Positions 1 to 64,000 of a stretch of DNA of 64,000 nt are shown here, in pieces (position 1 is the stretch's first letter; every line of letters starts with the position of its first letter). Under the pieces are notes generated by a model. That model made no database searches. It saw only the letters and a list, made by a program, of their open reading frames with translations, and had not been told where the DNA came from. The stretch is taken from positions 1 through 64,000 of the forward strand of contig NZ_VDMA02000004.1 of assembly GCF_006334915.2 (NCBI RefSeq), given 5' to 3'. The DNA is from Microbispora catharanthi (lineage in GTDB: Bacteria > Actinomycetota > Actinomycetes > Streptosporangiales > Streptosporangiaceae). Both the position numbers and the translations under genes were made by a program.

Positions 1-114
1 TCCGGGACGCATGAGCTGTTCCTGGTGTTCCGCTCGGTCACGGGTGGCGCCACGGGCGGCAACCTGTTCAACCTCAACTGGGCCGAGTTCGTCGGCACAG
101 GCATCGGCACCTAG
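1..114 (+). CDS. C-terminal end of a CBM6-type carbohydrate-binding protein (partial)
   Basis: The first 114 bases are an open frame ending in TAG and entering from outside the window. The 37 visible residues contain HELFLVFR, then GGATGGNLFNLNWAEF. This is the typical last two strands of a family 6 carbohydrate-binding module, where the Asn/Trp pair lies in the sugar site. Such modules often end secreted sugar dehydrogenases or ThuA proteins, and a ThuA protein follows 39 bp downstream, so the two are probably one operon. The catalytic part cannot be seen. Confidence 0.7.
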   Translation, partial: SGTHELFLVFRSVTGGATGGNLFNLNWAEFVGTGIGT

Positions 115-153
115 CGAACCCGCCCGTATAGCGGCAAGAAAGAGAAGACACTC

Positions 154-2190
154 ATGCGGAGAAGATTTCGCACATCGGCAGTGGCCGCCTGCGTGACGGC
201 GGTCGCACTCATCCCCGCGGCACCGTCGTGGGCAGAGGAGACGACACCGCCGACGATCAACGTGGCGACGCTGTCGCCCTCTGCGCCGACCGGCCAGAAC
301 AACTGGTATCGCGGCCCGGTGACGCTGAACGTGTCGGCGACCGACGACGTCGGCATCGCCAAGTTCCAGTACTCGCTCAACGGCGGCGCCGCCTACATCG
401 ACGTGCCCGTCGAGGGGGCGCCGGCGTCGGCCACCGCGTCGGCGGTGATCACGCAGGAGGGCAACACCAGCGTCCGGTACCGCGCGGTCGACACGTCCGG
501 AAACGTTTCGGCGATCCGCTCGATCTCGGTCCGGATCGACACGCGCGCGCCGGCTGCGTCTTACCCGGCGATCACCGACGGTCACGTCGGTCACGTCGCC
601 ACACTTATCCCGACGCGCACGGACCCCGCCCCCGGCTCGGGCGGAGTGGCTGTGCTGAACATGTACCTCGACGGCAAGCTGGTCCCGCCGTTGCCGGTGC
701 AGACCTCCGACCTGTCGCTCGGCGTGCACACGCTCGCGGTGCATCTGTCTGACGCTGCTTCCAACAGCGCGAAGTACACGCAGACGTTCATCGTGACGAC
801 ATCGTTCGCGGACGTCGGCACGCTGATCACCCGGTTCGTGACCGCCGGCAGCGTCCCGGCGGAGGTCGGCACGGCGCTCCAAGCCAAGCTCGACCAGGCG
901 AAGGCGCTCGCCGACGCCGGTTCGGCCAAGCGCGCGAGCCAGGTCCTCAACGAGTTCGTCTCGATCGCCGGCGACCAGATCGCGCCCGGCTCGGCCCGCA
1001 GCACACTCGTGGGCGATGCGCGTTACCTGATCGACCAGCTCAACGGCCGGCTCGCGGCGGAGCCCGCGACGGGCCTCGAGTCTGAGCCCGCGGAGGGCCC
1101 GAAGTTCATCCCGGACCCGGTGCTCGCCCCGCTCCCGCACAACCCGAACGCCGACTACAACGTCCTGGTCTTCTCCAGGACGACGGGCTTCCGGCACGAC
1201 CACATCCCGCACACCGTGGCCGCGATCCAGAAGCTCGGCATCGCGCACAACTTCAACGTCGACGTCTACGACCCGCAACTCCCGACCGTCACGCTGCCCA
1301 CGAGCCCGTTCCTGAGCCTCGACACGCTCAAGCAGTACGACACGATCGTCTTCGAGTCCAACGTCGGGCACCCGGGCCCGCTCAATCCGATCACCGAGCA
1401 GCCGAACTTCGAGGCCTACATGCACCAGGGCGGCGGCTATGTCGGCATCCACGGCGCCGCCGACTCGTTCGAGATCGGCACCTGGCCGTGGTACGGCGAC
1501 CTCGTCGGTGGGTTCTTCACCAACCATCCGAACGGCCAGAACGGGTTCGGCCAGTGCGGCAGCTGCATCCACACCGAGGTGGTGACCGAGGACAACACGC
1601 ACCCGGCGACCGCGCATCTCCCTGACCGGTGGATGACGGTCGACGAGCTCTACAACTTCGACCGCAACATGCGGGCCGACGTGCACACGCTGCTGAGCCT
1701 CAACGAGGACAGCTACCAGCGCAGCCTCAACAGCGGCAACGCGGCCACCAACCCGCTGCGGCTGATGAACGGCGACCACCCGATCGCGTGGTGCCAGAAC
1801 TGGGGCGGTGGCAAGGCGTTCTCGAACATCCTCGGCCACTTCCGGACGCAGTACTACGACGACTCGTTCATGCGGATCATCCTCGGCGGGATCGAGACGA
1901 CCGCCGACCGCAAGGACGCCAACTGCTCGTCCTACCGCGAGACCAGCCTGCTGATCGAGGCTGACCGAGCGGCCGGGCTGCTGACCGCGGCCGCCGCGGA
2001 CGCCGCCGATGCCGCCCTGGACATCGCGCGGGACAGCTACCTGGCAACCAACTACACCACCGCCATCCCGGCGCTGAACTCGATCGTCGACCTGGCGAAC
2101 GACAATGCCTCCGGCGACGCTGCGGCACGTTCCGAGCTCGCGCGGCAGGCGCGCGAGCTGCGGGAGTGGATGCAGAACCTCAACCGCTGA
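154..2190 (+). CDS. Secreted ThuA domain-containing protein
   Basis: A 678-aa exported protein. Residues 1-28 are a Sec signal peptide (Arg-rich start, Ala/Val core, PSWA-EE cleavage). Residues about 30-215 are Ig-like strands of the type seen beside chitobiase/OmpL47-like repeats (DNTSG-like 'VDTSGNVSAI'). A helical linker of about 225-300 follows. The ThuA (glutamine-amidotransferase-like) domain starts near residue 330 (YNVLVFSRTTGFRHDHIPHT) and runs to about 575, containing GGGYVGIHGAADSF. The C-terminal 80 residues are Ala-rich helices resembling FIVAR modules. ThuA domains are linked to trehalose and other disaccharide use, but their reaction is not established. An AAGAGAAG ribosome site precedes the ATG. 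Confidence 0.85.
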   Translation: MRRRFRTSAVAACVTAVALIPAAPSWAEETTPPTINVATLSPSAPTGQNNWYRGPVTLNVSATDDVGIAKFQYSLNGGAAYIDVPVEGAPASATASAVITQEGNTSVRYRAVDTSGNVSAIRSISVRIDTRAPAASYPAITDGHVGHVATLIPTRTDPAPGSGGVAVLNMYLDGKLVPPLPVQTSDLSLGVHTLAVHLSDAASNSAKYTQTFIVTTSFADVGTLITRFVTAGSVPAEVGTALQAKLDQAKALADAGSAKRASQVLNEFVSIAGDQIAPGSARSTLVGDARYLIDQLNGRLAAEPATGLESEPAEGPKFIPDPVLAPLPHNPNADYNVLVFSRTTGFRHDHIPHTVAAIQKLGIAHNFNVDVYDPQLPTVTLPTSPFLSLDTLKQYDTIVFESNVGHPGPLNPITEQPNFEAYMHQGGGYVGIHGAADSFEIGTWPWYGDLVGGFFTNHPNGQNGFGQCGSCIHTEVVTEDNTHPATAHLPDRWMTVDELYNFDRNMRADVHTLLSLNEDSYQRSLNSGNAATNPLRLMNGDHPIAWCQNWGGGKAFSNILGHFRTQYYDDSFMRIILGGIETTADRKDANCSSYRETSLLIEADRAAGLLTAAAADAADAALDIARDSYLATNYTTAIPALNSIVDLANDNASGDAAARSELARQARELREWMQNLNR

Positions 2191-2198
2191 CCCGTTCA

Positions 2199-2233
2199 CG
2201 CGGCGGGGGCGGTGGATCGCCGCTCCCGCCGCG
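2199..2233 (+). terminator. Hairpin after the ThuA gene
   Basis: CGCGGCGGG (2199-2207) pairs perfectly with CCCGCCGCG (2225-2233), with an additional inner GGCG/CGCC pairing. It begins 8 bases after the ThuA stop codon. There is no T-run, as is common in high-GC actinobacteria. Confidence 0.55.
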
Positions 2234-2416
2234 CTGACGCTGGAGCGCACCACTATCGCGGATTTATGCACGACCTTCTCATGATCATCGACGAAACATC
2301 GGTAGGTGCCGCACGCGACCCATCCTCCGAAGGGAGCGGTGATGGGTCGTGAAATGAGGACGGCCATCGCGTGATCCTTCGTGATTGCAAGTCAAGATCC
2401 AAGGAGAACCAAAGCG

Positions 2417-2521
2417 ATGGCCGTGAACGACAGTGTGGACCCTGGCGCCTGGCTGGCGAAGCCGATCGAGGCCGGTGACCCGGATCTGTTGCGATCCATG
2501 GTGAAGACCATGGCCGAGGTT
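2417..2521 (+). pseudogene. IS256-family transposase, N-terminal fragment
   Basis: Starting at an ATG behind AAGGAGAACC, about 34 codons read MAVNDSVDPGAWLAKPIEAG then DPDLLRSMVKTMAE. This is the characteristic start of actinobacterial IS256-family transposases. The similarity stops abruptly at about 2520, where a different IS remnant begins on the other strand. The upstream 2313-2350 region forms a hairpin (GACCCATC with GATGGGTC), as often found ahead of such transposases. It is non-functional, with only about 8% of a full transposase left. Confidence 0.75.
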
Positions 2522-2831
2522 CCAGGAGCCTTGGTTGGGATGGGCGTGGATCGGCAGCTCGGTGAATCGGGCCTTGCTCACCGTGACGCCCAGTGGATAC
2601 GAGGTGGTGTCGAGTTCGGCTTCGACCCGCAGCCCGGTGCGGGTCATTGTTGAGGCGATGGTGTTGACGACGACCTGGTGGCTGGTCAGCGGCCGTCCAC
2701 GCCAGTTCATCGTGATGTGGGAGAACAGCCGGTGCTCGATCTTGTTCCATTTCGAGGTGCCCGGCGGGAAATGACACACGGTGATCGCCAGGCCGGTCTC
2801 GGCGGCCAGGGCGGCAAGCTCGGCCACGGCT
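2519..2831 (-). pseudogene. ISAzo13-family transposase, C-terminal fragment
   Basis: On the minus strand an uninterrupted stretch reads from VAELAALAAETGLAITVCHF through PPGTSKWNKIEHRLFSHI and TSHQVVVNTIAS to HAHPNQGSWN. These are signatures of the DDE domain of the ISAzo13/Rhodopirellula-type transposases. There is no start and no natural end. It abuts the IS256 remnant at about 2520 and the end of the sigma-factor gene at 2830, so the block is a junction of two decayed insertion sequences. Confidence 0.75.
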
Positions 2832-3780
2832 AGGCCGTGGACGGCAGCGAGAAGACGGCGAACAGGGCGGGGTCGCCGAACACGACGTTCCGCGCGATGC
2901 CGTCCTCGGCGATCGTGAGCACCTGGAGCGAGTGCGCCCGGAAGACGCCGTCGCCGCCGTCCAGATAGGCCGCGAGCGCCGGCTGCCCGTTGGCGCGCGT
3001 GGGGATCATCCGCCAGGGGCCCCGGGCGGCGCAGACCCAGCGGATGAAGCGGCCGAACGCCTCCCGCCCGGAGAACCACGACAGGTACGGCGGCATCTCC
3101 AGGACGGCGTCCTCACGCAGCAGCCGCTCCAGGGCCTCGACGTCGGCCTTCTCGAACGCCGCGACGTACCGGTCGAGCAGGTCGCGGCAGGCCGGGTCGT
3201 CCGGCTCGGCCAGGTCGTCCTCGGCGGGAGCCACCCGGGCGAGCTGGGCACGGGCGCGCTGCAGGGCGCTGTTGACCGCGGCGACCGAGGTCTCCAGCAG
3301 GTCGGCGACCTCGCTCGCCCGCCAGGCCAGCACCTCGCGCAGGATGAGCACCGCCCGCTGCCGCGGCGGCAGGTGCTGCAGGGCCGCGACGAACGCCAGC
3401 CGGATCCCGCCCCGCGACGCGACGACCGCGGCGGGGTCCACCAGCGCGTCGGGGACGGGCTCCAGCCAGGTCACCTCCGGCAGCCGCCGTTGCGGTCCCG
3501 CGTCCGGGTCGTCGCCGGGGCCGGTGAGGTCGGACGGCAGGGCCCTGCGCCCGCGCTGTTCGAGTGCCGTGAGGCAGGCGTTCGTCGCGATGCGGTGGAG
3601 CCAGGTGCGCGGGGAGGCTCGCCGCTCGTCGTAGTCGCCGGACGCCCGCCATGCGCGCAGCATGACCTCCTGCAGCAGGTCCTCCGCGTCGTGCACCGAG
3701 CCGAGCATCCGGTAGCAGTGCGTCATCAGCTCACGCCGGTAGGGCCCGGTGATCCGCTCGAACTCCTCGTCACTCCACAT
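2830..3780 (-). CDS. ECF sigma factor of the SigG type with C-terminal SnoaL-like domain
   Basis: A 316-aa sigma-70 family factor. Region 2 (residues about 10-80) has HCYRMLGSVHDAEDLLQEVM, and region 4 (about 130-190) has LPPRQRAVLILREVLAW and the HTH ASEVADLLETSVAAVNSALQ. The last 110 residues form a SnoaL/NTF2-like fold (DRYVAAFEKADVEALERLL, PPYLSWFSGREAFGRF), the layout of mycobacterial SigG (TIGR02960 type). No anti-sigma gene adjoins. It is divergent from the MFS gene at 3901 with 120 bp between them, so the exporter is a plausible target. The TAG stop lies exactly at the edge of an IS remnant, so the last few residues may have been replaced. Confidence 0.85.
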   Translation of the reverse strand: MWSDEEFERITGPYRRELMTHCYRMLGSVHDAEDLLQEVMLRAWRASGDYDERRASPRTWLHRIATNACLTALEQRGRRALPSDLTGPGDDPDAGPQRRLPEVTWLEPVPDALVDPAAVVASRGGIRLAFVAALQHLPPRQRAVLILREVLAWRASEVADLLETSVAAVNSALQRARAQLARVAPAEDDLAEPDDPACRDLLDRYVAAFEKADVEALERLLREDAVLEMPPYLSWFSGREAFGRFIRWVCAARGPWRMIPTRANGQPALAAYLDGGDGVFRAHSLQVLTIAEDGIARNVVFGDPALFAVFSLPSTA

Positions 3781-3900
3781 GTGCTCTCCCGCGTCGCGTC
3801 GCCGTCACCCGTATCTACCGCCGCGCTCGGCGGAACTCATCGATGAGTTCTCCGCCCAGCGCCGGTATGTACCGGCGGACCCACTGCGGAAGGACAAAGA

Positions 3901-5322
3901 GTGACAATCAGCCATACCGTCCGCCCCGCCGCCCCGGCCCGTGCCGTACGGCCCTGGCCGATGCTGGCGGTGCTGCTCGCCGGCCAGTTCATGGGGCTGC
4001 TGGACCTCTACATCGTCAACGTGGCGATTCCCAGGATCGGCGCCGACCTGGGGGCGTCCGGGGCCGCCCTGCAACTGGTCGTCGGCGGCTACATCATCGC
4101 GTACGCGACCCTGCTGATCACCGGCGCCCGGCTCGGCGAGCTGTACGGCAGACGCCGCATGTACGTGATCGGGGTCTCCGGCTTCACCGCGGGCTCACTG
4201 CTGTGCGGGCTCGCGCCCGACGTCGGGACGCTGATCGCCTTCAGGTTCGTCCAGGGGGCCGCGGCGGCGGTCATGGTCCCGCAGATCATGAGCGTGATCC
4301 AGACCCGGTTCACCGGCAGGGCGAGGGCCACCGCACTGAGTGCGTACACCGCGGTGCTCTCGGCCGGTTCGGTCGTCGGGCTGGCGCTGGGCGGGGTGCT
4401 GGTCGGCGCCGACGTGGCCGGCACCGGCTGGCGGCCGGTGTTCCTCGTGAACGTCCCCGTGGGCGTCCTGCTGACGCTCGCGGTGCCCCGGCTGGTGCCG
4501 TCGGACGCGCCGTCGGACCGGCCGCGCGGCTCGCGCCGGCTCGACCTGCGGGGCCTCGCGCTCGCGCTGCCCGCCACGCTGCTGGTCGTGCTCCCGCTCG
4601 TGCTGGGCCGGGAGGCCGGCTGGCCCGCCTGGACGTACGCCTCGATCGCCGCGGGGGTCGCGCTCGCCGCCGTGTTCGTCGTGACGCAGCGCCGTACGGC
4701 GGCACGGGGCGGAGACCCGCTGCTGAACCTGGACGTGCTGCGCGCGACCGGCATGCCGTCGGGCCTGACGACGCTGATGGCGCTGATGGTGGCCTACGGC
4801 GGGTTCCTGTTCACCTTCGCCGTGCACCTGCAGGGCGTCCTGGGGGAGAGCCCGCTGCGGGCCGGGCTCACGTTCCTGCCCATGGCGGGGGCGTTCGGGC
4901 TGGGCAGCTTCTACTGGCGCGGGCTCCCCGGGCGGATCCACCACCTGCTGCCGCCGGCCGGGCTGGCGCTCAGCGTCCTCGGCACGGCGGGCCTGGCCGT
5001 CTCGGCGACCGGCGGCCCGGTGATGTGGGCCGCGCTGGTGGTGTACGGCGCGGGGCTGGGCGTCTCGACCAGCCTGCTCACCCACGCCCTGGTCCACGTG
5101 CCGCCCGCCCGCGCCGCCGACGCGAGCGGCCTGCTCACGACGACCATGCAGTTCGGCCAGCTCAGCGGTGTGGCGGTCTTCGGCGCGGTGTTCCTCGCCC
5201 TGGCCGACCCGCCGCGGCCGGAGGCGATGGGCACGACCGCCTGGTGGCTGGCGCTGGCCGCGGCGTTAGGCGCGGCGAGCGCGGTCGCCCTGGCCCGCGC
5301 CGCGCGGCCCCGGCCGGCGTGA
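3901..5322 (+). CDS. MFS drug exporter, DHA2 (14-TM) family
   Basis: A 473-aa integral membrane protein starting at GTG behind GGAAGGA. Motif A is present as GARLGELYGRRRMYV (about residues 79-93). The helix containing LDLYIVNVAIPRIGADL near residue 40 is the DHA2 motif D1 region (here LDLYIVN in place of LDxTIVN). At least 13-14 hydrophobic helices can be counted, including the extra central pair typical of EmrB/QacA proteins. Proton-driven export of hydrophobic drugs or metabolites is expected, with the substrate unknown. It is divergently paired with an ECF sigma factor. Confidence 0.88.
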   Translation: MTISHTVRPAAPARAVRPWPMLAVLLAGQFMGLLDLYIVNVAIPRIGADLGASGAALQLVVGGYIIAYATLLITGARLGELYGRRRMYVIGVSGFTAGSLLCGLAPDVGTLIAFRFVQGAAAAVMVPQIMSVIQTRFTGRARATALSAYTAVLSAGSVVGLALGGVLVGADVAGTGWRPVFLVNVPVGVLLTLAVPRLVPSDAPSDRPRGSRRLDLRGLALALPATLLVVLPLVLGREAGWPAWTYASIAAGVALAAVFVVTQRRTAARGGDPLLNLDVLRATGMPSGLTTLMALMVAYGGFLFTFAVHLQGVLGESPLRAGLTFLPMAGAFGLGSFYWRGLPGRIHHLLPPAGLALSVLGTAGLAVSATGGPVMWAALVVYGAGLGVSTSLLTHALVHVPPARAADASGLLTTTMQFGQLSGVAVFGAVFLALADPPRPEAMGTTAWWLALAAALGAASAVALARAARPRPA

Positions 5323-5335
5323 CCCCTGACGCGCC

Positions 5336-5375
5336 ACGCCATGTGGACCCCGGGCTCACCGGGGTCCCGTGGCGT
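5336..5375 (+). terminator. Terminator hairpin after the MFS gene
   Basis: ACGCCA (5336-5341) pairs with TGGCGT (5370-5375) and the inner GGACCCCG pairs with CGGGGTCC around a short loop. It starts 14 bases after the stop codon. No T-run follows. Confidence 0.6.
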
Positions 5376-5501
5376 GTCGTCCACGACTCCAGCGACGCCG
5401 CAGGCGCTTCACACGTTGCATCCGGCGGTGTTGCGTCTCCTGCGGACGGCCTTTGCCATGGCGGCGTTACCGTTGGTGTACGCCCTGGGGAGTGATCCGC
5501 C

Positions 5502-5927
5502 ATGCCTGACGGCCGACAGCTCGCGGACCGCGTGCTGGACGCGGTGAACGCTCATGACCTGGACCGGCTGTCGACGTACTACGACCGGCACGCCGTCCTG
5601 GCCACACCCTTGGGTGTGTGCGAGGGGCGCGAGCAGATCGTCCGATACTGGGAGAGCATGTTCAAGGGCTTCACCGACATGGCCATGACGGTCTGGAACA
5701 GGGTGGAGTGCGCCGATCCCGGCTTCAGCGAGTGGACGATGACGGGCACGCACACCGGGTCCTTCGCGCTGCCGGACGGCGGTGTCGCGGGCGCGAGCGG
5801 CCGGCGGATCACCGTACGCGGCTGCGGGGCGTGTCACGCGAAGAACGGCCTCGTGGTCGCCCACCGGGACTATTTCGACCTGCTGGAGCTGTATTCCCAG
5901 CTCGGGTTCTCACTCGTCCCCGGCTAG
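5502..5927 (+). CDS. SnoaL/NTF2-like small protein
   Basis: A 141-aa cytosolic protein with the SnoaL-like layout: an N-terminal helix (LADRVLDAVNAHDLDRLSTY), the early strand motif HAVLATPLGVCEGREQIVRYWESMF, and a late HRDYFDLLELYSQLGF. Members include polyketide cyclases and many proteins of unknown activity. No catalytic Asp/His pair can be assigned with confidence. It stands alone between the MFS terminator and the MBL gene. Confidence 0.75.
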   Translation: MPDGRQLADRVLDAVNAHDLDRLSTYYDRHAVLATPLGVCEGREQIVRYWESMFKGFTDMAMTVWNRVECADPGFSEWTMTGTHTGSFALPDGGVAGASGRRITVRGCGACHAKNGLVVAHRDYFDLLELYSQLGFSLVPG

Positions 5928-5999
5928 CTAACCGCACCCCGCTTTCGGGTTATTTGTGGTGGTTTACGTAGCCTGAAAGCCTGGGAGAGGGGAGGCGTC

Positions 6000-6845
6000 A
6001 TGCCCGATCCAGCGGACGCGACCGTGTTCTTCGTGGGAAACGCCACCATGATCATCCGTTCTCACGGGTTCACTGTGCTGACGGATCCGAACTTCCTGCA
6101 CAAGGGGCAGCGGGCCCATCTCGGCTGGGGGCTGAGCACCCGCCGCCGCACCGAGCCGGCGATGGAGATCTCGGAGCTCCCGCCCCTGGATCTGGTCGTG
6201 CTGTCGCACCTGCACGGCGACCACTGGGACAGGATCGCCAGGAAGGGCCTCGACAAGGACGTGCCGATCGTCACCACCCGCCACGCGGCGGCCCGGCTGC
6301 GACGGCAGGGGTTCGGCCACGCCGTCGGCCTGGAACCCTGGGAGTACCACCACGAGCGCCACGGGGACGGCACGCTGACGGTGACCGCCACGCCCGCCCG
6401 GCACGCGCCTGGCCCGGCGAACGCGCTGATGCCGCCGGTGATGGGGAGCGTGCTCGACTTCGCCCACGCCGGCGAGGTGGACCTGCGCCTGCACATCAGC
6501 GGCGACACGATCATGGACGAGTGCCTGTCGGAGATCCCGCGCCGCTTCCCCGACATCGACGTCGGCATCGTGCACCTCGGCGGCACGCGGATCCTCGGCG
6601 TCACGGTGACCATGGACGGAGCCCAGGGGGTGGAGTGGCTCGGGCTGATGCAGCCGGAGTCGGCCCTGCCCGTCCACTACGACGACTACGAGGCGTTCGC
6701 CTCCCCACTCAAGGACTTCCAGCAGCACGTCCGGCGGTCGGGGCTGTCGCACCTGGTCCACTACCTCATGCGGGGTGAGACCTACCGCCTTCCCGTACGG
6801 CAGGCCGGCGTACGCCCGCACCGCCCGGTCATCGGGCCCGGCTGA
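6000..6845 (+). CDS. MBL-fold metal-dependent hydrolase
   Basis: A 281-aa metallo-beta-lactamase-fold protein of the UlaG-like class. Metal ligands visible are SHLHGDHWD (HxHxDH, about residues 67-75), the His in TPARHAPG and the Asp in HISGDT. It begins with the UlaG-like strand TVFFVGNATMIIRSHGFTVL. There is no signal peptide, so it is cytosolic. The substrate is unknown. The start has GGAGGCGTC upstream. Confidence 0.82.
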   Translation: MPDPADATVFFVGNATMIIRSHGFTVLTDPNFLHKGQRAHLGWGLSTRRRTEPAMEISELPPLDLVVLSHLHGDHWDRIARKGLDKDVPIVTTRHAAARLRRQGFGHAVGLEPWEYHHERHGDGTLTVTATPARHAPGPANALMPPVMGSVLDFAHAGEVDLRLHISGDTIMDECLSEIPRRFPDIDVGIVHLGGTRILGVTVTMDGAQGVEWLGLMQPESALPVHYDDYEAFASPLKDFQQHVRRSGLSHLVHYLMRGETYRLPVRQAGVRPHRPVIGPG

Positions 6846-6854
6846 CAGGTAGAA

Positions 6855-6895
6855 GTCAAGACCTATTGACAGCCCGTGCGGTAAGGGTGTTGCAT
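6855..6895 (+). promoter_or_regulatory. Candidate promoter and operator of the GH16 gene
   Basis: TTGACA (6866-6871) and TTGCAT (6890-6895) are spaced 18 bp apart. An inverted repeat, GTCAA (6855-6859) with TTGAC (6866-6870), overlaps the -35 element, which suggests a repressor site. The transcript would carry about 110 bases of leader before the GH16 start. Confidence 0.4.
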
Positions 6896-7013
6896 CTTAA
6901 TTCAAGCTCTAAAGCTCACCTGAAGCGCTGGACACCCCGGCGCGCGCCCCCGCGGACCGCGACGGCGCGGGCCGGAGATCCTGCTGGCATCCCCCCACCA
7001 ACCGGAGATCTCC

Positions 7014-8243
7014 ATGCGCAAACCCCGGCTCCTCATCATGGCCGCGGCCATGGTCGTCACCCTCGGCGGCGGCCTGGTCGCCGGCACGGGCGCCGACCGG
7101 GCCGAAGCCGCCATCGGCCCCGTCACCTGGTCGGACGAGTTCAACGCCGCGGCGGGAACGCCCGTCGACGGCTCCAAGTGGAAGTTCGACATCGGCGGTG
7201 GCGGCTGGGGCAACAACGAGCTGGAGTACTACACCGACTCGACCCGCAACGTGTACCACGACGGGCAGGGACACCTCGCCATCACCGCCCGGCGGGAGAA
7301 CCCGTCCAACTACCAGTGCCACTACGGCACCTGCCAGTACACCTCCGGCCGCATCCTGACCGCCGACAAGTTCAGCCAGGCGTACGGCCGCTTCGAGGCG
7401 AGCATCAAGATTCCCAAGGGCCAGGGCATCTGGCCGGCGTTCTGGATGCTCGGCGGCGGCGACTGGCCGAACACCGGCGAGATCGACATCATGGAGAACG
7501 TCGGCAAGACGCCCAACACCGTCTACGGCACCGTGCACGGGCCCGGCTACTCCGGCGGCAGCGGCGTCGGCGGCAACCGGACGATCGGCGCGCCGCTCGG
7601 CGACGCCTTCCACACCTACCGCGTCGACTGGTCGCCCAACCTCATCGTCTGGTATCTGGACGGCTCGGAGTACTTCCGCGTCACGCCGGCCGACATCCGC
7701 GGCAACCAGTGGGTCTTCGACCACCCGTTCTTCCTGATCCTGAACGTGGCGGTCGGCGGCTACTGGCCGGGCAACCCCGACTCCACCACGTCGTTCCCGC
7801 AGACGATGCTGATCGACTGGGTCCGCGTCTCCGCCTGGACCAGCGACGGGGGAGGCGGGACCGGCAGCGCGCTGAAGTCCAACCTGAACGGCCGCTGCAT
7901 CGACATCCCGGGCGCGAACCCCGTCGACGGCGCCCGGCTGCAGATGTACGACTGCAACGGCACCGCCGCTCAGCAGTGGACGATCAACGGCGACGGCACG
8001 GTCCGCGCGATGGGCAAGTGCATGGACGCGGCGGCGGCCGGCACCGCCAACGGCACGCCGATCCAGCTCTACACGTGCAACGGCACGGGTGCCCAGCGCT
8101 TCACGCTCACCCCGGCCGGCGACCTCGTCAACACCGCCGCCAACCGATGTGTGGACATCGTGGACGTGAACCCCGCCAACGGCGCGCCCCTCCAGCTGTG
8201 GGACTGCACCGGCGGAGCCAACCAGAAGTGGACCCGCGGCTGA
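7014..8243 (+). CDS. Secreted GH16 beta-glucanase with C-terminal ricin-B (CBM13) domain
   Basis: A 409-aa exported enzyme. The signal peptide is residues 1-33 (ending ADRAEAA). The GH16 catalytic domain (about 38-275) carries GEIDIMENVG, holding the nucleophile and acid/base glutamates in the ExDxxE motif, and WPAFWMLGG upstream. A Gly/Ser linker leads to a CBM13 beta-trefoil (about 285-409) with repeats such as GRCIDIPGANPVDGARLQMYDCNG and QQW/QKW strands. This domain order is typical of endo-1,3-beta-glucanases (laminarinases), so fungal or plant beta-1,3-glucan is the likely substrate. The ribosome site is GGAG, 7 bases before ATG. Confidence 0.92.
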   Translation: MRKPRLLIMAAAMVVTLGGGLVAGTGADRAEAAIGPVTWSDEFNAAAGTPVDGSKWKFDIGGGGWGNNELEYYTDSTRNVYHDGQGHLAITARRENPSNYQCHYGTCQYTSGRILTADKFSQAYGRFEASIKIPKGQGIWPAFWMLGGGDWPNTGEIDIMENVGKTPNTVYGTVHGPGYSGGSGVGGNRTIGAPLGDAFHTYRVDWSPNLIVWYLDGSEYFRVTPADIRGNQWVFDHPFFLILNVAVGGYWPGNPDSTTSFPQTMLIDWVRVSAWTSDGGGGTGSALKSNLNGRCIDIPGANPVDGARLQMYDCNGTAAQQWTINGDGTVRAMGKCMDAAAAGTANGTPIQLYTCNGTGAQRFTLTPAGDLVNTAANRCVDIVDVNPANGAPLQLWDCTGGANQKWTRG

Positions 8244-8265
8244 CCGCGTGCCGCATCGCCCTCGC

Positions 8266-9375
8266 TCACGGGCTCGCCGCCAGGAGCAGGAAGGCGGCGA
8301 ACAGTGTGAGATGGACGCCCGCCTGCAGGAGGGTGGCCCGTCCGGGCACCACGGTCAGCGTCGCCACGACGACCGTCAGGCCGAGCAGCACGATGTGCGT
8401 CGGGCCGAGCCCGAGCAGCAGCGGCCCCTTCAGCCACAGCGAGGCCACGGCGATCGTCGGAATGGTGAGCCCGATGCTGGCCATGGCCGAGCCGAAGGCG
8501 AGGTTCAGGCTGACCTGCACCCGGGCCCGCCGGGCCGCGCGTACGGCGGCGAGGGTCTCCGGCAGCAGCACCAGCAGCGCGATCACGACGCCCACCGCGG
8601 ACTGCGGGAGGCTCGCCGCGCGTACGGCCGTCTCGATGGCGGGAGACTCGATCTTCGCCAGGCCGACCACCGCGATCAGCGCGCTCAGCAGCAGCGCAAG
8701 GCTGGCCGCGGCGGCGCGTGTGGTCGGCGGGTCGGCGTGCCCGGCGGCGTCCTCGCCCTGGCCGCCGGGCTCCACCGGCAGGAAGTAGTCGCGGTGCCGC
8801 AACGTCTGAGTGAGCACGAACAGGCCGTACAACGTGATCGAGGCGAGCGCGGCGAACGCGAGCTGGGCCGGGGTGAAGGCGGGCCCGGGCCTGCTCGTGG
8901 TGAACGTCGGCAGGACGAGACTCAGCGTCGACAGCGTGGCGACGGTGGCCAGCGCGCCTCCGGTCCCCTCCGCGTTGAACACCGCCACCCGCCTCCGCAG
9001 CGCCGCGACCAGCAGCGACAGGCCGACGATCCCGTTGCAGGTGATCATCACGGCGGCGAACACCGTGTCGCGGGCGAGCGACGACGCGGCCGGCCCTCCG
9101 GACGCGGTGAGGCTGATGATCAGTGCCACCTCGATCACCGTGACCGCCACGGCGAGCACGAGTGACCCGAACGGCTCGCCCACGCGATGGGCGATGACCT
9201 CGGCGTGGTGCACGGCCGCGAGCACGGAAGCCGCGAGGAAGACCGCCGCGATGACCACGACGACGGGAGGAAGGGCCCGCCCCCACGCCAGCGCGAGCAC
9301 TGCCACGGCGAGGATCGGAACGGGCACGGACCAGGTGGTGGCCAGTCGGCGGAAGAGCAGGATCACATGCTTCAT
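8266..9375 (-). CDS. chaA: ChaA-type Ca2+:H+ antiporter
   Basis: About 369 aa with ten or more hydrophobic helices in two repeats. The ChaA/CaCA signatures are AVHHAEVIAHRVGEPFGSLV followed by AVTVIEVALIISL, and in the second half ALLVLLPETLAAVRAARRAR with SLNLAFGSAMASIGLTIPT. The acidic residues in EVALI and PETLA correspond to the cation-binding glutamates of the family. I chose the ATG at 9375; a GTG at 9366 has a better-spaced AGGA, and an upstream TTG at 9384 is also possible. It converges with the GH16 gene, 22 bp apart. Confidence 0.87.
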   Translation of the reverse strand: MKHVILLFRRLATTWSVPVPILAVAVLALAWGRALPPVVVVIAAVFLAASVLAAVHHAEVIAHRVGEPFGSLVLAVAVTVIEVALIISLTASGGPAASSLARDTVFAAVMITCNGIVGLSLLVAALRRRVAVFNAEGTGGALATVATLSTLSLVLPTFTTSRPGPAFTPAQLAFAALASITLYGLFVLTQTLRHRDYFLPVEPGGQGEDAAGHADPPTTRAAAASLALLLSALIAVVGLAKIESPAIETAVRAASLPQSAVGVVIALLVLLPETLAAVRAARRARVQVSLNLAFGSAMASIGLTIPTIAVASLWLKGPLLLGLGPTHIVLLGLTVVVATLTVVPGRATLLQAGVHLTLFAAFLLLAASP

Positions 9376-9412
9376 CCTGCCCAAATAGGACGAACGGTAT
9401 AAAAATCTCGGT

Positions 9413-10288
9413 TCAGAGCTGCTGGAGCAGCCAGCGAGGACCGGCGACCAGGGCGCCGAGGGCCGTCACCCGCTCGCGCAGCCCTCGGTCGGCGGTGACG
9501 ACGAGGGTGGTCTCCCAGGGCCGCACGTCGCGCACGGCCTCCACGATCGCGTCGTCTCCGCTGCCTCCGGCCACCACGACCGTCAAGTCCCCGGTCACCG
9601 GCCCCGGGTCGGCGGCGCCGGCCGCCGCACCTTCGAGAACCGCGACCATGCGCGGGAACCATCGGGTCAGGGCGGGCACCCCTTCCGGCATCTCGCCGAG
9701 GCCCTGCCCGCAGAGCGGGATCAGCTCGTTGAGCAGGCGGTTCGCGGCGCCCGCGCGGTCCTTCCACCAGCCGTGCTCCGCCCGCGCGCCGATGATGTTG
9801 GCCATGTCGAGGACGACGACCACGGGGCTCAGCGCGGGCCGGATCCTCGGCCACGAGTCGGCGAAGCCGGGATGCAGTTCCTTCGACACCACCTCGTCGG
9901 CCTCCACCCAGCGCATGTCCGCGCTCTCGCCGTTGGCGGGCGCGGCGTCGAGCAGCCCTTCGGCCTCCGCGATCACCGTCTGGAACGACCAGCCGCCGTG
10001 GTCGTCGACGTAGAGCCCGCGCACCCGGACGAGATCGGCGTCCAGCGCGGCCTCCTCCCGGGCCTCGCGCAGCGCGCCGGTGATGGCGTCCTCGTGGCTG
10101 TCGCGCGCGCCGCCCGGCAGCCCCCACGTCCCGCCGTGATGGCTCCACCAGGCGCGCTTCTGCATCAGCACGTACGGCATGCCGTCGAGCGTGTGGTGCA
10201 CGGTGAGCAGACCGGCGGCGCCGTACAGTCCCCAGTGCTGGTGCCCCAGCGCGCACAGGGCCCAGCCGTCGCCGTCCTTCGCCGTCAT
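9413..10288 (-). CDS. Nudix hydrolase fused to a NYN/PIN-like domain
   Basis: A 291-aa protein. Residues about 20-150 form a Nudix fold with a complete box (GGARDSHEDAITGALREAREEA, written here as its two halves joined), including the REAREE metal-binding core. From about residue 155 a second domain begins VVVVLDMANIIG and continues with WWKDRAGAANRLLNELIP and VVAGGSGDDAIVEAV to TTLVVTADRGLRERV. The pattern of conserved Asp in DMAN, D-D-A and TADRGL resembles a NYN/PIN-type nuclease fold. The protein therefore likely joins nucleotide-pool or cap hydrolysis to RNA cleavage, but the substrate is unknown. It is cytosolic. Confidence 0.82.
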   Translation of the reverse strand: MTAKDGDGWALCALGHQHWGLYGAAGLLTVHHTLDGMPYVLMQKRAWWSHHGGTWGLPGGARDSHEDAITGALREAREEAALDADLVRVRGLYVDDHGGWSFQTVIAEAEGLLDAAPANGESADMRWVEADEVVSKELHPGFADSWPRIRPALSPVVVVLDMANIIGARAEHGWWKDRAGAANRLLNELIPLCGQGLGEMPEGVPALTRWFPRMVAVLEGAAAGAADPGPVTGDLTVVVAGGSGDDAIVEAVRDVRPWETTLVVTADRGLRERVTALGALVAGPRWLLQQL

Positions 10289-10327
10289 GCACCCATCTTG
10301 CCGCAGCCCGCCGGCGCGCTCTGATGG

Positions 10328-10579
10328 TCACCAGTGTTCGAGGGGGACCTCCACCCCGGCGACCAGGTCGAAGAGGGTCGCTCCGTCCTCGATGCGGACG
10401 ACCTGGATCTGTGTCGCGAAGCGTACGTCCCGAAGGCGCGTGGCGGCTTCGCGGGCGGTTTGCGGAAAGTGGTAGCGATCAGCCGCGGCGCCGTCCGGGA
10501 TGGGCCGGGTCGAGCGAACCTCGAACCGGTCCGGCGGCCATGCGGGGGGAAGGGGAGCGGAGTGCTGCCAACCGGACAT
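10328..10579 (-). CDS. Small conserved-looking protein of unknown function
   Basis: An 83-aa frame with good actinobacterial codon bias and GGAGAG before the ATG. It is soluble, Pro/Arg-rich at the N-terminus, with an alternating charged/hydrophobic C-terminal half (FATQIQVVRIEDGATLFDLVAG). It lies 39 bp upstream of the Nudix gene on the same strand, so the two may be cotranscribed. No family is recognised. Confidence 0.5.
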   Translation of the reverse strand: MSGWQHSAPLPPAWPPDRFEVRSTRPIPDGAAADRYHFPQTAREAATRLRDVRFATQIQVVRIEDGATLFDLVAGVEVPLEHW

Positions 10580-11290
10580 GTCTCTCCCGTCATGCCGTCT
10601 TCACAGCAGTTGACCTGTGAGACCTGGTTGATCGCCAGTGCGTGATGGGGTCGTAGGCCGATCGTTATTAACCGGTAAGCGATCCTTTCCAACCCGGAGT
10701 CCGGAGCCCGTTAGCGTTTGAGCCCTCACTCGTGATTCCCCCTTTGTCGCGGAGAATCAGGAGATGTCATATCTGGAGAGACGCCCGCTTCCTGCGGCCG
10801 GAGGAGCGGGCGTTGTCCTCCCCTTTCTCTCCGCCTTCTCGCGCCGTCGCCGGTGCGGGTGGTGGTTGTCGCCGATCGCCGTCTTCCGCGGCTCGGCTCT
10901 CTCCCCCTGCCGGTACATCGGTATCGGCAGGGGGTCGCCGCCGTCACGGGTATGAGGGTGGCGCCGGCAGTCCGGCCGGGCGGGGTCTTCGACAGCGGTG
11001 GCTCGATGAACGCCGGGTCCGACTGCGGCTGCCGCCCTGTTTTCGAGTGCCCGCCTGAACGTTTCACTCGATCCCGCATCCCGTCCGTCGTCTTCGGTGG
11101 TTCCTGTGCAAGTGAGAGCCGTCGTACGCGGAAAGCCGCCGCGGCGCGTCGTTGACCGGCGATCGATGGGCTCGTAACTTGATGCGCGATGTTCCTGTAG
11201 ATGAACGTAGTTCAGGTGCATGAAAACCCTTGTGGGGCCAGGAATCAATCCTCGGTCAGGGGCCCTGCACGACCTGCAAGGAGCTCGGGT
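10580..11290. other. Structured gene-free interval before the pectate lyase gene
   Basis: I find no convincing gene in these 711 bases. They hold a hairpin ACGCCCGCT/AGCGGGCGT (10781-10813), a stronger one CCCCCTGCCG/CGGCAGGGGG (10903-10934), and a 13-bp palindrome TGAACGTAGTTCA (11202-11214) close to the lyase leader. The last is a candidate operator. Small frames present here have poor third-position bias. Confidence 0.5.
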
Positions 11291-12925
11291 TTGAAAAGCA
11301 GAACCAGAACAGGCGCCGGGCTGATCGGCGTCCTTGCCGCAGCCGCCGCCCTGGCCGGCGTGACCACCACCGGAACGGCGCAGGCCGCGACCGGATGCGC
11401 CGTGACCTACACCACCAACGACTGGCCGGGCGGCTTCACCGCCGCCATCACGATCCAGAATCTGGGCAGCGCGATCAACGGCTGGACCCTCGGGTTCACC
11501 TTCCCCGACAGCGGCCAGAAGGTGGACACCGGATGGTCGGCCACCTTCAGCCAGAGCGGGCAGAACGTCACGGCCACGAACGTGGACTACAACGCCGCCA
11601 TCCCCAGCGGCGGATCGGTGTCCATCGGGTTCAACCGCACCTGGTCGGGCTCCAACCCCAAGGCCACCGCGTTCACCCTCAACGGCGTCACCTGCACCGG
11701 CTCCACCACCACCGCCTCCCCCAGCCCGCTCACCACCCCCACGCGATCATCCTCCGCCTCGCCTTCACCCTCACCCTCGGCCTCGGTCACCCCCACGCGC
11801 TCACCCTCGCCCTCGCCGTCGCCCACGACGACACCGTCGAGTGGCGCGTTGTACGTCTCGCCGAGCGGCAGGGACGGCGCCTCGGGGACGCAGTCGGACC
11901 CGACGACCCTCACTTCGGCGATCAGCCGCGTCGCCCCCGGCGGGACGATCTACCTGCGCGGCGGGCGGTACAACTTCGCGCAGACGGTCACCATCGCGCC
12001 GGGCAACAACGGCACCTCGAGCGCCCGCAAGACGCTGTCCGCCTACCCCGGTGAGACTCCGGTGCTGAACTTCTCGGCCCAGAGCGAGTCCTCGTCGAAC
12101 CGCGGGCTCACCGTGAACGGCTCGTACTGGCATGTGTACGGCGTCGTCGTCGAGCGTGCCGGTGACAACGGAATCTACGTCGGCGGCAGCAACAACATCA
12201 TCGAACGCACGGTAACCCGGTTCAACCGCGACACCGGGCTGCAGCTCGGGCGGATCGCCTCCGACACCCCCCGCGACCAGTGGCCGTCCAACAACCTCAT
12301 CCTCAGCGCGGAGTCGCACGACAACGCCGACTCCGACGGTGAGGACGCCGACGGCTTCGCCGCCAAGCTCACCACCGGCACAGGCAACGTCTTCCGCTAC
12401 GACGTGTCCCACAACAACATCGACGACGGCTGGGACCTCTACACCAAGACGGACACGGGAGCCATCGGGCCGGTCACCATCGAGGACTCCCTGTCGTACA
12501 ACAACGGCACCCTCACCGACGGCAGCCAGGCCGGCGCCGGCGACCGCAACGGCTACAAGCTCGGCGGCGACAGTATCGCCGTCAACCACGTCGTTCGGCG
12601 CAGCATCGCCTACCACAACGGCCACCACGGGTTCACCTACAACAGCAACCCCGGCACGATGTCGATATCGAACAACGTCGGCATCGACAACGCCGAGCGC
12701 AACTTCTCCTTCGACGCCGGCACCTCGGTGTTCCGCAACAACACCTCCTGCCGCAGCGGCAGCGGGAGCAACGACAAGATCGTCGGTAACGCCGACAGCT
12801 CCAACCAGTTCTGGTCGGGCTCCAACGGGTCCCGGTGCTCCTCCTACACCGGCGCCTTGGGCTGGTCCTACGCCTCGGACGGTCACCTCGTCGTGACCTT
12901 CGGCGGCAAGCCGGTCACGCCGTAA
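11291..12925 (+). CDS. Secreted CBM2-pectate lyase (PL9-type right-handed beta-helix)
   Basis: A 544-aa exported enzyme if translation starts at TTG 11291, which lies 7 bases after AAGGAG and directly begins a signal peptide (LKSRTRTGAG...GTAQAA). An in-frame ATG at 11201 would add 30 residues that look untranslated. After the signal is a family 2 cellulose-binding module (CAVTYTTNDWPGGFTAAITI, with NGWTLGFTFP and IGFNRTWSGSNPKAT). A Ser/Pro/Thr linker of about 45 residues follows. The last 370 residues are a parallel beta-helix with LYVSPSGRDGASGTQSDP and DNGIYVGGSNNIIERTVTR, and the Asp-rich NADSDGEDADGFAAK segment, as in PL9 pectate lyases. It likely acts on wall-bound pectin. Confidence 0.9.
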   Translation: MKSRTRTGAGLIGVLAAAAALAGVTTTGTAQAATGCAVTYTTNDWPGGFTAAITIQNLGSAINGWTLGFTFPDSGQKVDTGWSATFSQSGQNVTATNVDYNAAIPSGGSVSIGFNRTWSGSNPKATAFTLNGVTCTGSTTTASPSPLTTPTRSSSASPSPSPSASVTPTRSPSPSPSPTTTPSSGALYVSPSGRDGASGTQSDPTTLTSAISRVAPGGTIYLRGGRYNFAQTVTIAPGNNGTSSARKTLSAYPGETPVLNFSAQSESSSNRGLTVNGSYWHVYGVVVERAGDNGIYVGGSNNIIERTVTRFNRDTGLQLGRIASDTPRDQWPSNNLILSAESHDNADSDGEDADGFAAKLTTGTGNVFRYDVSHNNIDDGWDLYTKTDTGAIGPVTIEDSLSYNNGTLTDGSQAGAGDRNGYKLGGDSIAVNHVVRRSIAYHNGHHGFTYNSNPGTMSISNNVGIDNAERNFSFDAGTSVFRNNTSCRSGSGSNDKIVGNADSSNQFWSGSNGSRCSSYTGALGWSYASDGHLVVTFGGKPVTP

Positions 12926-12993
12926 CCGGTCGTCTCGTCACCCGGCATGCCTCCCCGGCGGACTGACCTCTCCCAGGGGTACCGCTAGGGCGA

Positions 12994-13024
12994 CCCGCCC
13001 ACCGTGCCGCATACGGTGGGCGGG
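12994..13024 (+). terminator. Perfect 12-bp terminator stem
   Basis: CCCGCCCACCGT (12994-13005) pairs exactly with ACGGTGGGCGGG (13013-13024) around a 7-base loop, 68 bases after the pectate lyase stop. No T-run follows. Confidence 0.65.
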
Positions 13025-13026
13025 GG

Positions 13027-13180
13027 CCTGGCTGAACGTCGCTGGCCCAGCCGGGCCGGCGCTCGAAGCGCGATCTTCGAGTTCATCGAAAGCTGGTACA
13101 ACCTCCGCTGTCTCCACAGCAGCCTCGGCTACCGGCAAGCGATGACAACAAACGAAACTGTTTTTGAAGGTCGCTTCTGA
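13027..13180 (+). pseudogene. IS3-family OrfB, C-terminal relic
   Basis: The stretch closely matches the 3' end of the complete IS3-family OrfB at 55832-56704: it contains IFEFIESWYNLR then LHSSLGY, with near-identical bases over about 110 nt. After LGY the sequence departs and runs to an unrelated stop at 13178-13180. No 5' part, partner ORF or second terminal repeat is seen, so only a scar of an earlier copy of this IS family remains. Confidence 0.8.
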
Positions 13181-13321
13181 TGCAGTGCGAATTCGTGCAC
13201 GTAGCGAGCATGTGGAATTCGAACCCGGCCCACAGGCCAACTCGTCCACCTTCAGTCCATCTGAGGTCGGTGACGATAACAGGCTGTATCGGGCGATCGA
13301 GCGCCGCCCATGCCGAATGCC

Positions 13322-13651
13322 TCAGGGTAGAGGTAGGTCTACCCGACGCCCCAAGCCGAACTCCCCGGCCTCATCGTCAGTGACCATGGCGAAGGCACCG
13401 TGGGGCACCCCACCCAGGGTCACGGCACGAGAAGCGACCCTCAGGAGCGTGTTTTCATCCGCACCGGTGATGAAGAAGACATACACGTCCCCGAACTCCT
13501 CGCCATCGTCGAAGACCTTCGCCTGCCCTTGCTCCTCTATCTCGAATAGAAACTCGTCGATCTCGTCGATCCAGGGGAACGCATAAGCGGTCTCCGGGAG
13601 TTTCTCGCTCTCATGCAGCGGGACGTGGATCTCCACAACAAGGCTGGCCAT
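13322..13651 (-). CDS. Small acidic protein, unknown function
   Basis: A 109-aa acidic soluble protein from ATG 13651 (a TTG at 13672 is possible). It reads MASLVVEIHVPLHESEKLPE, then FPWIDEIDEFLFEIEEQGQA and GDVYVFFITGADENTLLRVA. The size, high acidic content and isolated position beside an IS scar resemble orphan immunity proteins, but no family is recognised and the function is open. The ribosome site is weak (AGG, 3 bases). Confidence 0.55.
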   Translation of the reverse strand: MASLVVEIHVPLHESEKLPETAYAFPWIDEIDEFLFEIEEQGQAKVFDDGEEFGDVYVFFITGADENTLLRVASRAVTLGGVPHGAFAMVTDDEAGEFGLGRRVDLPLP

Positions 13652-13929
13652 GGACCTATAGTGCCCTAACAATTAAGGCCGATGGGGCACTCCGGCTGCG
13701 GCAGGAGGGCTGCGGGCGGATCGTGCTAAGGCCCTGGAATGCTGTACAGCAGCGGAGTACAGCAACGTCATTCCACGCGATCAGACGCCACCGGCCCTCA
13801 GCTACCTCTTGAGCAGGACGATGAGACCGCTACGTCGTGACTGGCTCCGTTTGCAAGCAGGCATTCGAGAGCCATGCGTCAGCGAGCGCCGACTGTGAGA
13901 AGAGACGGCGTATCTGTACCTTTGATCGC

Positions 13930-14574
13930 GTGTCCGCTACCCCGTTACGGCTTCGCGTGGGCCCGTCCATCCGGGCGAAGATTATCGCCCCGGCCGGCAC
14001 TCTGTTAATCGTCCTCCAACAGGCCGTATACGCGATCATGCTTGTGCGGTCATCGTCATTTCAGGAATCTCTGCATGGACCGCTGATTTGCGACTACCTA
14101 CCGGATGCTTCGGCGAGCGGGCAGGGGGAGATCCCGGACTATCTGGGATGCGACGGCTCGTTCGTGCTGATCCTTTTTGTAGGCATCGTGATGCTCGACT
14201 TGATCTCCGTGATCGCAATGGCGTACCTGAGCGTACGTGTGCTGCGCTACCGCGTGGAGCTCTGCGGCACGGTGCTCGTTATGCAGGGGGCGCTGAAGGC
14301 CAAGCGGTTCGACCTGTCGTCAGCCGAGGTGGACATGGATGCCTTAACCATCCGGCGAATCCCATACTTGCGGATCTACGATCCCGCCTCCGGTCGCGGC
14401 CGACTCTTCCTCCGGGATGTAGGCACCCCGCTGATGCCACCAGGCGATCTTCTGGCTCTCGCCGAGGCGATCGAGTCCGGTAGGCGGCCTGAAACCTTCG
14501 TCGAGCAGGCGACTCGGACGGCGACGACCCTTCGTCGTCTGGCCACCGACCCCGTCGCCCGTTTGAGCGCTTGA
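13930..14574 (+). CDS. Two-TM membrane protein with C-terminal PH-like domain, unknown
   Basis: About 214 aa from GTG 13930 (an upstream in-frame start at 13837 would add poorly biased codons). There is a first membrane helix at about residues 20-42 (IIAPAGTLLIVLQQAVYAIML), then an extracellular Cys-containing loop (CDYLPD, LGCDGSF), and a second helix VLILFVGIVMLDLISVIAMAY. The cytosolic C-terminus VELCGTVLVMQGALKAKRFDLSSAEVD resembles the bacterial PH-like domains seen in small membrane proteins. The role is unknown. Confidence 0.6.
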   Translation: MSATPLRLRVGPSIRAKIIAPAGTLLIVLQQAVYAIMLVRSSSFQESLHGPLICDYLPDASASGQGEIPDYLGCDGSFVLILFVGIVMLDLISVIAMAYLSVRVLRYRVELCGTVLVMQGALKAKRFDLSSAEVDMDALTIRRIPYLRIYDPASGRGRLFLRDVGTPLMPPGDLLALAEAIESGRRPETFVEQATRTATTLRRLATDPVARLSA

Positions 14575-14755
14575 GCCACCTGCCGACCTGACTTGTCTAC
14601 AAAGGGGGCGGCTCAACTCCGCACGGCGGGGACCGAACTTCTACTGGCGAGGGCACAACGGAGGCACAGGAAGGCGCGAAACGCCCGGAAACGTCGAGAA
14701 ACGACAAGGGGCCGAATCGCAGGTCAGAGGCCTGTCCGCGATATCGGCACTGGTC

Positions 14756-15601
14756 TCAGCGGCCGTTGACGGAGAAGTGCTGGTAGTCCTTGGCGCCCGA
14801 CCAGGAGCCGCCCCAACCCCAGCCGATCTGCTGGAAGGCCCGCACCACGCGGTCTCCGCTGTTGATCACGCCGGGCTTCTTGAGCGGCCGGTCCACGAAC
14901 GCGTCCGCGTTGCGGTGGGCGTTGGAACCGTTCGCGTAGACGTACGGGTTCTCCCGCGGATTGAGGTCCACCGCCAGGCCGTACGCGTGGTTGGACCAGC
15001 TGCCCGAGCCGGTGGCGTTGCGGCAGTTGAAGGCCGAGGTGTTGTCGGCGTCGATGGAGTCGTTGTCGCTGCCCTTGTAGACGTCGACGGGCTCCATCCG
15101 GCGGATGGGGTAGCGCATGTCGTAGAGCTTCCCGAAGACGGAGGCCATGTCCTCGGCCACCTTCTTGTTGACCACGAGTGTGCCGGTGTGCGCCTGGTCG
15201 TCGAAGCCCCAGTAGGTCATGGTGATCTTACGCAGCCCGCTCAGCGGAACCGGGCAGCCCGGACGCCAGGAGTGCCGGACGTCGTCACGGGACACCTTGT
15301 CGATCTTCGCGGAGAAGGGAGGCGGCCCGCTTGGGCTCGGCGTGGGCCCGTTCCCGGGAGCGGGCGAGACCGGCGCGGACGAGGGCGTGACGGACGACGG
15401 GGTGGCGGACGCGGAGGAGGTCGGCCCGGCGGAGGGAGCGGCAGGCGTGGACGAGCCCGGTGCCGGTGACGCCGGTGCGGGCACCGACACCCGGGTCCGG
15501 GCGGTGGCGGACGCGCCGGCGTCGCCGACCCCGGCGCAGCCGGTCACCCCGACGAGCGCCGCCATCACTACCGCTGACCTGCGGTTCCACAAGGTGGTCA
15601 T
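14756..15601 (-). CDS. Lipoprotein D-alanyl-D-alanine carboxypeptidase-like, peptidase M15 family
   Basis: A 281-aa exported protein. The N-terminus carries a lipobox-like LVGVTGC (Cys about 22), followed by an Ala/Pro/Ser spacer of about 75 residues. The catalytic domain (about 100-281) has the M15 zinc signature WSNHAYGLAVDLN (His and Asp ligands), a supporting Arg/Ser segment RNATGSGS, and the second His in DYQHFS at the C-terminus. It is expected to hydrolyse D-Ala or the peptide stem of peptidoglycan outside the membrane. Adjacent to it, and divergent, is the Lgt-like gene of the next operon. Confidence 0.87.
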   Translation of the reverse strand: MTTLWNRRSAVVMAALVGVTGCAGVGDAGASATARTRVSVPAPASPAPGSSTPAAPSAGPTSSASATPSSVTPSSAPVSPAPGNGPTPSPSGPPPFSAKIDKVSRDDVRHSWRPGCPVPLSGLRKITMTYWGFDDQAHTGTLVVNKKVAEDMASVFGKLYDMRYPIRRMEPVDVYKGSDNDSIDADNTSAFNCRNATGSGSWSNHAYGLAVDLNPRENPYVYANGSNAHRNADAFVDRPLKKPGVINSGDRVVRAFQQIGWGWGGSWSGAKDYQHFSVNGR

Positions 15602-15652
15602 AGGCGCAGATTACCCGTGGCCGAGGCGTGCGCAGGCGGTCGCGCACGCTCC

Positions 15653-15679
15653 TGTGGACAGCGGGACTCCTGTGGACAA
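15653..15679. promoter_or_regulatory. Pair of DnaA-box-like repeats
   Basis: TGTGGACAG (15653-15661) and TGTGGACAA (15671-15679) are direct repeats 18 bp apart in the intergenic space between the M15 gene and the Lgt-like operon. TGTGGACAA is the reverse of the actinobacterial DnaA box TTGTCCACA. Confidence 0.35.
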
Positions 15680-15736
15680 AGCCCCCGGGCGGTTGGCCGG
15701 AATCGCCGTAGGAAAGGGGCGCAAGCCGTACAAATT

Positions 15737-15770
15737 GACGATCGGAATCGTCGCGGTCCGCCGCTAGGGT
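15737..15770 (+). promoter_or_regulatory. Leaderless promoter of the Lgt-like/radical SAM operon
   Basis: A -10 element TAGGGT (15765-15770) is followed by only 6 bases and then GTG 15777. This is the arrangement of leaderless actinobacterial genes, and no Shine-Dalgarno is present. Upstream is an inverted repeat, GACGAT (15737-15742) with ATCGTC (15747-15752), which is a candidate operator. A TTGACG at 15735 is too far for a usual -35 spacing. Confidence 0.5.
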
Positions 15771-15776
15771 GGCGTC

Positions 15777-16610
15777 GTGCTTGAGCAACTGCGTTTCGGC
15801 GGGGTGACCGTGCCGACCCACGCGTTCTTCGTGGGTCTCGGCGTGATCCTCGCGAGCGTGGTGTTCGTCCTTGAGGCGCGGCGCCGGGGGGCTTTGCGGG
15901 AGGAGTCGCTCGTCGCCGTCACCGGCGCGCTGGTCGGCGGGGCGATAGGCATGCGGCTGTCCGGCTGGGCCGAGCATCTCGACCCCGCGCTCAACCCCGG
16001 CCTTCTCGAGGCGTGGATGTTCGGCGCCCGGAGCATCCTCGGTGGCCTGACCGGCGCGTACGTCGGGGTGCTGGTGGCGAAACGGCTGATCGGCTACCGG
16101 GAGCGGACCGGCGACCTGTTCGCGCCCGCCGTCGCGCTCGGCATGGCCGTCGGCCGCATCGGCTGCTTCCTCACCGAGGCCCCCGGCCGTCCCACCAGCC
16201 TTCCCTGGGGCGTCCACGCGCCCGCCACCGTTCCTGAGTGCCCCGGCTGCGTGTCCGGGCAGGCCATGCACCCGTCGTACCTGTACGAGACCGTCTTCCA
16301 GCTCGCCGCCTTCGGCGCGTTGCTGTGGGCGCGGAGCCGTGTCGACCGGCCGGGCGAGCTGTTCACCCTGTATCTGGGCGCGTATGCCGTCTTCCGGTTC
16401 CTCGTCGAGTTCACCAGGGCGAACGAGACGGTCTGGCTCGACCTGACCCGCCCGCAGTGGTTCCTCGTCCCGGGGCTCACGCTCCTCGCCGTCCGCCTCG
16501 GGCTCGGATATCGCAAGGGTTTCTACGATCGGCTGCTCCCCCGGCGGGGCGAGCGGCGACCGCTGTTACCGGCCGCCCGGCTGTCGCCTGCCGGCGAGGA
16601 GGAGAGATGA
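15777..16610 (+). CDS. Lgt-family (prolipoprotein diacylglyceryl transferase-like) membrane enzyme, divergent
   Basis: A 277-aa protein with about seven membrane helices. Lgt landmarks are VGRIGCFLTEAPGRPT (126-140), MHPSYLYE (164-171) and YAVFRFLVEFTR (203-214). From memory of E. coli Lgt, the Tyr-x-x-x-Arg pair (Y235/R239) is kept as Y203/R207 and R143 as R127. The Asn of the GRxGNF motif is replaced by Cys130, and the essential His of the HGG segment is replaced by Leu (SILGGLTG, 86-93). A CPGC pair (155-158) is also unusual. These changes argue against ordinary lipoprotein maturation and for transfer from or to another lipid or thiol substrate. The gene starts a four-gene overlap-coupled operon with a radical SAM enzyme. 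Confidence 0.82.
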   Translation: MLEQLRFGGVTVPTHAFFVGLGVILASVVFVLEARRRGALREESLVAVTGALVGGAIGMRLSGWAEHLDPALNPGLLEAWMFGARSILGGLTGAYVGVLVAKRLIGYRERTGDLFAPAVALGMAVGRIGCFLTEAPGRPTSLPWGVHAPATVPECPGCVSGQAMHPSYLYETVFQLAAFGALLWARSRVDRPGELFTLYLGAYAVFRFLVEFTRANETVWLDLTRPQWFLVPGLTLLAVRLGLGYRKGFYDRLLPRRGERRPLLPAARLSPAGEEER

Positions 16611-17182
16611 GCACACCCCCCGAGCCGCCCGAGCGGCCGCACGACCCGCAGCCGGGCGATCCCCCCGGCCATCCGCCCGTGCCGCCGCCTCCCGGCGCGC
16701 CGTACGGCCCGGCCGACCCGCCGCCGTCTCAAGGTCCGGCCGGACCGCCGTCTCAGGGCCCGGGTGGGCCACCCCCTCAGGGCCCGGGCGGGCCGTACGG
16801 GCCCGGTCCCGGCGGGCCGTACGGCCCGGGTGGCCCGCGCGCGTGGCCGCCGCCCCCGCCCCCGAACACGACCGGCGTGGTCATCGCGATGACGATCGTG
16901 GGGATCGTGGCCTACGTGGTCGTCAACTTCGTGCTCTTCCTCGCGACCCTCGCGGCGGCCGACGGAGTCGCGAGCGATCACAAGAACGTCGCGCTCATCG
17001 GTGGATCCGTGATCCTGGCCGTGATCGCGTTCGGCGGCGGAACGCTGCTGATCCTTCTCCGTAAGCCCTGGTCGCGGGGGCTGGGGATGGGTCTGATGAT
17101 CGGCTGGGCGCTCATGACGATTTTCACCGCCGGCTTCTGCACCGGCGTCAACCCCTCGCTCTACACGGACGGTGCCCTGTGA
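16607..17182 (+). CDS. Pro/Gly-rich membrane protein of the Lgt-like/radical SAM operon
   Basis: A 191-aa protein. Residues 1-85 are a low-complexity Pro/Gly tail with repeated GGP/QGPG/PYGPG units, and the rest holds three hydrophobic helices (VIAMTIVGIVAYVVVNFVLF, a central VALIGGSVILAVIAFGGGTL, then GLMIGWALMTIFTAGFCTG). Its ATG overlaps the Lgt-like stop as ATGA and its own TGA overlaps the next GTG. This suggests a fixed stoichiometry with both enzymes. It may be a scaffold or membrane partner, but no family function is known. Confidence 0.78.
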   Translation: MSTPPEPPERPHDPQPGDPPGHPPVPPPPGAPYGPADPPPSQGPAGPPSQGPGGPPPQGPGGPYGPGPGGPYGPGGPRAWPPPPPPNTTGVVIAMTIVGIVAYVVVNFVLFLATLAAADGVASDHKNVALIGGSVILAVIAFGGGTLLILLRKPWSRGLGMGLMIGWALMTIFTAGFCTGVNPSLYTDGAL

Positions 17183-18747
17183 CCGCGGGAATGCCCCTGC
17201 GTGGAGATCGCATCCTCCGCTACGTCAACGCGTTCTGCCCCCGCTGCCACGACGAGCGGCCGGACCGTCCGCTGGCGGAGGTGCCGCGCCTGTCCGGCTG
17301 GCTCGCGGCCCGCGACGGCCGGGTCTACCTGGAGCGCGGCTGCCGCACCCACGGCATGGTCAGGACGCTCTACGACGAGGACCCGGAGATCCTCGCCTAC
17401 CTGGAGGAGTGGACCGCCCCCACCAAGGCGCATCTGCCCGACGTCGCGGGGAACTTCGATCCGGTCCCGGAGGCGTACCTGCGGGGGCTGCCGGAGATGC
17501 AGACCCAGCACACGTGCATCCTCCTTGAGGACGTGGCGGAGGCGTGCAACCTGCGCTGCCCGACCTGCTTCACCGACTCCTCGCCCGATCTGCGGGGGAT
17601 CGTGCCGGTCCGGGAGGTGCTCGCCAACGTGGACCAGCGCCTGGCCCGCGAGAACGGCCGTCTCGACGTGCTCATGCTCAGCGGCGGCGAGCCGACCCTC
17701 CACCCCGATCTGCCCGAGTTGCTCGCCGAGCTGACGGCCCGGCCCGTCACCCGCATCCTGATCAACACGAACGGCCTCCTGGTGGCCCGGGACGACGCCC
17801 TGCTCGACCTGCTCACCGAGCACCGCGAGCGCGTCGAGGTCTACCTGCAGTACGACGGCCTGTCGGCCGAGGCGTCCCGGCACCACCGGGGTGGCGACCT
17901 GCGGCGGCTCAAGGCGGAGGCGCTGCGGCGGCTCTCGGAGCGGGAGATCTTCACGACGCTGGTCATGACGGCCGCCCTCGGAGTGAACGACGGCGAGATC
18001 GGCGACGTGGTGCGCCTGGCCCTCGACACGCCGTACGTCGGAGGGGTCTCGATCCAGCCGCAGTTCGGCTCGGGGCGCTCGAATGCGATCGACCCGATGG
18101 ACCGGCTCACCCACACCGGGGTGCTCAAGCGCCTCGGCCCCCAGACGGACGGCCTGGTCACCTGGCGCGACCTGACCGCCCTGCCGTGCTCGCATCCGCA
18201 CTGCTGCTCGGTCGGCTACATGATCAAGGACGACTCCGGCCAGTGGCGCTCGCTGACCGCGTTGATCGGGCACGACCGCCTCAAGGAGAACCTCGGGCTC
18301 GTCTCCAACCGCATCGCCGACTCCGAGATCCCCCACCAGCTCCGCATAGCCGTGCAGGAGTCGCTGCTCGGCCTGCTGTCGGAGCAGTCGTCGCTGTCCC
18401 ACCCCGAGATCGGCAAGGTCTGGCGCGACATCTGCGAGAACTGCGACCTCGGGCTGACGACCCTGCTGACGCTCGCGTCCTCGGCCCTGCCGGGGCGCAA
18501 GCGGCGGCTGCGGCGGCTGCTGGGCGAGAGGGTGGTACGCATCACGATCAAGCCCTTCATGGACATGTCCACGATGCTGGAGGAGCGCCTGGTGCAGTGC
18601 TGCGTCCACGTCGGCACCCGCTCAGACCAGGACCAGTGCGCGCCGTTCTGCGCGGTGCAGGCCTGGCCCGCGCTCGCGCGTCAGCGGCTGTCCGCCGTCG
18701 CCGCGGCCGACGCCGGCGTACGGCTCCCGCTGCTGGAGATCACGTGA
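17179..18747 (+). CDS. Multi-cluster radical SAM enzyme of the MJ0619/Tes type
   Basis: A 522-aa protein. The radical SAM cluster motif is C123-x3-C127-x2-C130 (CNLRCPTCF), with the SAM-binding GGEP at 169-172 and INTNGL and VYLQYDG strands of the barrel. Extra metal sites are evident: C20-x2-C23/H24 with C55-x2-H58 at the N-terminus, C337/C342/C343, C419/C422, and C474/C475/C487/C491 after IKPFMDMSTM. This array, including the N-terminal rubredoxin-like group, matches the archaeal MJ0619 family, whose members include the tetraether lipid synthase Tes that couples lipid alkyl chains. The substrate here is unproven. Coupling with an Lgt-like enzyme suggests a lipid or lipidated-protein substrate. 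Confidence 0.82.
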   Translation: MTAGMPLRGDRILRYVNAFCPRCHDERPDRPLAEVPRLSGWLAARDGRVYLERGCRTHGMVRTLYDEDPEILAYLEEWTAPTKAHLPDVAGNFDPVPEAYLRGLPEMQTQHTCILLEDVAEACNLRCPTCFTDSSPDLRGIVPVREVLANVDQRLARENGRLDVLMLSGGEPTLHPDLPELLAELTARPVTRILINTNGLLVARDDALLDLLTEHRERVEVYLQYDGLSAEASRHHRGGDLRRLKAEALRRLSEREIFTTLVMTAALGVNDGEIGDVVRLALDTPYVGGVSIQPQFGSGRSNAIDPMDRLTHTGVLKRLGPQTDGLVTWRDLTALPCSHPHCCSVGYMIKDDSGQWRSLTALIGHDRLKENLGLVSNRIADSEIPHQLRIAVQESLLGLLSEQSSLSHPEIGKVWRDICENCDLGLTTLLTLASSALPGRKRRLRRLLGERVVRITIKPFMDMSTMLEERLVQCCVHVGTRSDQDQCAPFCAVQAWPALARQRLSAVAAADAGVRLPLLEIT

Positions 18748-19088
18748 GCCTCCCGCACGGGGAGCCCGGCGACGGGGAGACAGGCCCGACCGGCGTCGCG
18801 TACGAGCAGGCCCTCGCGGCCCAGGCGTCCGACGGCGGGCAGGCCAAGCCGTACGATCCGCTGAAGCTGTGCGTCTACGCGACGGTGGCGCTGCTCGCCT
18901 GGCTGTTCGGGGCGTGGGCCGTGCTCGGGTTCGCGGCCCTCGGGTTCGCCGGATACTGGCGGGCCCGCCGCGCGGGGCTCACCAGGAGCAAGTGCTATCT
19001 CAGGGACACCCGGCTCGTCCTCGCCTACCTGGGACTGATCACCCTGGTCGCCGCCGCGGCCCTCGTGCTCCCGCACACGCTGCGTTAG
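18744..19088 (+). CDS. Small two-helix membrane protein closing the operon
   Basis: A 114-aa protein starting at a GTG that overlaps the radical SAM stop (GTGA). Residues 1-45 are polar and probably cytosolic. Helices at about 48-72 (LCVYATVALLAWLFGAWAVL) and 90-110 (LVLAYLGLITLVAAAALVL) flank a basic loop with RARRAGLTRSKCYLRDTR. It may anchor the radical SAM enzyme to the membrane, but the family is not recognised. Confidence 0.75.
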   Translation: MSLPHGEPGDGETGPTGVAYEQALAAQASDGGQAKPYDPLKLCVYATVALLAWLFGAWAVLGFAALGFAGYWRARRAGLTRSKCYLRDTRLVLAYLGLITLVAAAALVLPHTLR

Positions 19089-19139
19089 GCGTTCCGACCA
19101 CGAGCGCTGGTAACACCAGGATGCGGAGCAAGAGCGTCA

Positions 19140-20192
19140 TCAGGAGCCGGGATCGGCCCCGCACCGAATGTGGCCGAACTCCTCCGCCGGATAGCGCGCC
19201 TGTTTGCTCTCACAGAGGCGTCGATGGAAATCGTCCATCACCGCTGCCGTTCCCGCATGCCTGTCGAGGATCACGGCGGCGGAGGCGGCGACGCCGGAAC
19301 GCCTGTCGCCGTCGGCCCAGCCCCGGACGAAGCGCCGCCGGTCCGCGCCACCGCGAACCCGCTCGGCGAGGTGCTGGTTCACCAGGTGGGCCATGACGTA
19401 GTCGTGGTCGTAGTCCCGATGCGTGAGGTGGAAGTCCGACTCCGAGGCGGAGAGCTCGAAACGGGAGCTGAGCGCGAGACCGAAGTCGGAGAAGTAGAGG
19501 TGGTCTCCGTCGGTGAGGACGTTGCGGAAGTGCACGTCGAAGTGGATCAGGCGCCGGCTCCTCATGAAGGCGACACCCTCGGCCAGTTCCCTCTCCACTC
19601 GGGGGAACGCCGAGACCTCCTTGTCGGCGAGCCAGGAGCCCAAGGTGTGCGGGATGTGCTCCAGGAAGACGGCGATGCTCATGGTGGAGCGTTCAAGCGC
19701 CTCCAGACGCCTTCGGACGGCTGGTACGCCGTCCCAGTGCGCCACGGCGCCCTCCAGGCCGCCGAACTCCGAGAACAGTCCGGTAGGAGGGGCAGGAGCG
19801 GGCAGCACCCGCCAGTGGTACGCCAACGGGAAGCCGGCGAACTCGCCGGCCAGGACCCAGTTGGTCGCCATCTGATGGACGGCCAGTTCACGCCAGGCCC
19901 CGAACCCCGCCGACCCCACGCCGTACTGGTAGAAGCCCGGCAGCCCGAACACGTTCCGGGTGGACATGCGGTTGCCGGGGTGAAGTTCGAGGTCGGTCAG
20001 AGGGATCAGCTTGACGAAGATCCGTGCGCCCTCGACGTCCAGGACGGCCGACGTCCCGCCGATGCCGGTGCCCAGCGGGGTGGCCTCCAGTAAGAGCGCG
20101 GCAAGCCGGTGGTCGCTCATCAGGGCGAGCGCGGTGGACACCTCGGCATAGGCGGCGACACGTGCCAGGCGCCGCCGCTCCGGATAAGCCAT
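19140..20192 (-). CDS. Atypical protein kinase-like protein
   Basis: A 350-aa soluble protein starting at ATG 20192 behind GGAGAGAGGGGC. It has a kinase-like layout: a Lys in IFVKLIPLTDLE (about residue 60), a catalytic-loop-like LIHFDVHFRNVLTDG and the DFG-equivalent YFSDFGLAL. HFDxHxxN replaces the canonical HRDxxxxN, as in aminoglycoside- and choline-kinase-like enzymes. It may phosphorylate a small molecule or a protein. There is no membrane segment. It converges with the radical SAM operon. Confidence 0.72.
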   Translation of the reverse strand: MAYPERRRLARVAAYAEVSTALALMSDHRLAALLLEATPLGTGIGGTSAVLDVEGARIFVKLIPLTDLELHPGNRMSTRNVFGLPGFYQYGVGSAGFGAWRELAVHQMATNWVLAGEFAGFPLAYHWRVLPAPAPPTGLFSEFGGLEGAVAHWDGVPAVRRRLEALERSTMSIAVFLEHIPHTLGSWLADKEVSAFPRVERELAEGVAFMRSRRLIHFDVHFRNVLTDGDHLYFSDFGLALSSRFELSASESDFHLTHRDYDHDYVMAHLVNQHLAERVRGGADRRRFVRGWADGDRRSGVAASAAVILDRHAGTAAVMDDFHRRLCESKQARYPAEEFGHIRCGADPGS

Positions 20193-20267
20193 CGGTGCCC
20201 CTCTCTCCACATCGGCCCCTGGCACTGATCGTCGCACTGTCGGCGGGGTCGAGGGTCGGGGTCGCCG

Positions 20268-20933
20268 CTATCCCGTGAGCCCGAGTTCGCCCGCGCGCAG
20301 TCCGGCCTGGAAGCGTGAGCCGGCCTCCAGCGCGTCCATGAGCTCCGCGACACGCCTGCGGTAGGTACGCAACGACAGGCCGAGATGCCGCGCCGCGGTC
20401 TCGTCGGTGTAGCCCGCACCGAGCGCGCGCAGGACGGCCCGGCTGTCGTCGTCGAGGTTCGGCGCGTCGCCGCGCAGGTAGGCGGTCAGCTCGGTGGCGG
20501 CGTCCCAGGCGGCCGCGAACAGGGAGTACACGCCGTTCACCAGGGTGGGTGAGGTGGCCACGGTGTACTCGCGGGGGCCGGGCGCGTCGCGTCCCGCGAG
20601 GATCATCACGCGGCGGTCGATGACGATCGTCTCGTGCGGCAGCGGTGTGGAGCTGATGCGCACCTCGACGCCGGTGGTCAAGACCTCGCGCAGGTGCGCC
20701 CGCGCGGCCTCGTCGGCGAGGGCGACCGGGGTGAACAGCTTCTTGACGGCCAAGCCGGAGGCGCCGGGGCCGGGCATCCGCCGGGCCACGGACCGCCGCG
20801 CCTCGGGCTGCGACCACGTGTCGAGGTCGCGGGCCGCGCACACGAACTCGTGCCGGGCACCGGCGAACAGATGACCGGCACGGGCCACGAGCTCCGCATC
20901 GCCGCGGACCGTGATGACCTTATCGGCTGTCAC
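20268..20933 (-). CDS. LuxR-type HTH transcriptional regulator
   Basis: About 221 aa from GTG 20933. The N-terminal two thirds resemble the TrmB/phospholipase-D-like sensor found in actinobacterial regulators (LFAGARHEFVCAARDLDTW, VIDRRVMILAG). The C-terminal 55 residues are a LuxR-like HTH (LRALGAGYTDETAARHLGLS followed by RTYRRRVAELMDAL). It is divergent from the aldo/keto reductase at 21016, its likely target. The start has only a weak GAGTGG, so it may be leaderless. Confidence 0.72.
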   Translation of the reverse strand: MTADKVITVRGDAELVARAGHLFAGARHEFVCAARDLDTWSQPEARRSVARRMPGPGASGLAVKKLFTPVALADEAARAHLREVLTTGVEVRISSTPLPHETIVIDRRVMILAGRDAPGPREYTVATSPTLVNGVYSLFAAAWDAATELTAYLRGDAPNLDDDSRAVLRALGAGYTDETAARHLGLSLRTYRRRVAELMDALEAGSRFQAGLRAGELGLTG

Positions 20934-21015
20934 CCACTCATTATGACCCCGCCGGACGTGGCAGCTTGCTGCCACCGCGTTGGCCGTCGTCCTCGGCCGC
21001 ACGAGGCTGACGGGT

Positions 21016-21891
21016 ATGACGACGAACACGAACGCCGCGCTCGGCGGCACGTTCCTCCTCGGCGGCGACCTTCCCGTTCACCGGCTGGGCTTCGGGGCCA
21101 TGCGGCTGCCGACCGGCACCTTCCTGGGCGCCGTCCGCGATCCGGAGACGGGTGTCGCCGTGCTGCGCCGCGCCGTCGAGCTCGGCGTGGACCACATCGA
21201 CACGGCCTGGTTCTACCGGAGAGGGGGCGTGGCGGCCAACGACCTGATCCGCCGGGCGCTCGCACCGTACGGGGACGACCTGGTGATCGCGACCAAGGTC
21301 GGCCCCCTGCTCGACGAGACCGGCGTGCCGGGCGGCGAGGCCGGCCCGGCCGAGCTGCGCGGGCTGGTGGAGGACAACCTGCGCACCCTCGGCGTGGAGC
21401 GGCTCGACCTCGTCTACCTGCGGGTCGGCGGCATGCACCCCCCGGGCGGCGCATCGATCTCCGACAGGTTCGCGGTCCTCGCCGAGCTTCGCGAGGAGGG
21501 GCTGATCCGGCATCTGGGCGTCAGCAACGTCGACGCCGCCCAGTTGGACGAGGCGCTGGCGATCGCCCCGGTGGCCGCCGTGCAGAACAGTTTCCACGTG
21601 CAGGACCGGGGCGACACCGAGCTCCTGGCCCGGTGCGAGAAGGACGGCATCGCGTTCGTGCCGTTCTTCCCGCTCGGCGGCGGGTGGCGGCCCATCGACC
21701 AGGCGCGCCTGGCGGCGGTGATGCGGCGCCACGGGGCCACCGCCGCACAGATCGCGCTCGCGTGGCTGCTGGCGACCTCGCCCGCGGCGCTCGCGATCCC
21801 CGGCACGGGGTCCCTCGACCATCTGGAGGAGAACATGGGGGCGGGACGGATCCGGCTGACGCCGGAGGACTTCGCCGCCCTTGAGTCTTAG
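21016..21891 (+). CDS. Aldo/keto reductase
   Basis: A 291-aa NADPH-dependent oxidoreductase fold. The motif LGFGAMRLP starts the barrel. HIDTAWFY supplies the catalytic Asp and Tyr, IATKVG supplies the Lys, and IRHLGVSN and AIPGTGSLDHLEEN form the cofactor site. The catalytic His of the tetrad, usually in a LxHxP segment, appears as LVYLRVGG, so it is replaced. Such members often lose carbonyl reduction in favour of other chemistry. It is divergently paired with a LuxR-type regulator. Confidence 0.82.
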   Translation: MTTNTNAALGGTFLLGGDLPVHRLGFGAMRLPTGTFLGAVRDPETGVAVLRRAVELGVDHIDTAWFYRRGGVAANDLIRRALAPYGDDLVIATKVGPLLDETGVPGGEAGPAELRGLVEDNLRTLGVERLDLVYLRVGGMHPPGGASISDRFAVLAELREEGLIRHLGVSNVDAAQLDEALAIAPVAAVQNSFHVQDRGDTELLARCEKDGIAFVPFFPLGGGWRPIDQARLAAVMRRHGATAAQIALAWLLATSPAALAIPGTGSLDHLEENMGAGRIRLTPEDFAALES

Positions 21892-22049
21892 CCCCGCGGG
21901 GGTCGGTGCGAGGTCTGGGGAGCCGGTGAACGACGGCGTTTGACGGTGCTTTCGCGGAAAGCTCGCGCAGGTGTTCGATGACGCGCTACAGTCATGGCCA
22001 TCGGATCGAACACGGGTTCGGTCGAGTCCTGGCAGGTAAGGGGTGTGTG

Positions 22050-23459
22050 ATGGCTGTGCCCACGGTGTCCGCCGCCCCCGTCTCGACCCTCGCCGTTCCC
22101 GTGGCCTTCGATCCGGTCGTGCCCTCCCCGGCTCCGCCCGCTGTCGTCCCGGTCGTCCCGGTTCAGGCTCCGCCCACCGCCGGGCGGTGCGTGCCGCGGC
22201 CGCGCCGGGCGACACGCCGTAGCGCTCTCTACGGAAATCTACGACGGCCGCTATATCCCGTCATAAAGTCCGAGAGCGTGGACCCCGTGCGCAATCCCTA
22301 CGCCCCCGGCGCCGGCCAGCGCCCCCCGGAACTCGCCGGACGCGACCGCGAACTGCAGCAGTTCGAGATCGTGCTGGAGCGGGTGGCCCGGGGCCGCCCG
22401 GAGCGGAGCATGGTCCTCACCGGCCTGCGTGGCGTGGGCAAGACCGTCCTGCTCAACACGTTCAAGTCCATGGCCATGCAGCGGCTGTGGGGCACCGGCA
22501 AGATCGAGGCCAGGCCCGACCAGTCGATCCGCCGCCCGGTGGCCGCCGCGCTGCACATGGCCATCAGGGAGCTGGCCCCCCGGCACCGCGCTCCCGAGCG
22601 CATCGAGGAGTTCCTCGGCGTGCTCAAGGCGTTCGCGATGCGCGATCCCGCCGCGGCGAAGGGCACCTCACACTGGTCGCCCGGCATCGACGTGCCCGCC
22701 GCGCGCGGCCGGGCCGACTCCGGCGACCTGGAGATCGACCTGACCGAGTTGTTCGTCGACGCCGCGGGCGTGGCGACGGACCTCGGCGTCGGCATCGCGC
22801 TGTTCATCGACGAGATGCAGGACGTGCAGGCGCCGGACGTCTCGGCCCTGTGCGCGGCCTGCCACGAGCTGTCGCAGAACGGCGGCCCGCTGATCGTCGT
22901 CGGCGCCGGCCTGCCCCATCTGCCGAGCGTGCTGTCGGCGAGCAAGAGCTACTCCGAGCGGCTGTTCCGATACGCGCGCATCGACCGGCTCGACCGGGAC
23001 GCCGCCGATCTGGCGCTCATCGCCCCGGCCGCTCGCGAGGACGTCGAGTTCACCGCCGACGCGCTCGACGCGTTGTACGAGGCGGCCGACGGCTACCCCT
23101 ACTTCGTCCAGGCGTACGGCAAGGTCGCCTGGGATCTCGCCCCGCGCAGTCCGATCACGGCCGAGGACATCAAGGTGTCCGCCCCGGAGGCCGAGGAGGA
23201 GCTCGCGGTGGGCTTCTTCGGCAGCCGATACGAGCGGGCCACCCCCGCCGAGCGGGACTACATGCACGCCATGGCCCAGCTCGGCGACGACCCGGTGCCG
23301 ACCGCCGAGGTGGCCGAGGCGCTGGGCCGCAAGCCGTCGAGCCTGTCCCCGGCCCGCGACAGCCTGATCAAGAAGGGCCTGATCTACAGCGCCGAGCGCG
23401 GCGTGATCGGGTTCACCGTTCCGCATTTCGGGAGGTTCCTCCGCGCGCAGCCGCTGTGA
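22050..23459 (+). CDS. AAA-type ATPase (STAND-like ATP-binding protein)
   Basis: 469 aa from ATG 22050 (AAGGGG, 8 bases). Residues 77-469 form the conserved body: an ELAGRDREL entry motif, Walker A GLRGVGKTVLLN, Walker B-like IALFIDEMQD, a sensor region LIVVGAGLPHLPS, and a C-terminal winged helix (VAEALGRKPSSLSPARDSLI). Residues 1-76 are Pro/Val/Ala-rich and the 20 codons before VDPVRNPYAP have poor codon bias, so a start at GTG 22278 is a real alternative. Function unknown; such ATPases are often stand-alone in actinomycetes. It ends before two unusual hairpins. Confidence 0.78.
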   Translation: MAVPTVSAAPVSTLAVPVAFDPVVPSPAPPAVVPVVPVQAPPTAGRCVPRPRRATRRSALYGNLRRPLYPVIKSESVDPVRNPYAPGAGQRPPELAGRDRELQQFEIVLERVARGRPERSMVLTGLRGVGKTVLLNTFKSMAMQRLWGTGKIEARPDQSIRRPVAAALHMAIRELAPRHRAPERIEEFLGVLKAFAMRDPAAAKGTSHWSPGIDVPAARGRADSGDLEIDLTELFVDAAGVATDLGVGIALFIDEMQDVQAPDVSALCAACHELSQNGGPLIVVGAGLPHLPSVLSASKSYSERLFRYARIDRLDRDAADLALIAPAAREDVEFTADALDALYEAADGYPYFVQAYGKVAWDLAPRSPITAEDIKVSAPEAEEELAVGFFGSRYERATPAERDYMHAMAQLGDDPVPTAEVAEALGRKPSSLSPARDSLIKKGLIYSAERGVIGFTVPHFGRFLRAQPL

Positions 23460-23476
23460 GCGGCGCGCCCATCGAC

Positions 23477-23520
23477 CTCTCTACGGCTTTCTAGAGGGGA
23501 AGCTAGAGAGCCGTAGAGAG
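23477..23520. repeat. 18-bp inverted repeat after the ATPase gene
   Basis: CTCTCTACGGCTTTCTAG (23477-23494) and CTAGAGAGCCGTAGAGAG (23503-23520) pair at 17 of 18 positions around an 8-base loop. It starts 17 bases after the ATPase stop. The arm repeats the CTCTCTACGG found inside the ATPase gene at about 22222, so the element may be more than a terminator. Confidence 0.7.
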
Positions 23521-23540
23521 TTGAAGTGAAAGTCCTCGAT

Positions 23541-23592
23541 GCGGGAATCTACGCTTGTATAGCGTCAGGCCGATACAGGCGTAGATTCCCGC
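23541..23592. terminator. 20-bp inverted repeat at the 3' end of the MauE-type gene
   Basis: The arms (23541-23560 and 23573-23592) are complementary at 19 of 20 positions around a 12-base loop. The stop codon of the minus-strand MauE gene (23565-23567) lies in the loop, so on that strand the hairpin overlaps the last codons. With the 23477 repeat it makes a double hairpin between convergent genes. Confidence 0.65.
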
Positions 23593-24395
23593 AGATAGGC
23601 ATCGCCGCGATCGTCGGGCGCGGCCACCTGGCCGTCGGCGCCGACCACGACGGCGCGTACGGCGGGACGCCGGCCGCCGAGATGCACGGCGAACACGACC
23701 TCCGCGTCGCCCTGGGCGGGGAAGACGAAGAAGCGCCAGCACAGTTCACGCCACATGTCGGACGGCTCGTCCGCCAGCAGCGACCCCGCATGGGCCCGCC
23801 ACTCCCCGCTGGTCCGCAGGCGCGACAGTGCCCGTCCGGGCGGCATGGGCCGCTGCTCGCACGGCGCCCGGTGACGCAGGCGGGAGACGACCCCGTCGAT
23901 CTCGGGCGAGCAGGCGAGCAGCAGGGCGACCCCTCCGCCGATCCAGGGCGCCGTCTCCGCGGTGACATGAGGCAGTCCCATGACGCCCGCGGCCGCGACG
24001 AGAGCCGCCATCGCGGTCAGCGCCGCGGCCCGGCCGATCGACCGCAGCCCGACCGGGGTGTCGCTCACGTCTCCGAAGCAGCCGCACCCCGCGTCCGGCC
24101 GCCGCCTGCGCAGGTCCCACAGGACGTACGTCGCCATGGCGAAGAACGCGACCGGCAGCCACCGGGCGACCGGGTGACCCACGACCAGCAGATCGGCTGC
24201 CAGCGCGAACTCGACCAGGGCGCAGGCGATCGTGGCGGGCCTGGCGAAGCGCTCGGGCATGAGCACCGCCGGGCCGAGCCGGGCCAGCGCGCCCGGCGAC
24301 GCCTCGCGCCCGACCGTGGCCAGCTTGGCGACGCCGCCCAGCGCCAGCGTCACCACGAGGATCGGCAGCGCGGCAGCCGCGATGATCGAAAGCAC
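23565..24395 (-). CDS. MauE/DoxX-type redox-associated membrane protein
   Basis: A 276-aa protein from GTG 24395. Residues 1-145 contain four membrane helices in the MauE pattern, with the diagnostic CGCFGD (about residue 97) after LWDLRRRRPDAG. The C-terminal 130 residues are soluble and lack a thioredoxin CxxC. MauE proteins assist disulfide handling or cofactor maturation of methylamine dehydrogenase-type proteins. It starts 3 bases after the stop of the Cys-rich partner gene, so they form an operon. The two together may be an uncharacterised redox pair. Confidence 0.75.
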   Translation of the reverse strand: MLSIIAAAALPILVVTLALGGVAKLATVGREASPGALARLGPAVLMPERFARPATIACALVEFALAADLLVVGHPVARWLPVAFFAMATYVLWDLRRRRPDAGCGCFGDVSDTPVGLRSIGRAAALTAMAALVAAAGVMGLPHVTAETAPWIGGGVALLLACSPEIDGVVSRLRHRAPCEQRPMPPGRALSRLRTSGEWRAHAGSLLADEPSDMWRELCWRFFVFPAQGDAEVVFAVHLGGRRPAVRAVVVGADGQVAAPDDRGDAYLRESTPVSA

Positions 24396-24398
24396 CGG

Positions 24399-25376
24399 TC
24401 ACCCCAATCCGACGCGGGCATTGAAGCAGCCCTTGGTCAAGTCTCCACCGAGCGCGACGTACGAGCACGCGGCCAGTTCCACGATCCTGCCGCGCGGGGA
24501 CGTGCCGCATTCCAGGCATCGGTCGCAGAACCGCCCCGCGAGGCACCCGCACGCGACGATCGGCAGCGCGTCCGCCCGGCCGTCGCACACGTTGCGTACG
24601 CGCAGCAGCGAGCCCAGCGCCAGGTACGGCAGGCCGGCGCAGGAGACGCCGGCGTCGCCGCAGCCGGTGTCCTCGCGTTCGAGCATGGGATAGGCGACGC
24701 CCTCCGTGATGCCCTCCTCCGCGAGGTCCGTGAGGTCCCTGAGGTCAGTGAGGTCCGCCCACACCGCCGTGCCCGAGATGCCCGCCTCGCTTCCTCCGTA
24801 CGTCACCGTGGGCGGGGGCACGGCCGTGGCCCGGTAGGGCGGCTGCGAGGTCGCGGGCAGATGCGCGAACGACGTGCCCTGGTCGAGCAGCCCGATCGCG
24901 TCGAACAGGTAGCCCGGCTCCAGCTTGGGATGCCGCACCCGGATCCGCCCGGAGGAGCGGTAGGGCACGACGATGGAGCGTTCCCGGCGATGGGGACCGC
25001 AGTCGAGCTCGACGGTGAGGTCACGCCGCCCGCTGACCTCCTGGATGACGCCGGTGATCCGGGTGATGTCGGCCCAGATGCGCTCGGCGACCGTGCCGCC
25101 GCGCAGCGCCCGGACGACGACCCGGGCTCCGGCCGGCAGATCGGCGGGCGCCACCGTGCCCCCGCGCCACGCGGTCGCCCACGGCGCGATCACCAGGCGC
25201 CGCTGCTCGCCGTCGGCGGTCTCGAGGATGATCAGGTGCGGGCTCACGTCGAGGAGGTCGCCGCTGACCACGTCGAACGGCTCCGTCTCCTCCCGCGACC
25301 GCGGCGCGGGCCCGGGATCGCGGCCGAGAACCGCCGCCGCCAGCTTCCGCCTGCGCTCTCCGGCCCGGTACGGCAT
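24399..25376 (-). CDS. Cys-rich partner of the MauE-type protein, unknown
   Basis: 325 aa from ATG 25376, with GGAAGGGG upstream. The N-terminal 130 residues are soluble beta-rich sequence with no known motif. The C-terminal 90 residues concentrate at least ten Cys (DTGCGDAGVSCAG, NVCDGRAD, VACGCLAGRFCDRCLECG, ELAACSYV, GCFN), a pattern of several disulfides or a metal site. Together with the coupled MauE-type gene this recalls disulfide-rich redox carriers. It has no clear signal peptide. The function is unknown. Confidence 0.7.
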   Translation of the reverse strand: MPYRAGERRRKLAAAVLGRDPGPAPRSREETEPFDVVSGDLLDVSPHLIILETADGEQRRLVIAPWATAWRGGTVAPADLPAGARVVVRALRGGTVAERIWADITRITGVIQEVSGRRDLTVELDCGPHRRERSIVVPYRSSGRIRVRHPKLEPGYLFDAIGLLDQGTSFAHLPATSQPPYRATAVPPPTVTYGGSEAGISGTAVWADLTDLRDLTDLAEEGITEGVAYPMLEREDTGCGDAGVSCAGLPYLALGSLLRVRNVCDGRADALPIVACGCLAGRFCDRCLECGTSPRGRIVELAACSYVALGGDLTKGCFNARVGLG

Positions 25377-25669
25377 CGCCCCTTCCACGCTCTCCAGCCT
25401 CACATGCCGGACGGGGATGGAGAGGCGGTTTTCCCGGCGATGGTGGCGTCCGGGATCAATATTCCTCCTCCCGGTGCAAGGCGTTGCCACCTGTTTCGGG
25501 CAAACCACTGCCCGACAGGACGTACGGCACGCGTGACGGGCCGCCACCCGGCTTGCCCGCTCTTTGCCCAGGCGGGTGCGAAACCTGGATTTCGGTTCAG
25601 CCGGATCCAGGGGCGCGGCTGCGATTCTGGCACGAGATGCCTCTCTGGCCGGGTTGGTGATCCCTGATC
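25377..25669. other. Gene-free interval
   Basis: These 293 bases separate the Cys-rich gene from the SigE-family sigma gene. I see no gene with coding bias and no clear promoter. The sequence is mildly less GC-rich at 25455-25475. Confidence 0.4.
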
Positions 25670-26164
25670 GTGAACCATGAGGAGTTCCGCACGTACGTCC
25701 AGTCTCGCGGGGCGGCCCTGCTCCGTGTGGCCAACCAGTTGACCGGCAACCCCAGCGACGCCGAGGACCTCCTGCAGACCGCCCTCGCGCGTACGTACCT
25801 CGCGTGGGACCGCATCCGCGACCGGTCGTCTCTCGACGGCTACGTGCGGAGGGCGATGGTGAACATCAACATCTCCTGGTGGCGGCGGCGCAAGCTGGAG
25901 GAATACCCCTCCGAGGAGATTCCCGACATACCGGTGCAGCAGGACGCGCGGCACCGGTACGACGAGCTGGAGCAGGCGCTCGACCGTCTCCCCGCCCGGC
26001 AGCGTACGGCGATCGTGCTGCGCTACTACGAGGACATGACCGAGCCCGAGATCGCCAGGACCCTCGGGATCAGCGTGGGCACGGTCAAGAGCTCGGTCTC
26101 GCGCGGCATGGCCAAGCTGCGCGGCGACCTGGTCGTGCCCGACGCCCGCAAGAGGGTCAACTGA
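25670..26164 (+). CDS. SigE-family ECF sigma factor
   Basis: A 164-aa factor of the actinobacterial SigE family (TIGR02983 type). Region 2 reads FRTYVQSRGAALLRVANQLT then GNPSDAEDLLQTALARTYLAW, and region 4 reads LPARQRTAIVLRYYEDMTEP followed by EIARTLGISVGTVKSSVSRG. It starts at GTG 25670. No anti-sigma gene is adjacent, and its usual membrane partner is missing. It converges with the nuclease gene, 3 bases apart. Confidence 0.85.
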   Translation: MNHEEFRTYVQSRGAALLRVANQLTGNPSDAEDLLQTALARTYLAWDRIRDRSSLDGYVRRAMVNINISWWRRRKLEEYPSEEIPDIPVQQDARHRYDELEQALDRLPARQRTAIVLRYYEDMTEPEIARTLGISVGTVKSSVSRGMAKLRGDLVVPDARKRVN

Positions 26165-26167
26165 CTG

Positions 26168-27187
26168 TCACCTCTCGCAGACCACGCCGTCGTTGTCGCG
26201 GTCCTCGTACCACACGTACTCGGGGTCGGTCCCGCGGTAGTACGGGCCGTAGCCGTTGGCGTTCGCGTCCTCACAGGTGTCGTACTTGGGGTCGAGCGAC
26301 CCGTTCGAAGCACTGGGGCTCGGGGCCGGGCTGGGCGTGGGGCTCGGGGAGGGCCGCACGGTGGCGACCGAGCCGGGAGTGGCCCCCTGCGGAATGGGCT
26401 CGAGAGAGTACGTCGTGCCGGGCGGGGCCGGGGACGCGTCCGCCGGCTCGATCGGCGCCGGAGTCGCGGCGCCGGTCCCGGACGGGACCTTGACGCTCTC
26501 ACGCTTGTCGTACGTGTCGGCCGCCCAGCAGCCCGACCACAATCCCAGCTTGTCGGTCTGTGCGCGCACCTGCTCCCAGTACTGCCAATCGGTGTAGCTG
26601 CGCTCGGGGAAGGAGTTCACGGTCTGGGCCAGGCCGCTCCTGACCATGTCGCCGTTGACGTAGACGCCCGTGGGCGACCACAGGTAGATCAGGATGCGCC
26701 CCTGCTCGGGCACCTGCTCGGCGGCCCGGACGTAGGCCGGCTTGCCTGGCGGGAGCAAGGTCATCAACCGGGCGAACGCCTCCTCGGACCAGCAGGCGCC
26801 CTTGGCGGGGGCGTCCGCCTCCAGCAGGCCGATCCGAACGGTCCTGCCGCTCTCGGTGACGACATCGGCCGTGTCGCCGTCCAGGACCTTCTTGACGGTC
26901 ACCTGGACGGCGTCCTTCGGCACGGACTTCGGTCGCGTCGTCTTGGCCGTCGTGGTCTTCGTCGTCTTGGGGGTGGCCTTGGGGGTGATCGTCTTGGTGA
27001 CGGTGACCACCGGCTGCGGGCTCGGGCTCGTCGCGGCGGGCGTCTGCGTCTGTGTGGGCGTCGGGCTCGGGCTCGGGCTCGGGCTGGGTGAGGCCGCGGC
27101 CGCGGCGAACGCGGAGGTGGAAGCGGCGACGGGAACCGCGAGGACCGCGGTGGCGAGGACGGCGAGTGCGTGTGAGGGGAAACGCAC
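26168..27187 (-). CDS. Secreted SNase-like nuclease with Excalibur calcium-binding domain
   Basis: 339 aa from GTG 27187. The signal peptide ends near STSAFAAAA. A low-complexity Ser/Pro/Thr/Lys spacer of about 70 residues leads to a staphylococcal-nuclease fold (VKKVLDGDTADVVTESGRTV, RIGLLEADAP, then YLWSPTGVYVNGDMVRSGLA). The Arg/Glu active residues of the OB-fold are only partly visible. After another Pro/Ser spacer, the Excalibur motif DRDNDGVVCE (last 10 residues) is a calcium site typical of secreted nucleases. It is likely an extracellular DNA/RNA-degrading enzyme. Confidence 0.85.
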   Translation of the reverse strand: MRFPSHALAVLATAVLAVPVAASTSAFAAAAASPSPSPSPSPTPTQTQTPAATSPSPQPVVTVTKTITPKATPKTTKTTTAKTTRPKSVPKDAVQVTVKKVLDGDTADVVTESGRTVRIGLLEADAPAKGACWSEEAFARLMTLLPPGKPAYVRAAEQVPEQGRILIYLWSPTGVYVNGDMVRSGLAQTVNSFPERSYTDWQYWEQVRAQTDKLGLWSGCWAADTYDKRESVKVPSGTGAATPAPIEPADASPAPPGTTYSLEPIPQGATPGSVATVRPSPSPTPSPAPSPSASNGSLDPKYDTCEDANANGYGPYYRGTDPEYVWYEDRDNDGVVCER

Positions 27188-27324
27188 GGGCGCTCCATGG
27201 GCTCGGGTACGGGGGACTGCGTCGGCTGTCGTGGAGCCGTTTCCTGAATTACGGAGTCCACCAGAAATCGATCGTTTACGCCAGTCCGTCCGGTCAGTTC
27301 CCTCTAATCCCGATTCCGGCGGGC

Positions 27325-27822
27325 TCAGCCCGTCTTCGCCCGAGGTGCCCTGCTCACCTCCCGTATGCCTGCGGTCGCGCAGGGCCGTACGACGTCGCGG
27401 ATCACGCGCAGCGCCTGCAGGAAATCGGCGAGCTGGTTTTCGGTCAGCAGCCCGGTGAACCAGGTCTCGATGTCCTCGACGTGCTGGGGGAGCACCGCCC
27501 GCAACCGTTCCGCCCCCGCCTCGCTCAGCACGGCGTAAGAGGCGCGGCGGTCGCTGGCGCAGGCGTGCCGCTCGACGAGCCCGTCGCGTTCCAGACGGTC
27601 GACCACGCGGGTGATCCCGCTCGTGGACAGCGACGTCTGGGCGGCGAGGTCGCTCATCCGCAGCCGTCGTTCGGGCGAACGGGCAAGGCGGATCAGGGTC
27701 TCGAAGTCGACCTCGGAGAGTCCGGCGGCGGCCAGTGTCGGGCTGGTCTTGCTCGACAGCCCGGTGTAGACCTCCGCGAACAGGCCCATCGCCGTGAGCC
27801 GGGGGTCGTCGAATGGGTCCAT
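27325..27822 (-). CDS. MarR-family transcriptional regulator
   Basis: A 165-aa winged-helix regulator. The recognition region reads RRLRMSDLAAQTSLSTSGIT followed by RVVDRLERDGLVERHACASD, the MarR HTH and wing. It has no recognised ligand site. It is divergent from the YceI gene 98 bp away, with a palindromic site between the two, so it probably controls both. Confidence 0.85.
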   Translation of the reverse strand: MDPFDDPRLTAMGLFAEVYTGLSSKTSPTLAAAGLSEVDFETLIRLARSPERRLRMSDLAAQTSLSTSGITRVVDRLERDGLVERHACASDRRASYAVLSEAGAERLRAVLPQHVEDIETWFTGLLTENQLADFLQALRVIRDVVRPCATAGIREVSRAPRAKTG

Positions 27823-27845
27823 GACCCAAGTCTACGGCACGATAG

Positions 27846-27875
27846 TTGACGCGAGGAATATTTCTCGGGTAGACA
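27846..27875 (+). promoter_or_regulatory. YceI promoter with MarR-type palindrome
   Basis: A -35 TTGACG (27846-27851) and a -10-like TAGACA (27870-27875) are 18 bp apart. The spacer holds an imperfect 16-bp palindrome CGAGGAATATTTCTCG, placed for repression by the divergent MarR protein. Confidence 0.45.
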
Positions 27876-27920
27876 TTTGCTTAGTGAGACATCCGCACAG
27901 CAACAATCTGGGGAGCAGCC

Positions 27921-28484
27921 ATGAGCATCCGTGAGTGGGAGGGCCTGAAGGTCCCGACGGCCGGCGAGTTCGCGCTCGACAAGGCCCACACGCGCGTCGG
28001 CTTCGTCGTCAAGCACATGATGGTCAGCAAGGTCCGCGGCCACTTCGCCGACTACGAGGGCAAGATCGTCATCGCCGAGAACCCGCTCGAGTCCAGCGTG
28101 GACGTCGTCATCAAGGCGGGCACGATCGAGACCGGTGCGGCCGACCGCGACGGCCACCTGCGGAGCGACGACTTCCTGGGCGCCGACAAGTTCCCCGAGA
28201 TCACCTTCCGCAGCAAGCGGGTGACCGACCTGTCGGGCAACGAGTTCACGCTCGTCGGCGACCTCACGGTCCGCGACGTGACCAAGGAGGTCAAGCTCAA
28301 GGTCGAGTTCAACGGCGCAGCCAACAACCCGTGGGGCCAGGAGATCTTCGGGTTCGGCGCGGAGACCGAGATCGACCGCGAGGAGTACGGTCTGACCTGG
28401 AACCAGGCCCTGGAGACCGGTGGCGTCCTCGTCGGCAAGAAGGTCAAGATCGAGATCGAGGGCGAGGCCGTCCGCCAGGCGTAG
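27921..28484 (+). CDS. YceI-family protein
   Basis: A 187-aa lipocalin-like barrel. YceI landmarks are AGEFALDKAHTRVGFVVKHM, DGHLRSDDFLGADKFPEITF and NGAANNPWGQEIFGFGAETE, then YGLTWNQALETGGVLVGKK at the end. It is cytosolic here because there is no signal peptide. Bacterial members bind isoprenoid quinone precursors or similar lipids. It follows a GGGGAGCAGCC ribosome site and is divergent from a MarR regulator. Confidence 0.88.
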   Translation: MSIREWEGLKVPTAGEFALDKAHTRVGFVVKHMMVSKVRGHFADYEGKIVIAENPLESSVDVVIKAGTIETGAADRDGHLRSDDFLGADKFPEITFRSKRVTDLSGNEFTLVGDLTVRDVTKEVKLKVEFNGAANNPWGQEIFGFGAETEIDREEYGLTWNQALETGGVLVGKKVKIEIEGEAVRQA

Positions 28485-28507
28485 CCTGTGCCGACGCTGA
28501 GGCGGGT

Positions 28508-28562
28508 TATCCACACTGTGTGCACAGCCCTTGTCCACATCTTGTGGACAAGGGCTGTGCAT
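28508..28562. promoter_or_regulatory. DnaA-box cluster within a terminator-like hairpin
   Basis: A consensus DnaA box TTATCCACA (28508-28516) precedes a perfect 19-bp stem (28522-28540 with 28544-28562, loop TCT). The stem arms contain TTGTCCACA (28532-28540) and its inverse TGTGGACAA (28544-28552), the actinobacterial DnaA consensus. The hairpin may simply terminate YceI transcription, but three boxes in 45 bp next to a tRNA att site is notable. Confidence 0.6.
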
Positions 28563-28675
28563 CGATCCAAACGCCCCGCAGCGTGGATCCTCGGTGTGAT
28601 CCAGTGCGGCACTCGGCAATCCGCTTTGCCGCCTTGGACGATCGCCGGTACGCTGTGCTGAGCAACGCGCTACCA

Positions 28676-28765
28676 GGAGGCTTCGCCTAGTCAGGTCTAT
28701 GGCGCCGCACTGCTAATGCGGTTTGGGTCTTAAGCCCATCCGGGGTTCAAATCCCCGAGCCTCCG
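28676..28765 (+). tRNA. tRNA-Ser (GCT)
   Basis: A 90-nt gene with a 7-bp acceptor stem GGAGGCT/AGCCTCC plus discriminator G. The anticodon stem CCGCA/TGCGG encloses CTGCTAA with anticodon GCT, a long class II variable arm is present, and the T arm contains GGTTCAAATCC. CCA is not encoded. Its 3' half is the attachment site of the AICE that follows. Confidence 0.95.
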
Positions 28766-28785
28766 CAGTTCAAAGCCCCTCTCGC
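28710..28785 (+). repeat. Left att repeat (76 bp) overlapping tRNA-Ser
   Basis: Identical at every base to 38924-38999. The shared core runs from CTGCTAATGCGG in the anticodon arm to CCCCTCTCGC in the terminator. It leaves an intact tRNA gene on the left. Confidence 0.9.
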
Positions 28786-28810
28786 CGGTCTTCGGCGAGG
28801 GGGGCTTTTT
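28772..28810 (+). terminator. Rho-independent terminator of tRNA-Ser
   Basis: An AAAGCCCCTCTCGCCG/CGGCGAGGGGGGCTTT stem, with one mismatch, is followed by TTTTT. It begins 7 bases after the tRNA. A partly diverged copy lies at 38986-39023. Confidence 0.85.
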
Positions 28811-28827
28811 GATCTCCACAGGGCCTC

Positions 28828-28838
28828 TAGTTGCAGTT
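28828..28838. promoter_or_regulatory. Left arm-type site
   Basis: TAGTTGCAGTT lies between the left att repeat and the integrase stop. The same word occurs as a tandem pair at the right end, so it is a likely integrase arm-binding site. Confidence 0.45.
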
Positions 28839-28842
28839 GCTT

Positions 28843-30026
28843 TCAGTCTTCGCCCCACAGGGCAGCCCCCATGCGCTCGCTGGCGTCCTTCACCTGGGGA
28901 CTGGCGATGTGGGTGTAACGCTCAGTGGTCGTCACCCGCGCGTGGCCGAGGATCTCTTGCACGACGCGGATGTGGACGCCCTGCTCGACGAGAAGCGTCC
29001 CGGCGGTGTGGCGGGCGTCGTGGAGGCGGGCTTCCCTGACCCCGGCCTGCTTCAGGAGCGCCTTCCACATCTTGTAGTCCTCGCTGCGCCCCATCGGCCG
29101 GCCCCGCCTGGTCGGGAAGAGCAGCTCGTGATCTTCCCAGAGTTCACCGGCCCCGCGCGTTCGGCATCCTGGCGCTTCTTGTGCTCGCGGAGGATCGGAA
29201 GCAGCTCGGGTGGGCATTGGAGGGTCAGCCGACTCCGGCCCTTGCGTTGCCGAAAGACGATGCCGCCGCCCGTACGCTTCGGGCACCGGTCGGCGTGGCC
29301 GGTGCAGTCCTTCGCGCATGTACGGGTCGGGCAGACATGGCCGCGCTTCGTGCAGCCTAGTGGACAGTCGGGATCGTGCTTGTGGACCCTGCACCGCGGC
29401 TTGCACGGCCAACGGTGCCACTCCTTGCCGCACTCGTGGGGGTCATCGCAGCCGTGCTTCCACGGTGACCGCTGCGCCTGGTACCAGGCTTTGATCACGC
29501 CGGTCTGCAGGTCGACGAAGGACCACCGGAGGCCGAGCGCTTCGCCCTGGCGGATGCCGAGGGCAAGGGCCACCGACCAACGGGCCGCGTTCCGGCGAGA
29601 CTTGGCCGCCTCCAGGATCTTGCGCGCCTCGTTCCGCGTCAGCGGCTCCAGATCAGGATCGGCCGCGACCGGCGCGTCCACGTCGGCGTTGTCCGGGAGG
29701 TTCACGGGTTTGTGGTCGAGGTGCCAGCCCTCCCGGCACTGCGCCCTACGGAGTTGCCGGTTGCGCTTGGCACACGGCGGGCACTTGCTCTCCAAAGTGG
29801 CACCGCAGGGCACGTCGATCACCTCAACCTGCCGGGTGAGGATGTCCTGCCGCCGAAGCGGAACCGGCCGGATACACACGCCGTGCTGCTTGGCGATCTC
29901 CTCGACCACGTCCCGCCCGAGCGGTTGAGCCATCCGCACGGCGCGGGGAGTGGACCGGTCGTTGAGGCGAGCGGGGGAGATCGGCTGGTCTCCCCCGGCC
30001 TGGTGGGCGTCGGTGAGATCGATCAA
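28843..30026 (-). pseudogene. RepSA N-terminus fused in frame to tyrosine integrase, frameshifted
   Basis: A TTG start at 30026 behind GAGGAGG begins a RepSA-like replication initiator (GVCIRPVPLRRQD, CGATLESKCPPCAKRNRQLR, QCREGWHLDH). After about 120 residues it passes directly into an AICE integrase core (LEPLTRNEARKILEAA, SVALALGIRQGEALGLRW). The Cys/His-rich insert of this integrase type follows (CxxxC...HxxDRC). Near 29150 the frame shifts by -1. The remainder has LLKQAGVREARLHDARHTAG, then ILGHARVTTTERYTHI, the HxxR and Tyr nucleophile boxes, ending at 28843. The Rep catalytic part, an excisionase gene and the integrase N-terminus have been deleted. Confidence 0.82.
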
Positions 30027-30178
30027 CTGTCCTCCTCTGCGGTCTCGGGGATGGTGAGGGCGGTCTGGTCGCATTCGTGGCACTCGACCAGGCCGCGGAG
30101 GGGGTCGAGCCACAGGACGTTGAGCGCGCCGCAGATGGAGCAGCGCAGGCCGTCGAGGAAGTGCGCTAGGCCAGTCAT
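30023..30178 (-). CDS. 51-aa zinc-ribbon protein of the AICE
   Basis: Starting at ATG 30178 the frame contains CSICGALNVLWLDPLRGLVE and CHEC, two CxxC pairs 20 residues apart, then an acidic tail. Its stop overlaps the TTG of the Rep-Int fusion by 4 bases, so translation is coupled. Small zinc-ribbon proteins just before RepSA are common in AICEs. Exact role unknown. Confidence 0.65.
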   Translation of the reverse strand: MTGLAHFLDGLRCSICGALNVLWLDPLRGLVECHECDQTALTIPETAEEDS

Positions 30179-30256
30179 GCCGACCATCCGCCGTACTTGT
30201 CGTCCTCGCTGGCACGTGATCTCATCTGCGCACGACGGCCGGGGAGACTCACAAGG

Positions 30257-30754
30257 ATGATTTGGGCGGAATCGGTCGGAGGGCCTTTGGCCCTCATAGA
30301 GACGAGTTCGGTGGGCGAGTGGACCGGCTACGAGGGGGATTACGAACGCGCCTGCGCCGTCGACTTTGTCGACGTGATTCCGTTCGGCGGAGACGCCCAG
30401 GCGCTCATCTTCGGAGACGAGCCGGCCGCAACTGCTTTCCTGCCTGAAATGGACACGTTCGTGCAGTGGATGTACGCCGATCCTGGAGTCGACGTCATTC
30501 GGGCGCTGGGGACGGTGACGGATGCTCGCTGGGAAACGGGGCCGATCTTTGAGATCTCCGGCCCACTGGTTCTCCTGGATGCAGCTCTGCCGGGAGCCGA
30601 TGTAACTCTCGATCAACCCAGGCAAGACGGCTTCGGAGCAGAGGCGCTCAGCATCGACATCGCTCCGGGCCGGTATCAGGTTGAGTCGGCCGATGTGCAG
30701 CCTGACGAACACACGTGCTTCCGTCTGCACCGGTTCGTCAATGAGGGCGAGTGA
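30257..30754 (+). CDS. Imm21-like immunity protein
   Basis: About 165 aa from ATG 30257 (AAGG just upstream). Features of the Imm21 family are WAESVGGPLALI at the start, YERACAVDFVDVIPFGGDA, LIFGDEPAATAFLP and a following acidic body. Imm21 proteins neutralise polymorphic toxins. No toxin gene is present nearby, so this is an orphan immunity gene. It is the only plus-strand gene in this half of the element. Confidence 0.72.
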   Translation: MIWAESVGGPLALIETSSVGEWTGYEGDYERACAVDFVDVIPFGGDAQALIFGDEPAATAFLPEMDTFVQWMYADPGVDVIRALGTVTDARWETGPIFEISGPLVLLDAALPGADVTLDQPRQDGFGAEALSIDIAPGRYQVESADVQPDEHTCFRLHRFVNEGE

Positions 30755-30762
30755 AGGAAACA

Positions 30763-31506
30763 TCAGCGGTCTCCCTCGATGCCGTACTCGGCGACCATCT
30801 GCCGAATGTCGACGTCGGAGACGTAGGCCGCCCGGACCCGGATGGGATCGGGCGAGGTTTCGAGACGGACGTAGCCGACGCCCGCGCCCAGCTCGGGGAC
30901 GGGTGAGATGTGGTCGGCGAGTGCGCCCCGGTCGCGTGCGCCGTCGCTGAGGACCATGTCCACCTGTTCCGACTCGTCGAGACGGAGGGCGATTTTGTCG
31001 GGGAACAGGTTGCGGATGTTCATGACCTCCTTGCGGGGGTCCTGTAGCGCGGCCATGACCCCGACGCCGACCGCCCGGCCCTGTGTAGTGAGCGTGGCCA
31101 GGGCCGCCGTGATCCGCTGGCGAAGGCCCTTACCCGACTGGTACGCGGTCAGGAACGCCACCTCGTCGACGAGCACCAGGACGAACGGGTCATCGACGGT
31201 CGGTGTGTGTGAGCGCTGGAGGCCGGCGAACCGGTCGGCCCGCTCCTGCATCACGCACACGGCCTCGTCGAGCAGGTCGGCGCACTCTTTTGGATCGGCC
31301 GCGTACCTCGTGCCGAACATCGCCCGCCCGAAGGACAGTTCCATCCGCTTGGGATCGAGCGCCCAGACCTGGACCAGGCCCGCCCGCATAGCGGGGAGGA
31401 GGCTGCGGATGGTCGACCACAGCCACGAGCCTTTGCCGGCCCCGGTCGCGCCCGCGATGAGGACGTGAGTGCCGTGGACCTTGAGCCGGTACGGCGTGCC
31501 GTCCTC
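30763..31506 (-). pseudogene. TraB (FtsK/SpoIIIE-type) AICE transfer protein, N-terminally truncated
   Basis: The frame contains THVLIAGATGAGKGSWLW (Walker A), WALDPKRMELSFGRAMF, Walker B FVLVLVDEVAFL, and RITAALATLTTQGRAVGVGV, then IALRLDESEQVDMVLSDGAR. This is the conserved core and C-terminus of AICE TraB translocases. It reads upstream only to GEDG-like SEDGTPYR, which abuts the Pra stop in a different frame, and no start codon precedes Walker A (first ATG is 31389). The membrane/N-terminal region is missing, so DNA transfer is unlikely. Confidence 0.8.
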
Positions 31507-31786
31507 ACTGGTGCACGTACGGCTTGACCTCCAACCCGTCGAACTCGGCCGGGGCCAGCGGCACCCCGGGCAGCGACGGCGGGACGACCGGCTGAACCTC
31601 CGACAGGATCTTCACGGTTACCGTCTTCTGCGCGGCTTTGAGCGAGGGGTCGGCGTCCATCACCGGGACCTGCCAGACCGGCAGGCCGGTGGCCTTGTCC
31701 TTGGCCGCGGTAACCTCGCCGACGACGTAGCAGCCGTGCGGGAACAGCAGCTCGAAGCTGATCGGGATGGGTCCTTGCAGCGCCAT
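31505..31786 (-). CDS. pra: Pra-like activator of AICE replication/integration/excision
   Basis: 93 aa from ATG 31786 after AGGAGGT. It matches the AICE activator family: MALQGPIPISFELLFPHGCY, GLPVWQVPVMDADPSLKAAQ and KTVTVKILSEVQPVVPPSLP. Usual relatives continue about 20 residues further; here the frame ends at YVHQ where TraB sequence begins. Pra controls expression of the rep-xis-int operon in pSAM2. It is likely functional or slightly shortened, but its targets are broken. Confidence 0.75.
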   Translation of the reverse strand: MALQGPIPISFELLFPHGCYVVGEVTAAKDKATGLPVWQVPVMDADPSLKAAQKTVTVKILSEVQPVVPPSLPGVPLAPAEFDGLEVKPYVHQ

Positions 31787-31807
31787 CGTTCACCACCTCC
31801 TTGTCCA

Positions 31808-31900
31808 CCCCCCTAGACGGCGGCGGTCGATCCGTCACGAGAACTGTCTGGGGGGCTATGCGGAAGACAATAGCAAGCCACGAGAGGACTGTCTAGGGGG
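31808..31900. promoter_or_regulatory. Three copies of a TGTCTAGGGGG operator-like motif
   Basis: CCCCCCTAGAC (31808-31818), TGTCTGGGGGGCTA (31845-31858) and ACTGTCTAGGGGG (31888-31900) lie upstream of Pra in alternating orientation, about 40 bp apart. Matching copies lie at 34305-34320 and 35136-35146 before other AICE genes. A shared regulator such as the XRE protein at 35212 is likely. Confidence 0.6.
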
Positions 31901-31976
31901 ATTGACGGTGATCGCGTCTGTCTCCCAGCACGGCTCTTGATCAGGAGTTGCGATTCGATGCCTCGGCGATGGCGCT

Positions 31977-32543
31977 CTATTCCTCTCCGGCAAAGATCAC
32001 CCTGAATTGCGGGCTGTCCAGCCACTCCAGGTCCAGATACGCCCCGCTATCCCTTGTAACGAGCGCCATCGCGCTCGCATGCGACAGCCGAGTAAAGGGC
32101 TGCGGCAGCCTGCGCAGCAGGTGGTCCAGCGCGTGGGGTTCTGGCCCGTACACCTCGCCAGGGTCCAGACCAGGCATGGCGAGACGCACACATCCATCAG
32201 CCGCGTAGGTCAGGGAGCCATTTCCGTTGACATTCCACTCCAGATGCCACACGCGAGCGCCGAGGCTCAGTCGCTCCAAGCCGGAGGGCTTGTAGGGAGA
32301 GAAGAGACCGCCCTCAAGATCGAGGAGCATGATCGAAGGGCCAGACTCGTCGATGAACATCCCGAAGCCCTCCACCTCAGATTCCTCAATCTTGAAGTGG
32401 GGCCCTGCGACCAAGGCGGCTACGTCATTGATGCTGATCGGTTCACCAAGCGACTGAACGACTGTCCAGGAGGTTCCGACATCAAGGTACTGGGCGGCAT
32501 CAAGCATCCGCTCGTAGTGCAGGACAACATCTTCATGGGCCAT
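31977..32543 (-). CDS. Hypothetical AICE cargo protein (immunity-like)
   Basis: A 188-aa soluble acidic protein (VLHYERMLDAAQYLDVGTSW, VEGFGMFIDESGPSIMLLDL, HALDHLLRRLPQPFTRLSHA). It resembles two-domain SUKH/immunity-type proteins in size and composition, but I cannot name a family. Start ATG 32543. It lies upstream of the Pra operon, with about 190 bp between. Confidence 0.5.
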   Translation of the reverse strand: MAHEDVVLHYERMLDAAQYLDVGTSWTVVQSLGEPISINDVAALVAGPHFKIEESEVEGFGMFIDESGPSIMLLDLEGGLFSPYKPSGLERLSLGARVWHLEWNVNGNGSLTYAADGCVRLAMPGLDPGEVYGPEPHALDHLLRRLPQPFTRLSHASAMALVTRDSGAYLDLEWLDSPQFRVIFAGEE

Positions 32544-32616
32544 GGGCGCATGATCACATCAGACGCCGACAAATCTGAAAATCGATCCTGAGTCCCGTGC
32601 AGCAGTCGTTAGGGCG

Positions 32617-33435
32617 TCAGAAGAGGCAGTACGCAGTCGTCGCATCATCATGGGGCTTGCTGCGTGGCCAGCGTTTCCCTTGGGGGTCGGAGCGCTCGGC
32701 TTCGCGTACCTGACGGATGAGCTCGGCCGGTCCGTCCTGCGTAAGGACGTCGAGGAGCTGTGCCCAAGTCATGAGGCCGTACCGGCTGATGGCGTCGGCG
32801 GCTCCGTCGGTGAGCAGGGCCGCGCCGTGTACCTGGTCGGTGGGGATGGTGCCGGTGAGGGCGTGGTCGGCGGCGAGGGGGTCGGTGGAGGCGACCCAGA
32901 AGCCGCCGTCGCGGTTGCGGTACTGGCCGAGGGTTTCGACGTACTCGCGGCGGGCTTCGGCATGCTCGGGTGTGCCGCCGAGGAGGCTGTCGAGCCGTGC
33001 GCGGTGGGGTGCGGCGACCTGTTCTAGCCGGTCGTCGCAGATCACTTCCGGCTCGGGTGTGCCGGTGTCGAGGATGAGGGTGGAGTCTCCGAGGACGAGC
33101 CAATCGAGGTGGTCGGCGGCCTGGCGGAGCATGATGACAGTGGCGGAGGGGGAGCCGCCGTGGGTCAGGTCGCAGGTGAAGTCGTGCAGTGAGGTGACGT
33201 GCTTGATGCCCTGGGCGAGGAGTTCGGGCAGGGGGCCGGCGCTTTGGGCCATCTCGGCGAGCAGGGTGGAGCCGAGGGTGTGGGAGTACCACCGCACGCT
33301 GTGCGAGCAGGCCGAGGTGACACCTGGGGGGATGCTGGCGCCGTCGAGCAGGACGATGGCGTCGGCGGTGGCGCCGGTGAAGTCTTCGTTGGGCCGGTCG
33401 GGGTAGGCGGGTTCGCTGGCGAAGGCGACGCGCAT
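32617..33435 (-). CDS. PP2C-like protein phosphatase
   Basis: 272 aa from ATG 33435, overlapping the upstream stop by one base (TGATG). It has a PP2C-like order: a N-terminal EPAYPDRPNEDF, then AIVLLDGASIPPGVTS, WLVLGDSTLILDTGTPEPEV, HGAALLTDGAADAISRYGLM and a closing HDDATTAYCLF. The metal-binding Asp pattern DG, TDGAADA and DDAT is retained. It likely acts with the HTH protein encoded just upstream. Cytosolic. Confidence 0.7.
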   Translation of the reverse strand: MRVAFASEPAYPDRPNEDFTGATADAIVLLDGASIPPGVTSACSHSVRWYSHTLGSTLLAEMAQSAGPLPELLAQGIKHVTSLHDFTCDLTHGGSPSATVIMLRQAADHLDWLVLGDSTLILDTGTPEPEVICDDRLEQVAAPHRARLDSLLGGTPEHAEARREYVETLGQYRNRDGGFWVASTDPLAADHALTGTIPTDQVHGAALLTDGAADAISRYGLMTWAQLLDVLTQDGPAELIRQVREAERSDPQGKRWPRSKPHDDATTAYCLF

Positions 33436-34277
33436 CAGGTGTCCTCGTGCCGGTAGAGCGGGCTGGCCAGTTCCGCCCGCACTGGTTCCCCGGTTTGCGG
33501 GTCGTATTCGACGCCGACCACGCAGGAGAAGCGGCGGTCGCCGACCTGCCCCCACAGGGTGGCGATCTCGTTGGCGAGTAGGTGGATGACGCCGAGGGAG
33601 CCGTTGGGGTGGATACCGGCGATGGCCAGGAACGAGCCCTCCCCGTCCGGGCGGGGCAACCGACCGAGGAAGGCCGAGTCGGTCGGCTGGGCGGGGTCGA
33701 GCTGGGAGCCGGAGCGGTAGTCAAGACCGGTGCGCGTGTCGACGAGCTTCCAGCCGATATCGTCGCGGTCCCAGCGGATGACTGGGTCGGCGTCGTACGC
33801 GGTGCGCACGGCCTCGGACATGCGGGGGCCGCAGATGACGAGCAGCCCCGGGCGGTTGAGGTCGATCTGCCCATCAACGGTGACGTTGTCGGTGGCCACG
33901 GTCAGACCGAAGGTCCGGGCGAGGTCTTCCAGGCGCTTGCCGGCGCGCATGTCGTCCAGGGCGACCATGGAGCGGCCGGTCGCGGCATCGTGCCGCAGCG
34001 GGGTCACCACGGTGACCGACCCAATGCCGAGGAACGCGCCTTCGGGGGCGGGGCCGGTGTGACGGATCTGGTGAATACGCCCACGCGACAGGCCGGCCTT
34101 CTCGGCGATCTGCGCATACGACATGCCCTGGGCGTGGAGTTCTTGGATGACGCGGCGTCGGAGCCGGGCCAGTTCGGTGACTTCCTGCTGGGCGGCGTTG
34201 AGTCGTTCGGTGGCGACCCGGAGCAGCAGATAGGGATCGTCGATCGCGGCGATTTTGTCCAGGTCGCTCGGTGGCAC
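33435..34277 (-). CDS. Sigma-factor-like HTH DNA-binding protein
   Basis: 280 aa from GTG 34277 behind GAGGAGG. Residues about 35-75 carry a region-4-like HTH (LRRRVIQELHAQGMSYAQIA, AEKAGLSRGRIHQIRHTG). The C-terminal 200 residues are a separate Rossmann-like domain (GLLVICGPRMSEAVRTAY, RWDRDDIGWKLVDTRTGLD, LAIAGIHPNGSLGVIHLLAN) that may bind a nucleotide. The pair with a PP2C-like gene recurs in actinobacterial elements. It may be the sensing half of a two-protein module. Confidence 0.7.
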   Translation of the reverse strand: MPPSDLDKIAAIDDPYLLLRVATERLNAAQQEVTELARLRRRVIQELHAQGMSYAQIAEKAGLSRGRIHQIRHTGPAPEGAFLGIGSVTVVTPLRHDAATGRSMVALDDMRAGKRLEDLARTFGLTVATDNVTVDGQIDLNRPGLLVICGPRMSEAVRTAYDADPVIRWDRDDIGWKLVDTRTGLDYRSGSQLDPAQPTDSAFLGRLPRPDGEGSFLAIAGIHPNGSLGVIHLLANEIATLWGQVGDRRFSCVVGVEYDPQTGEPVRAELASPLYRHEDT

Positions 34278-34304
34278 GGTTCCTCCTCAGTGGTGCACAG
34301 CCGA

Positions 34305-34345
34305 GTCTAGGCCCCTAGACGAAATGCCGTCTATCCCTCTTGACA
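34305..34345. promoter_or_regulatory. GTCTAG palindrome and TTGACA element
   Basis: GTCTAGGCCCCTAGAC (34305-34320) is a palindrome but for its central 2 bp, 28 bp upstream of the HTH gene start on the minus strand. A related half site GTCTATCCC starts at 34329 and TTGACA at 34340-34345. It belongs to the GTCTAG operator set of this element. Confidence 0.55.
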
Positions 34346-34423
34346 GTACGGTTTTGAGGGGTTTGCCGCTCTTTGGATCCACGGCCCGGATCGCTGAGCG
34401 CCGGTTGGGGACACCGCGCGGGC

Positions 34424-34699
34424 TCATCGCGCCATTCCCGTCAGCAGGGCCGCCCAGACCTCACGCGCCCGGGCGATGGGCCAGCGGTGGGTCTCGCGGA
34501 TCTCGGGTGCGTCCTCGTTCTGGAGGGTGCGCCGGATGAACCCCTGTCCACCCGCCTGGCACAGCTCATAGACCGTGGCCAGGCAGTCGCAGGTCCAGGC
34601 GAGCACGCGCACTCGCGCTCCGTCCGAGGGGCCGAACCAGGCCAGCTTCTTGCCCCCGGGTTGCCGGCGATCGGGGACGTGCGGGCTTACGCAGCTCAT
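34424..34699 (-). CDS. Small hypothetical protein paired with an RsbW-like ATPase
   Basis: 91 aa from ATG 34699, which overlaps the ATPase stop by one base. It contains KKLAWFGPSDGARVRVLAWT, CDCLATVYELCQAGGQGFIR and ends ALLTGMAR. The CxC pair and small size resemble DUF397-type partners of RsbW-like ATPases in actinomycetes, though it is not one. Unknown function. Confidence 0.65.
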   Translation of the reverse strand: MSCVSPHVPDRRQPGGKKLAWFGPSDGARVRVLAWTCDCLATVYELCQAGGQGFIRRTLQNEDAPEIRETHRWPIARAREVWAALLTGMAR

Positions 34700-35148
34700 C
34701 ACCGGCACGTCGCCTGTGCGGCGGCGGTGATGGGGTCGACCTTGAGCAGCGCCCAGACGGTACGACCAGCCTGGTTGCCGTACACGCCCCAGTTGTCGGC
34801 CAGGGAGGCGACCAGCAGCAGGCCGCGGCCGCCCTCGTCGTCGCTGGGCCGGACGAGCCGGGGGAGGCCGGGGCCGCCTTCGTCGGCGACGCCGAGCCAG
34901 ACCTGATCGGGTTCGGCCTGGATGCTGACGATGAACTTGCCGCCGAACCTGGCCGAGGCGGTGTGCCGGACGGCGTTGGTCGCCAGTTCGCTCACGATGA
35001 GTTCGGCCGACTCGACGACCGGCCAGGCACCGAGGGTTGCGGTGATGAAGCGGCGGGCTTCGGTGACTGAGGCGGGACGGCCGAGGAAGTGCCGGGACAG
35101 GCGCCATGGGGGCATGGAACACGCTCCGTCGTATAGGGGGCTAGACAT
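34699..35148 (-). CDS. RsbW-type ATP-binding (HATPase_c) regulator
   Basis: 149 aa. ATPase boxes are present as VVESAELIVSELATNAVRHT (N box), VADEGGPGLPRLV (G1-like) and GGRGLLLVASLADNWGV (G2-like). No histidine phosphoacceptor is present, as in anti-sigma/serine-kinase proteins. ATG 35148 lies within a GTCTAG operator-like site, so expression may be repressed by occlusion of the start. Confidence 0.8.
   Translation of the reverse strand: MSSPLYDGACSMPPWRLSRHFLGRPASVTEARRFITATLGAWPVVESAELIVSELATNAVRHTASARFGGKFIVSIQAEPDQVWLGVADEGGPGLPRLVRPSDDEGGRGLLLVASLADNWGVYGNQAGRTVWALLKVDPITAAAQATCR
35136..35146. promoter_or_regulatory. Operator-like site over the ATPase start codon
   Basis: GGGGGCTAGAC on the plus strand (GTCTAGCCCCC on the coding strand) overlaps the second to fifth codons of the RsbW-type gene. 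It is a half site of the same repeated motif. Confidence 0.45.
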
Positions 35149-35211
35149 GCCTTCGACGTGAGCGTATGACCAACGCTAGAACTATCTCAAGGAATGCGAC
35201 GCATAAATGCG

Positions 35212-36054
35212 TCAGTCGTCGAGCTGTTTCGCCAGCTCCCGGAAGTCCGACGCGATCTCGCCCAGCAGCGCCCGCAGGTCGTCCCCGTACACGGCGGCAC
35301 CCGCGAATGCCTCGAACGCCTCTTCGTGAGCGCCGATCTCGGCCGGCTCGGTCAGCGTGAGGTCACCGGTCAGGCTCTCCACCACGCTCACGGACCCGTC
35401 GAAGATGGTGAACCCGTGCAGCGGGAAGGCCGGTGCCTCTGTCTTCCACGGCACGACGCCAAGCCGGACATGCGGCAACGTCGACACCTGGGCCAACCGA
35501 TCGAGCTGGGCCAGCATCAACGACGGCGACCCCGGCCAGGTACGCACCGCACCCTCAGTCAGCACGAACGCGAACCGCCGGCCCTCCTCAAACAGCACCG
35601 CTTGCGCATCGACCCGCACGGCCGCCGCCTTGGCTGCATCGTCCTCATCGGCATCCCGACCGACCGCCACCGCCAGCCGTGCGTACTCCGCCGTCTGCAA
35701 CAGGGCCGGGATCATCGCCGAAGAGAAGACCGCCACCCACTTCGACGAGCGCACCCGCGCAGCATTAGCCGCCTCCCGGCCGGCAAGTCCATTCCTCAGC
35801 CGCGACACCTCGTCACGCAGCCGCACGAGCAAGGTGTCCAACTCCCGTCGCGCGTCCCGGTCGAGCTGTAAGGCCGCGGAGACCCGCTCAACCGTTTCCG
35901 GCGTAGGCAGCAGCCGCCCGGTCTCCATCCGCGAGATCGTCGGCTGCGCCACCCCAGCTCGCTGCGCCAGCTCCTTACCCGTCAGCCCCGCATCCTTGCG
36001 AAGCCGCCGCAGCAGCTCACCCAACTCCCGCAACCGATCCCGCCGCTCCTTCAC
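35212..36054 (-). CDS. XRE-family regulator with DUF5753 domain
   Basis: About 280 aa from GTG 36054; AGGAGGTGAT is 14 bases away, so the exact start is uncertain. The XRE HTH is at residues about 10-60 (LRRLRKDAGLTGKELAQRAG, VAQPTISRMETGRLLP). The C-terminal 180 residues are DUF5753-like (SAMIPALLQTAEYARLAVAV, VRLGVVPWKTEAPAFPLHGF, SVVESLTGDLTLTEPAEI). Such proteins commonly pair with RsbW-like ATPases and small partners in actinomycetes, and this pair is adjacent. It is the best candidate for binding the GTCTAG sites. Confidence 0.82.
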   Translation of the reverse strand: MKERRDRLRELGELLRRLRKDAGLTGKELAQRAGVAQPTISRMETGRLLPTPETVERVSAALQLDRDARRELDTLLVRLRDEVSRLRNGLAGREAANAARVRSSKWVAVFSSAMIPALLQTAEYARLAVAVGRDADEDDAAKAAAVRVDAQAVLFEEGRRFAFVLTEGAVRTWPGSPSLMLAQLDRLAQVSTLPHVRLGVVPWKTEAPAFPLHGFTIFDGSVSVVESLTGDLTLTEPAEIGAHEEAFEAFAGAAVYGDDLRALLGEIASDFRELAKQLDD

Positions 36055-36225
36055 AGGGAGGGTTCTATCACCTCCTGTATGAAGTCGAAGCCATACCGTG
36101 GGGTGGGCGAAAGCTCCCCGACTGCCGTACGTCCTGCATAGGCGGCGGGTGGCCCGATGAGATGCCTGTCCCAGCGGCGACGTGCTAACGGCGCTCAACT
36201 GAAAACCAGATGCGAATCGGAGTGA

Positions 36226-37662
36226 TCAATTGCTCAAGGTGGCCTTGATTGCTTCAAAGATGAAATTCCCGGCGACTCCCATGCTTAGATTGCCTGCGAC
36301 ACTCACCACTACCCCGAGAGCTTTCTTCACTCTTGACTCTGGAACTTGCGACTCATTGATTGCGCTTCGTAGTTCTTCTAGTGCATCTATAAGTGCTTTG
36401 GGATCGGTTGCCTCTGAGAACCGGTGTCGCTCTGCGTCGAGTAATGCAACGGTTGCGGCAGCCAGATCTGCAAGGCTTACTGATTGACCGTTGTTGATCG
36501 TGTTGCCGACCCCTCCGATGTTCGACCCGCTGACGGGAGCGTTGAAAATCATAAAGTTATAGGTCATTGTGTCCCTGCTTGGAGGAATTGCTTCCGGGTA
36601 CATCGGGTATAGGTGTGTACGCGCCCACGCTTCCCCAAGGGGACTAAGTCTAATTTGGCGCTCTCTCTTTGTGGTGTGAGAAACGCGCAAGAGGCTCCGA
36701 ACTCTAGGCAACGTGTCCAGACGTCTGCGTCCCGTCTTTCGGCCGTGTAGGAGGAAGCCGCTAGCGATGCAAGCACGTATGGCGTGCTCAATATTCTTAT
36801 CAGAATGACTACGCTGTCGCAGTGTCTTGGTGAGGGCTGATTCCTTGCTCCATGTTGTCGGTGCAAGTAAGAGTAGATCGGATATGGCGTCGGCATACTC
36901 GGTCGCTTCCTTGGGTGCAGTTATACGAGAATCAGGATCTATGCGTAATGCAAAGTCATCTGGGTGTAGCGTGAATACGTCTCTCCCCATGCACCAGATA
37001 TCGACGGCGTCTTCTTTGCCTTTGGTGTGCAGGACTAGTATCGGAAAAGTGTCTGGCTCAGGCAGCTCTGGAAGATCCGGGGTGTAAGGCGGGTCAAACA
37101 AACGCCTTTGTGGGGCAGGTCCAGGATGGCGACCATCACCTGCGCTCTGCTGTCGATTCCATTCCTGGAGTTCGCGATTGAACCGGGCTTCCTCGTCCCT
37201 CTCACGTGCTGCGTGCTCTTCTAGCCTTCTTTTGTAGTCGCTCTCTAGATATTCTCTGCGCTCTCGAATGCGCCTAGTATGCTTTAGATATTCAGATTCT
37301 GGGCAAACCCAGTCGCCGACCCGGAGATCACTGATAGCCACGCGCCTTGAGTTTCCCTGTGGTCGAGCGAACAGTGTGTCTGGTCTTTTGAATGCAAGGC
37401 CGCTCTGCTCGGCATCTCGCTGAAGAAGCTCCATGCCATCTGAGAACTTCACAGCCGCCAAAAAAATAAGAGGTAGTGCCAAGAGTGGCCAATTCGCCCC
37501 GATTGTCGTCTTGGCCCACCAAATTAGGATGGCCGAAATCCCTAATATGCCCAGGCCAAATCGAGTTCTGCGCCATAGAAGTCGTTCCGGGGTGGCCGAG
37601 GGAACCGCGGCAGCGATAACGGCTGGGCTAACCCTTACGTCGTCGACCCTTCTAGCTTCCAC
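36226..37662 (-). CDS. Two-TM, coiled-coil protein with amyloid-like motif; unrecognised AICE cargo
   Basis: About 478 aa if translation begins at GTG 37662; the start is uncertain. Two membrane helices sit at about 34-50 and 55-72. A charged coiled coil (about 120-170, HTRRIRERREYLESDYKRRL) follows, then a middle domain of unknown type. Near residue 368 is NFMIFNAPVSGSNIGGVGNT, a Gly/Asn-rich segment resembling bacterial amyloid signalling motifs, followed by an 85-residue helical tail (LIDALEELRSAIN, VAGNLSMGVAGNFIFEAIKA). Base composition is visibly less GC-rich than the flanks. Placement and composition suggest a transferred cargo, perhaps defence, but function is unknown. Confidence 0.65.
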   Translation of the reverse strand: MEARRVDDVRVSPAVIAAAVPSATPERLLWRRTRFGLGILGISAILIWWAKTTIGANWPLLALPLIFLAAVKFSDGMELLQRDAEQSGLAFKRPDTLFARPQGNSRRVAISDLRVGDWVCPESEYLKHTRRIRERREYLESDYKRRLEEHAARERDEEARFNRELQEWNRQQSAGDGRHPGPAPQRRLFDPPYTPDLPELPEPDTFPILVLHTKGKEDAVDIWCMGRDVFTLHPDDFALRIDPDSRITAPKEATEYADAISDLLLLAPTTWSKESALTKTLRQRSHSDKNIEHAIRACIASGFLLHGRKTGRRRLDTLPRVRSLLRVSHTTKRERQIRLSPLGEAWARTHLYPMYPEAIPPSRDTMTYNFMIFNAPVSGSNIGGVGNTINNGQSVSLADLAAATVALLDAERHRFSEATDPKALIDALEELRSAINESQVPESRVKKALGVVVSVAGNLSMGVAGNFIFEAIKATLSN

Positions 37663-37888
37663 GTCCGAGATTATGTCCGGTGCGAGAGCGTTCCTGTAAG
37701 AGCATCGACTCCACTGCCGAATCGTCCTTGTAGGGATCAAGGGCGGCGCTGCGCGCCGCCTCGCGGCCCTTCGCCCGCTCGCCGGCCGGGCATGCGGCCT
37801 GGGGGCCGGTCCCGGCCGGCGGCGGCTCGGACCTCGAAAGTCTCGGAAGAAGTCCGCGTGACGATAGCCAACGTAGTTGGACGCGACT

Positions 37889-38500
37889 ATGGTCATGGCC
37901 ATGGATGCCGGTGACATCATCGCGGCGCTGGCTCTAGCCCTCAGCATCATCGCGCTTGCATGGCAAGCTTGGTCATGGCACTCAGAGGGCCCGCGTATAA
38001 ACGTCGCGTTTAGGCATGCCTACAATGGAGTTTGGATATGGAGCGACGAGCCAACCCCCGAGCAGAAGGCTCGCAACGAAGCTGAGCGGAAGTGGCGGGA
38101 CCACTACTTCATAGAGGTTACCAACAGGGGAAGGGCCTCCGTTGATATTGAGGCCGTAAGGATCGGTACTGATCAGACCACTAGAGTAGACGTCATACCA
38201 CGAGTGGTGACTGACCGATCCAGTGAGCCCCCACCCACTCGCTTAGAAGCGGGCTCAACGAAGCGATGGCTGATTCCCATCGACAATGTTGCCTCGGATA
38301 TCGTCGACGAGTTACAACTTCGATATCTGATTGAAGATGGGCGCCGAATACCTAGAGGAAGCTTGCGTGCTTACATCTCTCTTGGAAATGGTAAGCAGGT
38401 GCGATCCGATACCCTCCATCGGCAGGATCATCTCGGGATACGCATCATGATGCGTCTATCCATGGCTTGGACTGTCTTAGTTCACGCGCGATCGAAGTAG
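37889..38500 (+). CDS. Membrane-anchored small protein, unknown; second AT-richer cargo gene
   Basis: About 203 aa; ATG at 37889, 37895 or 37901 is possible. One N-terminal membrane helix (IIAALALALSIIALAWQAWS, about 11-30) precedes a soluble beta-rich domain (HYFIEVTNRGRASVDIEAVR, RWLIPIDNVASDIVDELQLR). It resembles small type-II membrane proteins near defence genes but is unassigned. It is divergent from the 36226 gene with about 230 bp between. It shares the lower GC and codon use with that gene. Confidence 0.62.
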   Translation: MVMAMDAGDIIAALALALSIIALAWQAWSWHSEGPRINVAFRHAYNGVWIWSDEPTPEQKARNEAERKWRDHYFIEVTNRGRASVDIEAVRIGTDQTTRVDVIPRVVTDRSSEPPPTRLEAGSTKRWLIPIDNVASDIVDELQLRYLIEDGRRIPRGSLRAYISLGNGKQVRSDTLHRQDHLGIRIMMRLSMAWTVLVHARSK

Positions 38501-38506
38501 AAACAC

Positions 38507-38585
38507 CGCCTCCGGCGGGGGCGCTTCGGCTCCGGGATGGTGGGAGCTAGGGAGCGCGGGCCGTAGATGGCTGAGGTAGGAGCCG
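38507..38585. repeat. Diverged 80-bp repeat, copy 1
   Basis: Similar by eye (about three quarters of positions) to 41869-41948. Shared landmarks are CGGCTCCGGG, GGGCCGT, TGGCTG and AGGAGCCG in the same order. Both copies follow a gene stop closely. Confidence 0.45.
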
Positions 38586-38816
38586 CGCATCCCTTCTGCC
38601 ATCGACCCAGGCACAGCCCAGCAAACCGACTCCTTCGGCTCAAGCCCGTCTGTGACCCTTGGCGTCCAATTGCCGAGGAACGGCGACCGGCTAAGGTACA
38701 CGCGAAGACGGGCTTGCCCCTCCGTCGCCGGCCCGCTGCCGCTTCGCGGTGGGTCGACGGCATACGGGATGCGCGGAAGGGCGAGGCGTGCGCGTCCGCG
38801 CAGGTCAGGAGTCCGC

Positions 38817-38897
38817 TTTAGTTGCAGTTTTAGTTGCAGTTCCCCGCCGTCCCAGGCCGTTCCAGGTGGACCGTCGAGCGGTGTTGGTCCAGGTGGA
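38817..38897. promoter_or_regulatory. Right arm-type sites of the AICE
   Basis: TTTAGTTGCAGTT occurs twice in tandem (38817-38829 and 38829-38841) and CCAGGTGGA twice (38862-38870 and 38889-38897), just inside the right att repeat. The first word matches the left arm site at 28828. The arrangement is typical of tyrosine-integrase arm and excisionase sites. Confidence 0.6.
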
Positions 38898-38923
38898 ACG
38901 GATCGGGACGGCCAAGAGCCGAG

Positions 38924-38999
38924 CTGCTAATGCGGTTTGGGTCTTAAGCCCATCCGGGGTTCAAATCCCCGAGCCTCCGCAGTTCAAAGCCCCTCTCGC
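38924..38999 (+). repeat. Right att repeat (76 bp)
   Basis: Exact copy of 28710-28785. It holds the tRNA-Ser 3' half without its 5' half, so it marks the right end of the AICE. Confidence 0.9.
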
Positions 39000-39023
39000 T
39001 GACTTCAGCGAGAGGGGCTTTTT
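38986..39023 (+). terminator. Second tRNA-Ser-type terminator
   Basis: AAAGCCCCTCTCGCTG pairs perfectly with CAGCGAGAGGGGCTTT and is followed by TTTTT. It differs from the 28772 copy in the loop and adjacent bases, so the two lineages of att sequence have diverged. Confidence 0.8.
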
Positions 39024-39079
39024 GATCTCTCAGGGGCCTCTGGTTGCAGTTGCTCTCAGCCTGCGTCCCGCAGGCGCTT

Positions 39080-39275
39080 TCAGTCCTCGCCCCACAGGGC
39101 AGCCCCCATGCGCTCGCTGGCGTCCTTCACCTGGGGACTGGCGATGTGGGTGTAGCGCTCTGTCGTCGTGACGCGGGCGTGGCCGAGGATCTCTTGCACG
39201 ACGCGGGTGTCAAGCAGCTCGGGCGGCCCGAAGGGTCAGCACGACTGCGGCCCTTGCGTTGCCGAAAGACGGCGA
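39080..39275 (-). pseudogene. Relic of a second integrase gene outside the AICE
   Basis: The stretch closely matches the integrase 3' end at 28843-28970 and then, after an internal deletion of about 230 bp, 29200-29262. The shared parts include AALWGED-type end codons and the RYTHIAS region. It sits just outside the right att repeat, in the position an integrase gene would have in an element integrated earlier at the same tRNA. The arm word GGTTGCAGTTGC (39042-39053) lies before it. Confidence 0.75.
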
Positions 39276-39391
39276 CCAAAGATCGCTAGGGCCAGGCCGG
39301 GCTCTGAGCGCGGACACCATGGCGGACAGCCGAGAGTGCTTGACTATCGGTGACGGCGATTCGGATCGCCGTCACCCGGTCGTCGGGATGT

Positions 39392-41083
39392 TCAAGCGGT
39401 CGGCTGGAGGACGGTGACCACGTGGCTGGTGTTCGCCGGCTCGATGACCGAGTTCCCGACCAGCCTGACGGTGTAGGTGTGTTGGCCGGACGTGGTCGGC
39501 GTATCGGTGAAGCCGAACGACCCGTCGGCGGCGGGAGCCACTTTTGCCAGGGCTTTCGAGGTGACGGTGCCATCCGGGCTGACGACCTTGCGTACGACGA
39601 CGATCGTCGTTGGCGGGAAGACGACGCCGTCGGCGCCGAAGGTTCCGCTGAATTCGAGTCGCTCGCCGACGACGCCTGTCGCCGGTCCGTTCACGGTGAG
39701 CACCGGCTGATACAAGGCCACTGTGACGGTCGCGGAGGCGCCGCGACCTCGGAACCATGAGTTGCCCGGCCAGAACACCTGATAGGCGAACGTCCCGCTG
39801 GACGGTGGGGTGTCGGTGAACTCATAGGTCCCGTCCGCCGCCGTGGTGATTTCCTGGTAGGGCCTGGAGGTGCCGTCGGGGAGCCAGCGGTACAGCTCGA
39901 GCGTCTGTACGCCGGGCAGCGACCCGGTGCTCAGCGTGAGCCGTCCGCTGAAGGTCACCTGCTTGAGCGCGGTCGCCTCGGAGGGCGCCGTCAAGGTCAG
40001 CGTGGAGGAGTGGTAGGGCGAAGGCGGCAGCCGCCAGAGGTGCATGCGACCGGTGTCGGGCTCCTGCAGCACTGCCCAGGTGAGTGTGCCGTAGAAGGCG
40101 ATGCTGCCCGCCACCAACGCCTTCCCCTGGTGGTCGGCCTCGTAGATAACCTCTGCCGTGGTCGCGTCGTACACCACGAGCTTCGCCGAGTCACCCGCAG
40201 AGGAGTTCCAGCCGCCCACGACATAGGCGCCGTCCGGACTGGCCGCGACAGCGGTGGGGACACCGTGCTCGCTCGACCCGCTGCCGTTGTAGGCACGTGC
40301 CTGCGTCAGGGTCGTCGTGTCCCAGGCGTCGAACTGGTGGGTGTCGGCCAACGCCGACAGCGCGGTCGACCTGTCCTCGGTGATAGCGAGATCCCGCAGG
40401 GGCGGCAGCCCGTTCGCGTCTCCGCGGATCTCGCCGCGCGGGGTGGCCGGGGTGGTGCTGATGTCGTACACCCTGACCGTGGCGGGGCTGACTCCCGGCT
40501 CCCCGGCCACCAGCGTGTCCCCGGCGACGGCGACCAGCGGAGGCTGGGTCGTGCCCGGCCCGACCCGGACGGGGGTCGGTGTCGTCTCCGACAGGACGAG
40601 GCCGACGACACCTCCCTCCCCCGGTTCGCCGCACCCGTATCCGATCCACAGCCGGCTGTGGGACTGCGTCAGAGTCGACGGGCATGGGTACGCGGTGAGG
40701 TCGATGCGCCGGGTGATGGTGACCGTAGCGGTGTCGATCTCGATCACTTCGTTCGAATCGCGCAGCGCCGCGTACACCTTCCTGCTGCTGTCCGGCGCGG
40801 CCAGGGCCACAGCGCCGGACAGGCCGCTGATCGTGCTGATGGGCTGTCCGTCGAGGGACGCGACCACGATCCGGTCGTCGGCGGCGACGAAGACCTTACT
40901 GCCGCGCGCTACCACGTCTCCGCCTCTCTTGGCGACGACACCGAGGTCGGTGACGATCCCGGCGGCCGCGGCGGCGGGCGCCTGAGCGACGAGCAGGCCC
41001 GACGTCAGGAGCAGGGATCCGGCCAAGGCGAGTAATCGGTGGGAAAGAGGAGCACGGCCAGAGGTTGAGGGGCGCACATGCAC
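39392..41083 (-). CDS. Secreted beta-propeller protein with two Ig-like domains
   Basis: 563 aa from GTG 41083 (an alternative GTG at 41077 has GGAG 5 bases upstream). The signal peptide ends near VAQAPAAAAA. Residues about 45-340 are a YVTN/NHL-like propeller (VVARGSKVFVAADDRIVVAS, RKVYAALRDSNEVIEIDTAT, AASPDGAYVVGGWNSSAG). Residues about 360-460 and 460-563 are two Ig-like/prealbumin-like repeats (VTFSGRLTLSTGSL, GTYEFTDTPPSSGTFAYQVF; LEFSGTFGADG, GSFGFTDTPTTSGQHTYTVR). No catalytic motif is seen. It may be a surface binding or adhesion protein. Confidence 0.82.
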   Translation of the reverse strand: MHVRPSTSGRAPLSHRLLALAGSLLLTSGLLVAQAPAAAAAGIVTDLGVVAKRGGDVVARGSKVFVAADDRIVVASLDGQPISTISGLSGAVALAAPDSSRKVYAALRDSNEVIEIDTATVTITRRIDLTAYPCPSTLTQSHSRLWIGYGCGEPGEGGVVGLVLSETTPTPVRVGPGTTQPPLVAVAGDTLVAGEPGVSPATVRVYDISTTPATPRGEIRGDANGLPPLRDLAITEDRSTALSALADTHQFDAWDTTTLTQARAYNGSGSSEHGVPTAVAASPDGAYVVGGWNSSAGDSAKLVVYDATTAEVIYEADHQGKALVAGSIAFYGTLTWAVLQEPDTGRMHLWRLPPSPYHSSTLTLTAPSEATALKQVTFSGRLTLSTGSLPGVQTLELYRWLPDGTSRPYQEITTAADGTYEFTDTPPSSGTFAYQVFWPGNSWFRGRGASATVTVALYQPVLTVNGPATGVVGERLEFSGTFGADGVVFPPTTIVVVRKVVSPDGTVTSKALAKVAPAADGSFGFTDTPTTSGQHTYTVRLVGNSVIEPANTSHVVTVLQPTA

Positions 41084-41338
41084 TCCGTTCTGGATGACAG
41101 GGGAGAAGCGAGCACCCTGACATGACTAAGGGACTCGCTTCTGCTGACGATCTCCGTGAATCGAACATATATTCGCATAGTGCGGCATTGTCGTCCAGGG
41201 CACCTTCGGTGTCGTGATTCGAAGGGCGGACCCGTCCCTCGGCCGTCACCTATGGCATGACACACCCGACGGCGGCCAAGACCGCTCTGCCGGCCGACGA
41301 GGCGACACGCCCCAGCGACCGCGCAATAGCATCCGAGC

Positions 41339-41855
41339 GTGGACACGCCGTCTGATCTCGACCGCGCGTTGGAGGCTCTCTACGCGGCCTTCTCTCGGTA
41401 TCCGCTTCCAGCCAAGACCGACGTGTGTGACCACTGCGTGTCCGATGAGCGGGTTCGCGCGGCGCGTGCCGCACCCCTCCGCATGCTCACCGCATCCGCA
41501 CTGGAGCCCTACGCCTGGAATGCCCTGTACACATGGGGAGACGTCGAAGAGTTCAAGCACTATCTGCCCCGGTTACTGGAGCTGCTCATCCTCGAAGAGC
41601 TCGACGGCCTTCACTCCCGCTCCTTGATGCTGCACGTCGGCGTCAGATGGCAAAGCTGGAGAAAGATCGAGCGGGAAGCCGTCATCGGCACAGTCGGCGC
41701 ATGGTGGCGACACACCCTCGCTCCTGGACAACTGGATCAGGGGAACGGCACCCGCGGCGATCCTGGAGCGCGCATTCTTCTCCGCGAGCTCATCAGAAGT
41801 GGCCCAGGAACTCTCCGACGCACTCGAGACCCACCGCATCTGGAGCCGGCACTGA
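41339..41855 (+). pseudogene. Unknown conserved gene with a frameshift near 41723
   Basis: The frame from GTG 41339 reads LYAAFSRYPLPAKTDVCDHC, SALEPYAWNALYTWGDVEEF, LELLILEEL and WWRHTL with good codon bias, then loses it. Shifting frame by one base at about 41723 restores a coherent C-terminus: LLDNWIRGTAPAAILERAFF followed by SEVAQELSDALETHRIWSRH, stopping at 41855. One extra base in CCCTCG is the likely cause. No function is known; CxxC and helical content suggest a small soluble protein. Confidence 0.65.
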
Positions 41856-41868
41856 ACCGCGATCCACA

Positions 41869-41948
41869 GCGCCTCCAACGGGGGGCTCCGGCTCCGGGGC
41901 GGCGCCGAGCTGGAGAGCACGGGCCGTGAGTGGCTGCGGGAGGAGCCG
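41869..41948. repeat. Diverged 80-bp repeat, copy 2
   Basis: Counterpart of 38507-38585, lying 14 bp after the frameshifted gene's stop. Identity is partial. It may be a mobile-element remnant or an RNA structure. Confidence 0.4.
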
Positions 41949-41954
41949 ATCAGA

Positions 41955-42350
41955 TCAAGAGCCCGCTCTAGCGGTCACATCCTCGGGGCTGGCTGCGGGC
42001 GGGAATCCCGTGCTGGCCCCCCACATCTCCGCGAACCGGCCGTCGTCGATGCGGAAGATCTCGAACAGCATGGGCTGCGCGTCGCCGTCCGGGGCCGTGA
42101 TCCCCTCGACGGTCGAGCGGACGGCGGCCTTGTCGCCGTCGACCAGGATGTCCTGGGCGACGACACGTACGCCGGGAAACCGGGCGACGAGCGCGCGCCA
42201 GGCGTCTTTGCCCGCTTCGAACCCCGGTGTGCCGAGCGGATGGCTGAAGAAGCCGGGGGTGTGCAGGTCGGCGGCCTGGTCGAATTGCCGGCTGTTGAAG
42301 CACTCCTGCATCCGCCGCACCAGGGCGGTCGCGTCCTCGCGTGTGGTCAT
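41955..42350 (-). CDS. SnoaL/NTF2-like protein
   Basis: 131 aa from ATG 42350 (GGAG, 8 bases). SnoaL features are the N-terminal VRRMQECFNSRQFDQAADLH, the central PGFEAGKDAWRALVARFPGV, and a C-terminal EIFRIDDGRFAEMWGASTG. A cyclase or isomerase activity is possible but unproven. It is divergent from a TetR gene with paired operator-like repeats between them, so is likely TetR-controlled. Confidence 0.82.
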   Translation of the reverse strand: MTTREDATALVRRMQECFNSRQFDQAADLHTPGFFSHPLGTPGFEAGKDAWRALVARFPGVRVVAQDILVDGDKAAVRSTVEGITAPDGDAQPMLFEIFRIDDGRFAEMWGASTGFPPAASPEDVTARAGS

Positions 42351-42405
42351 CGGCGTGGTCTCCTCGTGGTCGGCGGATCGGGTCATGATGAGCGGCGCGA
42401 GCTCT

Positions 42406-42458
42406 AACCGGTGCGCCGCCCCGGTTGTGGCCATACTATTCGGTGCGGCGCCCCGGTT
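42406..42458. promoter_or_regulatory. TetR-type operator repeats between SnoaL-like and TetR genes
   Basis: CGGTGCGCCGCCCCGGTT (42409-42426) and CGGTGCGGCGCCCCGGTT (42441-42458) are direct repeats identical at 17 of 18 positions and 32 bp apart (three turns). The first is embedded in AACCGG/CCGGTT inverted arms. Confidence 0.65.
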
Positions 42459-42472
42459 ATGCTGATATCGAC

Positions 42473-43096
42473 ATGTCCAGCCAGCCACCTCAGCCGGCCC
42501 CGGCGAACCCGGCGGCAGCTCACGGGAGCGACCGGGAGCTGCGGGCCGACGCGCGCCGCAATCGCGAGCGTGTCCTGCGAACCGCGCAGCAGTTGTTCGC
42601 GACGGAGGGTCTCGGTGTCTCGCTCGATGAGATCGCCCGCCGCGCGGGCGTCGGCCCCGGCACCGTGCACAGGCACTTCCCGACGAAGGAAGCGCTCTAT
42701 CTCGCCGTCGCGACCGACCAGCTCAGGCAACTGGTGGCGGAAGCACAAGCACTTGCCGCCACCGGCGATCCCTCGGCCCTGTTCACGCTGCTGTCCGCGA
42801 TGATGGCCAGCGGCGCCGAGAACGTAGCGGTGAAGAGCGCACTGGTGGCGGCGGAGTTCGACCTGCGCACCGCCGCCCCGGACGTCGCGGCAGATCTCAC
42901 GCGCCATGTCGCGGACCTGCTGGATCGCGCACACGCGGCCGGCGCCGTGCGCCCCGACCTCACCGTCGACGAGGTGATGGCGCTGGTCGCCGGCGCCTTC
43001 GCCGCGATCCGCCACGCCGGCGCGGAAACCAGCCGCGAGCGCTCCGCGCACATCGCCCAGCTCATCCTCGACGGGCTACGGCCCCAGCCCCGGTGA
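42473..43096 (+). CDS. TetR-family transcriptional regulator
   Basis: 207 aa from ATG 42473. The HTH is DARRNRERVLRTAQQLFATE, GVSLDEIARRAGVGPGTVHR, HFPTKEALYLAV at residues about 22-75. The C-terminal part is the usual helical ligand domain. It is divergent from the SnoaL-like gene and has its own operator-like repeats. Confidence 0.88.
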   Translation: MSSQPPQPAPANPAAAHGSDRELRADARRNRERVLRTAQQLFATEGLGVSLDEIARRAGVGPGTVHRHFPTKEALYLAVATDQLRQLVAEAQALAATGDPSALFTLLSAMMASGAENVAVKSALVAAEFDLRTAAPDVAADLTRHVADLLDRAHAAGAVRPDLTVDEVMALVAGAFAAIRHAGAETSRERSAHIAQLILDGLRPQPR

Positions 43097-43152
43097 GCAG
43101 CACCGAGGGAAGCGGTTCTTCCATTCCGTGCTGTCGATGAGCCCGGACTTGC

Positions 43153-43686
43153 TCAGGCGGGGGTTTCGGCGGTCGCGGTCAGGACCGCGCGGCCGAGGGT
43201 GTGGCCGGCCATGGTGAAGCCGAGGAGGGCCGGGGTGGCGTCGGCGGGGACGCCGATGGACTCGACATCGAGGGCGTGCACCACGACGAAGTAGCGGTGC
43301 GGGCCGTGTCCCGCCGGCGGCGCGGCGCCGATGAAGCGGGCCGCGCGGACGTCGTTGGGCAGTTGGAAGGCGCCCTCGGGCAGGCCCGAGCCCGTGTCGT
43401 CGCCGGCGCCCTCGGGCAGCTCGGTGACGGCGGCGGGGATGTCGGCGACCGCCCAGTGCCAGAAGCCGGACCCGGTGGGGGCATCGGGGTCGTAGACGGT
43501 GACGGCGTAGCTCTTGGTGCCTTCGGGGGCGCCGCTCCAGGACAGCTGCGGGGAGATGTCCTTCCCGCCGGGGACGCCGGAGGAGAACTGCTCGGGCGGC
43601 CAGGCGGCGCCGTCGGTGACGGTGGTGCTGGTGACGGTGAAGGAAGCCGCCTCGGGGAGGCGGGCGAAGGGGTCGTTGGCGGTCAT
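43153..43686 (-). CDS. YbhB/YbcL (PEBP)-family protein
   Basis: 177 aa from ATG 43686 after GGAAAGG. Family motifs are GGKDISPQLSWSGAPEGTKS, YDPDAPTGSGFWHWAVADIP and AAPPAGHGPHRYFVVVHALD, which form the anion-binding pocket of phosphatidylethanolamine-binding-like proteins. Cytosolic. It is divergent from a GntR gene 150 bp away and may be regulated by it. Confidence 0.87.
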   Translation of the reverse strand: MTANDPFARLPEAASFTVTSTTVTDGAAWPPEQFSSGVPGGKDISPQLSWSGAPEGTKSYAVTVYDPDAPTGSGFWHWAVADIPAAVTELPEGAGDDTGSGLPEGAFQLPNDVRAARFIGAAPPAGHGPHRYFVVVHALDVESIGVPADATPALLGFTMAGHTLGRAVLTATAETPA

Positions 43687-43800
43687 CGCGTCGTTCCTTT
43701 CCGGTCGTGCTGTGAGGTGACGGTGATGCGGCCGACGGAGAGCCCGCGGTCCGCGAAGAGGCATGTCGGCGTCTTCCGTCGCAATCGACCATAACACGGA

Positions 43801-43810
43801 TAATCGATTA
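43801..43810. promoter_or_regulatory. Palindromic site before the GntR gene
   Basis: TAATCGATTA is a perfect 10-bp palindrome 27 bp upstream of the GntR start, in an AT-rich patch. It is a candidate GntR operator. Confidence 0.45.
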
Positions 43811-43836
43811 TTTGTCGAATCGTCTATGCTGACCGC

Positions 43837-44538
43837 ATGACTCGGACGGCCCACCCCCTGACCTCCCCGGGCAAGCAGATGCTCTCCGAACAGGTCTACG
43901 CACACCTGCGGGACGCGATCATGCGCGGGGACCACGCCCCTGGTGACGCTCTCAAACCGCAGGACATCGCCAAGGAGCAGGGCGTGAGTCTGGCCGTCGT
44001 GCGCGAGGCGCTCGTACGGCTCGTCGGCGAGGGCCTCGCCGACCGGCTGCCCAACCGCGGCTTCGCCGTCCCGGCCTTCTCCGATCGCCGCTGGCAGGAG
44101 ATCGCGGAGGCCCGCCGGACCATCGAACCGGTCGTGCTGCGCATGTCCATCGAGCGTGGTGACGTCGACTGGGAGGCCCGCGTGCGAGCCGCCCACCACC
44201 GGCTGGCCCGCACCCCGGCGTTCGTGCCGGAGGATGGCGAGTACTACAGCAGCGCATGGTCCGAGGCCCACCGGGTCTTCCACCGCACCCTGCTGGAGGG
44301 CTGCGGCAACCCGGTCCTGCTGGAGACCTTCGACCGGATGTGGACCGCGAGCGAGTTGGCTCGCCGCTGGGCGGCGCAGCGCGATCCCGATCGGGACGCC
44401 GTCGGCGAGCACCGCCGGCTGGAGGAGGCGGCGCTGGCCCGCGACGCCGACACCGCGGCCGAGGTGCTGGCCCGGCACCTCACCCTGACCGCGGCCGCAC
44501 TGACCGGCTCTTCCCGGCAGGCGAAGGAAGTCTTGTAG
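43837..44538 (+). CDS. GntR-family regulator with FCD domain (FadR type)
   Basis: 233 aa. The winged helix (about 15-80) reads LSEQVYAHLRDAIMRGDHAP, LKPQDIAKEQGVSLAVVREA, LVRLVGEGLADRLPNRGFAV. The C-terminal FCD domain has EARRTIEPVVLRMSIERGDV, HRVFHRTLLEGCGNPVLLE and HRRLEEAALARDAD. The metal/ligand His residues of FCD proteins appear in AHRVFHR and EHRRLEE. The downstream SDR gene may be a target. Confidence 0.87.
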   Translation: MTRTAHPLTSPGKQMLSEQVYAHLRDAIMRGDHAPGDALKPQDIAKEQGVSLAVVREALVRLVGEGLADRLPNRGFAVPAFSDRRWQEIAEARRTIEPVVLRMSIERGDVDWEARVRAAHHRLARTPAFVPEDGEYYSSAWSEAHRVFHRTLLEGCGNPVLLETFDRMWTASELARRWAAQRDPDRDAVGEHRRLEEAALARDADTAAEVLARHLTLTAAALTGSSRQAKEVL

Positions 44539-44706
44539 GCCTCGCGGGCTGTCGCACACCGGTCGTCCGCGCGAGCCACAGCGACTGGGCGGCCATCGAG
44601 ATCATTTTTCTCATCACGGCGCGAACAGTAATGATGATCTATATATGGGTCATCCGGGTATGTCGTTCGCCGGCCACGTAGATCTCGATCCACGAAAGGG
44701 GCGGAT

Positions 44707-45480
44707 GTGGGCTCTTCGTACGTTGTCACCGGGGGTGGCCGCGGCGTCGGACGCGCGCTCGTCGAACGACTCCTTCAAGGCGCCGACAGCGTCGTCGTGA
44801 TCGAATTCGACCCGTCGGCGCTCGAGTGGACCCGCACCCACCCGGCCGGTTCCCGGGTCATCGCGGTGGCCGGTGATGCCGCCGACGAGGCCGTCGCGGA
44901 GCGGGCCGCCGACCTGGCGCAGGCGGCGGGCCCGCTCGCCGGCTGGGTCAACAACGCCGCCGTGTTCCGCGAGGCCTCACTGGACTCCCCGTCGGCGCGC
45001 GAGGTCCTGGATCTGATCGGGGCGAACTTCAACCCGGCGGTCGTCGGATGCATGACCGCGATCCGCCGCTTCCTGGGCGCCGGTGCGGGCGGGGCGATCG
45101 TCAACGTCTCCTCCCACCAGGCGCAGCGCCCGGTGCGCGGCTCCTTGCCGTACGCGACGGCCAAGGCCGCCGTCGAAGGACTCACCCGTGCGCTCGCCGT
45201 CGACTACGGACCGCGCGGCGTCCGGGTCAACGCCGTCGCCCTCGGCTCGATCAGCACCGCACGCTATGAGGCGTTCCTCCGCGGCCAGGAGCCCATGGCG
45301 GCCGCACGCGTCGAGAACGAGATGAGCCTGCTGCACCCGGTCGGCAGGGTGGGACGCCCGGAGGAAGTGGCCGCCACCGTCGCCTACCTGCTGTCCGATG
45401 AGGCGAGCTTCATCAACGGCGCGACCGTTCCGGTCGACGGAGGCCGGTCGATACTCGGACGCGACCCCGAAGAAGCCTGA
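44707..45480 (+). CDS. Short-chain dehydrogenase/reductase (SDR)
   Basis: 257 aa from GTG 44707 behind AAAGGGGCGG. SDR motifs are VVTGGGRGVGRALVERLL (NAD(P)-binding TGxxxGxG), NNAAVF (NNAG-like), VNVSSHQAQRPVRGSLPYAT with the catalytic Ser and YxxxK (YATAK). The C-terminus has VARVGRPEEVAATVAYLLSD and INGATVPVDGG as in classical SDRs. Substrate unknown. It follows the GntR gene in the same direction. Confidence 0.87.
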   Translation: MGSSYVVTGGGRGVGRALVERLLQGADSVVVIEFDPSALEWTRTHPAGSRVIAVAGDAADEAVAERAADLAQAAGPLAGWVNNAAVFREASLDSPSAREVLDLIGANFNPAVVGCMTAIRRFLGAGAGGAIVNVSSHQAQRPVRGSLPYATAKAAVEGLTRALAVDYGPRGVRVNAVALGSISTARYEAFLRGQEPMAAARVENEMSLLHPVGRVGRPEEVAATVAYLLSDEASFINGATVPVDGGRSILGRDPEEA

Positions 45481-45501
45481 AACCCGGCTTATCCGCGGCC
45501 A

Positions 45502-46158
45502 TCAGCGGCCGAGGCCGGCGTCGCGGGCGCGGATGATCGCCTCCGCCCGGTCGGCGGCCTGGAGCTTGGTGAGCACCGCGTGCACGTGGTTGCGTACGGT
45601 CTTCTGGGACAGGAACAGCCGCGCGGCGATCTGGCTGTTCGACAGGCCGGCGGCCACCAGGTCGAGCACCTCGTGTTCCCGGGCGGTCAGGGTCGGGAAC
45701 GGCGAGACGCTGCCGGCCTGCGGTCTGGGGGCCAGGAAGTCGGCGATGCGCGAGGCCAGGACCGCACCGAACACGACGCCGCCGCCGGCCACCGTGGTGA
45801 TCGCGCGGACGACCTCGTCCGGCTCGGCGCCTTTGAGCAGATAGCCGCGGGCACCGGCGCGGAGCGCGTCGAAGATGGTGCCGTCCTCCTCGGACATCGT
45901 GAGCACCACGACGCCGATCTCCGGGTGCTTCTCGAGGATGCGACGGGTGGCCTCGATGCCGTCCATGTCGGGCATCTGCACGTCCATGACCACCACGTCG
46001 GGCTCTCGCTCGGCGGCCTGCCGCATGGCCTCGACGCCGGTCGAGGCCGTCCCGGCGACCTCGACCTCGTCGATGCTGCTCAGCAGTGCCGCGAAGCCTT
46101 CACGGAACACCGGATGGTCGTCCACCACGAGGACCCTCACCGGCCGCTTACCGGTCAT
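45502..46158 (-). CDS. NarL/LuxR-type response regulator
   Basis: 218 aa. The receiver domain has VLVVDDHPVFREGFAALL, the phosphoacceptor Asp in DVVVMDVQMPDMDGIEATRR, and the switch Thr/Lys region VVVLTMSEEDG. The LuxR HTH reads LTAREHEVLDLVAAGLSNSQ, IAARLFLSQKTVRNHVHAVL. The start overlaps the upstream histidine kinase by 11 bases, so translation is coupled. Confidence 0.92.
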   Translation of the reverse strand: MTGKRPVRVLVVDDHPVFREGFAALLSSIDEVEVAGTASTGVEAMRQAAEREPDVVVMDVQMPDMDGIEATRRILEKHPEIGVVVLTMSEEDGTIFDALRAGARGYLLKGAEPDEVVRAITTVAGGGVVFGAVLASRIADFLAPRPQAGSVSPFPTLTAREHEVLDLVAAGLSNSQIAARLFLSQKTVRNHVHAVLTKLQAADRAEAIIRARDAGLGR

Positions 46159-48268
46159 CTCCCACCTTTCCTGGAGCCGTGAGCACGGGCGTCCGCCCGG
46201 ACGGCGTGACGGGCAACCGCGCCCACACCCGCGTACCGGCCGGCTCCGCGGAGGTCACGGTGCACGACCCGCCGAGTTCGGCGGCCCGTTCGCGCAACGA
46301 CACCAGTCCCACACCGGCCACCGCCTCGGCGGCGAGGCCGACGCCGTCGTCGACGATCTCCACGTCGAGGTGCCCGCCTTCGACGTCGCGGGTGAGCGAC
46401 ACCACGCACTCGCCGGCCTGCGCGTGCCGGACCACGTTGGTGATCGCCTCCGACGCGATCCGGTAGGCGGCGACCTCCACGGCGGCCGGCAGGCCGGTGA
46501 GGTCACCCCGCTCCTCGACCCGGACGGTCAGCCCGGGGGCGCGTAGCCGCTCCGCCTGCTGGCGGATCGCCCCGACCAGGCCGACGTCGTCGAGCGCGGG
46601 CGGGCGCAGGCCGTGCACCAGCCGCCTCACCTCGGCGAGCATTCCGGTGAGCTCCTGACGAGCCAGGCCGAGGATGCGGTCGGCGTCCTCGTTCGACCTG
46701 CGGGCGGTGATCCGGGCGGTGTCGATCCGGGACGCGACCGCCGCGAGGGCCGGTCCCAGCCCGTCGTGGAGTTCGCGACGCAGGCGGCGGCGCTCGTCCT
46801 CCACGGCCGACACGATGCCCTCACGGCTGCGCTGCAGTTCCTCCGCGAGCCGTACGGCACGGGACGCCGCGGCGGCCTGGCGGATCAGGTCGGCCAGCAG
46901 CCGTTCGTCATTGGACGTGAGCCTGCGGCGGGCGGCCCGGCGCGGCAGCAACAGCCGCCCGATTATCTCGCCCCGATAGGTGATGGGAAGCGCCTGCGTC
47001 TCGGCGGGACGCTCGCCGTCCTCGACGAGCAGCACCTCGCCGCTGACCTGGGTGATCTCCACGCCCACGTAGGGCGTGCGGAAGGCCCGGGCCACCGTTT
47101 TGGCCAGCGTGACGAGTTGCGCCTCCGAGTCGTCGGTCCGCTCCAGCCGCTCGGCGAGCCCCGACATCACGTGATACGGATCGTCCCGATCGCCGACGAT
47201 CCAGCGTCGCACCAGACGCCACAGCCGGTGCCGGAGTTGCGCGTACAGGATGGCGACCGCGAAAACGGCGATGACCAGCCGTTCTCCCTCGTTCAGGCGT
47301 GGCCCGAGCAGTCGACCGGCGCTGCCCAGGACCAGCAGGTCGAGGACGAACGTCAGGGCGAGCAGGAGGCCGTACACCAGCGTCCCGCCGAGCAGCCGGT
47401 CGACGTCGACGAGGTCGGGGCGCACGATCCCGATCGCGACCGACGCGGAGGTGAGGACCACGGCGGCGGTCAGGCCGACGGCGCCGAACCAGTTGGGCAG
47501 CAGCCGGAACGTCAGCATGACCAGGAGGTCGACCACGGCCGCCCACAGCAGCCAGCGCATCCGGGCCCGGTCGACGCCGGTGACCGTACGGTAGCGCCGC
47601 ACCACCACGACGAACGGAGTGACGAGGCTCAGCGGCAGGCACAGCTGTGCCACCAGCAGCACACCGGTCCAGACGGCGTCCGGCAGCGGGAGATAGAGCG
47701 CCTCGAGGTTCAGCCTGCGCAGTGGCGCGGGCAGCGGGGTGGATGCCGAGGTGGCCTGGGCGATGGCGGACGGCGCCGCGACGAGGGCCAGCGGGAGCAG
47801 GCTCGTCAGCGCGAGGCTGAGCAGCGAGGCGACCCTCCACCGCCCTGAGGGCAGCTTCCCGTCCGGGTACAGCAGCAGCACCAGGGGGAGCAGCAGCACC
47901 AGTCCCGCTCCGAGCCGCTGGTAGACGATGAAGGCCGCGGACGCGCCGGGGAGCGCGGGATCGTGCGCGGTGGCGTAGGCGAGCCACGACGACGCCACGC
48001 CGTCCAGCGCCCACCAGGCGCCGAAGGCCGACATCAGGCGGCCGAGGGGATGGCGCGGATAACGGCGGAGCACCACCATGCCGGCCGCGGCCAGTGCGAC
48101 ACCCGCTATCGCGTCGAACCCGCCCGGCTGTAGTTCGAGCACGGCACGGTGGGCCTGCGGCACCCGCAGATCGACTAGCGCCGCCACCGGTGTGGCGGTC
48201 ACGGCGATCGCGAAGAGCACAGGCCCGAGGCTCAGGCGCGAAGGCCGACGAACCGTCACAATCTGCAC
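46148..48268 (-). CDS. Sensor histidine kinase (HisKA_3 type), membrane
   Basis: 706 aa from GTG 48268 (GTG 48259 also possible). About ten N-terminal membrane helices run to residue ~360. A GAF-like region (~390-470) and coiled coil lead to the HisKA_3 dimerisation motif RRLRRELHDGLGPALAAVAS (phosphoacceptor His). HATPase boxes are SEAITNVVRHA, EIVDDGVGLAAEAVAGVGLV and GTRVWARLPV. The partner is the overlapping response regulator. The ligand is unknown. Confidence 0.9.
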   Translation of the reverse strand: MQIVTVRRPSRLSLGPVLFAIAVTATPVAALVDLRVPQAHRAVLELQPGGFDAIAGVALAAAGMVVLRRYPRHPLGRLMSAFGAWWALDGVASSWLAYATAHDPALPGASAAFIVYQRLGAGLVLLLPLVLLLYPDGKLPSGRWRVASLLSLALTSLLPLALVAAPSAIAQATSASTPLPAPLRRLNLEALYLPLPDAVWTGVLLVAQLCLPLSLVTPFVVVVRRYRTVTGVDRARMRWLLWAAVVDLLVMLTFRLLPNWFGAVGLTAAVVLTSASVAIGIVRPDLVDVDRLLGGTLVYGLLLALTFVLDLLVLGSAGRLLGPRLNEGERLVIAVFAVAILYAQLRHRLWRLVRRWIVGDRDDPYHVMSGLAERLERTDDSEAQLVTLAKTVARAFRTPYVGVEITQVSGEVLLVEDGERPAETQALPITYRGEIIGRLLLPRRAARRRLTSNDERLLADLIRQAAAASRAVRLAEELQRSREGIVSAVEDERRRLRRELHDGLGPALAAVASRIDTARITARRSNEDADRILGLARQELTGMLAEVRRLVHGLRPPALDDVGLVGAIRQQAERLRAPGLTVRVEERGDLTGLPAAVEVAAYRIASEAITNVVRHAQAGECVVSLTRDVEGGHLDVEIVDDGVGLAAEAVAGVGLVSLRERAAELGGSCTVTSAEPAGTRVWARLPVTPSGRTPVLTAPGKVGDDR

Positions 48269-48453
48269 CAGGAAAGTGTGCCCCAGCAGGTGGCCGATGT
48301 CCCTAGGACGCGGGTCCCACCTGCCCTGGGACACGAGAGATGCCGGGAATCGGGACACGATGCCCTGACCGTCTGGGTCGGTCGTTCATAAGGATCGTCC
48401 TCGTTGCCGCGGCGACCGCCGCCGCCTCCGAGCCTCTCAGCCAAGGAACAACG

Positions 48454-49095
48454 ATGACCGAGACCTCGTCCGTTCACGCCCAGCGCAGTGCCGGCACCGC
48501 CGGTGCGTCCCCGTCCGCGCCGCTCACCGAGACGACCGTACGCCGGCTGGCCCTGGGCCTTTCCACCGGGGCGCTGGCCTGGTCGGCCGTCAGCTTCGTC
48601 TACGGCTTCAACCCGGCGACCGAAATGGGAACCAAGATCACGGACCTGGGCGGTCTGGCGTTCCAGTTCGGCGCCTTGTCCCTCCTCGCGATCATGGGTC
48701 GTACCCGCGCGACCGGCGTGAGCCGCGTGGCGCGCGTCATGCTGCAGGTCGAGCGGGTGCTGCTGGCCCTGGCCATGGCGTGGAGCGTCTCCCACGCCTT
48801 CCTGCCCGCCGCGCGTGACAGCGTCTGGATGGGGATCCTCGACGCGTTCTGGCCGCTGTCGATGCTGGGCATGTTCGTGATCGGCGTCAAGGTCGCCATC
48901 AGCGGACGGTGGCGCGGAGCGGCCCGATTCTGGCCGCTCGTCGCCGAAAGCTGGGTGGTCGTGACCCTCCCGGCCATGGCGATCCTCGGCACCTCCGTGT
49001 CGGACGTCGTCGGTGCGGCCCACCTGCTCGTGGGCTACACGACGCTCGGCCTCATCATCGCGTTCCGTCCCGAGCTCGTACGCCGCGAGGACTGA
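48454..49095 (+). CDS. Integral membrane protein, unknown
   Basis: 213 aa from ATG 48454 (AAGGAACAACG). Five or six hydrophobic helices are visible, e.g. LALGLSTGALAWSAVSFVYG and FWPLSMLGMFVIGVKVAI. No family motif. It is divergent from the histidine kinase operon with 186 bp between, so is a plausible regulated target or sensor accessory. Confidence 0.75.
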   Translation: MTETSSVHAQRSAGTAGASPSAPLTETTVRRLALGLSTGALAWSAVSFVYGFNPATEMGTKITDLGGLAFQFGALSLLAIMGRTRATGVSRVARVMLQVERVLLALAMAWSVSHAFLPAARDSVWMGILDAFWPLSMLGMFVIGVKVAISGRWRGAARFWPLVAESWVVVTLPAMAILGTSVSDVVGAAHLLVGYTTLGLIIAFRPELVRRED

Positions 49096-49107
49096 ACGAC
49101 GGAGCCG

Positions 49108-49968
49108 TCAAAATCGCAGGGCCGTGACACCGGCGACGCGGGTGAGGTCGAGCTTGGTCTCGTCTTCGCTGCCGGCGACGACCGTGTAGACGACGATCTT
49201 CAGGTCGGTGTCCGAGTCGGAGAGCACATCGCAGTCGACGGTGATCTCCCCGACCGCCGGGTGCCGGATCGTCTTGCGTTCCTCGGCGTGCCTGCCGACC
49301 GCGCCGGAGTGCCACAACCGGGCGAACCGCGGGTTGCCGTCCAGCCTTCGGCGGATCAGCCCGCTGAGGCGCGCGTCCTGTGGGTAACGGCCGGAGGCGC
49401 GGCGCAGGTCGGCGACGATGGCCCGGTCGGTCGCCTCCGCGTTCTCGGAGACGACGGGCCATGCCGCGAGATGCCCCCGATCGGACGGAACGGGAAAACG
49501 CGAGCGCACCAGATTCCGCTCCTCGGGCGCGAGCACGGAGGGGTCGCCGAGGAGCGCCGCCCAGCTGCGGTTCCACCACAGCAGCCGCCAGTCCGCGGCG
49601 AACACGGCGACCGGCGCGTCGCCCAGCCGGGTGAGCACACGCTGCATCCCGGGCGGGATGTGATCGCTGATCACGCCGTCCGAGGGCGGCTGCAGCCCGG
49701 CGAGCCGGTAGAGATGATCGCGCTCGGCGCGGTCGAGCTGCAGCGCCCGCGCCAGCGCGGCGGCGACCTGCGCCGACGGTGTGGTCGCCCGGCCCTGCTC
49801 CAGCCGTACGACGTAGTCCACCGAGACGCCCGCCAGGTCGGCCAGTTCCTCGCGGCGCAGCCCGGCGGCCCGGCGTACGCGGCCGGCGGGCAGGCCGACA
49901 GCCGCGGGGGAGAGCCGGTCGCGCCAGGCGCGGATCGTCGCGCCGAGGCTCGTCTCGTCTGTCGTCAT
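49108..49968 (-). CDS. XRE regulator with MmyB-like ligand-binding domain
   Basis: 286 aa. The HTH is RRAAGLRREELADLAGVSVD, YVVRLEQGRATTPSAQVAAA. The C-terminal MmyB/PAS-like domain has PPGMQRVLTRLGDAPVAVFA, DWRLLWWNRSWAALLGDPSV and PAVGEITVDCDVLSDSDTDL. These domains bind lipids or fatty acids in the family. It is divergent from an SDR gene 113 bp away, its probable target. Confidence 0.87.
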   Translation of the reverse strand: MTTDETSLGATIRAWRDRLSPAAVGLPAGRVRRAAGLRREELADLAGVSVDYVVRLEQGRATTPSAQVAAALARALQLDRAERDHLYRLAGLQPPSDGVISDHIPPGMQRVLTRLGDAPVAVFAADWRLLWWNRSWAALLGDPSVLAPEERNLVRSRFPVPSDRGHLAAWPVVSENAEATDRAIVADLRRASGRYPQDARLSGLIRRRLDGNPRFARLWHSGAVGRHAEERKTIRHPAVGEITVDCDVLSDSDTDLKIVVYTVVAGSEDETKLDLTRVAGVTALRF

Positions 49969-50081
49969 GCGCTCATTCTGCGTCGGCGGTGGGACTGGCG
50001 GTGAGAGGCCAGGGTGGTACTGCCTTTCCTACCGGCGAGCTCTCCCTGGTTGCCCGCGCCCCGAGGGCCGACGCTCGACAC

Positions 50082-50777
50082 ATGCCCATCACCTTCATCA
50101 CCGGGGCCAACAAGGGCCTCGGGCTCGAGACCGCCCGCCGCCTCGTCGACCTCGGCCACACCGTCGTCCTCGGCGCCCGGGACACCGAACGCGGCCAGAC
50201 GGCGGCCGACAAGCTCGGCGTACGCTTCGTGCGGATCGACGTCAGCGACGACGCGTCCGTCGACGCCGCGGCGGCCGACGTCGCCGCGCACGAGGGCCGC
50301 GTCGACATCCTGATCAACAATGCCGGGATCCTCGGCCCGCACGTGCCCGCCGACGAGCTGACCGCGGACCACGCCCTCGAGGTCTTCCAGACGAACGTCG
50401 TGGGCATCGTCCGCGTGACGAGTGCCTTCCTGCCTCTGCTTCGCACGTCGGAGCACCCGGCGATCATCAACGTGAGCAGCGGCACGGGGTCGTTCGCGCT
50501 GACCCACGACCCGCAGCGGGTGGAATCGACGGTCGTGGCGCCGCTGTACACGTCGTCGAAGGCCGCGGTGACGATGCTCACGACGCAGTACGCGAAGGCG
50601 CTGCCCGGCATCCGGGTCAACGCCGCCGACCCCGGCTACACCGCGACCGACCTCAACGGGCACAGCGGCCCCCAGACCGTGACCGAGGGGACAGACGCGA
50701 TCGTGACGCTCGCGACCGAGGGAGCCGACGGCGGAACGGGCCGGTTCATCGACCGCTTCGGGCCCGTGCCCTGGTGA
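50082..50777 (+). CDS. Short-chain dehydrogenase/reductase
   Basis: 231 aa. Motifs: FITGANKGLGLETARRL, DILINNAGILG, AIINVSSGTGSFALTHDPQR and the catalytic YTSSKAA. A near relative of carbonyl reductase-like SDRs. It is divergent from the XRE/MmyB regulator. Confidence 0.88.
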   Translation: MPITFITGANKGLGLETARRLVDLGHTVVLGARDTERGQTAADKLGVRFVRIDVSDDASVDAAAADVAAHEGRVDILINNAGILGPHVPADELTADHALEVFQTNVVGIVRVTSAFLPLLRTSEHPAIINVSSGTGSFALTHDPQRVESTVVAPLYTSSKAAVTMLTTQYAKALPGIRVNAADPGYTATDLNGHSGPQTVTEGTDAIVTLATEGADGGTGRFIDRFGPVPW

Positions 50778-50904
50778 CGGCGGGGCCGGAGCCGGCTGAG
50801 CGGTCGAGCGGTGTCGGGTGGCGGCACCGGCCGACCGGTCGGCGTGCCACCGGCTGGACGAGATCGTCTTGAGCGGCGTTGCGGGTGATGACTACCGTGT
50901 CACG

Positions 50905-51534
50905 GTGATCACCTTGGCTGATGTCCTCGCTCGTGCGGCCTGCGGGCACCTGCCCGAGCCGGGTGCCGGGCCGACCATCGTTCCGCAGCCGTCCGCACGT
51001 CATGCGGGAGTCATCGCCTTCACCGCGCACAACGTGATCTTCGCCGATGTCGGCGAGGACTGGATCAGGTCCCGGCTGCCCGACGACGATCTGTCGGCGC
51101 CGCTCAACCCGCCGTTCCTGGGAGATCTGGAAGAACGCACGGGACGCCGGGTCAACAACATCGACATGCTCGCCCTGGCCGCCCCCACCGAAGGTCCCCC
51201 GCCCATCGAGTTGGTCGAAGTCACGGACGCGGCCCATCCACGCGTCGAGCGCGCCCATCGCTACCGCGACGACGTACGCGTCTGGACCTGCCCGGGAGGG
51301 CTCGTGCTCATCGGACGGGGAGTGGGCGGGCGGTGGGAGGTCGCGCTCGAGGTCGAGCCGGAAGGCCGTGGGCGTGGCCTGGGCCGCACCCTCGCCCGTG
51401 CGGCCCGGCATCTCACCGCGCACCCGCTCTGGGCGCAGATCGCTCCGGGCAACGCCGCGAGCGTACGGGCGTTCCTCGCCGCGGGCTACGTTCCGATCGG
51501 CGCCGAGGCACTCCTCGTCCCGTCTTCCGCATGA
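50905..51534 (+). CDS. GNAT-family N-acetyltransferase
   Basis: 209 aa from GTG 50905; an upstream in-frame ATG at 50818 would add residues without coding bias. The acetyl-CoA motif is EVEPEGRGRGLGRTLARAAR (QxxGxG/A type), with a following APGNAASVRAFLAAGYVPIG. The N-terminal half (LADVLARAACGHLPEPGAG) is a long extension of unknown type. Substrate unknown. Confidence 0.78.
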   Translation: MITLADVLARAACGHLPEPGAGPTIVPQPSARHAGVIAFTAHNVIFADVGEDWIRSRLPDDDLSAPLNPPFLGDLEERTGRRVNNIDMLALAAPTEGPPPIELVEVTDAAHPRVERAHRYRDDVRVWTCPGGLVLIGRGVGGRWEVALEVEPEGRGRGLGRTLARAARHLTAHPLWAQIAPGNAASVRAFLAAGYVPIGAEALLVPSSA

Positions 51535-51562
51535 CGATCCGGCTGGGGGATCGTACGGGCGA

Positions 51563-51931
51563 TCAGGGCAGGGCGTCGATCAGGCGGTGGCGGAGCCGGG
51601 GGGCGTCGGCGGGGTCCGTGTGGAGGGTCAGGGTCAGCCCGGCCTCGGCGGCGCCGGCGAGGACAGCCAGCAGGGTGGCGAACTGCCCGGGAGGTTCGGC
51701 GTCGAGCAGTTCCTCGGCGTGCTCCACGGCCAGGTGGACCGGCCCGATGTCACGCAGGGAGTCGGTGAGGGCGTCCCAGTTGCGGCCGAAGTACGCCGGG
51801 AGGCGCAGGGCCCGTGCCACCTCGTCGAAGAAGGCGGCACGGGTCCGGCAGGCCCGCCCGTCGACGACCGCCGGGGCCGGATCGGTGGTCACCGTGAGCC
51901 ACGGAGGCAGCGGACGCGCGGCGGAGGCCAT
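51563..51931 (-). CDS. Barstar-like ribonuclease inhibitor
   Basis: 122 aa. Barstar features: VVDGRACRTRAAFFDEVARA, LRLPAYFGRNWDALTDSLRD and a C-terminal helix. The Tyr/Asn/Trp/Asp group in YFGRNWDALTD is the enzyme-binding face. It lies 8 bases downstream of a secreted RNase gene, so the pair forms an enzyme and its cytosolic inhibitor. Confidence 0.88.
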   Translation of the reverse strand: MASAARPLPPWLTVTTDPAPAVVDGRACRTRAAFFDEVARALRLPAYFGRNWDALTDSLRDIGPVHLAVEHAEELLDAEPPGQFATLLAVLAGAAEAGLTLTLHTDPADAPRLRHRLIDALP

Positions 51932-51939
51932 GAGAGGTC

Positions 51940-52353
51940 CTAGAGCCTGTAGAAGTCGGTGTAGTGGTTGGGCGAGAACCAGGTCACGCCGGTGCTGCGG
52001 TTGACGACGATCCGGTACGCGTCACGCGAGGCGCCGAGCGCACGCGAGTAGACGTCGTACTCGTAGTAGGTGGCGCCGCTGGGAAGCTGGCCCTCCCGGT
52101 TGTAGAAGCGCCCGCCGGTGTAGTTGTACTTGCCGTCCGGCCAGGAGTACCAGCCGCTGCTGGTGGGATAGCCCTTCCCGGCCCAGATCGCGTTCGCCGA
52201 GCGGGCGTCGGCACAGCGGGAGATTGTGCAGGAGCTGTAGACCGACGCGTGGGCGGGGACGGTTCCGGTCACTCCGGTGAGGGACACGATGGCGGCGATC
52301 ACGACGGTGAGCCGTCCCGGCCAGGACGGCCGGGAGCGTCGCGGAGTCTGCAC
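51940..52353 (-). CDS. Secreted guanyl-specific ribonuclease (barnase/RNase Sa type)
   Basis: 137 aa from GTG 52353, behind AAGGAGG at 5 bases; an ATG at 52386 is less likely. The signal peptide ends near VPAHA. The RNase core has ADARSANAIWAGKGYPTSSG, RFYNREGQLPSGATYYEYDV (catalytic Glu), DAYRIVVNRSTGV (Arg) and FSPNHYTDFYRL (His), as in RNase Sa and barnase. It cleaves RNA after G outside the cell. The inhibitor is encoded directly downstream. Confidence 0.87.
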   Translation of the reverse strand: MQTPRRSRPSWPGRLTVVIAAIVSLTGVTGTVPAHASVYSSCTISRCADARSANAIWAGKGYPTSSGWYSWPDGKYNYTGGRFYNREGQLPSGATYYEYDVYSRALGASRDAYRIVVNRSTGVTWFSPNHYTDFYRL

Positions 52354-52506
52354 GAGACCTCCTTGTGGGGGCGAGGGGACAGACATTCGCCAGCATCACC
52401 TCGAAACCGGGACGAACCAAGGTAGAGATTGGTGAACTCCCGTCGTCTTTTTCCGTATGCCCCGGGGTGTGCTTCGTTCCTCTATAGATCGATCCAGGAT
52501 TGACGC

Positions 52507-53328
52507 ATGAGCGAAGCCACAAACGGTACGTACGCGCCGGACTCGACGACGAAGGCCGGCTACGTGCTGGAGTTCGAGGACGCCTTTGACGGGGAGGGGC
52601 TCGACGAGAGTCGCTGGATCCCGCGTTATCTGCCCCAATGGACCACACGCGCCGCCTCGGCGGCCCGCTATCGCGTAGGTGACGGTCGCCTGCGCCTGCT
52701 GATCGAGGAGGATCAGCCGCCGTGGTCGCCGGAGACGGAGGGCCGGATGCGCGTGTCCTCACTGCAGACAGGCGTGTTCTCCGGGCCGGTGGGCAGCGTC
52801 GTCGGCCAGCACGGGCGGGGCGGACGGGCCGTCGTCCGCGAGGCGCAGGACGAGGCGCGGCTCTACACCCCGCACTTCGGCCTGATCGAGATGCGTGCCC
52901 GGGCCACCGACGATCCGCGTGCCATGGTCGCGCTCTGGATGATCGGCTTCGAGGACGCGCCCGAGCGGTCCGCGGAGATCTGCGTCTGCGAGATCTTCGG
53001 GCGTGACGTGCGGCCGGACGCGACGGCGGTCGGCATGGGGGTCCACCCGTTCGGCGATCCCACGATCACCGACGAGTTCACCGCCGAGGTCCTCCCCATC
53101 GACGCGCGCGAGTTCCACGTGTACGCGGTCGAGTGGACCCCGGATCGGGTGACGTTCTTCGTGGACGGCCGGCACGTCAAGACCATCCGGCAGTCGCCGG
53201 ACTATCCGATGCAGCTCATGCTCGGGATCTACGAGTTTCCCGACGCGGAGGGGCCCGAGCGGGTGGGGCCTTACCCCAAGGAGTTCGTGGTCGACTACGT
53301 GAGGGGCTATCGGCCCGTGACGGATTGA
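52507..53328 (+). CDS. GH16-family protein with altered catalytic motif
   Basis: 273 aa without a signal peptide. GH16 landmarks are LEFEDAFDGEGLDESRWIPR near the start, FGLIEMRARATDDPRAMVAL and HVYAVEWTPDRVTFFVDGRH. The catalytic motif reads E-I-C-V-C-E (about 156-161) instead of E-I-D-x-x-E: both glutamates stay, but the supporting Asp is Cys. Activity is therefore uncertain; a cytosolic or unusually exported enzyme is possible. Confidence 0.85.
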   Translation: MSEATNGTYAPDSTTKAGYVLEFEDAFDGEGLDESRWIPRYLPQWTTRAASAARYRVGDGRLRLLIEEDQPPWSPETEGRMRVSSLQTGVFSGPVGSVVGQHGRGGRAVVREAQDEARLYTPHFGLIEMRARATDDPRAMVALWMIGFEDAPERSAEICVCEIFGRDVRPDATAVGMGVHPFGDPTITDEFTAEVLPIDAREFHVYAVEWTPDRVTFFVDGRHVKTIRQSPDYPMQLMLGIYEFPDAEGPERVGPYPKEFVVDYVRGYRPVTD

Positions 53329-53438
53329 GCCGTACGAGAGGCGCGGCTGATGGGTATGAGGCATTTGAAGCGTCATGCCCGGATGGTCGAGGCCGATCAG
53401 CCGGTGCTCGGCCGTCCGGTGAAGGATCGGGGGATCTG

Positions 53439-53954
53439 ATGCTGAGATGGCTCATCGTCCTGGTGGCGGCCGTGGTCGCGGCGCTGTCAGGGGTCACCGC
53501 AGGGTATGCGGCACCGCCGGATGTCAGCGACCAGGACAAGGCATTCCTGGTCGGTGCGCACCAGGACAACCTCGCGGAGATCCAGGGCGGGCAGCTCGCC
53601 GAGCGGCAGGCCGGCAAGCAGTCGGTCAGGGACGCCGGCAGGAAGTTCGTGGAGGACCACACCTCTCTCGACGACCAGCTCAAGCGGGTGGCCGAGCAGT
53701 TGGGCGTGGACCTGCCGAGCCGGCCGAGCGAGGAGCAGCAGGCCGAACTGCGGCGGTTCGCCGCCAAGAGCGGCACCGCGTTCGACCGTGCGTGGATCGA
53801 CGCGCAGGTCAAGGACCACCGCAAGACCCTGGACTCCCTGGACAAGGAGATCTCGACCGGTTCTTCCCAGGACGTGAAGAACCTGGCCCGGGACGCCAAG
53901 CCGGTGGTCCGGGAGCATCTCAACCTGGTCGAGAGCATTCAGAGCGGTGAGTGA
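53439..53954 (+). CDS. Secreted DUF4142 protein
   Basis: 171 aa with a signal peptide (LIVLVAAVVAALSGVTAGYA). The DUF4142 four-helix pattern is present: DKAFLVGAHQDNLAEIQGGQ, AERQAGKQSVRDAGRKFVED, HTSLDDQLKRVAEQLGVDLP and KDHRKTLDSLDKEIS. The fold is ferritin-like with no visible metal set. Function unknown. Confidence 0.87.
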   Translation: MLRWLIVLVAAVVAALSGVTAGYAAPPDVSDQDKAFLVGAHQDNLAEIQGGQLAERQAGKQSVRDAGRKFVEDHTSLDDQLKRVAEQLGVDLPSRPSEEQQAELRRFAAKSGTAFDRAWIDAQVKDHRKTLDSLDKEISTGSSQDVKNLARDAKPVVREHLNLVESIQSGE

Positions 53955-54007
53955 CGACCGGTGCCGGCCGGGGCTGGTCTCCGGCCGGCACGTCCCCTCC
54001 CGCAACC

Positions 54008-54130
54008 TCATCCGAACAGCTTGACCAGCAGCAGGATGATGAGCGCCCAGCAGAGGAGACCCGCGACCACGACCGCGATGAGTCCGCGGAGCCGATACCG
54101 CTTGCCGGGTGAGCCGGGTTGCTCGTCCAC
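54008..54130 (-). CDS. 40-aa single-pass membrane peptide
   Basis: GTG 54130 follows GGAGGAG at 2-3 bases. It encodes a basic N-terminus (EQPGSPGKRYRLRG) and one membrane helix (LIAVVVAGLLCWALIILLLV) ending LFG. The codon bias is typical of the genome. Small proteins of this kind are easily missed. It converges with the DUF4142 gene. Confidence 0.5.
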   Translation of the reverse strand: MDEQPGSPGKRYRLRGLIAVVVAGLLCWALIILLLVKLFG

Positions 54131-54339
54131 GTCTCCTCCACGTCGGGGTGTGTTCCGGCGTGCACCCCGCCTTGTGCTGATACCCCGCAGGTCAGGACCC
54201 GTTCGTCACTGACAGTTATGGGTGTGTAGCCATGAGTGGCGACCCTCGCTCGCTCCCCGATGGAACCAGTGTGGACGGCAACGCGCTCCGAGTCCCCCGA
54301 TTCCTGCCGGTCCCGGGTTTGCGTGAATAGGGTGCGGTC

Positions 54340-54798
54340 ATGCGGATCTTCACGAACCTCGCCGAACTCAAGGCGGCCAAGGGCGAGCATCTCGGGTACA
54401 GCGACTGGCGAGAGATCGGTCAGGAGAGGGTGAACGCCTTCGCCGACGCGACGGACGACCACCAGTGGATCCACGTGGACCCCGACCGGGCGAAGGACGG
54501 CCCGTTCGGCGGCACCATCGCCCACGGATACCTCACGCTCTCGCTGCTGCCGTCGTTGCTCGGCGAGATGTACCGCGTGGACGGCCTGCGCATGGCCATC
54601 AACTACGGGCTGAACAAGGTGCGCTTCCCCCGGCCGGTTCCTGTCGGGTCCCGCGTGCGGGCGGGGGCGGAGGTCACCGACGTCAAGGGCACTCCCTCGG
54701 GCACCCTCGCGAACCTCCGCGTCACGATCGAGGTCGAGGGAGTCGACAGGCCGGCGTGTATCGCCGACATGCTCACGCTCTTCGTTCCGCAGGAGTGA
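54340..54798 (+). CDS. MaoC-like (hot-dog) enoyl-CoA hydratase
   Basis: 152 aa. The MaoC motif is FADATDDHQWIHVDPDRAKD with the catalytic Asp/His, followed by GPFGGTIAHGYLTLSLLPSL (hydratase 2 signature). NYGLNKVRFPRPVPVGSRVR completes the fold. It likely hydrates an enoyl-CoA or acts in a related acyl pathway. Confidence 0.9.
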   Translation: MRIFTNLAELKAAKGEHLGYSDWREIGQERVNAFADATDDHQWIHVDPDRAKDGPFGGTIAHGYLTLSLLPSLLGEMYRVDGLRMAINYGLNKVRFPRPVPVGSRVRAGAEVTDVKGTPSGTLANLRVTIEVEGVDRPACIADMLTLFVPQE

Positions 54799-54950
54799 CT
54801 CCGCCGCGCCCTCGGTCCGTCCGCTCGCCGCGCTCCGTGCGTACGGAGTCGGCCTGACCGGGGGCGGAGCGACTTATTGGCGCAAGCAGGGGTGACGGGT
54901 CTGGTAGAGTTACACCCGTTGCAGGGCACCGCAGGTGAACAGGCAGCAAA

Positions 54951-55023
54951 GCGGCCGTAGCTCAATGGATAGAGCATCTGACTACGGATCAGAAGGTTAG
55001 GGGTTCGAGTCCTCTCGGCCGCG
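54951..55023 (+). tRNA. tRNA-Arg (ACG)
   Basis: 73 nt with acceptor stem GCGGCCG/CGGCCGC, D arm with GGAT, anticodon stem TCTGA/TCAGA around CTACGGA (anticodon ACG), and T arm GGTTCGAGTCC. CCA is not encoded. Its 3' 24 bases recur exactly at 62089, which marks an integration site. Confidence 0.95.
54999..55022 (+). repeat. Left att repeat (24 bp) in tRNA-Arg
   Basis: Covers the T arm and acceptor 3' strand of tRNA-Arg. Identical to 62089-62112. Confidence 0.85.
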
Positions 55024-55031
55024 CCCAGCTC

Positions 55032-55066
55032 AAAGGCCCATTCCGATCACCGGGATGGGCCTTTTT
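55032..55066 (+). terminator. Terminator of tRNA-Arg
   Basis: AAAGGCCCATTCC pairs with GGGATGGGCCTTT and is followed by T residues. It starts 8 bases after the tRNA. Confidence 0.8.
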
Positions 55067-55068
55067 GA

Positions 55069-55466
55069 TCTTTGTATAGCAGTCCCATACAGCAACCGGC
55101 TCTACCACCGTCAATCGCCGGCCCGCCAAAGGCGCACCGTTGCCGGGGCGAGATGACCGACCGTCTCACTCGTCGCCGAGGGACTTGCGGAGACGAGAGA
55201 CCCAGTCGATTCGGAAAGTGATAATCCCGAGACAGTGGTTGGTATTGGCGCTGATAAGCATGCCGCTGGCAGCTCTCCTTGCAATCTGACGCAAGAGCAG
55301 GTCACACAATGCGCGCGTGAAGGCGCGGCGCAGCCACTGTTTGTTGTGAGCTGTCACAGCGCTGCGGCGAACCATGATGCGGTGGTGAGCTCGAACAGGT
55401 TGCCCGGCCTGGCGTCACGTCCCCGAGCAGCGAAAGGCCCGCCAGGTGGATCACCTGACGAGCCTC
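55069..55466. other. Gene-free stretch before the IS element
   Basis: No gene is supported. A minus-strand frame of 69 codons at 55166-55375 (VTAHNKQWLRRAFTRALCDL, NTNHCLGIITFRIDW) has no recognised family and weak support. It might be a fragment interrupted by the IS. Confidence 0.35.
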
Positions 55467-55529
55467 TGGGCTTGATCCGGTTTGACGGACATCTGAGATC
55501 AGGGGTTCGTCCCCGGAAGGATGTCCAAG

Positions 55530-55835
55530 ATGGAGAGCATGGGGAAGAAGAAGCGTCCTCGCCGCTCGTTCACGCCGGAGTTCAAGGCCGAGATCGTCGA
55601 GCTGTGCCAGCGCGGTGATCGCTCGATCGGTCAGGTGGCCAAGGACTTCGACCTGACCGAGACCGCGGTGCGGGACTGGGTCCGCCAGGCCGAGGTCGAC
55701 GCCGGGCAGCTTGACGGGCTGACCAGCAGCGAAAGGGAGGAACTGGCCGCGTTGCGGCGGGAGAACCGCCGGCTACGCGAGGACGTCGACATCCTCAAGC
55801 GGGCCACGGCTTTCTTCGTGCGGGAGACCCGGTGA
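55530..55835 (+). CDS. IS3-family OrfA (transposase helper)
   Basis: 101 aa from ATG 55530 (GGAAGG, 9 bases; ATG 55521 is an alternative). It has RRSFTPEFKAEIVELCQRGD, the HTH SIGQVAKDFDLTETAVRDWV and a leucine zipper (LAALRRENRRLREDVDILKR) leading to ATAFFVRETR, the standard end of OrfA. The stop overlaps OrfB. Confidence 0.9.
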   Translation: MESMGKKKRPRRSFTPEFKAEIVELCQRGDRSIGQVAKDFDLTETAVRDWVRQAEVDAGQLDGLTSSEREELAALRRENRRLREDVDILKRATAFFVRETR

Positions 55836-56704
55836 GCGTGGACCCGTTCATCGAGGCGGAGAAGCAGGGCGGTCACAACGTCAAACGGGCGTGTGAACTG
55901 CTGGAAGTCTCCCGCGCCGCCTTCTACGCCCGCCGCAACCCCACACCCGGCCCCCGCGCTGTCCGCGACAAACAGTTGAGCGAACGCATCGGTGGTGTCC
56001 ACCGTGAATCGCGTGGAACCTACGGCGCGCCACGCATCCACGCGGCCCTTCAGCACGAAGGCGAACGATGCGGACGCCGTCGCGTCGCGCGGCTGATGCG
56101 CGCGCTGGGATTGCAGGGCCGGTATCGGCGCCGCCGGCAGACCACCACGATCCCCGATCCGGACGCCGCCAAGCGGCCGGACCTGATCGGCCGCGACTTC
56201 CAGCCGGAACCCGACGGGGTCGACACTCGCTGGTGTGGCGACATCACGTATATCGCCACTGATGAGGGCTGGTTGTATCTGGCCACAGTCATCGACATCG
56301 CCTCACGCCGGGTGGTCGGCTGGGCCACCGCCGACCACCTGCGCACGGAACTGGTCGCGGACGCTTTGCAGCAGGCGTGGCGCAACCGCCGCCCCACCAC
56401 ACCAGTGATTTTCCACTCGGACCGCGGCTGCCAATACACCAGCACCGCCTACACCCGCCTGGCGGAGCGGCTCGGAGTCTGGTTGTCGGTCGGCCGCCGG
56501 GGCCAATGCTGGGACAACGCGCTGGCCGAGTCGTTCTTCGCCACGATCAAGGTCGAACTCCTGGACGAACGCCGCTGGCCCACCCGGGCCGCCGCCCGCA
56601 GCGCGATCTTCGAATTCATCGAAAGCTGGTACAACCTCCGCCGCCTCCACAGCAGCCTCGGCTACGTTAGCCCCGCCGCCTACGAAGAAACTCGCGCGGC
56701 CTGA
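55832..56704 (+). CDS. IS3-family OrfB (DDE transposase)
   Basis: 290 aa from GTG 55832. DDE motifs: the first Asp in TRWCGDITYI, the second Asp in FHSDRGCQY, then the Glu in ALAESFFATIKVELL with the downstream K/R. An N-terminal HTH_21-like domain contains YGAPRIHAAL and RRVARLMRALGLQG. Intact and potentially active. Confidence 0.92.
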   Translation: MSVDPFIEAEKQGGHNVKRACELLEVSRAAFYARRNPTPGPRAVRDKQLSERIGGVHRESRGTYGAPRIHAALQHEGERCGRRRVARLMRALGLQGRYRRRRQTTTIPDPDAAKRPDLIGRDFQPEPDGVDTRWCGDITYIATDEGWLYLATVIDIASRRVVGWATADHLRTELVADALQQAWRNRRPTTPVIFHSDRGCQYTSTAYTRLAERLGVWLSVGRRGQCWDNALAESFFATIKVELLDERRWPTRAAARSAIFEFIESWYNLRRLHSSLGYVSPAAYEETRAA

Positions 56705-56900
56705 CCACCACACCAACGGTGTCCGTCAAAGCGGAACAAGCTCACCTCACCGCTCCCGCGGCTTCCCGTGAGGCCCCTGATCACAGCCCGTACCGCTCTG
56801 GCTTCACTTCCGCCCACGGGTCCCGATGGCCTCCTTCGCCGAAGTAGTGCGTGTAGACGCCCGGATCTCGGCAGATCCGGACGCGGCGGTGGGAAATGGT

Positions 56901-57617
56901 CTAGTCAGTGCGGCTGCGCACGATCTCCTCGACGATCCGTCGGAGTGTTTCGCGGGCGGCGTCGAGCGTGACGCCTGCTGTGGTGAGCGCCTGGCTTGCT
57001 TCACTGTTCGGGTCGTTCAGAATGCCGAGGAGCAGGTGCTCGGTTCCGATGTAGTTGTGTCCCAGCCCGATGGCCTCGCTCAGTGCCTTGCCCAGGGCAG
57101 TGCGGGTCGCCGGTTCGACCGGGATGACGACCGGTGCGCCGTCGCCGGTCTGTCGTAGTCCGGAACGGATCGTGTCTGGATCGGCGCCGAGGCGGATGAT
57201 CATTTGTACGGCGAGTGCTTGGGGGTCTCCGAGCAGGCCGAGGAGCAGGTCTGTCGGTCGTACCGTGGGATGGTCTAACCGCCGGGCGTGCTCGACGGCG
57301 TCGGTTACCGCGGCGCGCGCCCGCGGTGCGAGGCCCTTGAATGCGCCGCCGTGCAGAACGTCATCCATGGTCAGTGCGGACTGGCGTGGCGTGTACCGCT
57401 GCTGGGCGGCTTGCCGGCTCATGCCCAGGTGTGCCCCGATGTCCGACCATGAGTGGCCGGCGGCGCGCGCCTGTTCGATGAAGTAGCCGACAAGCCGGTC
57501 GCCGAGGCGGTTCAGTTCGGCGCTGAGTTCCTCCGCTTTAGTGATCTTGGTGAGCGGGTCGGTTTCGTTGCGGTCGACCCGTTCGATGAGTGCGTACAGC
57601 TCGATAAGGTCGCTCAT
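56901..57617 (-). CDS. HTH regulator with Clp N-terminal repeat domain
   Basis: 238 aa. The N-terminal 75 residues are helical with an HTH (HSWSDIGAHLGMSRQAAQQR). The rest is two Clp-N-like repeats (AVEHARRLDHPTVRPTDLLL, LGLLGDPQALAVQMIIRLGA; and ALSEAIGLGHNYIGTEHLLL, GILNDPNSEASQALTTAGVT). No AAA module follows, so it is not a full ClpC. It probably senses damaged or tagged proteins as regulator. Its start is covered by alternating TTGAC sites. Confidence 0.85.
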   Translation of the reverse strand: MSDLIELYALIERVDRNETDPLTKITKAEELSAELNRLGDRLVGYFIEQARAAGHSWSDIGAHLGMSRQAAQQRYTPRQSALTMDDVLHGGAFKGLAPRARAAVTDAVEHARRLDHPTVRPTDLLLGLLGDPQALAVQMIIRLGADPDTIRSGLRQTGDGAPVVIPVEPATRTALGKALSEAIGLGHNYIGTEHLLLGILNDPNSEASQALTTAGVTLDAARETLRRIVEEIVRSRTD

Positions 57618-57666
57618 GTCAATATCATGCTTGACGCTTTCATTATCGTCAATGCTAACGTTGACA
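57618..57666. promoter_or_regulatory. Alternating TTGAC half-site array
   Basis: GTCAA (57618-57622), TTGACG (57631-57636), CGTCAA (57647-57652) and TTGACA (57661-57666) alternate in orientation at 13-16 bp steps. They lie next to the start of the Clp-N/HTH gene. Likely cooperative autoregulation by that protein. Confidence 0.55.
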
Positions 57667-58116
57667 CTTCTTGCGATGTAAGGGTGCGCCTTGACGCCTT
57701 AAGTGGTGGCGGTAAGCCGGTGCTTCGGCGGAATGGCCGATGACGCCCGTCGCTGTGCGAACGGCGGGTGTCCACGGGTGGGTCGGCCTGCGGACGGTGT
57801 CACCGACACGTACCACCCTGCGGTGCGGGGCGTCCTGCAACACGTCCTCGTCTGCCATGAGCTCCGAAGCTACCTGCGGTGCCAGGACCGGATGCAGCAT
57901 CCAGCGTCCTGATGGCGTCGACCTGCCTGAGCACCGCCCTACGTCAGGCTGTGCGTCTCGCTCGCCGTGGGATTACCTGTCAGGCGGCGCGTACGCCTGT
58001 ACGGGAAGCCCGTCGGACAGGCTGACAACACGATCTCGTTGTGGACAGCGCGAGCGATCCGAAACCGTGGATCCGCCGCAGGAATCACCTGCCGGCGTTC
58101 GACACCAGGAGAAACG
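57667..58116. other. Gene-free interval before the secreted cell-wall genes
   Basis: No coding frame has convincing codon bias. The 3' part carries a leader before the secreted peptidase-like gene ending in AGGAGAAACG. A riboswitch was considered but no consensus was found. Confidence 0.4.
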
Positions 58117-58962
58117 ATGAAGCTGCCGCCATGCGCCGCCGCCCTCGGGGCGGCCGCCCTGCTCGCTTGCTTGACCGGAGCGTCCGGGATGTCGGCGGCA
58201 CAGGCAGCCGACGCCGGGGCCCTTCCGAGCGTGAACATGGAAGCCACTGTCAAGGCGGCCCAGATCGACCCGCGGCGGTCTGACGACACGCTGACCCCGG
58301 GCGCCAAGGCCGGCGTGCTCCTCGTCGAGCAGGCGCTGCGCGACCGGCACCTGCTCGACGCGAAGTGGGTGGACGGTTATTTCGGCACCACAACGGTCGT
58401 CGCCTTCACGAAGTTCCAAAAGTCGCTCGGCTTCACCGGCCTCGCCGCCAACGGCCTTCCGGGCAAGGCGTCGCTCACCCGGCTCGGAGCCGGCCGTTTC
58501 ACGGTCACCCACATCATCGGGCCGGGTGCTCGGGTGTCCGCCGGCGGCGCCGTCATCGACACCCGCACGCGGAGCATGCTGGTCGAGGCGAAGCGGCTGC
58601 TCGGCCGCGACCTCGTGCTGTTGCAGGGGTCGTACAACCGCGGCGGCGACCCCACGTCCGCGGGCACCCACGATGGCGGCGGCGTCGTCGACATCTCGGT
58701 CAAGGGGATGAATTCCGCCACCCGCGTCGCCGCCGTCCGTGCGTTGCGACGTGTCGGCTTCGCGGCATGGGTGCGTAGCCCCGATCAAGCCGACTGGCCG
58801 TGGCACATCCACGCCGCCGCCATCAACGACACCGACCTCTCCAGCCAGGCCCAGCATCAGATCGGTGACTACTACCTCGGCCTGAACGGGCTCGCCGGCC
58901 GTGGCCCGGACGACGGCCCGAAGGTGACCATCCGCACCTGGGAGGAGTACCAGCGCCGCTGA
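58117..58962 (+). CDS. Secreted peptidoglycan-binding M15-like peptidase
   Basis: 281 aa from ATG 58117 (AGGAGA, 6 bases). The signal peptide ends near SAAQAADA. Residues about 60-130 are a peptidoglycan-binding-like fold (VEQALRDRHLLDAKWVDGYF, GTTTVVAFTKFQKSLGFTGL). The second half has zinc-type ligands: GTHDGGGVVDISVK (HxxxxxxD) and WPWHIHAAA (HxH). It likely acts on peptidoglycan. First of three tandem secreted wall proteins. Confidence 0.8.
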   Translation: MKLPPCAAALGAAALLACLTGASGMSAAQAADAGALPSVNMEATVKAAQIDPRRSDDTLTPGAKAGVLLVEQALRDRHLLDAKWVDGYFGTTTVVAFTKFQKSLGFTGLAANGLPGKASLTRLGAGRFTVTHIIGPGARVSAGGAVIDTRTRSMLVEAKRLLGRDLVLLQGSYNRGGDPTSAGTHDGGGVVDISVKGMNSATRVAAVRALRRVGFAAWVRSPDQADWPWHIHAAAINDTDLSSQAQHQIGDYYLGLNGLAGRGPDDGPKVTIRTWEEYQRR

Positions 58963-59003
58963 CCATCCGAAACCCAGGCTGCACAGACACGAAGGAGAAC
59001 ACC

Positions 59004-59900
59004 ATGGGAACGCTCAACAAGATCCTCACCACTGCCGCCGCCGCGATGGTGGTCGGCGGGGCGGTGCTCGCCACCGCTTCGCCCGCCTCGGCGGCCACCC
59101 GCAACGGCGTGTGCGAGGCCGGCGAGTTCTGTTACTACTTCAACAGCAACAACCAGGGATCGCTCTCCGACTTCGCCGGATCCGTCGGCGACTACGGCAC
59201 CCGGCAGCCCTCCTGCTTCGATTTCAAGGGACCCGGCGCCGGTAAGGGCAAGTGCGTCAAGAACGCCGCCGCCTCGGTCTGGAACCGCAGCGGCAAGACC
59301 GTCCGGGTCTACTTCAACAGCAACTACGGCGGCAGCGTCTACCAGGACTTCGCGCCCGGCGCCAAGGGCAACCTCAAGCCCGGCCTCAAGAACCAGAACG
59401 CCTCCCACCAGTTCGGCCCGTCGTCATCGGCGCGTGCCAACATGTCGTACGCGCTGTACCAGACCGGCGGCGGCTACATCAGCTGCGGTTTCGACGGTTA
59501 CGTCCACACCTCCGGCCGGCATGAGGGCATCGACATCAAGCGCAGCGTGGGTTCGACTGTCCACGCCCTGGTGAGCGGTCAGATCATCAACGTCGTGTAC
59601 GGGCGCAACGGCGGCTCCGGGCTCTCCACGATCGCCGTCTACAACGCCTCGCTGAACAAGACGATCATCTACCTGCACTCCGCTCCGCTGTCCTCGCTGC
59701 GTGTGGGCCAGCAGATCTCGCGCGGCCAGATCATCGCGAACGAGGCGTGGCACGGGGTGTCGTCCAAGAAGGCCGCGCACACCCACGTCGAGATGCGCCC
59801 CGGACGGCAGACGCTCGCCGCCAAGAGCGTCGGCGACCCGAATCTGAGCAACCCGAACCCGAACTCGTTCTGGAACTCCCAGGGCTACAACGTCCGCTAG
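59004..59900 (+). CDS. Secreted I36-domain M23 endopeptidase
   Basis: 298 aa. Signal peptide 1-31 (ASPASAATR). Residues about 32-135 are an I36-type (crystallin-like) module (CEAGEFCYYFNSNNQGSLSD, CVKNAAASVWNRSGKTVRVY). Residues about 140-290 are M23 lysostaphin-like: GRHEGIDIK (HxxxD) and AAHTHVEMRPG (HxH), with VHALVSGQIINVVYG. It should cut peptide cross-bridges of peptidoglycan. The I36 half is duplicated exactly in the next gene. Confidence 0.85.
   Translation: MGTLNKILTTAAAAMVVGGAVLATASPASAATRNGVCEAGEFCYYFNSNNQGSLSDFAGSVGDYGTRQPSCFDFKGPGAGKGKCVKNAAASVWNRSGKTVRVYFNSNYGGSVYQDFAPGAKGNLKPGLKNQNASHQFGPSSSARANMSYALYQTGGGYISCGFDGYVHTSGRHEGIDIKRSVGSTVHALVSGQIINVVYGRNGGSGLSTIAVYNASLNKTIIYLHSAPLSSLRVGQQISRGQIIANEAWHGVSSKKAAHTHVEMRPGRQTLAAKSVGDPNLSNPNPNSFWNSQGYNVR
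59037..59409 (+). repeat. Exact 373-bp repeat, copy 1 (I36 module)
   Basis: Identical base for base to 59980-60352, 943 bp downstream. It covers the second half of the signal peptide and the I36 module but ends before the effector domains. The perfect match implies very recent duplication or conversion. Confidence 0.9.
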
Positions 59901-59934
59901 CGCAGCGCGGCCCCTGACGAAGAGGAAGGCAACT

Positions 59935-60885
59935 GTGTCTCCACGAACTGCACGGCTGATCTCGCGGCTCGCCGCGGCGGCCGCCGCGATGGTGGTCGGC
60001 GGGGCGGTGCTCGCCACCGCTTCGCCCGCCTCGGCGGCCACCCGCAACGGCGTGTGCGAGGCCGGCGAGTTCTGTTACTACTTCAACAGCAACAACCAGG
60101 GATCGCTCTCCGACTTCGCCGGATCCGTCGGCGACTACGGCACCCGGCAGCCCTCCTGCTTCGATTTCAAGGGACCCGGCGCCGGTAAGGGCAAGTGCGT
60201 CAAGAACGCCGCCGCCTCGGTCTGGAACCGCAGCGGCAAGACCGTCCGGGTCTACTTCAACAGCAACTACGGCGGCAGCGTCTACCAGGACTTCGCGCCC
60301 GGCGCCAAGGGCAACCTCAAGCCCGGCCTCAAGAACCAGAACGCCTCCCACCGGTTCCTGAGCTCCGCACCGCCGACCGGGTGCAAGACCGACGGCACGG
60401 ACAGCAGACTGCCCACGACGATCCTCGTCTACCGGGAATCCCTCAATCGCGTGGACCGGGTGGAGTTCAAGACCTACATCAAGAACGTCCTGCCCAACGA
60501 GTGGCGGTCGCACTGGCCGAGGGAGTCTCTCAGGGCCGGGGCGATCGCGGTCAAGAACTTCGGCTGGTACTGGGCGCTGAGGTCGGCGAGCAAGACGCCG
60601 AGCGGCCAGTGCTACGACGTCACCGACCACACGTCCAGCCAGATGTACAAGCCGGGTTCGGCGACGGCGGCGACGAACGCCGCGGTGGACGCGACCTGGG
60701 GCATCCGGATGACGCGCAACGGGAAGATCTTCAAGGCGCAGTACTGCTCCACGACGACGGCCTGCCGCCATTGGGTCACCGGTGACTGGATGTCGCAGAA
60801 CGGCTCTCGCGACAAGGCCGAGGCGGGCTGGAGCTACTCCAGGATCCTGAAGTACTACTACAAGGGGATCGTTCTCACATCCTGA
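59935..60885 (+). CDS. Secreted I36-domain SpoIID/LytB-like amidase enhancer
   Basis: 316 aa from GTG 59935 behind GAGGAAGG. A short new N-terminus joins the duplicated signal/I36 module. From residue about 145 the effector is SpoIID-like: VDRVEFKTYIKNVLPNEWRS, HWPRESLRAGAIAVKNFGWY, and a following TTTACRHWVTGDWMSQN. SpoIID-type proteins cleave denuded glycans or stimulate amidases. It complements the M23 protein encoded upstream. Confidence 0.82.
   Translation: MSPRTARLISRLAAAAAAMVVGGAVLATASPASAATRNGVCEAGEFCYYFNSNNQGSLSDFAGSVGDYGTRQPSCFDFKGPGAGKGKCVKNAAASVWNRSGKTVRVYFNSNYGGSVYQDFAPGAKGNLKPGLKNQNASHRFLSSAPPTGCKTDGTDSRLPTTILVYRESLNRVDRVEFKTYIKNVLPNEWRSHWPRESLRAGAIAVKNFGWYWALRSASKTPSGQCYDVTDHTSSQMYKPGSATAATNAAVDATWGIRMTRNGKIFKAQYCSTTTACRHWVTGDWMSQNGSRDKAEAGWSYSRILKYYYKGIVLTS
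59980..60352 (+). repeat. Exact 373-bp repeat, copy 2 (I36 module)
   Basis: Identical base for base to 59037-59409. The flanking sequences are unrelated, which places the edges in the signal peptide and at the module boundary. Confidence 0.9.
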
Positions 60886-60945
60886 ACCCGCGGAGACCGT
60901 CCGCTCCTGGTTCCCCGCCGTGTGACACACGGCGGGGAATCGCTG

Positions 60946-61998
60946 TCAGCCGACGATGACCTGGAAGTTGAGCGGCCGGCCGCCGGGGAAGGCGACCCGT
61001 CCCGAACCGTCCATCATCTTGAACCGCACGTAGCACAAGCCGGGGTTCCTCGGCGTGGTGATGGCGGTCCGGATGTCGACCATCTCTCCGGGTCGCGTGT
61101 CCTTGATCGGTACGTCGGAGACGGTCTGGCATTGATCAGGTTGCTGCGGGAGGTCGAGGCGATGCAACGAATATCCCTTCCACGGCACGGTTCCGGCGTT
61201 CTTGAGCCGCCATACCTTGGTCACGGTCTGGCGGGGGTCGACGCGCGTGCAGTCGGGCAGCGTGATGTCCCCGATGAACTTCGCAGAATCACCCTCGTGC
61301 GCAGGCGGGCTCCACGGCGGGTTGGTGGCGCGCACCGGGCAGTCGGCTGCCGACAGCCCGGTCCTCGATGGGCTCTCGGACGGGTTCAAGCTGTGCCCGT
61401 CGGTCCCGGAGCCACGATTGACGGCGACCGCGATGAGGACTGTCGCCACACCGACGGCCGCTACTGCGAGCGCGGCCGCAGCCGGGCGGGTTGGTCGGAA
61501 TCGCCCCCGGCCCCCTGACGCGGACGGGACCGGCTGGACGTCTCCCGCGATCTCGTCGGGCGGTGGCGGCGGCATAGGCAGAGATGCCGGGGTCTGACCA
61601 GCCCACCGTGGGGCTTGCGACCCGGTGGCGCTGTGCACGGTGCGACCTTCCGCGACATCCGTGGCGGAGGCTTCGAATCCGTCAGGCGGCCGGGCCCCCA
61701 AGGTGCCCGCGCGGCTCGAAGGATCTCCGGCGCTCGCCGATCTGACCGCTAAGTTCGCCCTCTCCCAGCGTTCGCGGTACGCGGCCGGGTCTGCGCCGCA
61801 CGCCTTGACGAACTCGACGGTGGTCTCCCAACTCGGGAGCCGGTTGCCCTTCGTGGCTTCGTGCAACGTCGTGTGTGAAATCGCCCCCGACCGGCCAGAC
61901 ATTTCTCGAAAAGGTGGGTTGCCGACCGATTTGCGAAGTTCTCGCAGTGCCGCCGCGAAGTCCTCGATCGCCTCCGCCCGTGCAGGCATGTCGTCCAC
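60946..61998 (-). CDS. XRE-type HTH membrane protein with extracellular NBR1-Ig domain
   Basis: 350 aa from GTG 61998 (ATG 61989 possible). An XRE-like HTH (about 8-75; LRELRKSVGNPPFREMSGRS, GAISHTTLHEATKGNRLPSW) is cytosolic. A Pro-rich linker leads to a single membrane helix at ~195-218 (PAAAALAVAAVGVATVLIAV). Outside is a NBR1-like Ig domain (VTKVWRLKNAGTVPWKGYSL, YVRFKMMDGSGRVAFPGG). This one-piece intra-to-extracellular layout fits a wall-sensing regulator and closes the cell-wall cassette. Confidence 0.82.
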   Translation of the reverse strand: MDDMPARAEAIEDFAAALRELRKSVGNPPFREMSGRSGAISHTTLHEATKGNRLPSWETTVEFVKACGADPAAYRERWERANLAVRSASAGDPSSRAGTLGARPPDGFEASATDVAEGRTVHSATGSQAPRWAGQTPASLPMPPPPPDEIAGDVQPVPSASGGRGRFRPTRPAAAALAVAAVGVATVLIAVAVNRGSGTDGHSLNPSESPSRTGLSAADCPVRATNPPWSPPAHEGDSAKFIGDITLPDCTRVDPRQTVTKVWRLKNAGTVPWKGYSLHRLDLPQQPDQCQTVSDVPIKDTRPGEMVDIRTAITTPRNPGLCYVRFKMMDGSGRVAFPGGRPLNFQVIVG

Positions 61999-62329
61999 CG
62001 GGTGAAGCTAACAGCGCCCACGGTAACCACTCAAGCTTATGGAGCATCTCGCATACGTCCTCGCGCGCCTCGCCTCGCCGCGGCAATCAGGGGTTCGAGT
62101 CCTCTCGGCCGCTCGAAGAGGAGCTCGCGCGCCTCATCGACCGTCAGTGTCCAGGCCTCGTCCGTCCGGAGTCCGGGGCAGGCACCGCCCCCCTGCGCCG
62201 GGATGACCTGTAGCGACCGAGAAGAGAGCGGCCGGCGTAGCAGGCTTCGGCAATGGCCCCATGTAACGCTTCGTCCCGCTTCTTTCAAGTAGGGGTGTAA
62301 CGCGGGAGGACCACGAAGGGGAGCCGGCC
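61999..62329. other. Right end of the tRNA-Arg island and sigma-gene leader
   Basis: Contains the right att repeat (62089-62112). A minus-strand frame reads through it (VDEARELLFE joined to RPRGLEP from the tRNA-like bases) and is probably not a gene. Nothing else is supported. Confidence 0.45.
62089..62112 (+). repeat. Right att repeat (24 bp)
   Basis: Exact copy of the tRNA-Arg 3' end at 54999-55022, without the rest of the tRNA. Confidence 0.85.
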
Positions 62330-62902
62330 GTGCGCCTCAGACGAAAGGGATCGGTGGAGATCTCCACCGATCCCGTGGCTTTCGAAGCCTTCTACAGAAG
62401 GCACGTCGAAGCCGTCACGCGGTTCATGGCCCGGCGGGTCGACGATCCTCACACAGTCGCCGATCTGGTTGCAGAGGTCTTCATGGCAGTGCTCGACTCG
62501 GCGCATACCTACCGTCCCAGTTTGGGCAGTGAGGTCGGCTGGCTGTACGGCATCGCGCGCAACATGCTCTCCGCTGAACGGCAGCGCTCTGCGCGTGAGT
62601 TCCGGCTGACTCAGCGGATCAGTGGCCGCAGGCTGCTCGACGCCGACGATCTGTCGCGTCTTGAAGAGCGCCTGGACGCGGAGAGTCCTGCGCGACAGGC
62701 GCTCGCCACCATGGCTGTGCTGCCCGAGAGTGAGCGGGCCGTCCTGGAGTTGGTGGCCATCGACCAGCTCACCGTAGGAGAGGCGGCAGCGGCTCTCGGG
62801 ATCAGACAGGGGGCCGCCAGGGTCCGCCTACACCGTGCCCGTCAAGCATTACGCCAGGCTCCCGGCGTGATGCCTCCCGCCGTCTTGGAAGGACTCCGAT
62901 GA
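62330..62902 (+). CDS. ECF-type RNA polymerase sigma factor
   Basis: 190 aa from GTG 62330. Region 2 has FEAFYRRHVEAVTRFMARRV and ADLVAEVFMAVLDSAHTYRP; region 4 has LPESERAVLELVAIDQLTVG and EAAAALGIRQGAARVRLHRA. The stop overlaps the next gene as ATGA. The downstream membrane protein may act as its regulator. Confidence 0.87.
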   Translation: MRLRRKGSVEISTDPVAFEAFYRRHVEAVTRFMARRVDDPHTVADLVAEVFMAVLDSAHTYRPSLGSEVGWLYGIARNMLSAERQRSAREFRLTQRISGRRLLDADDLSRLEERLDAESPARQALATMAVLPESERAVLELVAIDQLTVGEAAAALGIRQGAARVRLHRARQALRQAPGVMPPAVLEGLR

Positions 62903-63546
62903 ACTTCGAGGAGAGGCTGCTCATGGAGCTCAAGGCCGAGATGGCTACGCGAGCGACGCAGGAACCCATCCGCAGGCCGCGAGGGATCATGACCCGCGCA
63001 CGTATCCTCGCGGTGGCGGGGATAACGGCGGCCGCTGTCGCGGTTCCCCTGACGCTGGGGGGAGGAGCGGCCGCCTACGCGGTGGTGAAGAACCCTGACG
63101 GCACACTCATCGTGACGGTCAAGGAACTGCAGGACCCCGAAGGTCTCCAGGCTGAGCTGAACGCCCAGGGCATCAGGGCCGATGTCACCTACACCCCACG
63201 GGATAAGAAGTGCGCGCCCGGACGATTCATCGGTGCGGACTATGGCTACGTCTCGCCCAATCCCAAGAACATGACCGCAGAGCAGCTTGAGGAGTTCAAC
63301 CGGCCGGAGCACTGGCGTTCCAGGGATGTCACCCGTCCCATCACCAGGGACAAGTTCATGATCTCACCGAAGTTGATGCAGCCTGGAGAGACCTTGGTCT
63401 TGGAGTTCAGGCTTGGCAACGCCCCGGGAGTGGGCTGGAGCCTGGGAACCTATCTGGCGAAGCCCGGCAGCCCTGTGCGGCCTTGCGCGCTCGTGGATGA
63501 GGGAGGGACCGACGCGGAGCAGGCGAGAGAGATGGCGGGAAGTTAG
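62899..63546 (+). CDS. Membrane-anchored protein coupled to an ECF sigma factor
   Basis: 215 aa. A cytosolic 30-residue N-terminus (FEERLLMELKAEMATRATQE) precedes a membrane helix (ILAVAGITAAAVAVPLTLGG) and a long outer domain (TLIVTVKELQDPEGLQAELN, VTYTPRDKKCAPGRFIGADY). The start overlaps the sigma gene by 4 bases, a usual anti-sigma arrangement, but no zinc-binding anti-sigma motif is visible. It may be an accessory or anti-sigma protein. Confidence 0.78.
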   Translation: MNFEERLLMELKAEMATRATQEPIRRPRGIMTRARILAVAGITAAAVAVPLTLGGGAAAYAVVKNPDGTLIVTVKELQDPEGLQAELNAQGIRADVTYTPRDKKCAPGRFIGADYGYVSPNPKNMTAEQLEEFNRPEHWRSRDVTRPITRDKFMISPKLMQPGETLVLEFRLGNAPGVGWSLGTYLAKPGSPVRPCALVDEGGTDAEQAREMAGS

Positions 63547-63668
63547 GAAAAGAAGCTTCTCGTAGGGAGCCGGCCTCTGGTGAGCTCACCTGCCCCGGTT
63601 CCCGGGAGCCACCCGATGAAAGCCCGAGGACCCCACGGCTTTTGGAATGCCTCGGCCATGCGCTCGCT

Positions 63669-63712
63669 CTACGCTTGTTGACCGTGGTTGTCCTTCGGTC
63701 TACGTTTGTTGA
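63669..63712. promoter_or_regulatory. Paired CTACGyTTGTTGA direct repeats
   Basis: CTACGCTTGTTGA (63669-63681) and CTACGTTTGTTGA (63700-63712) differ at one base and start 31 bp apart, about three helix turns. They are upstream of the partial SnoaL-like gene and are a likely operator. Confidence 0.5.
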
Positions 63713-63742
63713 GCCCAGAACTGCGCCGATGAAGGGGGCGGG

Positions 63743-64000
63743 ATGCCCGCGACTCCACGCGACCTGCTCGATCGCTTCCAGCAGGCGATGCTGGACTTCT
63801 CACCCGACGCGCTGGCCGATCTGTTCGCCGATGAGGCGATATATGAGTTCGTGTTCTGGGCGCCGCATCGCGGTCCGTCGCAGCGGTACGACGGGCGCGA
63901 GGAGATCCGCGCCGGCTTCAGGGCGGCATGGGGGTCGGTATCCGATCCACCGCTGACCGGAGTCCGCGCGGTGTGCGTTCACGAGACGGCCGACGCCGAA
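63743..64000 (+). CDS. SnoaL-like protein (partial, runs off window)
   Basis: From ATG 63743 after GAAGGGGGCGGG, 86 codons are visible: MPATPRDLLDRFQQAMLDFS, PDALADLFADEAIYEFVFWA, YDGREEIRAGFRAAWGSVSD. The layout is that of SnoaL/NTF2-like proteins. The C-terminal part lies beyond the window. Confidence 0.78.
   Translation, partial: MPATPRDLLDRFQQAMLDFSPDALADLFADEAIYEFVFWAPHRGPSQRYDGREEIRAGFRAAWGSVSDPPLTGVRAVCVHETADAE

Follow-up and report, generated by a model that had tools for sequence, protein, structure and literature searches.

The locus consists of four genes on the forward strand of the window, the whole 64,000-nucleotide stretch of Microbispora catharanthi DNA that was analysed (Table 1). 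The genes overlap by four bases at all three junctions (ATGA at 16607, GTGA at 17179 and GTGA at 18744), and the TAGGGT box preceding lgt-like ends 6 nt upstream of its GTG start codon. The first-pass annotation had described this layout, and its coordinates, gene count and overlaps all match the sequence. The leaderless promoter that it proposed is borne out by comparison, as a TANNNT box lies 12-13 nt upstream of the lgt start in 52 of 78 orthologous loci versus a background of 0.7%. In the boxless Nonomuraea loci that were displayed, tm2 precedes lgt.

Table 1. Coordinates, within the window, of the genes and sequence features of the locus.
Feature	Position	Strand	Description	Basis
-10 box TAGGGT	15765..15770	+	leaderless promoter of lgt-like	sequence
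lgt-like	15777..16610	+	Lgt-like membrane enzyme, 277 aa	Pfam, alignments, fold match
tm2	16607..17182	+	191 aa, Pro/Gly-rich N-terminus, three hydrophobic helices, C-terminal Cys tail	translation, hydropathy
tm2 C-terminal helix and tail	17078..17179	+	residues 158-191, GLGMGLMIGWALMTIFTAGFCTGVNPSLYTDGAL	orthologue conservation
rSAM	17179..18747	+	Tes-related radical SAM protein, 522 aa	Pfam PF04055 and PF23545, 7tol/7tom matches
tm4	18744..19088	+	114-aa membrane protein; Cys43 in DPL[KR]LC, Cys84 in S[KR]CxLxDTR	

Orthologues of lgt-like and rSAM occur in an identical set of 23 of 395 sampled genomes of the class and are adjacent in every one. The two genes adjoin each other in 79 of the 80 named loci, the remaining one being truncated, and the distances among the Lgt-like proteins correlate with those among the rSAM proteins (r = 0.90, 85 loci). 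Plasmid-borne copies of the unit were found, and the cassette also occurs in Nocardia, mycobacteria and other classes of the same phylum; when one genome was scanned for each species, 441 loci encoding an rSAM relative came to light, environmental and opportunistic mycobacteria included. The Tes-like rSAM and the dedicated Lgt paralogue thus form an obligate pair in both inheritance and transfer, and the two proteins very probably work in one lipid pathway. We found no description of this gene pair in the literature.

The two small membrane proteins accompany the pair less strictly. A member of the tm2 family lies beside rSAM in 78 of 80 loci, and tm4 is present in 51 of the 80 named loci as well as in distant cassettes of other classes, and went undetected in most mycobacterial loci. 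Neither protein matched a named Pfam or NCBIfam family above cut-off. The genomes of one family (f87) carry Lgt-like, rSAM and tm4, but for several kb around them tm2 is absent. The invariant core is therefore formed by Lgt-like and rSAM, and tm2 is not required everywhere unless it is encoded at an unlinked site. A wider conserved neighbourhood was considered and dismissed, the other common genes being limited to Streptosporangiaceae synteny.

Lgt-like belongs to the Pfam LGT family (112.5 bits, cut-off 24.9) and its fold is best matched by E. coli Lgt (5azb), whereas it scores 83.4 bits against the canonical equivalog TIGR00544, under the cut-off of 118.9. The phosphate-binding arginines are invariant (Arg127 and Arg207, equivalent to E. 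coli Arg143 and Arg239), equivalents of Gly154, Glu151 and Glu243 are present, and every orthologue retains both arginines together with the head-group residues and the majority of positions conserved among Lgts. By contrast, His15 replaces Tyr26 of the E. coli enzyme, Leu88 replaces His103 (Leu or Ile among orthologues) and Cys130 replaces Asn146, with Cys found in all 85 loci examined. E. coli Lgt cannot do without Asn146 or His103 (PMC13251419), and the first-pass annotation had noted that the usual His and Asn are lacking. Alignment with E. coli Lgt confirms both replacements, but the loss of His103 is not in itself unusual because actinobacterial Lgts carry Trp there (PMC13251419), as is also visible in the aligned sequence L001; we therefore do not take it as proof of lost Lgt activity. 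Judged by alignment, what is unusual is the exchange of Asn146 for Cys together with Leu or Ile where others have Trp or His. The same Tyr26His and Asn146Cys signature is reported for MSMEG_5408, the second Lgt of M. smegmatis, which is described only as of presumed low activity (PMC13251419) and is the probable orthologue of Lgt-like.

The replacement of both Asn146 and His103 and the presumed low activity of MSMEG_5408 (PMC13251419) could mean that Lgt-like is catalytically dead and merely binds phosphatidylglycerol, presenting the lipid to rSAM. We regard this as quite improbable, given that the residues listed above are kept in all orthologues; together with the invariant Cys130, their retention suggests that the chemistry of Lgt-like is altered rather than lost. 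An active, phosphatidylglycerol-dependent transferase is the more probable identity of the protein. The Lgt family annotation and the sparse description of the M. smegmatis protein would also suit an ordinary backup Lgt that happens to neighbor an unrelated radical SAM gene. This explanation is hardly credible: the identical genome sets and constant adjacency already refute a chance linkage, and the residue signature and obligate radical SAM partner set Lgt-like apart from ordinary Lgts. Two Lgt homologues stronger than Lgt-like are encoded elsewhere in the same genome.

The rSAM protein matches Tes/GDGT-MAS (MJ0619) in sequence over its full length (PDB 7tol, E = 9.4e-32), and the best PDB match of its AlphaFold model is GDGT-MAS (7tom). 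All of the cysteines listed in the first-pass annotation were found, giving C20, C23, C55, C113, C123/C127/C130, C337/C342/C343, C419/C422, C474/C475, C487 and C491. The rubredoxin-like CX2C...CX2H motif, whose ligands are defined in Tes (PMC9433317), is kept (C20, C23, C55 and H58, invariant among orthologues), as are the equally invariant CX3CX2C radical SAM motif (C123, C127 and C130) and the predicted [4Fe4S]C cysteines (Tes has cysteines at the aligned positions of C342, C474/C475 and C491). In contrast, the region aligned with the Tes [4Fe4S]N ligands (C73, C77 and C80, plus His) reads GLPEMQTQH, with none of the three cysteines, and Lys458 stands in all rSAM orthologues where Tes has the labile Met439. 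This labile ligand is likewise absent from the group L048-L054. Further differences from Tes are the extra cysteines C337, C419/C422 and C487 and the constant Lgt-like partner.

Against the curated Tes model NF045702, rSAM scores 147.3 bits, below the cut-off of 450, and its relatives form a clade of their own. Sequence and fold relate rSAM to Tes, but in view of this score, the absent [4Fe4S]N ligands and the separate clade it is not a Tes itself; the Tes/MJ0619-type assignment made at first pass is supported as to the relationship and not as to membership in Tes. The best curated score was obtained with NF045646, the model of the radical SAM (seleno)protein TrsS (191 bits over nearly the whole length, missing the cut-off of 490 by far). 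The conserved neighbors of rSAM include no methyltransferase partner. The TrsS match, and TGA codons flagged in some orthologues, led us to consider selenocysteine, which we rejected since no stop codon falls within the conserved alignment; most simply, the flagged TGA is the gene's own stop codon. A further comparable enzyme is the bacterial membrane-spanning lipid synthase Mss, a Tes-like radical SAM enzyme that couples acyl tails (PMC13274423) and is described as occurring together with Ger rather than with Lgt.

The first-pass annotation had treated tm2 as a plain membrane protein, overlooking a conserved cysteine tail. A GxCTGxNPxxY motif lies at the end of the last of the three helices, and its cysteine, Cys178, is the sole cysteine of the protein; from its sequence, tm2 is a three-helix protein whose only Cys sits in a fixed tail closing the last helix, which is new in this analysis. 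The cysteine is invariant in all 93 close orthologues and is also kept in seven cassette proteins of distant relationship. None of the four tail relatives in cassette-free genomes has it, though this is a small sample and at least three of them may be paralogues. As a basic loop precedes the last helix and the tail is neutral or acidic, the cysteine is expected on the outer side of the membrane. The tail departs from a standard lipobox in having GxC in place of GC or AC. A Pfam match to a mycobacteriophage family was weak (E = 0.043), and we discarded a phage relative of the tail as no convincing phage match was obtained.

We consider Cys178 the best candidate for a lipid acceptor, with chances not far short of even; the assignment is provisional because family f87 has no tm2 beside the pair. 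The presence of small cysteine-containing proteins encoded alongside, in some genomes as tandem tm2 copies, might instead indicate that rSAM modifies the tm2 or tm4 protein itself, as radical SAM enzymes acting on peptides do, with Lgt-like recruiting or lipidating the product. In fold, the rSAM model next resembles peptide maturases such as SkfB. The best fold and sequence match is, by a wide margin, a lipid enzyme, no curated peptide-maturase model came near its cut-off for rSAM, and the conserved cysteine should be extracellular, all of which makes peptide modification improbable.

In the reading that we prefer, the last helix of tm2 would have the layout of a type II signal peptide: a basic segment inside, about 20 hydrophobic residues, and the cysteine on the outer side, the site of Lgt action. 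Lgt-like would move diacylglyceryl from phosphatidylglycerol, the Lgt donor and proposed Mss substrate (PMC13251419, PMC13274423), onto this cysteine near the C-terminus. rSAM would act on the same lipid before or after the transfer, most likely joining the ends of acyl chains through C-C bonds as Tes and Mss do, leaving the acceptor with a macrocyclic or membrane-spanning anchor. Acyl-tail coupling by rSAM is a tentative assignment, and the locus may plausibly, if with less than even confidence, be a self-contained envelope lipid-modification cassette with the tm2 cysteine as acceptor. The pairing is observed; the chemistry, and with it the choice between a modified lipid and a lipidated protein as product, we infer. 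Taken as a whole, a novel class of protein lipidation shared by mycobacteria and other Actinobacteria, in which a dedicated Lgt paralogue attaches an rSAM-remodelled diacylglyceryl (tail-coupled, macrocyclic or membrane-spanning) to a near-C-terminal cysteine of a dedicated membrane protein as a Tes-type anchor, is a speculative proposal.

This model is supported by the co-occurrence and adjacency of the pair, the correlated distances (r = 0.90), the plasmid units, the GDGT-MAS fold, the kept C-terminal cluster cysteines, the Lgt fold, the phosphate-binding arginines, and an outward cysteine retained with the cassette and lost without it. Against it stand the f87 genomes, the replaced Asn146 and His103, the non-lipobox tail, the Met439 to Lys exchange, the presumed low Lgt activity of MSMEG_5408, the few tail relatives without cassette, and the placement of the tail cysteine outside whereas rSAM must be cytoplasmic. 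A purely lipidic function, in which rSAM makes tail-coupled (macrocyclic or membrane-spanning) phosphatidylglycerol, Lgt-like shuttles diacylglyceryl or glycerol-phosphate between lipids, and tm2 and tm4 are scaffolds joining both enzymes, fits the action of Tes and Mss on free phospholipids (PMC9433317, PMC13274423), the two-enzyme core seen in f87, and the fact that neither tm2 nor tm4 is universal. We hold it to be rather unlikely, as it accounts neither for the tandem tm2 copies nor for a tail with one invariant Cys that disappears where the cassette is absent.

The first-pass annotation would have abandoned a lipid-modifying role had rSAM fallen in an unrelated family, had the linkage to the Lgt-like gene not been conserved, or had a second canonical Lgt been absent while this one complemented lgt; of these outcomes, none that could be tested was found. 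The cassette looks like an undescribed lipid-attachment pathway in many actinobacteria, mycobacteria included. If the preferred model is true, it joins Lgt lipidation and Tes-type tail coupling, chemistries so far found only separately, extends lipidation to a site close to a C-terminus, and accounts for the second Lgt, altered in its active site, that some actinobacteria retain; it predicts a single mass shift on a single cysteine of a single protein, requiring two genes.

The tm2 tail resembles those of MYXO-CTERM and JDVT-CTERM proteins, which are C-terminal and bear an invariant cysteine beside a membrane helix, for which lipidation by an Lgt-like enzyme has been proposed, JDVT-CTERM having one dedicated target (PMC11980579). 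The cassette differs from the myxosortase systems in having a radical SAM enzyme and no conserved protease gene. A genome-wide sorting tag was rejected, as the genome holds a single tail copy and the tail matches of cassette-bearing genomes in the class sample all lie beside rSAM. Compared with the motif, helix, basic cytoplasmic end and many targets that mark sorting tails of the MYXO-CTERM kind, tm2 has the reversed order, its cysteine following the helix, and is the one tail gene in its genome.

The cassette comprises four genes at the positions reported by the first-pass annotation, coupled by overlaps that read ATGA between lgt-like and tm2 and GTGA at both the tm2–rSAM and rSAM–tm4 junctions. 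The lgt-like gene starts with GTG, and its −10 box (TAGGGT) ends 6 nt upstream. Of 78 orthologous loci, 52 have TANNNT, in varying versions, beginning 12–13 nt upstream of the start codon, against a background of 0.7% of random positions; this supports the leaderless promoter proposed earlier. Among box-less loci, those of Nonomuraea that were listed have tm2 upstream of lgt. The genome spans 9.25 Mb, and the locus has its closest named counterparts in Microbispora species (family Streptosporangiaceae). A D-Ala-D-Ala carboxypeptidase gene diverges from the cassette, a synteny seemingly restricted to Streptosporangiaceae.

Cassette genes and other features of the window
Feature	Position	Strand	Source
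lgt-like	15777-16610	+	sequence
tm2 (gene 2)	16607-17182	+	sequence
rSAM	17179-18747	+	sequence
tm4	18744-19088	+	sequence
D-Ala-D-Ala carboxypeptidase (Peptidase_M15_4)	14756-15601	-	
ThuA + FIMAH protein	154-2190		
CBM_2 cellulose-binding protein	11201-12925		
Large protein, phosphatidylethanolamine-binding domain at its end	43153-44559		
tRNA genes	28676-28765 and 54951-55023	+	Rfam (sole matches in the window)

The pairing of rSAM with the Lgt-like gene is obligate. In an even sample of 395 genomes of the class, rSAM orthologues (at least 67% identity) and Lgt-like orthologues (E up to 1e-30) occurred in an identical set of 23 genomes and were neighbours in all of them (Fisher value 9e-38, uncorrected for relatedness). 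Of 441 named loci, the best 80 were compared: the Lgt-like gene adjoins rSAM in 79, and the contig of the remaining one ends too soon. The linkage seen in the window is conserved. Over 85 loci, the distance between any two Lgt-like proteins tracks that between the matching rSAM proteins (correlation 0.90), partly owing to shared ancestry. Only cassette genes accompany rSAM in all 22 representatives compared, other neighbours being common only within Streptosporangiaceae. The cassette is also found in other classes of the phylum and, lacking tm4, on large plasmids of M. avium and M. branderi. The more distant rSAM group of the sample, at 30% identity (loci L048–L054), has no Lgt-like neighbour; its TrsS and Tes scores are both higher.

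The Tes/MJ0619-type assignment of rSAM held as to relatedness but not as to identity with Tes. The protein carries the Pfam Radical_SAM and HMPTM zinc ribbon domains, the latter presumably named after MJ0619-type proteins. Its top curated models, TrsS (191 bits) and Tes (147 bits), fall well under their cut-offs of 490 and 450 bits. Among solved structures, Methanocaldococcus Tes (PDB 7tol) gives the best sequence match, covering nearly the whole length, and a modest AlphaFold model (mean pLDDT 60, pTM 0.70) retrieves 7tom (E 2.8e-21) followed by 7tol, all others being no better than 4e-6. We compared the published Tes ligands (PMC9433317) singly with rSAM on alignments: neither the rubredoxin-like site (C20, C23, C55, H58) nor the CX3CX2C motif varies, and the C-terminal cysteines of Tes are retained, but none of the Tes N-terminal cluster cysteines is present. 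An invariant Lys458 aligns with the labile Met439 of Tes, and the additional cysteines C337, C419/C422 and C487 are conserved or almost so; every rSAM cysteine listed in the first-pass annotation was found. In a small tree, a branch of 1.29 (support 1.0) separates the family from MJ0619 and Tes/TrsS-like proteins. The rSAM protein is a Tes relative rather than Tes itself.

The Lgt-like protein is a genuine Lgt-family member (112.5 bits), with E. coli Lgt as its only significant fold match. It was aligned with two references, E. coli Lgt and the genome's own Lgt (locus L001). Equivalents of Arg143, Gly154, Arg239, Glu151 and Glu243 are retained (E. coli numbering), and the reported loss of the usual His and Asn was borne out: His103 is replaced by Leu/Ile (Trp in the L001 Lgt), Asn146 by Cys (in all 85 loci examined, at a 98% threshold) and Tyr26 by His. 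MSMEG_5408, the second Lgt of M. smegmatis, is reported to carry Tyr26His and Asn146Cys and is presumed to have low activity (PMC13251419); it is probably an orthologue. MSMEG_5406, two gene numbers away, is about 9-fold down in zinc starvation (PMC7174638).

In tm2, the unexpected member of the cassette, a low-complexity N-terminus (68% Pro plus Gly) precedes three hydrophobic helices; the protein has only one Cys. Across 93 orthologous ORFs its C-terminus approximates [RK]GLGxGLMIGWALxSIxSAGxCTGxNPxxY, the Cys mostly lying ten residues before the end. These ORFs were gathered with a pattern containing the Cys, so that its count is no independent proof of invariance; Gly at −2 and Tyr at +8, outside the pattern, are also invariant. 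Since the loop preceding the last helix is net positive (89/93) and the tail neutral or acidic (91/93), the Cys should lie on the outer face. The arrangement is like a type II signal peptide located C-terminally.

The tail Cys tracks the cassette. Seven distant cassettes have lost the CTGxNP part, and a small membrane protein with a near-C-terminal Cys still adjoins the pair, as in one more cassette from another class. Tail relatives in cassette-less genomes have lost the Cys in 4/4 cases, one also containing a stop codon. A decaying tm2 relic with a TAA stop and without the Cys lies in a genome of the Planobispora-like genus g13 that has lost the cassette, although two genomes of that genus retain it. 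This retention and loss, the tandem tail genes of several Nonomuraea and the single one in the window's genome make tm2 look like a dedicated acceptor. However, genomes of family f87 contain no tm2-like protein within several kb of Lgt-like, rSAM and tm4. What stays constant is therefore the two enzymes, and tm2 is only provisionally the acceptor. Two Cys motifs, DPL[KR]LC and S[KR]CxLxDTR, are conserved in tm4 and its relatives, which match no Pfam or NCBIfam family.

Because both phosphate-binding arginines are retained, the Lgt-like enzyme would use phosphatidylglycerol, also a proposed substrate of bacterial Mss (PMC13274423). It would lipidate the Cys of tm2, and the radical SAM enzyme would alter acyl tails of the same lipid, as suggested for the latter by its Tes fold and retained C-terminal cluster residues, which in Tes adjoin lipid pockets (PMC9433317). 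The first-pass observation is confirmed, and its general lipid-modification idea withstood each refutation test that was feasible. The genome encodes two stronger Lgt matches (246 and 220 bits) elsewhere. The nearest concept is MYXO-CTERM, in which an Lgt-like enzyme has been proposed to lipidate a C-terminal Cys (PMC11980579); the cassette differs in orientation, target number and partner enzyme, and there is a fair chance that it is categorically new.

Among other loci, the rSAM of L162 (family f73 of another class; about 805-2550, − strand) contains a ~73-residue insertion, too short for a usual intein, that splits the alignment at query residue 352. A Tes/TrsS-like radical SAM gene on a Salinirubellus plasmid (L171), whose product lacks the Tes N-terminal cluster motif, and another on a Mycolicibacterium vanbaalenii plasmid (L170) are each directly followed by a methyltransferase gene.
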